A stretch of 32,678 nt of DNA from Candidatus Tayloriibacteriota bacterium. Its GTDB lineage: Bacteria; Patescibacteriota; Minisyncoccia; Phycocordibacterales; PALSA-1337. A program made the position numbers and the translations under genes. The notes beneath the pieces were generated by a model. The model made no database searches. It was not told where the DNA came from and saw only the letters and a list, made by a program, of their open reading frames with translations. Where the stretch lies: positions 1 to 32,678 of the forward strand of contig CAITNV010000012.1 in the NCBI GenBank assembly GCA_903893855.1, written 5' to 3'. Position 1 is the first letter of the stretch. Each line of letters starts with the position of its first letter. Positions 1-32,678 of this stretch are shown piece by piece.

Positions 1-343
1 GGCAAGAGAAATTGCCAATAGTTTTAGTCGTCGCTGTAGTTGAAGCATTTGTAGTGAGTGTTGTTGAAGCTGTAGTTGTAGCTGTTGAGCTTTCAGTTAA
101 GACTGGGCCTTGTGTAGAGCTTCCACCGAATGAACCGCCGGTTGTTTGGCTGTATACGGTTTGATTAATCGATGGGTCAATCTGACCGCCGAGAACTGGT
201 GGAATCTTTGAATTAATTGATGGGTCAATCTGACCGCCAAGAATATCGATTGATGATGTGGCGTCAGCAAATGTTACTGAAGGAATTACAAGCACTGCTA
301 CGATTACTGAAAATACGGCTAATTGATTAAGTGTTTTGATCAT
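1..343 (-). CDS. Exported low-complexity protein, N-terminal part (runs off left edge)
   Basis: The frame is open from an ATG at 343 to the window edge (114 codons visible). Residues 1-26 form a signal peptide: MIKT, a hydrophobic stretch, and a likely cleavage after VTFADA. The mature part begins with two copies of LGGQIDPSIN about 16 residues apart, followed by a Gly/Ser then Ser/Thr/Ala-rich stretch typical of a surface linker. I recognise no domain in the visible part; the functional domain may lie beyond the edge. A minus-strand promoter candidate lies at 409-437, giving a leader of about 60 nt. Exported location is well supported; function is unknown. Confidence 0.8.
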   Translation of the reverse strand, partial: MIKTLNQLAVFSVIVAVLVIPSVTFADATSSIDILGGQIDPSINSKIPPVLGGQIDPSINQTVYSQTTGGSFGGSSTQGPVLTESSTATTTASTTLTTNASTTATTKTIGNFSC

Positions 344-408
344 ATATGAAAAATAATATAATGTAATTATAATGTAACTGGGCGGCGTAATAGCTCGCAC
401 GTGCTAAT

Positions 409-437
409 AACCTACTACAACATAGACCCTAAGTCAA
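409..437 (-). promoter_or_regulatory. Candidate promoter of the left-edge exported protein
   Basis: On the minus strand TTGACT (432-437) is followed after 17 bases by TAGGTT (409-414). It sits just downstream of the terminator at 440-472, as expected for the start of a new unit. The -35 box is good; the -10 box is weak. Confidence 0.4.
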
Positions 438-439
438 GT

Positions 440-472
440 AAAGAAAAAGCGCATGGAATGAATCACATGCGC
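440..472 (-). terminator. Rho-independent terminator of the 498-1436 gene
   Basis: Minus-strand stem GCGCATG/CATGCGC (466-472 and 449-455) with a 10-base loop, followed by TTTTTCTTT. It lies 26 bases past the stop codon of the exported protein gene. Confidence 0.85.
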
Positions 473-497
473 ACTGTTTAATAGTGTTGTTGTAGAA

Positions 498-1436
498 TTA
501 CTCAACAATTACTCGGAAATATCCCTGCAGACCACCGGGGTTCATGATGGTAATATCGGGATCCCCTTCATTGATGCTCGCAATCGGAACTGCACCATCG
601 AGGGACGAATACGATGGATACCACATAAGGAGCCCTGTGGCATCAGTGGTAAGTCCCGAGACATGTAAGGTCATGTCACTTCTACCGAGACGCTTTACTG
701 CGAGCATCGGTTGCATGACAGTCACCGTAGTCTGAAGTGTTACGGTCGCACTCGCAGGATACAGGACATCGTCAAGAATCCATGTCCCCTTCAAGAAGAA
801 GTTCTTGAAGCCATTTACGTAACTTTCAATTATGCCCTGTCCAGAAACATCAGTGTACGCAAACACACTCGTAGCTGCCCCTTGGTACACAAAACGGTTC
901 ACCTTCACATTTGTCCAATCGAAACTGGTAAACAAAGTGTTAGTAGCTCCACCTGTTCCATAGAGAACGCCGACGGCGCTCATCGAGAAAACATGCCCAA
1001 TGTCGTTGAATAAGTTGGTTACGTTCAAACGGCTGTCAGTCGCAGATCCAACAAACTTGATATTGCTCGGAGAGAACAACACCGACGAGTCCCCACCGAT
1101 GATGTCAACGGAAAAGAAAGCTGTATAGTTCGTGAGACTGTTGACCGACTGCGCAATGTAGCTCGGTTTGAGCTTGTGATCATTAACCACGTTGAGCGGC
1201 TCACCCCCGTTATATATCCGCATCGCATTAACACCAGCAAGCGGAGCGAACAAGGAGTTCGCGCTATACGGCATAAGGTCCACGTGGACCCTGATGATGA
1301 TCGGCGCCGGTTGCGGCGGTTGAGGCAACAATTGAGCCCTCGCAACATCGGCGAAAACGAGGGTCACCAACATTTCCACGTTGAGTAATATCACGCAAAA
1401 GAGGCGCGAGTTGAGGAGACGGGGACTAGTTTTCAT
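498..1436 (-). CDS. Exported protein of unknown function
   Basis: The product is 312 aa starting MKTSPRLLN. A signal peptide covers about residues 1-35 with cleavage near ADVARA-Q, followed by a short Pro-rich stretch (LPQPPQPAP). The rest is rich in beta-prone hydrophobic and Asn/Thr/Gly residues with no motif I recognise; it could be a secreted or surface beta-sandwich. The start at 1436 is chosen over the upstream in-frame GTG (1490) because AGGA lies six bases before the ATG (1443-1446), one of the few Shine-Dalgarno sequences in this window, and because this start gives a clean signal peptide. It has its own promoter candidate, a structured leader and a strong terminator, so it is probably monocistronic. 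Confidence 0.8.
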   Translation of the reverse strand: MKTSPRLLNSRLFCVILLNVEMLVTLVFADVARAQLLPQPPQPAPIIIRVHVDLMPYSANSLFAPLAGVNAMRIYNGGEPLNVVNDHKLKPSYIAQSVNSLTNYTAFFSVDIIGGDSSVLFSPSNIKFVGSATDSRLNVTNLFNDIGHVFSMSAVGVLYGTGGATNTLFTSFDWTNVKVNRFVYQGAATSVFAYTDVSGQGIIESYVNGFKNFFLKGTWILDDVLYPASATVTLQTTVTVMQPMLAVKRLGRSDMTLHVSGLTTDATGLLMWYPSYSSLDGAVPIASINEGDPDITIMNPGGLQGYFRVIVE

Positions 1437-1484
1437 AATATATCCTGATTTGTCTTGTAGTTTTTTTGAATATTTGTTCTTTTT

Positions 1485-1513
1485 CACCAAAAAACCTTCA
1501 AAAGGCTTTGGTG
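1485..1513 (-). promoter_or_regulatory. Leader hairpin upstream of the 498-1436 gene
   Basis: An imperfect inverted repeat (outer arms CACCAAA/TTTGGTG, inner CCTT/AAGG) lies about 50 bases upstream of the ATG in the predicted 5' leader. It has no U-tract, so it is more likely a leader structure than a terminator. Function is not known. Confidence 0.4.
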
Positions 1514-1525
1514 TTAGCTCCTATA

Positions 1526-1554
1526 TTCCTATCACGTTTATGAGGTTACGTCAA
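1526..1554 (-). promoter_or_regulatory. Candidate promoter of the 498-1436 gene
   Basis: Minus-strand TTGACG (1549-1554), 17 bases, TAGGAA (1526-1531). The -35 is good and the -10 poor. It would give a leader of about 80 nt containing the hairpin and the AGGA site. Confidence 0.35.
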
Positions 1555-1590
1555 ACAGTTTGAACTGGGGAGGCAGCAGTCTCTATCTAC

Positions 1591-1869
1591 CTACATTAAC
1601 TCTCTTTTCTCCGCCTCCAACAAAGCCTTCTTTTGTTTCGCTCCCCTATTATAACCACCTATAGTGCCATCAGAACGCACTACGCGATGACATGGAATAT
1701 CCACATCGTAGTTTTTATTAAGAATATTCCGCACTGCTCGAAAAGCCCTTGGACTGCCAGCACGCTTCGCTACCTCTTTATAGGTCAATGTCTTTCCACG
1801 AGGAATACCTGCAACGACAGATCGTACACATTCGGTAAATGATACAGCAGGCCTAGCGACTTTTTTCAT
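1591..1869 (-). CDS. Methylated-DNA--protein-cysteine methyltransferase (MGMT/Ogt C-terminal domain type)
   Basis: This 92-aa protein is the DNA-binding and catalytic domain of the O6-alkylguanine transferase family, which moves the alkyl group from O6-alkylguanine to its own cysteine. The core matches the family in order: IPRGKTLTYKEVA (22-34), GSPRAFRAVRNILNKN (38-53) and the active site PCHRVV with Cys60, followed by GTIGGYNRG. Alkyltransferase-like proteins have Trp in place of that Cys, so this one should be catalytic. It lacks the N-terminal domain of full-length Ogt/Ada-C proteins (about 160-180 aa), so it is a minimal form. The gene is divergent from the flavoprotein at 1924, with only 54 bases between the two starts. 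A TAAAAT box six bases before the ATG suggests leaderless transcription. Confidence 0.88.
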   Translation of the reverse strand: MKKVARPAVSFTECVRSVVAGIPRGKTLTYKEVAKRAGSPRAFRAVRNILNKNYDVDIPCHRVVRSDGTIGGYNRGAKQKKALLEAEKRELM

Positions 1870-1875
1870 AGCCGT

Positions 1876-1881
1876 ATTTTA
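1876..1881 (-). promoter_or_regulatory. Leaderless -10 box of the MGMT gene
   Basis: Minus-strand TAAAAT with exactly six bases between it and the ATG at 1869. No convincing -35 was found. Confidence 0.5.
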
Positions 1882-1887
1882 CTACAA

Positions 1888-1917
1888 TTTACTATAGTTG
1901 TTCTAGTGTGTTATATT
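1888..1917 (+). promoter_or_regulatory. Leaderless promoter of the HI0933-type flavoprotein
   Basis: TTTACT (1888-1893), 17 bases, TTATAT (1911-1916); reading the -10 as TATATT (1912-1917) leaves exactly six bases before the ATG at 1924. It overlaps the divergent MGMT promoter region. Confidence 0.55.
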
Positions 1918-1923
1918 CATTCC

Positions 1924-3267
1924 ATGAAGCATGAAGAGAAAATTTGGGATATCGTCGTCATAGGTGGTGGCCCAGCCGGAATGATGGCTGCAGGACGCGC
2001 TGCAGAAGTAGCACGAACGGCGGGCAAAAAAATCTCCATCCTCCTCATCGAGAAAAACGACTCTCTTGGCAAAAAGCTCCTCATCACCGGAGGCGGTCGT
2101 TGTAATGTAACTAATGCAGAATTCGACAATCGCATTCTCTTGGAGAAATTTAAAGACGATAGCAAATACCTGTTCTCCGCTTTCGCTCAATATTCGGTGA
2201 AGGACTCACTAGAATTCTTCAATTCTCGCGGAATGGAGACCAAGGTCGAGGCAAACAAACGCGTATTCCCTGTATCGAATCGTGCTCAATCTGTATGGGA
2301 TGTGCTCGTCAACTATATTCATAATAATGCTACAGTGTTATCGAACTCCCCCGTCAAAGACATTATGCTCGACACAGGAACAACTGACGATTCAAGTGTA
2401 GATAGCACTACGAAAGCCGCACGCACCAGCATTTCCGAAATTATTCTCAAGAATAACAAGCACATTCGCTCGAAACAATTCGTGATCGCAACTGGAGGCA
2501 AATCCCACCCAGAAACTGGCTCGACAGGCGATGCTTTCCCTTGGCTCACCAAAGCAGGTCATACGGTCACCGAACCTTCAGTATCTCTCGTGCCCATTCG
2601 GATTAAAGACACTTGGGTCACTAAGCTCGCGGGGGTCACGCTTCAGGATGTGAAGATTTCTGTTTTCCAAAACAATACCAAGCAAACCGTCGGCGACATT
2701 ACCGCTATTAAAAGCAAGGTTTTATTTACCCACTTCGGCATATCAGGACCTACGGTGCTTAATATGAGCCGCGACATAGGCGAGCTTCTCCAATACGGCG
2801 AAGTTGAAGTGTCGCTTGATCTATTGCCGAGTCATGACTATGCGACGCTCAATACTGCACTGCAGGATTTATTTAAATTGCATCATACCAAAAAAATTAA
2901 GAACGCCCTCACCGATCTCATTCCTTCAGCGCTTGTACCGGTGGTGCTTAGTGCGGTAAACATCGATCAGGACACAGCATGTAACAGTATTACCCGAGAT
3001 GAACGTAATACTCTTGTAAAATCCCTCAAAGACATTCGCATGCAAGTCGAGGGCCTACTCGATAGCAGCAAGGCTATCATCACTTCAGGAGGCGTCGCTC
3101 TCGATGAAATAGACTGGAAAACTATGCGCTCTCGCAAGATAAACAACCTCTTTATTATCGGAGACATGCTCAATATCGATCGACCATCCGGTGGATACAG
3201 CCTGCAACTTTGTTGGACAACAGGTTACATTGCAGGAACTACTGCAGCAGAGAGCCACGAGCAATAG
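1924..3267 (+). CDS. NAD(P)/FAD-dependent oxidoreductase, HI0933/YhiN family
   Basis: This 447-aa flavoprotein starts MKHEEKIWD. It has an N-terminal Rossmann FAD motif (IGGGPAGMMAAGRAAE, about 13-28), the family signature ITGGGRCNVTN (about 58-68), a middle ATGGKSHPETGSTGDAF segment, and a C-terminal FAD-contacting region IITSGGVALDEIDWKTM to GGYSLQLCWTTGYIAG. Length and motif order match the HI0933/YhiN (BaiN-like) family, whose physiological substrate is not settled in most bacteria. An upstream in-frame GTG at 1906 is rejected because it lies in the predicted -10 region. The gene ends 6 bases from the convergent helicase gene. It is cytoplasmic and not in an operon. Confidence 0.92.
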   Translation: MKHEEKIWDIVVIGGGPAGMMAAGRAAEVARTAGKKISILLIEKNDSLGKKLLITGGGRCNVTNAEFDNRILLEKFKDDSKYLFSAFAQYSVKDSLEFFNSRGMETKVEANKRVFPVSNRAQSVWDVLVNYIHNNATVLSNSPVKDIMLDTGTTDDSSVDSTTKAARTSISEIILKNNKHIRSKQFVIATGGKSHPETGSTGDAFPWLTKAGHTVTEPSVSLVPIRIKDTWVTKLAGVTLQDVKISVFQNNTKQTVGDITAIKSKVLFTHFGISGPTVLNMSRDIGELLQYGEVEVSLDLLPSHDYATLNTALQDLFKLHHTKKIKNALTDLIPSALVPVVLSAVNIDQDTACNSITRDERNTLVKSLKDIRMQVEGLLDSSKAIITSGGVALDEIDWKTMRSRKINNLFIIGDMLNIDRPSGGYSLQLCWTTGYIAGTTAAESHEQ

Positions 3268-3273
3268 CCGATT

Positions 3274-5055
3274 TTAATCCCGCCTCTCTTTAATATATCC
3301 CAAAAGCACTCTCGCAAGGCGAATATCTTTAAAGGAAATATTCGGACCCAACTTCTCTTTCACCGGCGAAAGTAATGGTGGCTTATCACTTGAATCATTA
3401 TCCTCTTGCACTTCTTCAAGAGCGTTTTTTATTTTATTAAAATGTTGCGGAGAAATTTCTCGCTTCAAGTACGCAATATCATCCAATGATAATTGATCGT
3501 CATCTGCTACTGCAACGAGCTCTTCTAAATGAGCGATGATAGTCTCGACGGTCATATCGCGCTCTTTGGCAATTTCGCGAAGCATTTTCTCTCTCTTCAC
3601 TAAAGCCGCAGTCTTCGCATATGTACTCACTTTCTTTGGCTTTGCACGGCTATTCCCTGTAATATCGTCAAAATCTTCATCGCCTTCACGATGAAGTGGC
3701 GCGACACGAGCGAGAAATTGTTCTTGTCGCTTTATGATTTCACTTTCACCTTCTCCAGCCATAATACCAAGCACTTCATCTGATCGCTCCCGTAACTTCC
3801 TGTCATATTCGAGCACCTCAGGATGCACTTGAAGCGCCATTTCATTCATACCGAGAATGGTAAGTCCTGCAAGCGTTCGCACACGAGAAAGCGCCACATA
3901 CCCCATCCCCGGTTCAAAAGACCGTGACAAATCCACCTCAATAGCATCGAGACTCATCCCCTGACTCTTATGAACCGTAATGGCCCAAGCGAGGCGAAGC
4001 GGATATTGATCAATCTCTGCGAGCACTTTCCCTTCATCTTCGATCTTCCAACTCGCTTGCTCAATAGTAATAGTGCGTCCATTTGGATAGTCACGATTGG
4101 GCACCGTGCGAATAACTGGATCGACTCCGGGACCACAAGAGACTACCACGCCCAGCGTGCCATTTACATAGTCTTTTTCGAAATTATTCTTAACACACAT
4201 TACTCGTGCACCTTTGCGAAGGCGAAGTATTTCTGGAGCAAGGCATGAACGCTTGAGTGCTTCAACCAAATGCTTCTTGCCACGAGACGACATTTCATAT
4301 CGAAATTCAGGCGCCTCAATCTTCGCGAGTTCATTATCATTAACCGTATCGACATTAATATTGTGGGTAAATAATCTCGTCGGTTCGAAACCATTGGTCA
4401 ACACAGCCTTATGTCTTCCACGAAGATGCTCGCGCGCTTCATCTGAGACTTCACCGCTGCGAATCTCATTTAAAATAGAGAGCGACACATCATCAGTCTG
4501 ACGATAATTCTCCGAGAGATAACAGACATTAAAATTGGCATTTTCCCAAGCGTCCGAGTGATACATAAAGCGTGGCATAGGCTCGCCCATTCGCGACACA
4601 GGAGGAAGCTGGAAAAAGTCCCCGCAGAGTACGACTTGCATGCCACCGAATGGCAGCTCATCGAGCGACATCCCCGGTTTTGATTTATTTAAAATATACC
4701 GAAGTACTGCATCCACCATATCAAGGCGAAAATGATGCAACATCGACACTTCATCGATAATGAGCACTTTGGTCTCCTCGATTCGACGGCGAAGCTGGAC
4801 CTTCTCGGCTATCGCTTCGATATCATATTCAGAAAGAGAATCCACGATACCAATCCCCGCCCAAGAATGAATCGTCACTCCACCCATATGCGTCGCAGCA
4901 ATACCTGTGGAAGCAGTAATACCCACGGGCACATGATGCTCGCGTAAATAATCGATGTATTGATTCACCACATACGTCTTACCACTTCCGGCAGGACCAG
5001 TGATGAAAACATTTGCTCCAGTTTTTAAAATGTCGAGGGCTTCTTTTTGTGTCAC
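3274..5055 (-). CDS. PIF1-like superfamily 1 DNA helicase with C-terminal HTH-type domain
   Basis: This 593-aa helicase has Walker A GPAGSGKT (20-27), motif Ia TASTGIAATHMGG, Walker B LIIDEVSML (about 96-104), GDFFQLPP, and the C-terminal motifs TVHKSQGMSLD and VALSRVR that mark PIF1/RecD-like enzymes. After about residue 480 a charged linker leads to a helical segment (MLREIAKERDMTVETIIAHLEEL) that resembles the HTH domain found at the C-terminus of some RecQ and PIF1-like helicases. PIF1 enzymes unwind DNA 5' to 3' and resolve structured DNA; the role here is inferred from family. The start is a GTG. A TATACT box six bases before it fits the leaderless pattern and supports that choice; an ATG at 5060 is out of frame and stops at once. 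Confidence 0.92.
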   Translation of the reverse strand: MTQKEALDILKTGANVFITGPAGSGKTYVVNQYIDYLREHHVPVGITASTGIAATHMGGVTIHSWAGIGIVDSLSEYDIEAIAEKVQLRRRIEETKVLIIDEVSMLHHFRLDMVDAVLRYILNKSKPGMSLDELPFGGMQVVLCGDFFQLPPVSRMGEPMPRFMYHSDAWENANFNVCYLSENYRQTDDVSLSILNEIRSGEVSDEAREHLRGRHKAVLTNGFEPTRLFTHNINVDTVNDNELAKIEAPEFRYEMSSRGKKHLVEALKRSCLAPEILRLRKGARVMCVKNNFEKDYVNGTLGVVVSCGPGVDPVIRTVPNRDYPNGRTITIEQASWKIEDEGKVLAEIDQYPLRLAWAITVHKSQGMSLDAIEVDLSRSFEPGMGYVALSRVRTLAGLTILGMNEMALQVHPEVLEYDRKLRERSDEVLGIMAGEGESEIIKRQEQFLARVAPLHREGDEDFDDITGNSRAKPKKVSTYAKTAALVKREKMLREIAKERDMTVETIIAHLEELVAVADDDQLSLDDIAYLKREISPQHFNKIKNALEEVQEDNDSSDKPPLLSPVKEKLGPNISFKDIRLARVLLGYIKERRD

Positions 5056-5061
5056 CTCATG

Positions 5062-5067
5062 AGTATA
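5062..5067 (-). promoter_or_regulatory. Leaderless -10 box of the PIF1-like helicase gene
   Basis: Minus-strand TATACT, exactly six bases before the GTG start at 5055. A weak -35-like CTTGAT lies 16 bases upstream. Confidence 0.5.
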
Positions 5068-5096
5068 TCAGATATCGTCACGCATCAAGCCTATAC

Positions 5097-5130
5097 AAAA
5101 TAAAAAAGACGTATTCGTGTATACGTCTTT
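5097..5130 (-). terminator. Terminator of the 5144-5614 gene
   Basis: Minus-strand stem AAAGACGTAT/ATACGTCTTT (5121-5130 and 5105-5114) with a six-base loop, followed by TTTATTTT. The 10-bp stem is perfect. The core stem AGACGTA/TACGTCT recurs in the terminator of the next paralogue at 5686-5708. Confidence 0.85.
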
Positions 5131-5143
5131 GTAAATAATGGGA

Positions 5144-5614
5144 CTAGTCGATCAGTATCGTATGCGCGCGGTGACCTATTCGATGTTCAAGCGGCGATGC
5201 CTCTGGCACACACCAAGACCTACACACAATGACGGTAAGATAGCTGATGATCACTGGTGCCAGTAACATGAAGACCCATCTATGATGATACACATCAGAC
5301 GACATGTACACCACACTCAAGCCTAAAAGGAATGAGAACAAGCATAGGTTAAACTTGCCACCGGCGTTAGAACAGAGAAAAATCGAAGAGTAGATCGTAG
5401 CAAGGACCAATTTCTCAGCAACTGACTCGACGATATTAACCGACCGCAGGTGAGTAATGATGTCACCGCCGATTAACACTCCAAAAAAAATCCAACACCC
5501 TGATGCCACAAGTCTCCGGAATCGAACGTAGACAAGCCACTCCTCGAACAGGGTGACACATGTGTACGCCACAAGCATGCAGGACAGATCAAACAGACTG
5601 CGTATAAAGTTCAT
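5144..5614 (-). CDS. Small multi-pass membrane protein, paralogue of the 5748-6209 product
   Basis: The 156-aa product has about four hydrophobic segments and no soluble domain. It shares a C-terminal pattern with its neighbour: FLLGLSVVY, then a HH-W pair (YHHRWVFML), then a membrane segment ending RSW, then a short polar tail. I recognise no known family. It has its own promoter and terminator. It may be a small integral-membrane accessory protein; no function can be assigned. Confidence 0.7.
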   Translation of the reverse strand: MNFIRSLFDLSCMLVAYTCVTLFEEWLVYVRFRRLVASGCWIFFGVLIGGDIITHLRSVNIVESVAEKLVLATIYSSIFLCSNAGGKFNLCLFSFLLGLSVVYMSSDVYHHRWVFMLLAPVIISYLTVIVCRSWCVPEASPLEHRIGHRAHTILID

Positions 5615-5650
5615 ATTTTTAAAAATCTGACCGAATTTTTACTACGAGAA

Positions 5651-5678
5651 AATATACCACAAATTACAATTAAAGCAA
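5651..5678 (-). promoter_or_regulatory. Candidate promoter of the 5144-5614 gene
   Basis: Minus-strand TTGCTT (5673-5678), 16 bases, TATATT (5651-5656). The -35 abuts the U-tract of the upstream paralogue's terminator. The predicted leader is about 35 nt. Confidence 0.5.
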
Positions 5679-5708
5679 TAAAAAAAGACGTATCCGTATG
5701 GTACGTCT
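5675..5708 (-). terminator. Terminator of the 5748-6209 gene
   Basis: Minus-strand stem AGACGTA/TACGTCT (5702-5708 and 5686-5692) with a nine-base loop and a TTTTTTATT tail. It is nearly the same hairpin as at 5105-5130. Confidence 0.75.
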
Positions 5709-5747
5709 ATTGCAATTTACGGGATATCCAAGTGACCGAATGGCGCC

Positions 5748-6209
5748 CTATTGAATCGGATTGCATGCGATACCGACCGAAGGATCTTTGCGACTCCATG
5801 ATCTAAGCATTCCAGCTACCGATACTAGAATTGCCAATCCATACAAGGTTACACAAAGCCAACCGTGATGCTGCTTGAAATGTCTCTCAGCAATGACGAC
5901 GAGGATTCCGAGCAGAAAAGGATAGCCTACCGGCATCTCTGTAAACCAAACATTTGGACATAGAATGCGTGAAAACACGTACACAACAAGTATTGCAAAA
6001 ACAGTAAATAACACCACATGATCGCTTGGTTCAGAAATACCATAGGTACCGACGTACACACCCATTCCAACGAGACAAAGGGACCATATAGCCTTTGCGA
6101 TACTGAAACGCTTAGTCCATTCGAACAGCACGAATGACACAGCCTCACAAATCACATCAAGGACGAACTCAGCGAGGCAGGACAAAAGATAGCCAACTAA
6201 ACTATGCAT
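5748..6209 (-). CDS. Small multi-pass membrane protein, paralogue of the 5144-5614 product
   Basis: The 153-aa product starts MHSLVGYLL and has four to five hydrophobic segments. It shares with the adjacent gene an overall length near 155 aa, an N-terminal hydrophobic segment running into VLFEW/TLFEEW, and a C-terminal FLLG-VV, HH-W, RSW pattern. The ATG at 6209 is preferred to a TTG three codons upstream. It has its own promoter, a 60-nt leader with a hairpin, and a terminator. Family and function are unknown. Confidence 0.7.
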   Translation of the reverse strand: MHSLVGYLLSCLAEFVLDVICEAVSFVLFEWTKRFSIAKAIWSLCLVGMGVYVGTYGISEPSDHVVLFTVFAILVVYVFSRILCPNVWFTEMPVGYPFLLGILVVIAERHFKQHHGWLCVTLYGLAILVSVAGMLRSWSRKDPSVGIACNPIQ

Positions 6210-6248
6210 ATAAATCAAGGTTCAAAAAGTTTTCTACATTTTTTTTGA

Positions 6249-6268
6249 AACACACCTCAAGATGTGTT
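6249..6268 (-). promoter_or_regulatory. Hairpin in the leader of the 5748-6209 gene
   Basis: Minus-strand AACACATC-TTGA-GGTGTGTT forms an 8-bp stem with one G-U pair. It begins at the predicted transcript 5' end, about 40 bases before the ATG. A stabilising 5' structure is one possibility. Confidence 0.4.
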
Positions 6269-6279
6269 CCGCTGCGAAA

Positions 6280-6308
6280 AATATAGTATATTCAAAAAGG
6301 AAAGTCAA
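6280..6308 (-). promoter_or_regulatory. Promoter of the 5748-6209 gene
   Basis: Minus-strand TTGACT (6303-6308), 17 bases, TATATT (6280-6285). Both boxes are close to sigma70 consensus. The -35 lies 10 bases from the -35 of the divergent pseudouridine synthase promoter. Confidence 0.65.
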
Positions 6309-6317
6309 TGACGCCTA

Positions 6318-6346
6318 TTGTTTTTTTTACATATATATGTTATTAT
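6318..6346 (+). promoter_or_regulatory. Leaderless promoter of the pseudouridine synthase gene
   Basis: TTGTTT (6318-6323), 17 bases, TATTAT (6341-6346), then six bases to the ATG at 6353. This rules out the upstream ATG at 6308, which precedes the promoter. Confidence 0.6.
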
Positions 6347-6352
6347 TTTATT

Positions 6353-7285
6353 ATGAAAAAAACCTCTCCAAAACAGGGCTACAATCCGAATCGTGGCTCA
6401 AAGCCTCGTTTTGGCCGACAACTACCAATGACTAAAAGCGGTCCTCAAGCGCCAGCGAAGGTCGTGAAGCGTCACGGCCCATCCCCTATCCCTAAGCAAC
6501 CAGCTGAAGCATTTCCAATGCGTATTAATAAATATCTTGCAATGAAGGGTTACACCACACGTCGCGAAGCCGATGTTCTCGTAGCTAAAAAATTCGTCAC
6601 CATCAACAGTCGCCCAGCAGTGCTCGGAGACAAGGTTAACAAAGACGATGTCGTCGAAGTTCGTCGCAACAATCGCAGCAAAAGTACTCCATCAACTAGC
6701 CCGACCAATTCAACCAATTCAAGTTCATCTACTCCCGACACCATTTCCACAACATTTCAATACTATGCATACAATAAACCACCGGGTATGCTTCTCGAAA
6801 CCGCCGCACGAAGCCTCCCACTTCAGGAGATTTTTCCAGCTATTCCACTCGACCGCGATGCAGAAGGACTTGTAATCCTCACCAACGATCGCCGTATCAT
6901 CGACCGACTCAACAATACTTCCCCAGCAAGCATCACATGGAGCCATGTCGCAGAAAACGCTCGTATTAAAGAATATTTGATCCGCACACGCTACCCCCTA
7001 AAGCCAAATTTTAAAGAAAAGATGGAGAAAGGCGTCACCGTAGGTGGCAAACATAAAGTCACGGTTGATTGCGCCATCAACATTATTAAAGAAAATCTTT
7101 TCACCCTCCGAACCACTGACAATAGTGGCCACATTCGACACATCTGTACACTTTTCTTCGCTGAAGTAACTGACCTTGTTCGCTCAAAGATCGGTACCGT
7201 ATCTCTTGGTAGCCTCGGCGCCAATAAATACCGTCCAATTAAAGACGAAGAATTGCAAATTTTCCTCCGCGAACTCGGTCTCTAA
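6353..7285 (+). CDS. Pseudouridine synthase, RsuA/RluB/RluE/RluF family
   Basis: The 310-aa product starts MKKTSPKQGY. It has a basic, Pro/Lys-rich N-terminal tail (1-55), an S4 RNA-binding domain (MRINKYLAMKGYTTRREAD to VNKDDVVEV, about 56-103), a Ser/Thr/Asn-rich linker, and the catalytic domain starting YAYNKPPGM. The active-site segment is IPLDRDAEGLVILTND, matching the family RLD-x-x-[TS/x]-x-GL motif with the catalytic Asp kept. These enzymes isomerise uridine in rRNA; the exact target cannot be told from sequence alone. The longer frame from 6308 would add a hydrophobic leader and lies upstream of the promoter, so it is rejected. The basic tail may add rRNA contacts. Confidence 0.9.
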   Translation: MKKTSPKQGYNPNRGSKPRFGRQLPMTKSGPQAPAKVVKRHGPSPIPKQPAEAFPMRINKYLAMKGYTTRREADVLVAKKFVTINSRPAVLGDKVNKDDVVEVRRNNRSKSTPSTSPTNSTNSSSSTPDTISTTFQYYAYNKPPGMLLETAARSLPLQEIFPAIPLDRDAEGLVILTNDRRIIDRLNNTSPASITWSHVAENARIKEYLIRTRYPLKPNFKEKMEKGVTVGGKHKVTVDCAINIIKENLFTLRTTDNSGHIRHICTLFFAEVTDLVRSKIGTVSLGSLGANKYRPIKDEELQIFLRELGL

Positions 7286-7356
7286 CACGAGCTAGACACG
7301 AGCCATATGCTACACCAAGGAAGTGACATCCTCATGACGAAAAGTGCTGAGAGTTT

Positions 7357-9135
7357 TTAAAAAGTTTTTTGTGACTTTTTATTATGGCGACGTATAATCA
7401 TAATCAAGCTAGATATCACTCCCAATAATGAAAATCCGACTATCGATACCAAAGGCCACGGAACAGTAGTCGTGGGGTGATTATTGTCTGGGTTTGGTTG
7501 CAATACTACATTACCACTACCCGCAATCATCGTCATGAGCGAATGATTTTCGACTACAGATTTGTTTGATAATACCTGAAGAATAATTTCCTCGCCGTTA
7601 GGGCCGGTAAAATTTGAATAAAGTGCATATATTGTATGACCATTTGATGTTAATGTATGCTCTTTTGCTAAACGATTTTGACCCAAGATATTTATTGTAA
7701 TTGGCTGGACGTTACTAAAATCCATCTTAATATCGGGGTTCTTGAGAAACGTAGTTACGGACCAATCACTGCCGATCGCCTGCCAAACTTCTAAAGTTGT
7801 AGAGCTGTTAGTCTGAACATATGCAGGTAACTGAATATTCACACAGACACCAATTTTTCCACACTTTTTTTCAATGGTTGATGTTGCTGCAGTATTTGGT
7901 TCAGGTGTAATCACATCTGTACTTGCATATGCCGTTGGTACAATAGGCCAAAGAAAACCATGAGGTCTTACAACTGGCGTTATCGGTATGACCTGATACT
8001 TACTACTAGTATTTCTGGGAGGAAGCTTCACAAAGCTGTAATTGGTAGGATCGAGGTCAAAAGTTTGTCCGCCATAGTCAACTCTAACCCATGCATGATC
8101 AGTATCAAATACGATAGAACTATTATATCCATCGGTCGCAAGTGCGTTTGCCAACACAGCAGCCTCATGTCTGCATACGCCTATGCCACACTCGAGCGCT
8201 TGTGCCATAGAATAGTTATCAGCTGCATTATTGGGAACTATTGTTTGCTGAACATTGTCAAATATTTTCTCAATATTTGCTTCTGACTGTCCTGACAGTG
8301 ATGTTGCATAATTTATGATGCTGTTATATGTATCATAATTAGACCCATTTGCTTGTACAAATTCTGAATTACTATTCACACGCATATTAGTAACTAAACC
8401 AGTAAGACCTGTGTCTGCCATTGCAGAACCTATAATTTTAGCGACCATCCAGTCACTGTCCGACAGTGTATTCATGTTGGGAGAAACTATTTCTCGGTAA
8501 TAGTTCTCGAAACCTTGAACGCTCGATTTCGGGACGATAGCCCATTGAGATTGACCGGACGCTGTATCTTCAACTCGTAAAAGCATCGTAGTATCAGTCA
8601 GTTTAGCTTTAAGTGCTGCCATCTCGGTAGATTTTTCTACCCCAGCAGGTAAATGAATCGATGAATCAAGTGGTCTAAAACCATTGGGAGCAGAACCGTC
8701 TCCTAAATTTTTGTTATCAGTGGATTGATTTGATGTATCAAGTGTGCTCATCGAACCCGAATATCCTCCCACACCCGAGCAAAGCGGCTCATTGAAATTC
8801 CCCATGTCTGGTGTCGCGTTTATATACTCTTCAACTGTCTTGTAACATTTTTGAGAACCACTATTAGAATTTCCTTTGGCAGAATTTTGAGTATTACTCT
8901 GACCTGACGGATACACATGTGGAGCATTCTGTGAATTTAATGTACCTGACAAACCAGCACCTGAATTCAGTGCATCACAATCTGCCTGAGTAGCACAAAT
9001 ATGAGGTGTTGTTTCTGGCGAGAACTTTAAATTCGTTTGAGCATAGACATAACCCACCTGTAGATTAACACTGACGCCCGTTAACAAGATGATTGTGACT
9101 ATGAGATATGATATTTTTTGTTTTGAGAGTATCAT
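7357..9135 (-). CDS. Secreted, C-terminally anchored transglutaminase-like protein
   Basis: The 592-aa product has a signal peptide (about 1-33, ending YVYAQ), a Ser/Asn/Gly-rich linker (about 50-165), a helical region, and a transglutaminase-like core. The likely triad is Cys321 (GVCRHEA), His347 (DHAWVRV) and Asp362 (FDLDPTN). The C-terminus has one TM (about 560-581) and a basic tail (RRHNKKSQK), so the domain should face outside. Proteins with this core act as cysteine proteases, amidases or cross-linkers; which applies here is unknown. It is the last gene of the five-gene operon starting at 12974, 24 bases after the preceding gene. A pair of Cys in the linker may form a disulfide. Confidence 0.82.
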   Translation of the reverse strand: MILSKQKISYLIVTIILLTGVSVNLQVGYVYAQTNLKFSPETTPHICATQADCDALNSGAGLSGTLNSQNAPHVYPSGQSNTQNSAKGNSNSGSQKCYKTVEEYINATPDMGNFNEPLCSGVGGYSGSMSTLDTSNQSTDNKNLGDGSAPNGFRPLDSSIHLPAGVEKSTEMAALKAKLTDTTMLLRVEDTASGQSQWAIVPKSSVQGFENYYREIVSPNMNTLSDSDWMVAKIIGSAMADTGLTGLVTNMRVNSNSEFVQANGSNYDTYNSIINYATSLSGQSEANIEKIFDNVQQTIVPNNAADNYSMAQALECGIGVCRHEAAVLANALATDGYNSSIVFDTDHAWVRVDYGGQTFDLDPTNYSFVKLPPRNTSSKYQVIPITPVVRPHGFLWPIVPTAYASTDVITPEPNTAATSTIEKKCGKIGVCVNIQLPAYVQTNSSTTLEVWQAIGSDWSVTTFLKNPDIKMDFSNVQPITINILGQNRLAKEHTLTSNGHTIYALYSNFTGPNGEEIILQVLSNKSVVENHSLMTMIAGSGNVVLQPNPDNNHPTTTVPWPLVSIVGFSLLGVISSLIMIIRRHNKKSQKTF

Positions 9136-9159
9136 TTTATGTTAGTAGCTAGTGTAAAA

Positions 9160-10326
9160 TTATTTTTGATAGCTAAGTTCACTATCCGTATATGAAGAAT
9201 TCGGGTACTGAGCAATAATCTGATCTACAGACAAAGTGTTCATCATATCAGTCCCAGTGTAGTTTGATATATCAACAGACTTCGAGCTTTGTAATAATCT
9301 ACCCTCTCGTAGAACGATTACGCGCGCAGCAGAAAATTGATTATCCTTGACACTCCTCGTCTCTAGATCCAAAGCTTTTCCAGATGGTGTATCAATTTCA
9401 CTTATTTTTATCTCTGAGACATCACTATTCTGCTTGGGATTATTATTTGAAATCGTCACGCCTGCCATAGTGACCTTATCGCAGGTGAACCAGTCACCCA
9501 TTGTGTTCCATCCTGTAGATTTAGCACAAAGATTTAAAAAAGGAATTTCAAACTTAAACCAATCAATATATCCGCCAGCAAATTGAGAAGATATTAGCGA
9601 TGATGTAGCGGCAGACTCCAGTGTAAAAGAAGTTCCATCCTTACTGTATATGGTGACTTTTTGACTTTTAAAATCAGATACTATTTTTGATGCACTACCT
9701 CTATTTTTTGTACCAGAGATATTTAGAGTCACCGTAGAATAACTAGATATATCAGTCGCTTGTGAATAATAACAAATCAAGGGATCACTCACTCCGACAA
9801 AATCTGTAAAATCTGTCATGTCACCACTGTTATTCTGATACCCCGCACATCCAGATTGCGTTTGACTCGAGGTGAGATCATTTGTTGGATTGTTTATGTC
9901 TGAATTACTATTTGTATCTAGTGCTCTGTTTTTCATTAAAGACCCGAAAAAATCTCTGACAGTTTGCTGACAATTGGCCTGATCTGTAGGAGATGAACTC
10001 GAACATATTTTACTTGGAATACTCGTAATACGTGAGTAGGCGTAATAGCCGAAACTTGCCAAAGCTATAATGGCTCCCACGAAACCGATAAGAACCAACC
10101 ACAAAATTACACGGCCAATAGTCCAACCTTTTTTTGCTGGGTTCAAATTTGGTGGCTGAGAAGCAGAACCTGTTGGTGCCTGTATGGGTGCTGAAACGGC
10201 ATTAAAAGCTTCTTGAATATCCTGCAACATCCAACCTTGTCCTGAGAGTGACGACGTTAAAGCCTCCCGAGATACTCCTGCAGCGAGTTGAGATCGTATG
10301 TATGAAATTATTTCTGGTGTAATCAT
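9160..10326 (-). CDS. Single-pass membrane protein with N-terminal helical module
   Basis: The 388-aa product begins with a 44-residue helical module (ITPEIISYIRSQLAAGVSREALTSSLSGQGW) of a kind I associate with many Parcubacteria membrane proteins. A Pro-rich linker (46-66) and one TM (about 73-97) follow, and then a roughly 290-residue domain, probably extracytoplasmic, containing several Cys and beta-rich Ser/Thr segments. No known catalytic motif is visible. Its place between the Tim44-like gene (18-base gap) and the transglutaminase-like gene (24-base gap) suggests it works with them at the envelope. Confidence 0.75.
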   Translation of the reverse strand: MITPEIISYIRSQLAAGVSREALTSSLSGQGWMLQDIQEAFNAVSAPIQAPTGSASQPPNLNPAKKGWTIGRVILWLVLIGFVGAIIALASFGYYAYSRITSIPSKICSSSSPTDQANCQQTVRDFFGSLMKNRALDTNSNSDINNPTNDLTSSQTQSGCAGYQNNSGDMTDFTDFVGVSDPLICYYSQATDISSYSTVTLNISGTKNRGSASKIVSDFKSQKVTIYSKDGTSFTLESAATSSLISSQFAGGYIDWFKFEIPFLNLCAKSTGWNTMGDWFTCDKVTMAGVTISNNNPKQNSDVSEIKISEIDTPSGKALDLETRSVKDNQFSAARVIVLREGRLLQSSKSVDISNYTGTDMMNTLSVDQIIAQYPNSSYTDSELSYQK

Positions 10327-10344
10327 ATAATTAATATTAATTTC

Positions 10345-11379
10345 TTAAACCTGTCTGATTTCGCTTACTACCCAATCAAACTGCCCGCTGGTAATTACGG
10401 CGTTACAATATTCACATTTACCGGTTGCATTAACCTGTAAAGCTGCGCCACAGTTCGGACATTTATTATCTTTGAGTTGTTTATTCGGGTCAGATGTAAC
10501 TCCGACTGTTCTGAGAAAAGTCCAATATTCAGTAAAACCTTTTGGTGTCTTGCTACCTTTGACCACAGCTCCTTCGCCATTGAGCGTATAGTCAGCAGCG
10601 CTTGCATCGATTTTAACCGTAATATAGTTAAAACTGACATCACTTTTTACATCAGTTATATCCATATGACCTATGACAATATTTTCCAAAACATCTTTTT
10701 CGTTTCGCAACTTCATATCAGAAAGTTGATTGGTAAAGCGAGATAGTACAGGATCGGAAACGAAGGGTCGCATAATAGATAGATCCTGCCTTCCCCACCC
10801 CTCTTGAAGTTTGTAAAAAGCGGTCTGTGCCTTGTCTTTAAATACCTCTTCATTAAAACCTGGGTCTACTGTCTTTATTTTGGTCAATTCAGCTTGAATA
10901 TCAACTCCACCGCCTACACCCGACATACCAGTGCTAAATTGTTTACCTAGACTAGAAAAAATACTGCCAGCTGCTGCACCTAGGGCAGCGTCGAAAAGAG
11001 CCCCCTCGACATTGCCTCTCTGTAGATCTTGCTGTACAGAATTATTCAGTATTGGGTTGTTGTTCATATTCCCCTGATTCATATTTCCGAATCCACCAAG
11101 TGGATTATTGCCTGATATGTTGCCAGACATAGGATTTTTTATATTGACACCCTTCTTCTTCAAAACATACACAATCCCATAGACGATAGCCAAAAATATG
11201 ACAACTGGAACTATACTTCCGGCACTAAAAGAAAAACCTCCGCCAGAAGAAGCCCCTGAGCTCGTATCAACATAATCCTGCCCTCCACCAACACGAGCAA
11301 AGGCTGTAGCGACGAAACCAAAAAACCCGATGACCGTCGTGATTAATACTTGGATTGAAAATCTACAATTACGTTTCAT
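10345..11379 (-). CDS. Tim44-like domain membrane protein with C-terminal zinc ribbon
   Basis: The 344-aa product has a signal-like segment ending ATAFA, the RVGGGQDY motif found at the mature N-terminus of many bacterial Tim44-like proteins, a TM (about 54-73), a Gly/Asn/Met-rich linker, and a Tim44-like domain from about 165 (DPGFNEEVFKDKAQTAFYKLQEGWGRQD). A four-Cys zinc ribbon (CPNC...CEYC) is inserted near the C-terminus before a final FDWVVSEI strand. Mitochondrial Tim44 tethers Hsp70 to the import channel; bacterial relatives are mostly uncharacterised membrane-associated proteins. It sits 16 bases after the SPFH gene in the same operon. Confidence 0.85.
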   Translation of the reverse strand: MKRNCRFSIQVLITTVIGFFGFVATAFARVGGGQDYVDTSSGASSGGGFSFSAGSIVPVVIFLAIVYGIVYVLKKKGVNIKNPMSGNISGNNPLGGFGNMNQGNMNNNPILNNSVQQDLQRGNVEGALFDAALGAAAGSIFSSLGKQFSTGMSGVGGGVDIQAELTKIKTVDPGFNEEVFKDKAQTAFYKLQEGWGRQDLSIMRPFVSDPVLSRFTNQLSDMKLRNEKDVLENIVIGHMDITDVKSDVSFNYITVKIDASAADYTLNGEGAVVKGSKTPKGFTEYWTFLRTVGVTSDPNKQLKDNKCPNCGAALQVNATGKCEYCNAVITSGQFDWVVSEIRQV

Positions 11380-11395
11380 TTTTTACAATTTGTAA

Positions 11396-12361
11396 CTATT
11401 GTTGTGCTGACGGAGGAGTCTGTGGGGGTGTAACTGACGGCTGTTGCGGTGCTTGTGAGGGTGGCTGAACCGCTTGATTCATACCTTGAGCCATAGCCGC
11501 ACCAAGGCCTGCACCCGCACCTAATCCCACTCCCGCACCTGCGATACTGCCCGGATTTCCGGCAGCCATTTTCAAAGCTTCAAGCTGCTGAAGCTTGGCG
11601 TAATTGGCCATTTTTGTCGGATCGATATTACCAAGTGCATCGATAGCATCAGCTTGAGCCTGAACATTAGCAATGGAATCTACTCGCTTCTGAGTTGCAT
11701 CATCAAAGTCGGTGTTTTCAATACGGAAATCCGCCATGGTAAAGCCGAAAGCCGCAAATTCACTAGCGATCTTTGTACCAATTGCTTTTGACAACTCTTC
11801 GCGATTTGAGTCTATGTCAATAAAACCGAATTTGGCCGAAGCGAGTGAGTCAGTGATAGGAGTGATAATACGACTGTTGATGACCTGCTTGAATTCTTCA
11901 AGGGACATCGAATCTCTATCACCCACAAACTCAGTGAAGAATTTCATTGGATCGGTGATAGTGAAAGTGTAATTCCCAAAAGCTCGAAGGCCGACAGGAA
12001 ACTTGTAGACAGGATCGGCATATTTAACCGGTGATGGTGTACCCCACTTTACATTCGGAATCTGATTTATATTAAAGAAAAAAACTTTGCCCTTATGCTT
12101 GCTATCACCGCCACGAAAAATAGAGAGCATCGAGGTGATAAATGGCGTGTTTGCTGTTGTAAGATCAACTGAACCGGGCGTATTTATCACTCCTTGTGGC
12201 TTGCCTTCGCTAACAAAAAGAAAAGCCTGCCCTGGACCGACGATAACTGTCGAATCATTCTGCAAGACTTGATCCGCGTCTGGAAAGCGCCAAACTAAAA
12301 TATCCGGTGTTTGCCCTATCCACTGAATGTTCGATATCTTTTGATTATTTAGGAATCCCAT
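11396..12361 (-). CDS. SPFH-domain protein, YdjI-like (virion core protein family)
   Basis: The 321-aa product resembles Bacillus subtilis YdjI: an N-terminal DILVWRFPD segment, FLFVSEGKPQGVINTPG, VKWGTPSPVKYADPVYKFPVGLRAFG and the SPFH core IRITDP-like FTITDPMKFFTEFVG. A helical region follows, then a Gly/Ala-rich stretch and a Pro/Gln-rich tail. In B. subtilis YdjI sits in the pspA-ydjGHI operon and takes part in envelope-stress complexes at the membrane. I recall a C-terminal zinc ribbon in some YdjI relatives; none is present here, but the next gene carries one. The protein has no TM of its own, so it probably relies on its membrane neighbours. Confidence 0.87.
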   Translation of the reverse strand: MGFLNNQKISNIQWIGQTPDILVWRFPDADQVLQNDSTVIVGPGQAFLFVSEGKPQGVINTPGSVDLTTANTPFITSMLSIFRGGDSKHKGKVFFFNINQIPNVKWGTPSPVKYADPVYKFPVGLRAFGNYTFTITDPMKFFTEFVGDRDSMSLEEFKQVINSRIITPITDSLASAKFGFIDIDSNREELSKAIGTKIASEFAAFGFTMADFRIENTDFDDATQKRVDSIANVQAQADAIDALGNIDPTKMANYAKLQQLEALKMAAGNPGSIAGAGVGLGAGAGLGAAMAQGMNQAVQPPSQAPQQPSVTPPQTPPSAQQ

Positions 12362-12386
12362 GTTTTTTTGATAATTAATTATTAGG

Positions 12387-12974
12387 TTACCAAGGATAAA
12401 GCGGTGTTAATTTGGCAGATACAGTCTTTGAGTACCAGTAATAAACTGCGATGTGTACTACGAAAGCGATGACCCATCCGATAAATAACCCACCAAAACT
12501 TGCAGAACCATATCCGGCAGTCGCTGCAACCATAGCCGCTCCCAGACCCAACATACTTAGTAAACCAAAAGCTGCACTGATGATAGTAACAACTAGGAAT
12601 GGCTTCCAAAATAATGTGAACATGTCATGGATATATCGTGATAGAAAACTATTGCCTTTAACCCAATTGTGAATCGGGTCATAGAGGAAAAAGAAAATAG
12701 CTCCACCAATAGCAGAGCCTATTGCACCAAATATAAGAGCTGCGATTATTACACCGAAATTAAACACACTATAGTAGGGTGACCAGCTAAACGCAGAAAT
12801 TATCATACCGAGCACTGCATTGATAACATATACAATGGAACCATATATAGCGAAGGTCTTTATAGTTTCCATAAACTTTTGATTCTTCTGCAGAGAATCA
12901 ACAGTGAATCCAGTGCCTGAGGATGGAGAATAAGGGGGTTTTGGTGGCACAGGGATATCATTTTGTGGAGGCAT
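12387..12974 (-). CDS. Four-TM membrane protein, first gene of the SPFH/Tim44 operon
   Basis: The 195-aa product has a Pro-rich cytoplasmic N-terminus (PVPPKPPYSP), an amphipathic helix (about 27-42) and four hydrophobic helices with Gly/Ala-rich packing motifs (GAIGSAIGGAIFFF, LGLGAAMVAATAGYG). It looks like a small membrane-scaffold or YIP1-like protein, but I cannot place it in a named family. It is followed after 25 bases by the YdjI-like gene, which suggests it may be the membrane partner of that protein, as YdjG/YdjH are in B. subtilis. That is an inference from context. Confidence 0.75.
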   Translation of the reverse strand: MPPQNDIPVPPKPPYSPSSGTGFTVDSLQKNQKFMETIKTFAIYGSIVYVINAVLGMIISAFSWSPYYSVFNFGVIIAALIFGAIGSAIGGAIFFFLYDPIHNWVKGNSFLSRYIHDMFTLFWKPFLVVTIISAAFGLLSMLGLGAAMVAATAGYGSASFGGLFIGWVIAFVVHIAVYYWYSKTVSAKLTPLYPW

Positions 12975-13009
12975 GAAATTAATTTTTAACTTTTCTATTA
13001 ATGTCTTAT

Positions 13010-13038
13010 ATTGTACCTCCCATCGTACAATTAGTAAA
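13010..13038 (-). promoter_or_regulatory. Promoter of the SPFH/Tim44/transglutaminase operon
   Basis: Minus-strand TTTACT (13033-13038), 17 bases, TACAAT (13010-13015). It predicts a leader of about 30 nt before the ATG at 12974. No other good promoter is seen inside the operon. Confidence 0.5.
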
Positions 13039-13096
13039 AACCAGTTATTAACACCTTTAAATGATTAAGTTACTACTCTAAAATTAAGTTTTTGAG

Positions 13097-14152
13097 CTAT
13101 GCTACTATGCGCTTTTTTGCTGTGCGATAAATCTCAAGGAGTGAGAAAAGGAAAGCAAGTACCAAAGGACCGAGCACGAAACCGATAAGACCAAAGAAAG
13201 CAATTCCACCCAAGACCGATAGCAAGATAAGGAAAGGGTGAATTTTAATACCACGATTGACCAAGTACGGTCCGAGCATATTGTCGATAAAGATAATTGC
13301 GAGTATTCCCCACACCAAAAGTCCGAATGCACTCGGTATTGAGCTATTAAGTACCAAGTATGCAATACCAGGACCTAGAACAAGCCATATACCAATACCG
13401 GGAATAAGCGCTGCAAGTACCGTCATAGTGCCCCACAAAGCAGGGTTAGGAATATTAAACACCGTAAACGCCAAACCCATCGATATTCCCTGCACGATTC
13501 CCACCGATATTGAACCGACGAAAATCGAACGAATAGCCTGCTCTAATTTCTCAAGAATATGTTCATCATCGACATCACCGAGTGGCGAAAGCATAATAAT
13601 CTGTCGGCGGAATTCATGTCCATCGCGAAGGAAATAAAAGAGAGCGAGGAACATCACAAGAAGTCCGAGGAAGATTTTAACTATCTGATCAAAAATCACA
13701 TTGATATTCGAGAAAGCCCAGTGAATAACATTCTGAAGGATGGTGACGATATTAAATGAATCAAAAGTGTAGTCTGGATAAATATTCGGGAAATAGTTCT
13801 GCACCACAGCCACCGCATGATTAAGCGTATCTACAAACTGCGTTCTTCCCGATTCATTAATGAGGTAAGAATAAATCGAATTGATTTCGTTATAGACCAA
13901 GAATGCCATGAATGTCAGTGGCACAAGAACCACCACCGCAATGATAATAATGCTTATAAAAGCCGCGAGCGAGCTCTTCTCTTTCTTATGAAACATATGC
14001 CGTACAATCCATTCATGAAGCGGATCGAAAATGACCGCAAGTGCCATAGCGAGCACAAGCGGCGTCAGAAATGGCAAAAAGATAAAAATTGCCAAAACCA
14101 TAACCGCGAGCAAAAGCCCGAAGAAAAAATAACTTGGTGATGATGTAATCAT
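13097..14152 (-). CDS. AI-2E family transporter (PerM/UPF0118)
   Basis: The 351-aa product has about eight hydrophobic segments arranged as in the PerM/AI-2E exporter family: two N-terminal helices, a long periplasmic-type loop (NESGRTQFVDTLNHAVAVVQNYFP), a helix with FYFLRDGHEF, then a C-terminal cluster including VLAALIPGIGIWLVLGPG and GPYLVNRGIKIHPFLILLSVLGGIAFFGLIGFVLGPL. Length is normal for the family. Members move varied substrates (autoinducer-2, sodium, protons); the substrate here is not predictable. It has a leaderless promoter that is divergent from the small-protein gene at 14259. Confidence 0.92.
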   Translation of the reverse strand: MITSSPSYFFFGLLLAVMVLAIFIFLPFLTPLVLAMALAVIFDPLHEWIVRHMFHKKEKSSLAAFISIIIIAVVVLVPLTFMAFLVYNEINSIYSYLINESGRTQFVDTLNHAVAVVQNYFPNIYPDYTFDSFNIVTILQNVIHWAFSNINVIFDQIVKIFLGLLVMFLALFYFLRDGHEFRRQIIMLSPLGDVDDEHILEKLEQAIRSIFVGSISVGIVQGISMGLAFTVFNIPNPALWGTMTVLAALIPGIGIWLVLGPGIAYLVLNSSIPSAFGLLVWGILAIIFIDNMLGPYLVNRGIKIHPFLILLSVLGGIAFFGLIGFVLGPLVLAFLFSLLEIYRTAKKRIVA

Positions 14153-14158
14153 GTGTCT

Positions 14159-14186
14159 ATTGTATCGCTATTATCATTTATATCAA
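14159..14186 (-). promoter_or_regulatory. Leaderless promoter of the AI-2E transporter gene
   Basis: Minus-strand TTGATA (14181-14186), 16 bases, TACAAT (14159-14164), then six bases to the ATG at 14152. This is the clearest leaderless promoter with both boxes. Confidence 0.65.
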
Positions 14187-14191
14187 ATTGG

Positions 14192-14219
14192 TTGACTTTT
14201 TTAGCATTTAGGGTATATT
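14192..14219 (+). promoter_or_regulatory. Promoter of small-protein gene A
   Basis: TTGACT (14192-14197), 16 bases, TATATT (14214-14219). It predicts a leader of about 33 nt before the ATG at 14259. Confidence 0.7.
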
Positions 14220-14258
14220 TTCGAATGTAGTAGAACTTTTTAAAATCGATTACAAATT

Positions 14259-14585
14259 ATGTCTGAAATCGTCATAACGGGCAATACCAGTTTCAAATAC
14301 AATGGAGTTGATGCAAAAATCTTGGGTAAAAACAGGAAAACCGGTATGTGGACAGTAGTGCAATACAGGCTTGGGGAAATGCACAAATATCATATGACCG
14401 CGGAGGAAATTGCCGAAGCAATGCGTCTCTCCGAAGCTGAGAGACGTGCCACTACACCAGCTGAAGACATCTCAGGGGGAAGAGGTATTGCGGACACCAC
14501 AAGAAGGATGTACGGTCGGAAACCGAGTTATCGGAGGCTCCGTATCGGTGACGCCACCGGAATCAATAAACTGGTCGTCACGTAA
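14259..14585 (+). CDS. Small basic protein, family member A
   Basis: The 108-aa product is of unknown function. Its first half aligns without gaps with the products at 15548 and 16029 over about 45 residues: Phe12, Gly16, a hydrophobic at 17, Trp31, Tyr36, then MTAEEI (46-51) starting a helix. This suggests a small beta-hairpin or three-strand unit followed by a helix. The second half is Arg/Lys/Gly-rich and probably flexible. It has a strong promoter, no Shine-Dalgarno, and a textbook terminator, so it is an independent, probably well-expressed unit. Nucleic-acid binding is a possibility from charge only. Confidence 0.75.
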   Translation: MSEIVITGNTSFKYNGVDAKILGKNRKTGMWTVVQYRLGEMHKYHMTAEEIAEAMRLSEAERRATTPAEDISGGRGIADTTRRMYGRKPSYRRLRIGDATGINKLVVT

Positions 14586-14596
14586 CCGCACTAGCG

Positions 14597-14622
14597 ACTC
14601 TTCCCACAGGAAGAGTTTTTTT
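14597..14622 (+). terminator. Terminator of small-protein gene A
   Basis: Stem ACTCTTCC/GGAAGAGT with loop CACA, followed by seven T. It ends two bases before the -10 box of the next gene. Confidence 0.9.
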
Positions 14623-14623
14623 A

Positions 14624-14629
14624 TATACT
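14624..14629 (+). promoter_or_regulatory. Leaderless -10 box of the DoxX-like gene at 14636
   Basis: TATACT with six bases to the ATG at 14636. It directly follows the terminator; any -35 would lie inside the terminator stem. Confidence 0.5.
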
Positions 14630-14635
14630 TTATTT

Positions 14636-14962
14636 ATGCATAAAAAACACAAGACCGCTCATTATATAGCGCTATCACTTATTAGCCTGCTTTTTGTTAT
14701 TGCCGCAATTCCAAAGTTATTAGCACAACCTGAAGCAGTCGCAGGATTCACCGTCGCAGGTTTACCACTATGGTTCGTCTATTTGATAGGCATTGCCGAG
14801 CTCTTGGGAGCTATCGGTCTTTGGATTCCAAAGGTTCGTGCACAAGCAAAACAAGGTCTTGGTTTAATCCTCGTCGGCGCAGTTGTACTCACCGCGATAT
14901 TTGTTGGTTTTCTACCATCTCTATTCCCTCTTGTCGTGCTTATCGTACTTGCGAGTCTCTAA
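14636..14962 (+). CDS. DoxX-like small membrane protein
   Basis: The 108-aa product has four TM segments in the DoxX pattern: an N-terminal helix followed by IPKLLAQPEAVAGF, VYLIGIAELLGAIGLW in the second helix, and two C-terminal helices. DoxX-like proteins are four-helix membrane proteins linked in some bacteria to quinone or thiosulfate redox chemistry and oxidative stress; the role here is unknown. It ends 7 bases from the convergent VOC gene with no terminator between. The window has another DoxX-type gene at 26647-27036. Confidence 0.82.
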   Translation: MHKKHKTAHYIALSLISLLFVIAAIPKLLAQPEAVAGFTVAGLPLWFVYLIGIAELLGAIGLWIPKVRAQAKQGLGLILVGAVVLTAIFVGFLPSLFPLVVLIVLASL

Positions 14963-14969
14963 TCCTAAT

Positions 14970-15452
14970 TTAATTCTCTAGTTCGCCAAGTAAGTTCTCA
15001 ATATCGAGAACTTCTGTAACCATTTCGACTTGTCCGTCGTTATGTACTTTCCATTGCTTTCGAGGTCGATCTGCGTATAGTTCAATGCCATTACCATCAG
15101 GATCATTTAGATAAACCGCTTCCGATACTCCATGATCTGCAGAACCGGTAATGGGATAGTTAGCATCAATCAGGCGTTTTAATGCCTTCGCAAGTTCCAA
15201 ACGCGATGGATATAGAATAGCCGTATGATACATTCCTGTATGTCCTCGTGGGGCTGGAGTCGCACTAGTGCCAGACCATGTATTGAGGCCTATGTGATGA
15301 TGATAACCTCCCGCAGAGAGAAATACCGCCGAGCTACCATAGAGTGCCGTCACTTCAAAACCCAAAATATCCCGATAGAAACCGAGCGCTCTATTGAGGT
15401 CTGCAACCGTGAGGTGCACGTGGCCAATGGTTACTTCTGGGTGTATTTTCAT
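14970..15452 (-). CDS. VOC-family (glyoxalase/extradiol dioxygenase-like) protein
   Basis: The 160-aa product is a single vicinal-oxygen-chelate unit with two beta-alpha-beta-beta-beta modules. The start IGHVHLTVADLNRALGFYRDILGF and the second half (HTGMYHTAILYPSRLELAKAL, DPDGNGIELYADRP) resemble the N-terminal half of CatE-type catechol-2,3-dioxygenases. Likely metal ligands are His11 or His13, His76 and Glu124. CatE proteins are usually about 280 aa with two such domains, so this is a one-domain form; the substrate is unknown. A TATACT box six bases before the ATG indicates a leaderless start. Confidence 0.87.
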   Translation of the reverse strand: MKIHPEVTIGHVHLTVADLNRALGFYRDILGFEVTALYGSSAVFLSAGGYHHHIGLNTWSGTSATPAPRGHTGMYHTAILYPSRLELAKALKRLIDANYPITGSADHGVSEAVYLNDPDGNGIELYADRPRKQWKVHNDGQVEMVTEVLDIENLLGELEN

Positions 15453-15458
15453 GTGGTT

Positions 15459-15464
15459 AGTATA
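15459..15464 (-). promoter_or_regulatory. Leaderless -10 box of the VOC gene
   Basis: Minus-strand TATACT with six bases to the ATG at 15452. No clear -35 box. Confidence 0.5.
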
Positions 15465-15491
15465 GCATTAAAGACTGGACCTCGGCCGAAT

Positions 15492-15519
15492 TTGACCTTA
15501 TTTTAGAAAGTGATATATT
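15492..15519 (+). promoter_or_regulatory. Promoter of small-protein gene B
   Basis: TTGACC (15492-15497), 16 bases, extended -10 TGA-TATATT (15511-15519). It places the start codon at 15548, because the upstream in-frame TTG at 15518 lies within the -10 box. Confidence 0.7.
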
Positions 15520-15547
15520 GCTCGGCAGTGTAGTTGAACTTTCATAT

Positions 15548-15880
15548 ATGACCTCTCCAAATAATTCTGATATAAAGTCCGGACTGACATTCCGATTCAA
15601 AGGAATTGAAGTTGTCGTTGATCGCAAAGACGGCAATAGACTCTGGTGGGTACATCGCAACTTCCCAAAAAGAAGGCCTCGCCACGGCAAAATGTCTGAA
15701 CGAAGTATATTAGCTGCGATCAAAGACAATCCGACCGTGCGACTTGGCCCGATCCCTGGAATCCCCGGCCATGGTGCAGCGAAAGGGATGCAACCTCATC
15801 GGCCGACCAAGCAAGAAAGGGTGAGGGCGGACCGCAGATCTATTCGCGAATTGAGGCGTCAGTTTGTGGATATGCGCTAA
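15548..15880 (+). CDS. Small basic protein, family member B
   Basis: The 110-aa product (starts MTSPNNSDIK) shares a gapless register with members A and C: Phe15, Gly19, Ile20, Trp33/Trp34, Phe39, then MSERSI (49-54). The C-terminal half is rich in Arg, Pro and Gly (GPIPGIPGHGAAKG, then an Arg-rich helix RRSIRELRRQF). Predicted charge is strongly positive. It has a strong promoter, about 22 nt of leader without Shine-Dalgarno, and its own terminator. No known family is recognised. Confidence 0.75.
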   Translation: MTSPNNSDIKSGLTFRFKGIEVVVDRKDGNRLWWVHRNFPKRRPRHGKMSERSILAAIKDNPTVRLGPIPGIPGHGAAKGMQPHRPTKQERVRADRRSIRELRRQFVDMR

Positions 15881-15893
15881 TCGCGCTTGAAAC

Positions 15894-15917
15894 ATCCTCC
15901 GTTTGGGAGGATTTTTT
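15894..15917 (+). terminator. Terminator of small-protein gene B
   Basis: Stem ATCCTCC/GGAGGAT with a five-base loop, followed by six T. Confidence 0.9.
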
Positions 15918-15952
15918 ATTAACAGTTATGCACATATTGGCTCGGCATTTGT

Positions 15953-15980
15953 TTGACAAAGAATTCTATGGTGCTATAGT
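15953..15980 (+). promoter_or_regulatory. Promoter of small-protein gene C
   Basis: TTGACA (15953-15958, consensus), 16 bases, TATAGT (15975-15980). It predicts a leader of about 40 nt. This is among the strongest sigma70-like promoters in the window. Confidence 0.75.
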
Positions 15981-16028
15981 TCCCAACTAGTAGCTAGTCC
16001 TGTTCTTATGTAAAAAATAAATATACTC

Positions 16029-16379
16029 ATGAACATACCCAAGGTACGGCAGCAGGTTTCCTTTGTCAACAACGGCATTGGATACGAAGTTATCAGACAC
16101 TTAACCGGGCTTAATTGGAGGCTCAAAAGGACCTTCAAAAATGGCAAATTGGACACTGTCGATTTGTCGGAAAAGCAGATCAATGTATTGCTTTTGCGCG
16201 CCGATGGACAACCGAAATCTGGCAGGGCCGCGAATAAAGCGGCGAAGTCGGCAACGCCTCCGAAAGATGGCATTTCCTCTGCGTTTGTGTTGGGTCACCA
16301 CGGCGGAAAGGCTTCCGCAAATCAACAGTCCAACCACCACCAAGTGCCTCCTAAAGCTCGGATCCTGGTAACGGCCTAG
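16029..16379 (+). CDS. Small basic protein, family member C
   Basis: The 116-aa product aligns with A and B in its first half: Phe12, Gly16, Ile17, Trp30, Phe36, then LSEKQI (46-51). The segment between is basic (RLKRTFKNGK). The C-terminal half is Ala/Lys/Gly/His/Gln-rich and probably disordered. It is flanked by a consensus promoter and a terminator, so it is a stand-alone unit like A and B. Function is unknown. Confidence 0.75.
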   Translation: MNIPKVRQQVSFVNNGIGYEVIRHLTGLNWRLKRTFKNGKLDTVDLSEKQINVLLLRADGQPKSGRAANKAAKSATPPKDGISSAFVLGHHGGKASANQQSNHHQVPPKARILVTA

Positions 16380-16396
16380 CCTCACCAAGTTTCTCT

Positions 16397-16420
16397 ACCT
16401 CCCACGGGAGGTTTTTATTT
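16397..16420 (+). terminator. Terminator of small-protein gene C
   Basis: Stem ACCTCC/GGAGGT with loop CACG, followed by TTTTATTTT. Confidence 0.88.
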
Positions 16421-16470
16421 TGTATAAAAAGTATCTATCGCGCGCAACTACTGCCACGCAATACAGCGTA

Positions 16471-18108
16471 TTATTTCCCCATTTCAAGAGTCTCATCAAT
16501 ACGAATTTGCGAAACGAATTCTGGAACGTGAGAGACAAGAATAAGTGCACCTTGATAGGCATCAAGAGCCTTTGCAATAACTGGAAGGTGACGGAAGTTA
16601 ATATGGTTAGTAGGCTCGTCCATTATAAGTAGTCCGGGCTTCTGGAGTACGAGACGTGCGAAAGCCACAAGACCCTTTTGTCCCTCCGAGAGATCGCCGA
16701 TGCGAGTATTAATAGAGTCCGCAGTGATAAGGAAGCTTGCTGCAACTGCGCGAAGATCAGACTCAATAAGACGCCCTTCTGTCGCACGAATAATTCGTTC
16801 AAGAGACTGATACACTGTATCGTTAAAGTCCATCATCGAAAAATCTTGTCGATAATACCCCACGCGGATATTGCGACTAATACTTATTCCACCGGTAGTC
16901 TTCATGTCGAGAGGATTATTAGCCGTACCCGATGCATCGATCTCGCCTGCTGCAGCAAAAATCTTCTCAAGAAGAGTAGACTTACCAATACCATTTGGTC
17001 CAGCGAGAAGAAGGTGGCGATTTTTTCGCAACCCAATCTCAGTCTTGTGAATCGTAGGCTTGTGCGTCTTCGGCGATAGACATGAGTACGCAGATATATG
17101 CATGATCTCCCCCGGTAAGCTTGATATATCCGGTTGTACAGGAATCGTAAAATCTCGAATCGTCTTATCCTCGCGTCGAACGTCCACCTTCTCCTCTTCG
17201 AGCTCTTCTGCTTTCTCGCGCATACGCTTAGCTACGAGTCGCATTTGACCTCCTTTCATTGCGAAGAAGTTGGCTTTGTCTTTATTCTCTTGGATCTCTT
17301 TCGCGAGCTGGGCATTCTTCATATTCTCTTTCTCGATACGCGCGGTGATCTGTCCTACCACGTCAAAATAGTTACCGACATACTGTTCAACTTTACGAGT
17401 ATACACATCAAGGTAAAGCACTCCATGAGTGAAAGCATTTAGAAAGTCCGCATCGTGAGAAATAACGAGGCAAGTCTTTTTATAATTAATGAGGAATTGT
17501 GTAAGATGCTCGATCCCCGCTTTATCAAGATTGTTAGTCGGCTCATCAAGAAGAAGGATGTCCGGTTCGAGAATAAGCGCTGAAGCGAGAAGAAGACGGG
17601 CCTGTTGTCCGCCAGAAAATTCCTTTATGATACGGTCTTTAGTTGTCGGAGTATTAGTAAGGTTCACCGCTTCAAGTACAGCATCGATACGTGGATCGAT
17701 ATCATATACCTTTGGCAATCCTGCATGCATAAAGCGAGCATTAAAATATTCTCGCACCGTAAGCTCCATGTCCTTTCGTTCGATGACCTGTCGTGCCATA
17801 GCAACGGTCACACCATTTGGAAGGAAAATATGCCCCGATTCTGGAATGTCTTTTGCATGATCTTTCTTCTCTTCATCGCCTGCACCCTTTCCGGCAGCGT
17901 GAAGTATAAGGCCGAATATTGTACTTTTTCCAGCACCATTCTGTCCCATGAGTGTCACCTTGGTCCCGCGACGCACGGTAAAATTCACCTCATCGAGGAT
18001 GGGCTTTTTCTCCCCATGTTTAAATGATACCTCTTCGAAACGAATCACCGTATCACCAGAAAAGTTGGCTGCATTCGTTGCAGCGCTTGTTGTAGATTTC
18101 TTAGCCAT
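16471..18108 (-). CDS. ABC-F family ATP-binding protein
   Basis: The 545-aa product has two ABC ATPase domains and no membrane segments, as in ABC-F proteins that act on the ribosome. Domain 1: Walker A GQNGAGKS (55-62), signature FSGGQQ (164-169), Walker B and D-loop LLLDEPTNNLD (185-195), H-loop SHDADF. A charged, coiled linker (about 250-330, TARIEKENMKNAQLAKEIQ, KRMREKAEELEEEK) is the P-site-tRNA interaction element. Domain 2: Walker A GPNGIGKS, signature LSEGQKG, and DEPTNHIN where the usual sequence is NHLD. Family roles are translation regulation or antibiotic ribosome protection; which one applies is unknown. Confidence 0.92.
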   Translation of the reverse strand: MAKKSTTSAATNAANFSGDTVIRFEEVSFKHGEKKPILDEVNFTVRRGTKVTLMGQNGAGKSTIFGLILHAAGKGAGDEEKKDHAKDIPESGHIFLPNGVTVAMARQVIERKDMELTVREYFNARFMHAGLPKVYDIDPRIDAVLEAVNLTNTPTTKDRIIKEFSGGQQARLLLASALILEPDILLLDEPTNNLDKAGIEHLTQFLINYKKTCLVISHDADFLNAFTHGVLYLDVYTRKVEQYVGNYFDVVGQITARIEKENMKNAQLAKEIQENKDKANFFAMKGGQMRLVAKRMREKAEELEEEKVDVRREDKTIRDFTIPVQPDISSLPGEIMHISAYSCLSPKTHKPTIHKTEIGLRKNRHLLLAGPNGIGKSTLLEKIFAAAGEIDASGTANNPLDMKTTGGISISRNIRVGYYRQDFSMMDFNDTVYQSLERIIRATEGRLIESDLRAVAASFLITADSINTRIGDLSEGQKGLVAFARLVLQKPGLLIMDEPTNHINFRHLPVIAKALDAYQGALILVSHVPEFVSQIRIDETLEMGK

Positions 18109-18161
18109 TGAAACAATACATTACCACATAACCGCTGTTTTATCTAGTTTTATGAGCTATA

Positions 18162-18533
18162 TCACTGCGTGGCAATAGCGCGTAATTCAGCTCGTAAAGC
18201 CTGCCAATCGGGCACCGTAAGCGCCACAAGAGCCCAGAAGCCCTCTTTATGATTAAACTCCTTAAGATGGCATAGCTCATGTACGACGATATAATCCTGA
18301 AGTTCCGGACGTAAGCTCGCAATACGATAGTTAAAATTGAGATTTCCCGACCGCGAACAGCTTCCCCAGCGTGAGCGCTGATTACGCACACTTATACGCC
18401 CACCAACACGAGACAATTTTTGTAATGGCTCTGGGTGGCCGAGCTCATGATAGCGTGGAGCAAAATGCGCCAAACGTTCATGCACGATCTTTCGAGCTGT
18501 CTCTTTATGTGCAATATAATCACGTCGAGACAT
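18162..18533 (-). CDS. YgjP/DUF45-family metallopeptidase
   Basis: The 123-aa product has the zinc-metallopeptidase motif HELCH (85-89) with a third-ligand His95 in FNHKEGFW, and the family motif RSRWGSCS (53-60). This matches the YgjP-like (WLM/DUF45, M48-related) proteins, but it is short compared with YgjP (about 160-240 aa) and lacks the N-terminal beta region. It lies 14 bases downstream of the slipin gene and probably shares its transcript. It is probably a cytoplasmic protease; the target is unknown. Confidence 0.87.
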   Translation of the reverse strand: MSRRDYIAHKETARKIVHERLAHFAPRYHELGHPEPLQKLSRVGGRISVRNQRSRWGSCSRSGNLNFNYRIASLRPELQDYIVVHELCHLKEFNHKEGFWALVALTVPDWQALRAELRAIATQ

Positions 18534-18547
18534 AGTAAAAACCTAAA

Positions 18548-19348
18548 TTAAGCTCGCTTTGATGGTTTTGTTTCGTCGCGATCAGTTCGTGAATCCCCAC
18601 GAGAATCCTGACGGATCATAGAGATGGCTTCCTGTACCGTCGTCATAAACTGTGCTGGGAAAATAATCGTAGAATTCTTCTCTGTAGCGATCTCAGACAT
18701 AGTCTGAAGCGTTCGAAGCTGAAGTGCTACTGGATGTTGAGAGATGATGTCTGCTGCTTCACCGAGCTTTACTGCCGCTTGGAATTCACCTTGAGCAGCC
18801 ACAATCTTCGCTCGTCGTTCTCGTTCTGCTTCTGCTTCCTTCGCCATTGCTCGCTGCATATTGTCAGGAAGGACGATGTCTTTGATCTCAACTGCGGTAA
18901 CTTCCACTCCCCACGGTTCAGTATGAGCATCGATAACGGTCTTAATCTGCTGATTAATCTCGAGAGTCTGTGAGAGGAGCTGATCGAGCTGGAACTGACC
19001 CACAACGTTACGCACCGTTGTCTGGCTGATTTGATTGACTGCATCGAACACTCGCTCAACTGATATGACGGACTTCTTTGGATCAACGATATGATAATAC
19101 GCTACAGCCGCGATCTCGATAGATACATTGTCTTTGGTAATAATCTTCTGAGCAGGGATATTCATCGTAATAGTTCGTAGCGTCACCTGTGTCATCTTCT
19201 CAAAGATTGGGAGAAGAATAATAAGCCCCGGACCTCGAACACCCGTACACTTTCCAAGGAAAAAGACGACACCTCGATCGTATTCTTTAACAATACGAAG
19301 TGACAAAAACAAAAGCACCACAAGGACAATAATAATAGTGATAATCAT
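18548..19348 (-). CDS. Slipin (stomatin/prohibitin-like SPFH membrane protein)
   Basis: The 266-aa product has an N-terminal hairpin or TM (1-18) followed by IVKEYDRGVVFFLGKCTGVRGPGLIILLPIFEKM, the classic slipin start, then the SPFH core (TKDNVSIEIAAVAYYHIVDPKKSV), a helical region rich in Ala/Glu (AMAKEAEAERERRAKIVAAQGE) and an oligomerisation segment. Slipins form ring scaffolds in the membrane and are commonly next to an NfeD-type protein. Here no NfeD is present; the partner is the YgjP-like metallopeptidase 14 bases downstream. The weak box TAATTT lies six bases before the ATG. Confidence 0.93.
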   Translation of the reverse strand: MIITIIIVLVVLLFLSLRIVKEYDRGVVFFLGKCTGVRGPGLIILLPIFEKMTQVTLRTITMNIPAQKIITKDNVSIEIAAVAYYHIVDPKKSVISVERVFDAVNQISQTTVRNVVGQFQLDQLLSQTLEINQQIKTVIDAHTEPWGVEVTAVEIKDIVLPDNMQRAMAKEAEAERERRAKIVAAQGEFQAAVKLGEAADIISQHPVALQLRTLQTMSEIATEKNSTIIFPAQFMTTVQEAISMIRQDSRGDSRTDRDETKPSKRA

Positions 19349-19433
19349 ATATTTAAATTAGTAAATAAGAATACTCCACCATCATATAACACCGAACATT
19401 AACTATCAACAATACACTAAACATTAATGTGCG

Positions 19434-19913
19434 TTATGGCCGTAATTCCTTAATACGCCGGAAATGCTTCTCAGACACTGGCATTACTGAAAGCCTCTGT
19501 CCACGCTTGGCAACGAGCATTCCTGAAAGCTTTGGATCGAGCTTTATCTCGGCCAAGCTGACTGGTTTATCAAATGCTCTCATAAAAGCGACGTCCGCAC
19601 ATACCCACACTGGAGCTTTACCATCGACATTGAGTTCCGCTGCGCGGGCATCATAATGCTCGTCTTTAGGATCGAAAGCTGTCATATCAGCATGTGCCAA
19701 GCCTGAAACCTTAGCAATGCCGTATATACCTGCAGGAGCCTCCGTATCACCATTTGAATGATAGAAGAGTACCAAATCGCCCACCTTCATCTCATCACGC
19801 ATAAAGTTCCGCGCTTGATAGTTGCGCACGCCAGTCCATGCAGTAGTACCGTCCTTTTGGAGGTCCGCTATGGAATAACACGAGCCTTCGGATTTTATAA
19901 GCCAATATTTCAT
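19434..19913 (-). CDS. EVE-domain protein
   Basis: The 159-aa product starts MKYWLIKSEG and consists of one EVE domain: YSIADLQKDGTTAWTGVRNYQARNFMRDEMKVGDLVLFYHSN, then GIYGIAKVSG, and a C-terminal VMPVSEKHFRRI. EVE domains belong to the PUA-like fold and are thought to bind modified bases in nucleic acids. An in-frame upstream start at 19940 is rejected: a TATACT box lies exactly six bases before the ATG at 19913, and family members start at MKYWL. Confidence 0.92.
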   Translation of the reverse strand: MKYWLIKSEGSCYSIADLQKDGTTAWTGVRNYQARNFMRDEMKVGDLVLFYHSNGDTEAPAGIYGIAKVSGLAHADMTAFDPKDEHYDARAAELNVDGKAPVWVCADVAFMRAFDKPVSLAEIKLDPKLSGMLVAKRGQRLSVMPVSEKHFRRIKELRP

Positions 19914-19919
19914 ATACCA

Positions 19920-19925
19920 AGTATA
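19920..19925 (-). promoter_or_regulatory. Leaderless -10 box of the EVE gene
   Basis: Minus-strand TATACT with six bases to the ATG at 19913. It lies just after the terminator of the upstream operon. Confidence 0.5.
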
Positions 19926-19936
19926 AAGTATTTTAG

Positions 19937-19966
19937 ACAAAAGAAAACCGGCTCGCGCCGATTTTC
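19937..19966 (-). terminator. Terminator of the 23755-20019 operon
   Basis: Minus-strand stem GAAAATCGGC/GCCGGTTTTC with loop GCGA and one G-U pair, followed by a T-rich TTTTG. A second, weaker hairpin lies upstream at 19991-20011. Confidence 0.75.
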
Positions 19967-20018
19967 TTTAGAGATATTTTAACTAATCTTTATAGGATTT
20001 TCATCCCTATATGATACT

Positions 20019-20762
20019 CTATTTACCAGAAGCGTGACCTGTCTCGCTCTGACCATCTGCAGTAGTAACTACTGCGAATGTTTTAACCATAGCAAGGAAG
20101 TCTTCAGATGCTTTCGTAATGAGTGACTGATTGTTTGCAGTAACAGCGGCTGTGTCTGCTGCGGCAATCTTCTTGCTTGCAGGTGATGCAGCAATAGAAG
20201 CAAATGAGAATACGTAACAGCTAGGAGCTGAAGCTGTACCCTGCTGTAGGGTGTACATCTCGTCGTAGTAGCTTAATGCCTTAACAGTTGTAGCAACCTT
20301 AATCATTTTGAACTGAAGGTTACCTGCAGTAACTGTAGATCGTCCAGTTATTGAAGAGGTTGCAACTGCTGGGAAAGCACAGTTACCTGGAACGTAATAA
20401 ATTGATGATTCAAGTGTGAGAAGAGTTGTCTTACCACCTGCGGCTGCAGTTGATGCAGCTGTTAATGGCATTGTAAAGAGTGGACCATCTGCAGCATCTT
20501 CAACTTTCCAAGCGCTTGGATAATTTACTGAGAAGCCAAGCTCATCATTCTGGTACTTTTTAACACCAGAAGATACCTGCTCAATCACTGTTGAAGAGAT
20601 TGGGGCTGTCGGTGCCGTATTACCATTCAACGTTGTTACAGAATTACCAGTTGTCTGGTTATTAGTCGTTGAAGGAGCACTTGAACCTCGAGAAACAAAA
20701 ACAACTATTAAAATAATAACAATTACCGCTACTACACCCCAAATAATCTTTTGATTTTTCAT
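20019..20762 (-). CDS. Membrane-anchored protein with PsbP-like domain
   Basis: The 247-aa product has an N-terminal TM (about 7-24), a Thr/Asn/Ser-rich linker (25-65) and a domain starting KKYQNDELGFSVNYPSAWKVED, the usual opening of PsbP/MOG1-like beta-rich domains seen in many secreted bacterial proteins. The domain contains two Cys that could pair. It is last in the operon, 20 bases after the cyclophilin gene. No catalytic site is apparent. Confidence 0.78.
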   Translation of the reverse strand: MKNQKIIWGVVAVIVIILIVVFVSRGSSAPSTTNNQTTGNSVTTLNGNTAPTAPISSTVIEQVSSGVKKYQNDELGFSVNYPSAWKVEDAADGPLFTMPLTAASTAAAGGKTTLLTLESSIYYVPGNCAFPAVATSSITGRSTVTAGNLQFKMIKVATTVKALSYYDEMYTLQQGTASAPSCYVFSFASIAASPASKKIAAADTAAVTANNQSLITKASEDFLAMVKTFAVVTTADGQSETGHASGK

Positions 20763-20782
20763 ATTTTATAATGATAATACAA

Positions 20783-21457
20783 TTAAATACTTGACGCAAC
20801 CACGACTTTTTCCATAACTACTGGAGTGATAGGCTTATCATTTCCATCGACAGGAACAGTAGCAATAGCATTTACAATATCCATACCTGATACTACACGA
20901 CCGAATATCGTATAGTTATGTGGAAGTGTTGTGTTCCCTTGCATGATAAAAAACTGACTGCCGTTAGTGTTCGGTCCTGCATTAGCCATTGCAACAGTTC
21001 CCGGAACATATCCCATCTTATATGAAGGAGTTGTCGGATCGAGTTCATCTGCGAAAGTATATCCAGGTCCTCCTCTACCAGTTCCTGTTGGATCTCCACC
21101 CTGAATCATGAATCCTTCAATAACTCGATGGAAAATAAGACCATTATAATATCCCTTATTAGCTAGAGTTACGAAATTCTTAACAGTATTTGGCGCATCA
21201 GCATCGTATGTCTCGAATACGATTGTGCCTTTATTTGTAGTTATAGTAACCATATGTTGATTATTTGAATCTTGATTAGTTGATAATGTAGATGTCGAAG
21301 TTGTTGAAACAACCGAAATTGTTGATGGCGTCGTCGTCGGCTGACTCGTCCATACGAATAACAATACCAAAATAATAATAAAAATCGCTATCACCAACCA
21401 AATAAAATGATTGGCTTTCTTCTCAAGAATCCTCTCTTTTTCGTTTGTATGATGCAT
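20783..21457 (-). CDS. Membrane-anchored cyclophilin-type peptidyl-prolyl isomerase
   Basis: The 224-aa product has a cytoplasmic N-terminus, one TM (about 18-37), a Ser/Thr linker (38-66) and a complete cyclophilin domain: VTITTNKGTIVFETYDADAPNTVKNFV, the active-site block FHRVIEGFMIQGGDPTGTGRGGPG, GTVAMANAGPNTNGSQFFI and IFGRVVSGMDIV. The catalytic Arg and the QFFI segment are kept. It should speed proline isomerisation of exported proteins outside the membrane. It starts 5 bases after the DUF2231 gene ends, so the two are transcribed together. Confidence 0.94.
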   Translation of the reverse strand: MHHTNEKERILEKKANHFIWLVIAIFIIILVLLFVWTSQPTTTPSTISVVSTTSTSTLSTNQDSNNQHMVTITTNKGTIVFETYDADAPNTVKNFVTLANKGYYNGLIFHRVIEGFMIQGGDPTGTGRGGPGYTFADELDPTTPSYKMGYVPGTVAMANAGPNTNGSQFFIMQGNTTLPHNYTIFGRVVSGMDIVNAIATVPVDGNDKPITPVVMEKVVVASSI

Positions 21458-21462
21458 GTGGG

Positions 21463-22029
21463 TTATCTTACTACAATCGTGCTAAAAAATAAATGAAATA
21501 CATAACTTGCCACAGGATCTACATCTGGGCCATATACAATAGAGCCGCCAAGACCACCGGTAATCGTGATGAGCACAAGGCCAACAAGAGCCAAGATAAC
21601 GAGAATCCACGGCTTCGCTATAAAATCTGCGAGAGCGCGAACGTATTTCCAATATTTAGCGAATGCACCCTTTTCAAAACTACACAATCGCACGATATAT
21701 GAGAAAGCTATAATACCAAAAACAATAAGAGTAAGTTCGGCGAATGTAGAATGTATTTCGACAATATCACGCACCGTCGGCTGTACGTATGTTGAATACC
21801 CTAACCATGAGTGAACCGAACCCCCTTCTGGACCGGCACCGGCAGCTATGAGACCTATAATAAAACCGGTCACAAGAAATACTGCCTTAACCGTCATGAA
21901 GGCAGGTTTGGCTACTAGTTTTTTAAAACGAATGCATTCCAAGATGGCATATATTGAAAGCAAAGCTATTGGAAAATGCACGAAGACTGGATGATAACTT
22001 TCATACAGATTTATGATTGAATCAAACAT
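21463..22029 (-). CDS. DUF2231-type membrane protein
   Basis: The 188-aa product begins with YESYHPVFVHFPIALLSIYAILE, the His-x-x-x-x-HFPIAL hallmark of DUF2231 proteins, and has four to five TM segments. A Gly-rich loop (AAGAGPEGGSVHSWLGYS) precedes a third helix. DUF2231 proteins are often near cytochrome or heme genes; no such neighbours occur here. It sits between the DHH and cyclophilin genes with gaps of 24 and 5 bases. Confidence 0.82.
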   Translation of the reverse strand: MFDSIINLYESYHPVFVHFPIALLSIYAILECIRFKKLVAKPAFMTVKAVFLVTGFIIGLIAAGAGPEGGSVHSWLGYSTYVQPTVRDIVEIHSTFAELTLIVFGIIAFSYIVRLCSFEKGAFAKYWKYVRALADFIAKPWILVILALVGLVLITITGGLGGSIVYGPDVDPVASYVFHLFFSTIVVR

Positions 22030-22053
22030 AAAAATTTAAAAATAAATAATAAA

Positions 22054-23079
22054 CTACGCTTTATATGCCATCACTGCATCAACAATTCTCTTCTTCACTT
22101 CAGAGAAAGGAGCTTTAATAATAGCAGCTGCAGCAGCACGATGCCCTCCTCCGCCTAAGCTTGCAGCAATCTTCGACAGATCATACGCATCTGCATCACG
22201 AGTTCTAAAACTAACCTTTGTAACACCGAGCTCAGTCTCGACACAACAGACTACAACATCCCACCCTTTAACAGAACGTAACTTTGTTGCGATATAGCTT
22301 GCTGAAGCGTCGTCTGGATTCATCTTTGCTTTAGAAAACATTTCAAGAGACACCGCTGCGATAGCGAGGTGTCCATCATTGAATGTCTCGATGGTATCGA
22401 GTGCGAGTCCTTCGAAAGCAAGTTCTGCCGGAGTCTTATTATTATCCATCTTAAAAATTATTTCATGGAATTGTGGATACACCTCAGCTAGTTTTGCGGC
22501 AGCAGAAAATACTTCACTGTTGACTCCCGCATATCGAAAACCACCTGTATCTGCATAAATTCCAATAAAAAGATTCGCTGCTATTGAAGGAGTCAGGGTG
22601 ATGTTCCACAAAGTAAATAAATCATACAGCAACATCGCTGTAGCTGGATAGCTTGTATCCACGAGGTTGTAACCCAGAGGAAAACCACTCTCCCCCTGAT
22701 GGTGGTCAATAACGAGGGTTTTAATTGTAGCTGGAAGCGTCACATTAGGAACCTGCGTTATTCGAATCATCGAAGCAGAATCGAGGATAATAAATAAATC
22801 AAAACTTTCCACTCCAGCACGCACATCTTGCAGGATCCCTGAAAGATCCTTGTTCACAATAGTCTCAAAACCCAAAAAATGAGAAAAACCCTCGGGCATT
22901 GGTCCATCCCCTCGGATTAGTACGACTTTTTTGCCGAGACCTTCCAAAGCGAACTTCATCGCTAAAGCAGAACCAACACTGTCAGGATCGGGTCCAGGGT
23001 GACAATGCAAAAGAATGCGCTCTGCATTTTTAATAATATCAAAAACTTTCGGTGCTTCAATTTTAATTTTTTCGGTCAT
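22054..23079 (-). CDS. DHH-family phosphoesterase, NrnA-like
   Basis: The 341-aa product starts MTEKIKIEAPK. It has motif I as HCHPGPDPDSVGSAL (25-39; His27, Asp31, Asp33), motif II IILDSAS (Asp100), the DHH motif VIDHHQG (123-129), motif IV GIYADTGGFRYAG, and a DHHA1 domain ending GGGGHRAAAAA. This order is that of NrnA/RecJ-like enzymes that degrade nanoRNA, pAp or cyclic dinucleotide products. Motif I has PDPDS where NrnA usually has PDGDA. The start at 23079 overlaps the upstream gene by 17 bases; a longer frame from 23124 would overlap by 62 and is rejected. Confidence 0.9.
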   Translation of the reverse strand: MTEKIKIEAPKVFDIIKNAERILLHCHPGPDPDSVGSALAMKFALEGLGKKVVLIRGDGPMPEGFSHFLGFETIVNKDLSGILQDVRAGVESFDLFIILDSASMIRITQVPNVTLPATIKTLVIDHHQGESGFPLGYNLVDTSYPATAMLLYDLFTLWNITLTPSIAANLFIGIYADTGGFRYAGVNSEVFSAAAKLAEVYPQFHEIIFKMDNNKTPAELAFEGLALDTIETFNDGHLAIAAVSLEMFSKAKMNPDDASASYIATKLRSVKGWDVVVCCVETELGVTKVSFRTRDADAYDLSKIAASLGGGGHRAAAAAIIKAPFSEVKKRIVDAVMAYKA

Positions 23080-23755
23080 TTTCGATATAAATAGTGGTTT
23101 TAAAATCTGGAACTTGTGGTTCAATCGGTGGGGCTGGAATTACTGGTGCCACAACAGCCTCTGGCTCCTTTTTTTTAATATTCAAAATATCGTCGGCTCG
23201 TGGTGATACATCAGCAATCTTTACTTTAGGAATTAATTTCTTTGAAATAAATAGGGACAGAACAAATGTCACGATAAGCATACACAACCAAGCCCAAAAT
23301 GCATAGGCGGCCAAACTACTCTCAAGAATTTCAACTTCTCGTAGTGAACGTCCTGACATAACGAATCCTGGTGTCGTAGTCCCCACATAACCCAATGGAT
23401 GATACACCACAACAGCAGCAACCCTCACCCCAGCTTCAGGCTGCCACGTGAATCTATCCTCGCCATGAGCTCGCGCATAATCGAAGACACCTTTTGGTGG
23501 CACTGGAACAGAACCGTGCAAAATCGCCGTCGACTCTATTACATTACGTCCCATTCCAAATACCGTAATGAATGGAGCCAAACTCTTACCCATATCAACT
23601 TCAGGAGAAAGCGCTGTAAGCGAAACATCCTCGGCGATTTGAATCTGAGGATAGTTTGCTGAAATTCGAACATCCTGCTGTACCATCACCACCACGAGTG
23701 CACAAAAAATACTCGATATGGCCACAAATGGTAACCAGACTAAGAAAGTTTTCAT
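23063..23755 (-). CDS. Two-TM membrane protein of unknown function, head of the NrnA-like operon
   Basis: The 230-aa product has an N-terminal TM (about 5-26), an external domain of about 125 residues with a beta-rich pattern (VRVAAVVVYHPLGYVGTTTPGFVMSGRSLREVE), a second TM (about 150-170) and a cytoplasmic Lys/Pro-rich tail. The topology resembles single-domain sensor proteins without an output module. No family is recognised. Its stop overlaps the start of the DHH gene. A TATGAT box six bases before its ATG is the likely operon promoter. Confidence 0.72.
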   Translation of the reverse strand: MKTFLVWLPFVAISSIFCALVVVMVQQDVRISANYPQIQIAEDVSLTALSPEVDMGKSLAPFITVFGMGRNVIESTAILHGSVPVPPKGVFDYARAHGEDRFTWQPEAGVRVAAVVVYHPLGYVGTTTPGFVMSGRSLREVEILESSLAAYAFWAWLCMLIVTFVLSLFISKKLIPKVKIADVSPRADDILNIKKKEPEAVVAPVIPAPPIEPQVPDFKTTIYIENDRKN

Positions 23756-23761
23756 AACATT

Positions 23762-23770
23762 ATCATATCA
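23762..23770 (-). promoter_or_regulatory. Leaderless extended -10 of the 23755-20019 operon
   Basis: Minus-strand TGA-TATGAT with six bases between TATGAT (23762-23767) and the ATG at 23755. No -35 is seen, which the TG extension could offset. Confidence 0.55.
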
Positions 23771-23783
23771 CACTCCGCAACCA

Positions 23784-23824
23784 ATACTCTTTAATTGTTT
23801 AAAAAATAAATAATTAAAGAGTAT
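23784..23824. repeat. Perfect 13-bp inverted repeat
   Basis: ATACTCTTTAATT (23784-23796) and its exact complement AATTAAAGAGTAT (23812-23824) flank a 15-base A/T-rich spacer. It lies between the anti-sigma-like gene end (23859) and the next operon's promoter. There is no immediate U-tract on either strand, so it is not a standard terminator. Confidence 0.8.
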
Positions 23825-23858
23825 GTCTTTGATACAGTTTTTTTATTTTTTTATTTCA

Positions 23859-24641
23859 TTATTGATCCTCCCCTGGTTCGATTTTTGTCACTCCATACGC
23901 TTCAATTGTTCCGCTTCCTGCATCACCTGCAACAATAACAGAATCTCCCGGCAAGATAGTCCTTGTGAGGAACAGGCTTCCTGCTGGAAGCGTCACATGC
24001 CAAAACATAGTACCTGTCGCTTGACTGCTGCTACTCATTACAACGTCATTTTGTGTCATATAGAATGAGGTATTGGTAATTGGACCACTCGATGTTGCGA
24101 TAACGCCACGGAACACGCCGTCTTGTCGAGGTGGAGTCTTAACCCCTGTATACACAAACCCACCAATAGCACCGAGCCGATGGCTCTGCATTTGGTGTAA
24201 TAACCTCTCATGAAGTGAGATATGATCAAGAGCGAAACCACCAACAATTACGATCACTGCACTTGCCCCGAGTGTATAGAGCAACGGACTACGATACCCC
24301 AATTTAAAATGATTTACGAGACGCTCAAATAGAAGGATAAACAGCACGTCCGCCAAAAGGATAAACCAAGGAAATGTAATGAAGAACACTACAAGCCCCC
24401 TCCCTCCGAAGCCCAAAAGGAACAATCTACCACTCACACGAAGCGAGAATAACATAAAGCTAACCAAAACCGCCGATGTAGTGAGTACGAGAAAAGCTAC
24501 TATGCACATCAGCACCACCTTGAGGACAAAGTAGTACTTTGGCTTCATTTTAATTTGACCAGAGTTAATCTTCGCAAGAACGATCTTTTCGAAATCGCTC
24601 ATACTTGAATTATTGTCTTGTTTTGTAGTGTTATGTTCCAT
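23859..24641 (-). CDS. Multi-pass membrane protein, probable sigma-factor partner
   Basis: The 260-aa product has a 40-residue cytoplasmic N-terminus (SDFEKIVLAKINSGQIKMKPKYY), four TM segments (about 42-70, 76-103 and two by 145), and an external C-terminal beta-rich domain of about 95 residues (GVFRGVIATSSGPITNTSFYM to VTKIEPGED). It lies four bases after the ECF sigma gene, the usual place for an anti-sigma factor. It lacks the His-x3-Cys-x2-Cys zinc motif of common anti-sigma domains, so the role is inferred from position and topology only. Confidence 0.72.
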   Translation of the reverse strand: MEHNTTKQDNNSSMSDFEKIVLAKINSGQIKMKPKYYFVLKVVLMCIVAFLVLTTSAVLVSFMLFSLRVSGRLFLLGFGGRGLVVFFITFPWFILLADVLFILLFERLVNHFKLGYRSPLLYTLGASAVIVIVGGFALDHISLHERLLHQMQSHRLGAIGGFVYTGVKTPPRQDGVFRGVIATSSGPITNTSFYMTQNDVVMSSSSQATGTMFWHVTLPAGSLFLTRTILPGDSVIVAGDAGSGTIEAYGVTKIEPGEDQ

Positions 24642-24645
24642 ATGT

Positions 24646-25245
24646 TTATTCTTTTATTTCTTGGACGACCTTTGCGAAATGCTCGCTATTTTTATGTTCA
24701 CCGAATGCTTTCTTTAATGCCTCTTTGGCTCGCCGCAGTCGAATACCTACGGTGCCGATAGGAATATGTAAAATGTCGGCAATCTCTTTATAACTTAACT
24801 CTTCAATATAATAAAGGATGACGATTTCGCGATAGTTAGAGCGTAATTTCTCAAGGCCGGTATCCACCATCTTTTTTATCTCCACCTCCTCAGCTTCTTT
24901 AATCGATGGATCTTCGTACACGGGGTGCGAAACAATGGTATCAAAATCGAAGGTATATATAGGTCCACGAGAAATCTTCTTTATCGAATTGATATACGTA
25001 TTGTGGGCAATACGATATATCCACGGCGAGAACTTCTGATTCACATCAAAACTGCGAATATTCTGATAGGCCTTAATAAATACTTCTTGGACGACGTCAT
25101 CGATATTGTCTTCATTAGCCAAAAACTTACGACCATATCGAAAAAGCTTAGCCTTATATCGATCCATAAGCAGGCTAAATTTATCCTTGTCGCCATTCTG
25201 GACAAGCAACGCTATCTGTTCGTCGGTAATTTCAATCTCTCCCAT
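24646..25245 (-). CDS. ECF-type RNA polymerase sigma factor
   Basis: The 199-aa product has region 2 (about 24-92: YKAKLFRYGRKFLANEDNIDDVVQEVFIKAYQNI, then FSPWIYRIAHNTYIN) and region 4 (about 128-181) with the helix-turn-helix ELSYKEIADILHIPIGTVGIRLRRAKEALKK. The absence of regions 1 and 3 puts it in group 4 (ECF). An acidic linker (EDPSIKEAEEVEIKK) joins the two. It heads a two-gene operon with a membrane partner. A consensus TATAAT six bases before its ATG fits the leaderless pattern. Confidence 0.94.
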   Translation of the reverse strand: MGEIEITDEQIALLVQNGDKDKFSLLMDRYKAKLFRYGRKFLANEDNIDDVVQEVFIKAYQNIRSFDVNQKFSPWIYRIAHNTYINSIKKISRGPIYTFDFDTIVSHPVYEDPSIKEAEEVEIKKMVDTGLEKLRSNYREIVILYYIEELSYKEIADILHIPIGTVGIRLRRAKEALKKAFGEHKNSEHFAKVVQEIKE

Positions 25246-25251
25246 TGTTTA

Positions 25252-25257
25252 ATTATA
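25252..25257 (-). promoter_or_regulatory. Leaderless -10 box of the ECF sigma operon
   Basis: Minus-strand TATAAT (consensus) with six bases to the ATG at 25245. No clear -35 for the housekeeping sigma. Confidence 0.6.
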
Positions 25258-25305
25258 CAACTATACCTATAGTACAGAGAAAAGGAGGAAATATTTCATT
25301 TACAG

Positions 25306-25322
25306 ACACACTAGGCGTGTGT
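25306..25322. repeat. Small inverted repeat after the DEAD-box helicase gene
   Basis: ACACAC/GTGTGT arms with a five-base spacer, just beyond the stop codon at 25326. There is no U-tract on the minus strand, so termination is uncertain. Confidence 0.45.
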
Positions 25323-25325
25323 TTA

Positions 25326-26585
25326 TTAGTCTATGAAGGTTAGAGCCTTACCCTTCTTACCACCACGACCGGTTCGTCCGATTCGATGAACATAATCATC
25401 ATATGTAGAAGGGATATCGAAGTTAATAACATGACTAACTCCGTTAATATCGAGCCCTCGAGCTGCTACGTCAGTAGCAACGAGTACTTGTACTGCACCA
25501 TCCTTGAAGAGTGTGAGAGCCTTCTGACGTCGAGAATGGACCTTGTCTCCATGAATTGACTCTGTCTTGAAACCACGCTCATTAAGAACATTAGCAAGCT
25601 TCTCAGCTCCATGCTTAGTACGGCTAAAAACGAGAACCTTATCAAACTCTGGTTGGCGAAGGAGACTTGCAAGTACATCTACTTTAAATGCTCCACGAGG
25701 AACACGCACGATGTCTTGATCGACATTCTTTGATGTATCGCTTGTCTTAACTGATATTCTTACTGGGTTATAGAGGAAGTCTTTAATAAGTCGTTCAACT
25801 TCTGTAGAAAGTGTAGCTGAGAAGAATAGAGTATGTCGCGGTCCTTGAGGTGGCATTGGCGGCATCTTAGACATAAGAAGCTTCATATCCGCAATGAATC
25901 CCATATCAAGCATACGGTCTGCTTCATCGAGCACTACAGTCTTAAATAGAGCGAGATTAAGAGCCTTTCGTTCAACGAGGTCCTTAATACGTCCCGGTGT
26001 ACCAATAACAAAGTTATTGTGATACTTAAGATCACGCATCTGTGGGCCGATCGGAGCACCTCCGACAGTTACCACTGAGAAAATCTTGAAGAGCTGTGAA
26101 CTTCCAAGGAAACCTTTTAGTTCAACGTCGATCTGGATCGCAAGTTCGCGAGTCGGGACCATAATAAGAATATTCTCTTTTGAGCCGAGACCTTGAGTCT
26201 GCGCTACGAGTACTTTGTTGATAAGAGGAATGAGAAAAGCCGCTGTTTTACCAGTACCGGTATTAGCGATACCAACAACGTCTTCTCCACGTAGAACATG
26301 AGGGATAGCTCGGTCTTGAATTGGAGTTGGAAGCTTGTAACCTTTAAGGAGGATATTAGCCTTCAATCGTTCGTCGATAATAAAATCGGCGAATTTATGT
26401 TCAGGAACGAAATGTTCAACTTCTTCAGTAATAACTGATTTGTTGATAAAACGAGATACGTCGATTCTCTCTCCACGTACGCCTCGGTTCTGTGTTCGGC
26501 CTCTATTTGCCATTGGCTTACCACGTCGAATTGGGCCATTTCGAAAGGTATTTGGTCGGGAACTGTAGTTTCTTGTAGGATTCAT
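25326..26585 (-). CDS. DEAD-box ATP-dependent RNA helicase
   Basis: The 419-aa product has a basic Arg/Asn-rich N-terminal tail (1-45) and all core motifs in order: PTPIQ (Q motif), ANTGTGKT (I), PTRELAIQ (Ia), TPGR (Ib), DEAD (II), SAT (III), VLVFSRTKHGAEKLA (IV), ATDVAARGLDI (V) and HRIGRTGRGG (VI). It ends only about ten residues after motif VI, so it lacks the usual C-terminal helix and tail. It should unwind structured RNA in ribosome assembly or mRNA turnover. The promoter gives a very short leader (9 bases between -10 and ATG). Confidence 0.95.
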   Translation of the reverse strand: MNPTRNYSSRPNTFRNGPIRRGKPMANRGRTQNRGVRGERIDVSRFINKSVITEEVEHFVPEHKFADFIIDERLKANILLKGYKLPTPIQDRAIPHVLRGEDVVGIANTGTGKTAAFLIPLINKVLVAQTQGLGSKENILIMVPTRELAIQIDVELKGFLGSSQLFKIFSVVTVGGAPIGPQMRDLKYHNNFVIGTPGRIKDLVERKALNLALFKTVVLDEADRMLDMGFIADMKLLMSKMPPMPPQGPRHTLFFSATLSTEVERLIKDFLYNPVRISVKTSDTSKNVDQDIVRVPRGAFKVDVLASLLRQPEFDKVLVFSRTKHGAEKLANVLNERGFKTESIHGDKVHSRRQKALTLFKDGAVQVLVATDVAARGLDINGVSHVINFDIPSTYDDYVHRIGRTGRGGKKGKALTFID

Positions 26586-26594
26586 AAGACGCTA

Positions 26595-26623
26595 ATGGTA
26601 TATCATTTCATGAATTCTGTCAA
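26595..26623 (-). promoter_or_regulatory. Promoter of the DEAD-box helicase gene
   Basis: Minus-strand TTGACA (26618-26623, consensus), 17 bases, TACCAT (26595-26600). Nine bases separate the -10 from the ATG, so the leader is only a few nucleotides. Confidence 0.6.
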
Positions 26624-26646
26624 GAAAGACGCCATTTTAAGCGCTA

Positions 26647-27036
26647 TTATAGGCGGAATGGCCAAGGTGTAGCGATAGCGACCATCATAACAAGCGCAGC
26701 TGCAAGAGCCACATTCTTCATGAAGCTTACTCGTTCTGTCATCTTCTTAGTTGGATCAGTTTCTTTCCAGTATGCATGCATTTTGTATGAAGTACCTGCG
26801 AGGAAAACTACAAGTGCTGCAATACCGATATTTGGCCAATCGCCTGTAAGCATTGATACTCCTCCGATAAGAAGAAGGATTCCAGTTCCAATAACGGCTA
26901 CTTTAGCGTGCTTTACGCCCTTAAATTGTGCGTATCCGATAAGGTTCTTTGAGCCGAAAAGGTGACTGTACGCTGCCATTAACCAGTAAATTGCGAAAAC
27001 GATTCGTCCGATAAGAAATATTGTTGCTGAGTTCAT
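26647..27036 (-). CDS. DoxX family membrane protein
   Basis: The 129-aa product has four TM segments in DoxX order: IFLIGRIVFAIYWLMAAYSHLF with KNLIGYAQFKGV in the first loop, VIGTGILLLIGGVSML, IAALVVFLAGTSYKMHAYW, and a C-terminal helix after KETDPTKKMTERVSFMKNVAL. This matches the longer DoxX/DoxD-like proteins more closely than the 108-aa one at 14636. The gene is divergent from the FAD oxidoreductase gene at 27137. TAATAT six bases before the ATG suggests leaderless expression. Confidence 0.87.
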   Translation of the reverse strand: MNSATIFLIGRIVFAIYWLMAAYSHLFGSKNLIGYAQFKGVKHAKVAVIGTGILLLIGGVSMLTGDWPNIGIAALVVFLAGTSYKMHAYWKETDPTKKMTERVSFMKNVALAAALVMMVAIATPWPFRL

Positions 27037-27042
27037 GTTTGT

Positions 27043-27048
27043 ATATTA
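27043..27048 (-). promoter_or_regulatory. Leaderless -10 box of the DoxX gene at 26647-27036
   Basis: Minus-strand TAATAT with six bases to the ATG at 27036. No -35 recognised. Confidence 0.45.
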
Positions 27049-27121
27049 AACCGAATATGTAAATTATGGCTATTAATGGGTGTACTCTATCAAAACCAAC
27101 GCCAAGACTCAATATTGACTA

Positions 27122-27130
27122 TGATATACT
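27122..27130 (+). promoter_or_regulatory. Leaderless extended -10 of the FAD oxidoreductase gene
   Basis: TGA-TATACT (27122-27130) with six bases to the ATG at 27137. Confidence 0.55.
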
Positions 27131-27136
27131 TATCTT

Positions 27137-28822
27137 ATGAACTCAACACCAAATTCTAGCTCAGAAAATATTTTTACTAGCCTCAAACCGAGCTTTAAAG
27201 GAGATATCGATGCAAGCGAAGCGACACTCACAACATATTCACACGATGCAAGCCTCTTCACCGTCAGACCACAAGTAGTCGTCTTCCCGAAAGATACTGA
27301 AGATGTAAAAACTCTCGTAACTTGGGTACAAGCAAAGCGCAATGAGAATGCTCCCGAGACGGCTCACCTCTCCATCACTCCTCGATCAGCAGGAACTGAT
27401 ATGTCTGGAGGCTCGATTAATAATTCCATTCTTTGCGACTTCACACGATACATGAATACAATTGGTGAAGTGACCGGTGAATACGGAGTAGTGCAGCCGG
27501 GGTGTTACTATCGTAATTTTGAAAAAGAGACGCTCAAGCACCAAGCAATAATGCCCACATACCCTGCGTCGCGAGAGATATGTGCTGTCGGTGGTATGGT
27601 TGCCAATAATAGTGGAGGAGAGAAAAGCCTCAAATACGGCAAAACCGCTGACCACATCAAACAACTCAAAGTCGTCTTTGCAGATGGAAATGAATACATT
27701 GTTAAGCCACTCAATGCGCAAGAGATTCAAACTAAGATTGCCCAGAACGATTTCGAGGGTAGCATTTATGCGAAGCTCTGGAAGCTTATACAAGACAATT
27801 ATGAAAAGATAATAGTGGCTAAACCCGATGTGTCAAAGAATTCCGCCGGCTACTATCTCTGGAATGTTTACAATAAATCAACTGGCGTTTTCGACCTCTG
27901 CCAACTCATCGTTGGTTCGCAAGGAACTCTTGGTATCGTAACCGAGATAACCTTCGCTCTCGTACCCGTTGAGCCGTATTCAAATATGCTTGTAGTTTTC
28001 TTACCTTCGCTTGAGCATGTAAGCGAACTAGTCGATGAGATCCTGCCTTCTGGTCCCGACAGCGAAGAATCGTATGACGATGCAAGCATGAATCTCGCTG
28101 TTAAATTCTTTTTTGATTTTTTTAAAGAGCTCGGCTTCTGGGGCGCAATAAAGCTCGGTTTCCAATTTATCCCTGATGCTTGGACCGTGCTTATCTCTGG
28201 AAGAATTCCAAAGCTCATCCTTATGGTGGAATTCACTGGTAAATCAGAAAGCGAAATCCACGACCGTCTCGTCGCCCTCAAGGCCAAGATTAGCCATTTT
28301 GGCTATAAGATCCATATTGCTCGTTCAAGCGCTGAAGCAGAGAAATACTGGAGAATTCGCCGCGAAAGCTTTAACCTATTGCGCAAACATACTAAAGGCA
28401 AGAAAACTGCGCCTTTTATCGACGACATCATTGTTAAGCCAGAATATCTCCCAGAATTCCTACCGAAAGTGCAGGCCCTCATCGATGAATACAAACTCGT
28501 CTACACCATAGCCGGCCACCCTGGGAACGGTAATTTCCATATTATTCCACTTATGGATCTCAATTCCCCACTCTCTGCAGATGTTATCCTCAATCTCTCG
28601 AAGCGTGTCTATGATCTCGTACACGAATATCACGGTTCTATCACTGCAGAACATAATGATGGCATTATACGCACACCATATCTATTACAGATGTATGGCG
28701 CGGATATAATTGAACTATTTCAAGAGACCAAGAATATTTTTGATCCGAAAAATATTTTTAACCCTGGGAAGAAAGTCGGTGGGACTTTTGACGATATTCG
28801 TACGGCAATTGGAGGACGATAA
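27137..28822 (+). CDS. FAD-linked oxidoreductase, GlcD/D-lactate dehydrogenase family
   Basis: The 561-aa product has the PCMH-type FAD-binding domain: VVVFPKDTEDVKTLV, ITPRSAGTDMSGGS, VQPGCYYRNFEKETLKHQ and AVGGMVANNSGGEKSLKYGKTADHIKQLKVVFADG, then GSQGTLGIVTEITFAL. The C-terminal FAD-oxidase domain ends TAEHNDGIIRTPYLLQMYG and FDPKNIFNPGKKVG. It lacks the Fe-S domain of the longer D-lactate dehydrogenase fusions (about 950 aa). The electron donor is probably a 2-hydroxy acid such as D-lactate or glycolate; this is inferred from family. It ends 9 bases from the convergent gene at 28832. Confidence 0.93.
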   Translation: MNSTPNSSSENIFTSLKPSFKGDIDASEATLTTYSHDASLFTVRPQVVVFPKDTEDVKTLVTWVQAKRNENAPETAHLSITPRSAGTDMSGGSINNSILCDFTRYMNTIGEVTGEYGVVQPGCYYRNFEKETLKHQAIMPTYPASREICAVGGMVANNSGGEKSLKYGKTADHIKQLKVVFADGNEYIVKPLNAQEIQTKIAQNDFEGSIYAKLWKLIQDNYEKIIVAKPDVSKNSAGYYLWNVYNKSTGVFDLCQLIVGSQGTLGIVTEITFALVPVEPYSNMLVVFLPSLEHVSELVDEILPSGPDSEESYDDASMNLAVKFFFDFFKELGFWGAIKLGFQFIPDAWTVLISGRIPKLILMVEFTGKSESEIHDRLVALKAKISHFGYKIHIARSSAEAEKYWRIRRESFNLLRKHTKGKKTAPFIDDIIVKPEYLPEFLPKVQALIDEYKLVYTIAGHPGNGNFHIIPLMDLNSPLSADVILNLSKRVYDLVHEYHGSITAEHNDGIIRTPYLLQMYGADIIELFQETKNIFDPKNIFNPGKKVGGTFDDIRTAIGGR

Positions 28823-28831
28823 TCAGGCCTA

Positions 28832-29734
28832 CTATTGCGCTGTCGTTGAAGATGCTTGTGCTGTCGGCATTGTCTGCACCGAAGCGAGGACTGTGTGAGC
28901 GTCTTTATTTGCACCTTGAATATCCTTCTCTACTGCTGTTATAGCAGCCTGACCAGTCTTTATAGCTTTTTCATTTGTTCCAGCAATTGCGGTGTTGCCA
29001 TTATCTGGGACGAGATTTGAGACCGCATTTATAGCTGCCGCTACTTGAGTAGTAGCATCGGCTATTTTTGAATTGAGATCCGCAAGTGTTGCTTGTTGTG
29101 AAGATACGTTCTTACCAGCAGCTGAAGCAGTTGCAAGCCGACTCTGTAGCTTTGCTGACAATGTAGTAAGTGAAGAAATGATTGTAGTTGCCCGATCTGC
29201 AGCTGCTAATATTCTTACTTGTGGTATAACGAGAGCGTAAATACGATAATCTTTTGTAATTGATTGATAGTCCTGTCGTAATACTGAGCTTGAAGCAAGC
29301 GCGCCTCGAGTACCAACCGGTGTAGAGCTTGCATCAGCTTGAATCTTCGCTTGTAGACCATTCAATTCGCTCGTGAGAGTAGTAATCTCGGCTGTAAATG
29401 AAGCCTTCTGAGTAGCGCTAAGATTCTTCATTGCGGCAACAGCTTTCGCGACTTCATTGAGGGCTGCAATTCGATTGCTAATTCCTTTTACACTCATATC
29501 CTCAATTTTAGCCACTTGATTGGTCTGTCGATCGACAAGTGCCGCTTGTTTTGTAGTAGAACTAACACGCATTCCCGCAGGGGCCCGCGTCCGTGTTGTC
29601 GAAGAGATGAAAGGATTTGGGTGCGTAGATGTAGCAATCTTTGTTGCTGCAGACGCTGGAACCGCATGCATTGTGAATACCACAGCTATTACGGCGACCA
29701 AAATACCTGAAATTGTTTGTAGAGTTGTTTTCAT
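28832..29734 (-). CDS. Exported helical (coiled-coil) protein of unknown function
   Basis: The 300-aa product has a signal peptide (1-29, cleavage near VPASAA-T) and an Ala/Thr/Ser/Gln-rich body with heptad-like repeats: ISNRIAALNEVAKAVAAMKNLSATQKASFTAEITTLTSELNGLQAKIQ, then two more long helical stretches (ASAAGKNVSSQQATLADLNSKIADATTQVAAAINAVSN). No enzyme motif is present. It is likely a periplasmic or surface rod-like protein. A leaderless extended -10 sits just upstream. The 104-aa anchored protein precedes it by 26 bases, so both may also be co-transcribed. Confidence 0.78.
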   Translation of the reverse strand: MKTTLQTISGILVAVIAVVFTMHAVPASAATKIATSTHPNPFISSTTRTRAPAGMRVSSTTKQAALVDRQTNQVAKIEDMSVKGISNRIAALNEVAKAVAAMKNLSATQKASFTAEITTLTSELNGLQAKIQADASSTPVGTRGALASSSVLRQDYQSITKDYRIYALVIPQVRILAAADRATTIISSLTTLSAKLQSRLATASAAGKNVSSQQATLADLNSKIADATTQVAAAINAVSNLVPDNGNTAIAGTNEKAIKTGQAAITAVEKDIQGANKDAHTVLASVQTMPTAQASSTTAQ

Positions 29735-29740
29735 AAATTT

Positions 29741-29749
29741 AATATATCA
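29741..29749 (-). promoter_or_regulatory. Leaderless extended -10 of the exported helical protein gene
   Basis: Minus-strand TGA-TATATT with six bases between TATATT (29741-29746) and the ATG at 29734. Confidence 0.5.
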
Positions 29750-29760
29750 AATATTTAATA

Positions 29761-30075
29761 TTAGTTCTGATTAATACTAGCCGTATCACTAGTAAGTGCT
29801 CCTTGTTGGCCATCGATAGACTTCATATCGGCGTTCAAAGCTGCGTTCGAGGTATCACTTGGAGATGAGGTAAGAAAATCATTTGTGTTAACAACTGCTG
29901 ACGTAGAAGAAGTTGAAGATTCATTTGATGACTGTGCAGGCGCGGCGACAGTCTCGCGTTGTATTGGCTGAGCAACCACAGTCGGTGTAGATGCTACGAC
30001 AAGCCACCAACCGATAAGAATCACGACGAGCACACCAACAACAACCCCAATTATTATTTTAGTATTTTTTGACAT
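29761..30075 (-). CDS. Small single-pass membrane protein with Ser/Thr-rich tail
   Basis: The 104-aa product has a short basic N-terminus, one TM (about 7-28) and a Ser/Thr/Asn/Ala-rich external tail with no fold-like pattern. It is of the anchored-linker type common in this window. No function can be given. It lies 26 bases upstream of the exported helical protein gene in the same direction. Confidence 0.65.
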   Translation of the reverse strand: MSKNTKIIIGVVVGVLVVILIGWWLVVASTPTVVAQPIQRETVAAPAQSSNESSTSSTSAVVNTNDFLTSSPSDTSNAALNADMKSIDGQQGALTSDTASINQN

Positions 30076-30092
30076 ATTTTATATTGATTAAC

Positions 30093-30110
30093 GTGTATAT
30101 AAGTATACAC
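30093..30110. repeat. 18-bp near-palindrome upstream of the 29761-30075 gene
   Basis: GTGTATATAAGTATACAC has 7-bp perfect arms (GTGTATA/TATACAC) and a 4-base spacer. On the minus strand it contains TATACT, so it could overlap a promoter as an operator, or be chance in A/T-rich DNA. Confidence 0.4.
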
Positions 30111-30153
30111 TATATTTACTTAAGACTACTAAGCTTAAATCGCTAGTATAATT

Positions 30154-30180
30154 AAAAAAACCCGACCAAAAAGCCGAGTT
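30154..30180 (-). terminator. Terminator of the 30203-30442 gene
   Basis: Minus-strand stem AACTCGGC/GTCGGGTT with wobble pairs and a short T-rich loop, followed by seven T. It lies 23 bases past the stop codon. Confidence 0.75.
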
Positions 30181-30202
30181 CCTGAGTAAATACAAGATCC
30201 TC

Positions 30203-30442
30203 TCACGATCGAGGGTCTACATCGCGCCACTCACAATCAGATTTTAAAGAAATAACTCGTTCCTGAGAAAAGCCGCATTCGGAACAACTTCTCACTTCCG
30301 AAATCCACTCGTTTCCATTATCGCGACCGGTAGCAGATGTGCGTTTTTTCATGCTTACACTTCGGCATTTTGGGCATTGATGTTCGTACGCATACCACCA
30401 GACGAGTATAACAGTTACCACTCCGAGCAAAAACATGTACAT
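30203..30442 (-). CDS. Small membrane protein with zinc-ribbon-like Cys pairs
   Basis: The 79-aa product has an N-terminal TM (about 2-18) followed by two Cys pairs, CPKC (about 23-26) and CSEC (about 53-56), in a KCRSVSMKKRTSA...SCSECGFS arrangement typical of a small zinc ribbon. A third, single Cys lies near the end. AAAGGA seven bases before the ATG (30450-30455) is one of the few good Shine-Dalgarno sites here. Its partner is unknown. Confidence 0.7.
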   Translation of the reverse strand: MYMFLLGVVTVILVWWYAYEHQCPKCRSVSMKKRTSATGRDNGNEWISEVRSCSECGFSQERVISLKSDCEWRDVDPRS

Positions 30443-30526
30443 GACTATATCCTTTCTTTATGATTACTACTTGTTTAACTAGGCACTAAGAATTCCTTTT
30501 TTTATAATTACATTTATTATCTAAAT

Positions 30527-30540
30527 CGTCAAGTTTGACG
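30527..30540. repeat. 14-bp palindrome next to the IS left end
   Basis: CGTCAAGTTTGACG has perfect 6-bp arms and lies seven bases outside the left terminal inverted repeat. It may be a target feature or part of the outer end; no copy is seen on the right side. Confidence 0.4.
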
Positions 30541-30546
30541 TTATGG

Positions 30547-30565
30547 TTCAATAGCTTGGCATCAC
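30547..30565 (+). repeat. Left terminal inverted repeat of the IS
   Basis: TTCAATAGCTTGGCATCAC; 17 of 19 positions match the inverted right repeat at 31454-31472. Confidence 0.85.
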
Positions 30566-30587
30566 CTAATGATTTAGGATGGTCGAT

Positions 30588-31457
30588 ATGCCATATACAA
30601 CAAATCCACACATGCCGAGTATCAGGAAAGAGGCGGCACAGCTCCTCATACGCAAGAAGTGGTCAACAAGAAAGGTCGCACGTCATTTTGGTTTCAACCA
30701 GAGTACAATTGTAAGATGGTTTAAAAAATCAAAACTGTATGGGTACCACCCCATACCCACACTTTCTTCGAAACCTAAACATCATTCGAAAGAGTTGAGT
30801 AACGAGCTCGTATGGAAAATATTTCACCAGAGAATTAAAACTAAGAGATGTGCTGAGGTGATACACCAAGAACTTAAGAACGAAGGGGTTGTTGTATCAC
30901 TTTCGTCAGTGAAGCGCACACTCGAGCGTTTGGAGCTCCTGAAGAAACGGAGTCCGTACAAAAGGTATCACCCTCCTGTAGACCGTCCATACCCTCTAAA
31001 ACCAGGAGATTTGGTTGAAATTGATACCATACACATCATGGTCGACAAGAAGAAAAGAATCTACATTTATGTTCTCATCGATGTGTACTCACGGTGGGTA
31101 TATGCAAAGGCGTATCAGAAAATCGGAGGTGATCCATCGCTTAAATTTGTCCGTGAAGCACAAAAATACGCACCGTTTCCATTTCGAATGTTGCAGAGTG
31201 ACCATGGACCAGAGTTCGGAAGCTGGTTTCTTACACAAGTACAAAAAGATCATCGCTTCACAAGAATTGGGAAACCAAATGACAATGCACACATTGAACG
31301 ATTCAATCGAACACTTCAGGAAGAGTGTACCGACAGGGTGAAGAAAAATGTGTGGTCACTTAATCATGCTATCAGAAAATATCTTGGGTATTACAACAAC
31401 GAACGGCTGCACATGGGAATTTCTCTTCGAGCGCCGGTGCAATTATTAACAAAGTGA
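30588..31457 (+). CDS. IS481-like transposase (DDE integrase fold)
   Basis: The 289-aa product starts MPYTTNP. An N-terminal HTH (IRKKWSTRKVARHFGFNQSTIVRWF) is followed by a second HTH-like region (VVVSLSSVKRTLERLEL), a linker and the rve core with the DDE triad: Asp in LVEIDTIHI, Asp in QSDHGPEF, and Glu in NAHIERFNRTLQEE. The C-terminus YYNNERLHMGISLRAPVQLL is typical of IS3/IS481 transposases. It is one frame with no upstream orfA, which fits IS481 rather than IS3. The start at 30588 has AGGA eight bases upstream (30576-30579); an ATG three codons earlier (30579) overlaps that site. Confidence 0.92.
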   Translation: MPYTTNPHMPSIRKEAAQLLIRKKWSTRKVARHFGFNQSTIVRWFKKSKLYGYHPIPTLSSKPKHHSKELSNELVWKIFHQRIKTKRCAEVIHQELKNEGVVVSLSSVKRTLERLELLKKRSPYKRYHPPVDRPYPLKPGDLVEIDTIHIMVDKKKRIYIYVLIDVYSRWVYAKAYQKIGGDPSLKFVREAQKYAPFPFRMLQSDHGPEFGSWFLTQVQKDHRFTRIGKPNDNAHIERFNRTLQEECTDRVKKNVWSLNHAIRKYLGYYNNERLHMGISLRAPVQLLTK

Positions 31458-31472
31458 TGCGAAGCTATTGAT
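31454..31472 (+). repeat. Right terminal inverted repeat of the IS
   Basis: GTGATGCGAAGCTATTGAT; overlaps the last bases of the transposase gene including its TGA stop. Confidence 0.85.
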
Positions 31473-31537
31473 TCTTTTACGGTTTGAATAGTTTACCGTA
31501 TAGACTCTAAAAACTAAAGGTGAAATATAATTTATAC

Positions 31538-31579
31538 ATGAACACATTATTACAACGGTTCTACCATTTCCATCGATAA
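31538..31579 (+). CDS. Possible 13-codon leaderless ORF or gene remnant
   Basis: ATG followed by 12 sense codons (MNTLLQRFYHFHR) and TAA. A consensus TATAAT (31526-31531) lies exactly six bases before the ATG, the same spacing seen at real genes in this window. There is also an AAAGG nearby. It may be the 5' end of a gene lost near the IS, a small peptide, or chance. Translation is not shown. Confidence 0.25.
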   Translation: MNTLLQRFYHFHR

Positions 31580-31594
31580 AATATGTATCTAATG

Positions 31595-32270
31595 TTATAT
31601 TGATGTAATAGTATTTTCTACGAGTGACTTACCTTGATCATCAAGCTTAATCGCAAAGTCCTTAAGCCAAGCGACACTCTTTTCTTTACCCATATGCTCG
31701 AATATCGGTTTGGAAGCTTCAAGGATATCTTCAAGTGATGGCGGAAACGATCCAGAAGCAGCGACGACATACGTCCTGTCGGTAACAGGTATTTTTTTAT
31801 AAAAATCTGCAAGCTTTTCCAATTGCTCCAAAGCAGCATCATATTGACCATTATCAATAAGGGCTTGCATATAATAATAGATTAGGTTCTCGAATGTCTG
31901 CCACATATCTGATGCTTTTCCTGCTTTCTTCGATATTTCAACCATTGTTTCAAAAGCTTCCTTACCTCGCGCAAAACCACGGTTCATCGTTGACGAAGTA
32001 CAAAGATTAAACCAGTCACTCCAGCGCTCATTACTTTTGGTTTGTACCACGACTTCCCAATGTTGTGTGGCATCAGCATATTTCTTTAATTGAAAACACG
32101 CCAAACCAGCAATACGATGCGCATCGGTAGCTAAGACAATGTCAGCAGAAGATATAAGAGACAAAACTTCTGATAAAGCCTTTTCGAAATCGCCTTCTGC
32201 AATTGCTTGCTGGGCACTGTATAGTATTGGGCTAATTTCTGACGCAGAATGTTTGAGTGATTTTATTCAT
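31595..32270 (-). CDS. TPR-like protein with an apparent frameshift near its start
   Basis: The main frame (31595 to about 32266) encodes about 222 residues of TPR-like helices: SAQQAIAEGDFEKALSEVL, AHRIAGLACFQLKKYADATQHW and YYYMQALIDNGQYDAALEQLEKLADFY. TPR proteins act as binding scaffolds. No ATG opens this frame; the first usual start codon is a TTG at 32164, inside the first TPR helix pair. An ATG at 32270 in the next frame reads MNK, and dropping one A of the AAAA run at 32261-32264 joins it to the TPR frame as MNKSLKHSASEIS. A TGA-TACTAT box lies seven bases before that ATG. The gene may be intact with a sequence error, use slippage, or be broken. Confidence 0.7.
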
Positions 32271-32295
32271 AACAACTATAGTATCACATATCGAT

Positions 32296-32678
32296 CTATC
32301 TAATAGAGTTAATGTAGTCTCTAGTTACAGGACCTAAAGAACCAGTACCTGCCTTTGCAATAATGAAACCATTGGCATTTAAAAATTTCTGGAGGGCTTT
32401 TACATCAGGTCCAATCATTGCTACTGAAAGGTCTCGAGTGAATGTATACAATGATGAAGTTGCGACGATGCTGAGCTTTTCGATCAGGTTCAGAAAACCC
32501 TCAAGATCAAGAGCAAGCCCCGGAAGGTCCGCAAAGGCCACAATTTCCCCTTCTGCGGCGTTTTCCATTGCACTTTCCGTGGACGACAAATACGTTTCCG
32601 TCCCGTCTTTATTGGCTTCCTCAAGGGTCGCCTCCTCCAACCACCAGTCGCCGTCAGGCGACAAAAACTGGTGGAGTA
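32296..32678 (-). CDS. C-terminal part of a protein with a peptidoglycan-binding-like domain (runs off right edge)
   Basis: The frame is open to the window edge. The visible 127 residues include an acidic Glu/Ala-rich segment (WWLEEATLEEANKDGTET) and then FTRDLSVAMIGPDVKALQKFLNANGFIIAKAGTGSLGPVTRDYINSI, which matches the PG_binding_1 fold and the wording common in Parcubacteria surface proteins. In that family this domain binds the cell wall and is often C-terminal, as here. The N-terminal signal peptide and functional domain lie outside the window. A TTG at 32664 is not the true start. Confidence 0.8.
   Translation of the reverse strand, partial: LHQFLSPDGDWWLEEATLEEANKDGTETYLSSTESAMENAAEGEIVAFADLPGLALDLEGFLNLIEKLSIVATSSLYTFTRDLSVAMIGPDVKALQKFLNANGFIIAKAGTGSLGPVTRDYINSIR

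What the first reader, a model, noticed from the sequence alone, without database searches (positions are those of the whole stretch)
7357..13038. Five-gene envelope operon joining YdjI-like SPFH, Tim44/zinc-ribbon and transglutaminase-like proteins
Five genes on one strand with gaps of 16-25 bases follow one promoter: a four-TM protein, a YdjI-like SPFH protein, a Tim44-like membrane protein with a zinc ribbon, an anchored protein with a Parcubacteria-type helical module, and an anchored secreted transglutaminase-like protein with a Cys321/His347/Asp362 triad. In B. subtilis YdjI works with membrane proteins in the pspA operon, but pspA is absent here. The set suggests a membrane-scaffold complex with an external protein-modifying or proteolytic enzyme, perhaps acting in envelope repair or host attachment.
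Basis: partly seen in the sequence, partly recalled or inferred. Interest (0 to 1): 0.65.

Follow-up and report, generated by a model that had tools for sequence, protein, structure and literature searches.

The report
SPFH–Tim44 pair inside surface-protein operon
In a tiny-genome bacterium, a widely conserved two-gene membrane-scaffold pair (an SPFH protein and its membrane-anchored Tim44/zinc-ribbon partner) sits inside an operon for surface proteins that include a transglutaminase-like enzyme, which suggests a membrane platform that works without the usual PspA partner.

Summary
In detail: five minus-strand genes with gaps of 25, 16, 18 and 24 bases encode the stated proteins, and PspA is absent from this 100%-complete genome. 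The five genes are not a conserved unit. They are two modules. (1) The YdjI-type SPFH gene (g2) and Tim44/zinc-ribbon gene (g3) form a conserved adjacent pair: in a survey of 380 genomes of the phylum, all six genomes with the full Tim44/zinc-ribbon protein have the SPFH gene next to it. The pair recurs in Chlorobi, Ozemobacteria/Riflebacteria and a Bacillota plasmid. (2) g1, g4 and g5 recur in one relative (G039) as g1–X–g4–g5, with a different membrane-anchored protein where SPFH–Tim44 sits here. g5 is transglutaminase-like: Cys321, His347 and Asp362 are invariant in the four sequences found, and all four match Pfam Transglut_core weakly. Structure models were too poor to test triad geometry. 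Best reading: the Tim44/zinc-ribbon protein anchors the soluble SPFH protein at the membrane, as YdjG/YdjH do for YdjI but without PspA or a TPM protein. Here the pair has been placed in an operon of anchored surface proteins. That the two modules act together is inference from adjacency in one genome.

The parts
12387..12974 (-). g1: four-helix membrane protein (195 aa), Pro-rich N-terminus, conserved C-terminal YPW; first gene of the operon
   Evidence: relatives at 75/63/56/48% identity in G039, G023, G034, G045; no Pfam family.
11396..12361 (-). g2: soluble YdjI-type SPFH protein (321 aa) without a hydrophobic anchor, Gly/Pro/Gln-rich tail, no zinc ribbon
   Evidence: PF13421 132.4 bits, E 2.2e-38; no hydrophobic helix found; grouped with Chlorobi/Ozemobacteria SPFH with 100/100 support.
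10345..11379 (-). g3: signal-like N-terminus, Gly-rich outer stretch, one membrane helix (about 55-73), then cytosolic Tim44 domain (163-299) and a C4 zinc ribbon (C307, C310, C322, C325)
   Evidence: PF04280 92.7 bits, E 3.1e-26; hydrophobic helices and cysteines; alignment A3 with all four ribbon cysteines invariant.
9160..10326 (-). g4: N-terminal helical module (about 1-48), membrane helix 73-91, outer domain with six cysteines, fold unknown
   Evidence: Module in 17 of 60 relatives; 31% identity to the G039 protein with which it shares gene order; Cys positions.
7357..9135 (-). g5: exported, C-terminally anchored transglutaminase-like protein (592 aa); C321, H347, D362
   Evidence: Relative in G039 at 51-52%; C, H and D invariant in 4 sequences; PF01841 matched by 4 of 4 members at E<=10, best 3.8e-6.
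13010..13038 (-). promoter-like site upstream of g1 (TTTACT-17-TACAAT), unproven
   Evidence: 9 of 12 match; such sites are common by chance in this region.

Best explanation
The operon is a composite. SPFH (g2) and Tim44/zinc-ribbon (g3) are a portable membrane-scaffold module: g3 sits in the membrane with its Tim44 domain and zinc ribbon inside the cell, where it recruits and orders the soluble SPFH oligomer on the inner face. This is the role the membrane proteins YdjG and YdjH play for YdjI in B. subtilis, but here without PspA or a TPM protein. The module has been placed between g1 and g4-g5 of a surface-protein cassette, so that the scaffold and the anchored outer proteins (g4 and the transglutaminase-like g5) are made together. 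The scaffold most likely gathers or stabilises these membrane proteins at one site, while g5 cuts or cross-links proteins on the outside. Shown: gene content, conserved pairing of g2 with g3, separate recurrence of g1, g4 and g5, triad conservation, absence of PspA and TPM. Inferred: recruitment, oligomer formation, any physical link between the two modules, and g5's activity and target.
For: SPFH and Tim44/zinc-ribbon genes are adjacent in G336, G270, G345, G281, G452 and the window. These are all six full-length Tim44/zinc-ribbon genes found when 380 genomes of the phylum were searched, and 6 of the 7 genomes with a strong full-length SPFH match. The pair is also adjacent in three Chlorobi loci, convergent neighbours in three Ozemobacteria/Riflebacteria loci, and 15 bases apart in reverse order on a Monoglobus plasmid. 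G039 carries g1-X-g4-g5 with gaps of 14 and 18 bases and a 4-base overlap, where X is a different one-helix protein. In B. subtilis YdjI is soluble and needs the membrane proteins YdjG/YdjH for membrane recruitment (PMC8581546). YdjG is described as zinc ribbons plus an NTF2-like domain plus a membrane helix (PMC11237479); Tim44 domains belong to the NTF2-like fold group (own knowledge). PspA and TPM families are absent from the genome, with controls ringing.
Against: All five genes together are seen in one genome only. In the only near relative with this SPFH (G049, 84-86% identity, 66% complete) the neighbours differ and no Tim44 gene was found. No physical interaction was tested. Recruitment of SPFH by the Tim44 protein is by analogy. 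The window's own g5 scores only E 0.19 against Transglut_core; support comes through its relatives.
Confidence: 0.5

Rival explanations
1. Two unrelated modules share a transcript by chance insertion: SPFH-Tim44 does its own membrane-stress work, and g1, g4 and g5 are surface proteins with no functional link to it.
For: The modules occur apart everywhere else seen: the SPFH-Tim44 pair without g1/g4/g5 in other phyla and families, and g1-X-g4-g5 without the pair in G039. Distribution of each is sporadic.
Against: Short gaps of 16-25 bases on both sides of the pair keep it co-transcribable with its neighbours. X in G039 is also a membrane-anchored protein at the same place.
Confidence: 0.3
2. 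SPFH-Tim44 is a membrane-protein quality-control or insertion adaptor: the Tim44 domain binds unfolded membrane or translocating proteins and SPFH forms the cage, in the manner of HflKC around FtsH or Tim44 at the mitochondrial import channel. Here it helps export of the large anchored proteins g4 and g5.
For: g3 has a Tim44 domain and partial similarity to the Tim44/TimA adaptor family (67.1 bits, below the cut-off of 80). Its neighbours g4 and g5 are exported.
Against: The pair in other lineages is beside genes of other kinds. No protease or translocon gene is consistently next to it in the loci read.
Confidence: 0.12
3. The cassette's main task is contact with a host or neighbour cell: g5 cross-links or cleaves surface proteins and g4 is an adhesin-like stalk; the scaffold only clusters them.
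For: g4 and g5 are anchored outside; the g4-like gene near g1 in G023 carries a bacterial surface Ig-like domain (E 2.5e-19), and that locus has an fn3-like protein between.
Against: No adhesive domain was detected in this window's g4; no host is known for this genome; related genomes mostly lack the genes.
Confidence: 0.08

Closest known systems
Bacillus subtilis pspA-ydjGHI operon (YdjI SPFH with membrane partners YdjG and YdjH)
   Same: Soluble SPFH protein of the same Pfam family (PF13421; the B. subtilis control genome rings), with a membrane-anchored zinc-ribbon partner encoded beside it; YdjG carries an NTF2-like domain, and Tim44 domains share that fold group (own knowledge).
   Different: No PspA and no TPM (YdjH-type) protein in the genome; the partner carries a recognisable Tim44 domain with the ribbon at the C-terminus; the operon adds anchored outer proteins.
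Tim44/TimA family adaptor proteins
   Same: Signal-like N-terminus, membrane helix and Tim44 domain; PF04280 well above cut-off.
   Different: C-terminal zinc ribbon; below NCBIfam cut-offs for Tim44_TimA_adap (67.1 of 80) and TimA (35.3 of 200); paired with SPFH.
Transglutaminase-like superfamily (PF01841)
   Same: Cys-His-Asp order and motifs CR(H/D)...H(A/V/T)(W/F)V...LDP; all four relatives match the profile.
   Different: Very divergent: own score 12.4 bits against a cut-off of 23; long unique N- and C-terminal regions; anchored outside in a Patescibacterium.
PspA-linked band-7 / zinc-ribbon / polyamine operons of other bacteria (PMC11237479)
   Same: SPFH next to a membrane zinc-ribbon or DUF4178 protein, seen here on Novosphingobium, Comamonas and Paracoccus plasmids.
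   Different: No Tim44 protein is annotated next to SPFH in those loci, and the paper does not mention Tim44.

Membership tests
YdjI-type SPFH (Band_7_1) | PF13421 over the curated cut-off across the domain | tested here: met
   132.4 bits against 24, positions 1-207 of 211.
YdjI-type SPFH (Band_7_1) | No own membrane anchor | tested here: met
   No hydrophobic helix in g2; YdjI also lacks one.
PSP system of ydjGHI type | PspA/IM30 in the operon or genome | tested here: not met
   PF04012 absent from the 100%-complete genome; controls ring.
PSP system of ydjGHI type | TPM-domain membrane protein (YdjH) | tested here: not met
   PF04536 absent from the genome; controls ring.
PSP system of ydjGHI type | Membrane zinc-ribbon protein with NTF2-like domain (YdjG) | tested here: inconclusive
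   g3 has membrane helix, Tim44 domain and ribbon; homology to YdjG itself was not tested.
Tim44 domain proteins | PF04280 over cut-off | tested here: met
   92.7 bits against 29.6.
TimA / Tim44_TimA adaptor (NCBIfam) | Score over the curated cut-off | tested here: not met
   67.1 of 80 and 35.3 of 200.
Transglutaminase-like superfamily | Cys-His-Asp triad conserved among relatives | tested here: met
   Invariant in 4 sequences including a paralogue in the same genome.
Transglutaminase-like superfamily | Profile match PF01841 | tested here: inconclusive
   4 of 4 members match, best 3.8e-6; window protein itself 0.19, below cut-off.
Transglutaminase-like superfamily | Triad residues close together in a structure | tested here: inconclusive
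   Models of pLDDT 37 and 47 without relatives; helix-strand-strand-strand order fits; first Foldseek hits are arylamine N-acetyltransferases and a TGase but E is about 0.5.
Conserved five-gene operon | Same five genes adjacent in relatives | tested here: not met
   Not found in any locus examined; the modules recur separately.

The most novel reading that the evidence does not exclude
SPFH plus membrane-anchored Tim44/zinc-ribbon is a distinct, horizontally spread, PspA-free membrane-scaffold system present in several phyla, and in this Patescibacterium it is physically coupled across the membrane to an anchored transglutaminase-like enzyme, giving an inside scaffold that controls an outside protein-modifying enzyme.
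Probability: 0.25. Interest if true: 0.65.

Novelty: new variant of a known kind. Interest (0 to 1): 0.45.

Why it matters
SPFH proteins are found across life, but how soluble bacterial SPFH proteins reach the membrane and what they serve is known for few cases. A conserved SPFH–Tim44/zinc-ribbon pair in several phyla names a testable membrane partner, with a link to the fold family of a mitochondrial import protein. No paper held here was found to describe the pair. The pair also occurs in lineages with cultivable members, such as Chlorobium relatives and Monoglobus, so the idea can be tested there.

Tried and rejected
Cobalamin adenosyltransferase match of g5 (E 5e-4): seen in one of four relatives only, below cut-off, covers the helical stretch before the triad; rejected as chance. 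Search for g5 relatives in viral contigs: none. Sequence comparison of g5 with solved structures: nothing meaningful. Structure models of g5 were made from the single sequence because the relatives came from a source that the folding tool does not list as permitted; confidence was too low. The second SPFH-like gene (18548-19348) matched only part of PF13421 at low score and was set aside as an ordinary stomatin/prohibitin-type protein. Horizontal origin from Chlorobi or Ozemobacteria: the SPFH tree groups the window with them (100/100), but the Tim44 tree is unresolved and the window's Tim44 domain is closer by identity to most other Patescibacteria (40-41% in four, 28% in one) than to Chlorobi/Ozemobacteria (33-37%), so direction and joint transfer stay open.

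Full report
What is there. On the minus strand, five genes follow one another with gaps of 25, 16, 18 and 24 bases: g1 (12387-12974), g2 (11396-12361), g3 (10345-11379), g4 (9160-10326) and g5 (7357-9135). The AI-2E-type transporter gene upstream is on the same strand and ends 122 bases before g1. The promoter-like site in that gap is no better than many chance matches, so the transcript start is not established. The gene downstream (6308-7285) is convergent.

Identities. g2 is a YdjI-type SPFH protein (PF13421, 2.2e-38) with no hydrophobic anchor. g3 has a signal-like N-terminus ending AFAR, a Gly-rich stretch, a membrane helix followed by KKK, a Tim44 domain (PF04280, 3.1e-26) and a zinc ribbon. 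By the positive-inside rule the Tim44 and ribbon part lies inside the cell, where g2 is. g4 has a short N-terminal helical module, one membrane helix and an outer domain with six cysteines; the module occurs on otherwise different proteins in 17 of 60 relatives. g5 has an N-terminal signal and a C-terminal membrane helix followed by basic residues, so its bulk is outside. g1 has four hydrophobic helices and no known family.

The transglutaminase-like claim. g5 alone does not match Pfam's transglutaminase models at the usual cut-off. Four sequences could be aligned over the core: g5, the G039 protein, a paralogue elsewhere in the same genome (contig C1, L074 5900-7036) and a fragment-like gene in G031. 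C321, H347 and D362 are invariant in all four, as are G319, V320 and R322 next to the cysteine. All four match PF01841 at E<=10 with a best value of 3.8e-6. Structure models from the single sequence had mean pLDDT of 37 and 47. Their secondary structure, a helix just after C321 and then strands leading into H347 and D362, is the order expected, and the top Foldseek hits are arylamine N-acetyltransferases and a TGase, which carry such a triad, but with E about 0.5. I take the family as likely and the geometry as untested.

The SPFH–Tim44 pair. In a survey of 380 genomes of the phylum, seven genomes including the window's have a strong full-length PF13421 match (over 80 bits). Six of the seven have a Tim44/zinc-ribbon gene directly beside it; the seventh, G267, has a different zinc-ribbon membrane protein there. 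In the other direction, a profile of the Tim44/zinc-ribbon protein finds six full-length genes in the 380 genomes (over 380 bits), and all six are beside SPFH; the profile was built from these same six, so its reach to more distant forms is not proven. They come from four families of the phylum. The same two genes are adjacent in three Chlorobi loci and are convergent neighbours in three Ozemobacteria/Riflebacteria loci, where the Tim44 protein holds two Tim44-like units. On a Monoglobus (Bacillota) plasmid the genes annotated 'TIM44-like' and 'SPFH' lie 15 bases apart. This is far more than chance adjacency, and it crosses phyla.

The other module. g1 has relatives in only four of 100 related genomes, g5 in one with full length, g2 in one. 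G039 has g1 (75%), then a 219-aa one-helix protein X, then g4 (31%) and g5 (51%), with gaps of 14 and 18 bases and a 4-base overlap. A profile search found no Tim44 gene in G039, G023, G001, G049 or G267; the same profile did find the six genes. In G023, g1 is followed by a one-helix protein, an fn3-like protein and a protein with a g4-like N-terminal module and an Ig-like surface domain. So in these two relatives g1 heads a run of anchored outer proteins, whereas in G045 its neighbour is a phosphatase-like gene. In the window the SPFH–Tim44 pair occupies the place where G039 has X.

How it may work. In B. subtilis, YdjI is soluble and needs the membrane proteins YdjG and YdjH for membrane recruitment, and PspA foci depend on YdjI (PMC8581546). 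YdjG is described as zinc ribbons plus an NTF2-like domain plus a membrane helix (PMC11237479). g3 has the same kinds of parts, since Tim44 domains are NTF2-like (own knowledge). In Oscillospiraceae and other loci read here the SPFH gene also sits beside zinc-ribbon and TPM membrane proteins. The economical reading is that a membrane protein with a ribbon and an NTF2-like domain is a common partner of YdjI-type SPFH, and that the Tim44 form is one version. In this genome PspA and TPM proteins are absent, so the scaffold must work without them. What it scaffolds is not shown. The operon context points to g1, g4 and g5; the separate recurrence of the modules warns that the link may be recent or neutral.

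Verdict. The conserved thing is the SPFH–Tim44/zinc-ribbon pair, which I did not find described in the papers held. The five-gene set is a rare composite.

Noticed in passing
Own genome contig C1, locus L074 5900-7036 (minus): A second transglutaminase-like protein (at least 378 aa, cut by the contig end) with the same Cys-His-Asp motifs; a related short gene lies in G031 (L021 2631-2933).
   Followed up: partly
18548-19348 (minus), with 18162-18533 beside it: A second SPFH gene of stomatin/prohibitin type next to a small protein with a HELCHLxxxNH metalloprotease-like motif.
   Followed up: no
30579-31457 (plus): Integrase/transposase-like gene (DDE type by appearance), a sign of mobile DNA in this contig.
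   Followed up: no
L020 (G039:C16) 12779-13838: Integrase- and orfA-like genes of an insertion element about 3 kb beyond the g1-X-g4-g5 cassette of the relative.
   Followed up: no
L066-L069 (G467, G475, G450, G343): Family f78 genomes carry an SPFH gene followed by two zinc-ribbon membrane proteins in a conserved order, another partner arrangement for YdjI-type SPFH.
   Followed up: partly
L060-L062 (G336, G270, G345): In family f87 a small gene lies before the SPFH-Tim44 pair (YtxH-like, E 3.6e-16, in G336) and a methyltransferase-like gene follows it, a possible extended operon.
   Followed up: partly
L004-L009 Tim44 genes: In Chlorobi and Ozemobacteria the SPFH-linked Tim44 protein is duplicated in tandem, with two Tim44/ribbon units in one chain.
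   Followed up: partly
L113 (Novosphingobium plasmid): SPFH followed by DUF4178, DUF350 and polyamine aminopropyltransferase genes, resembling a published PspA-linked context but on a plasmid.
   Followed up: no
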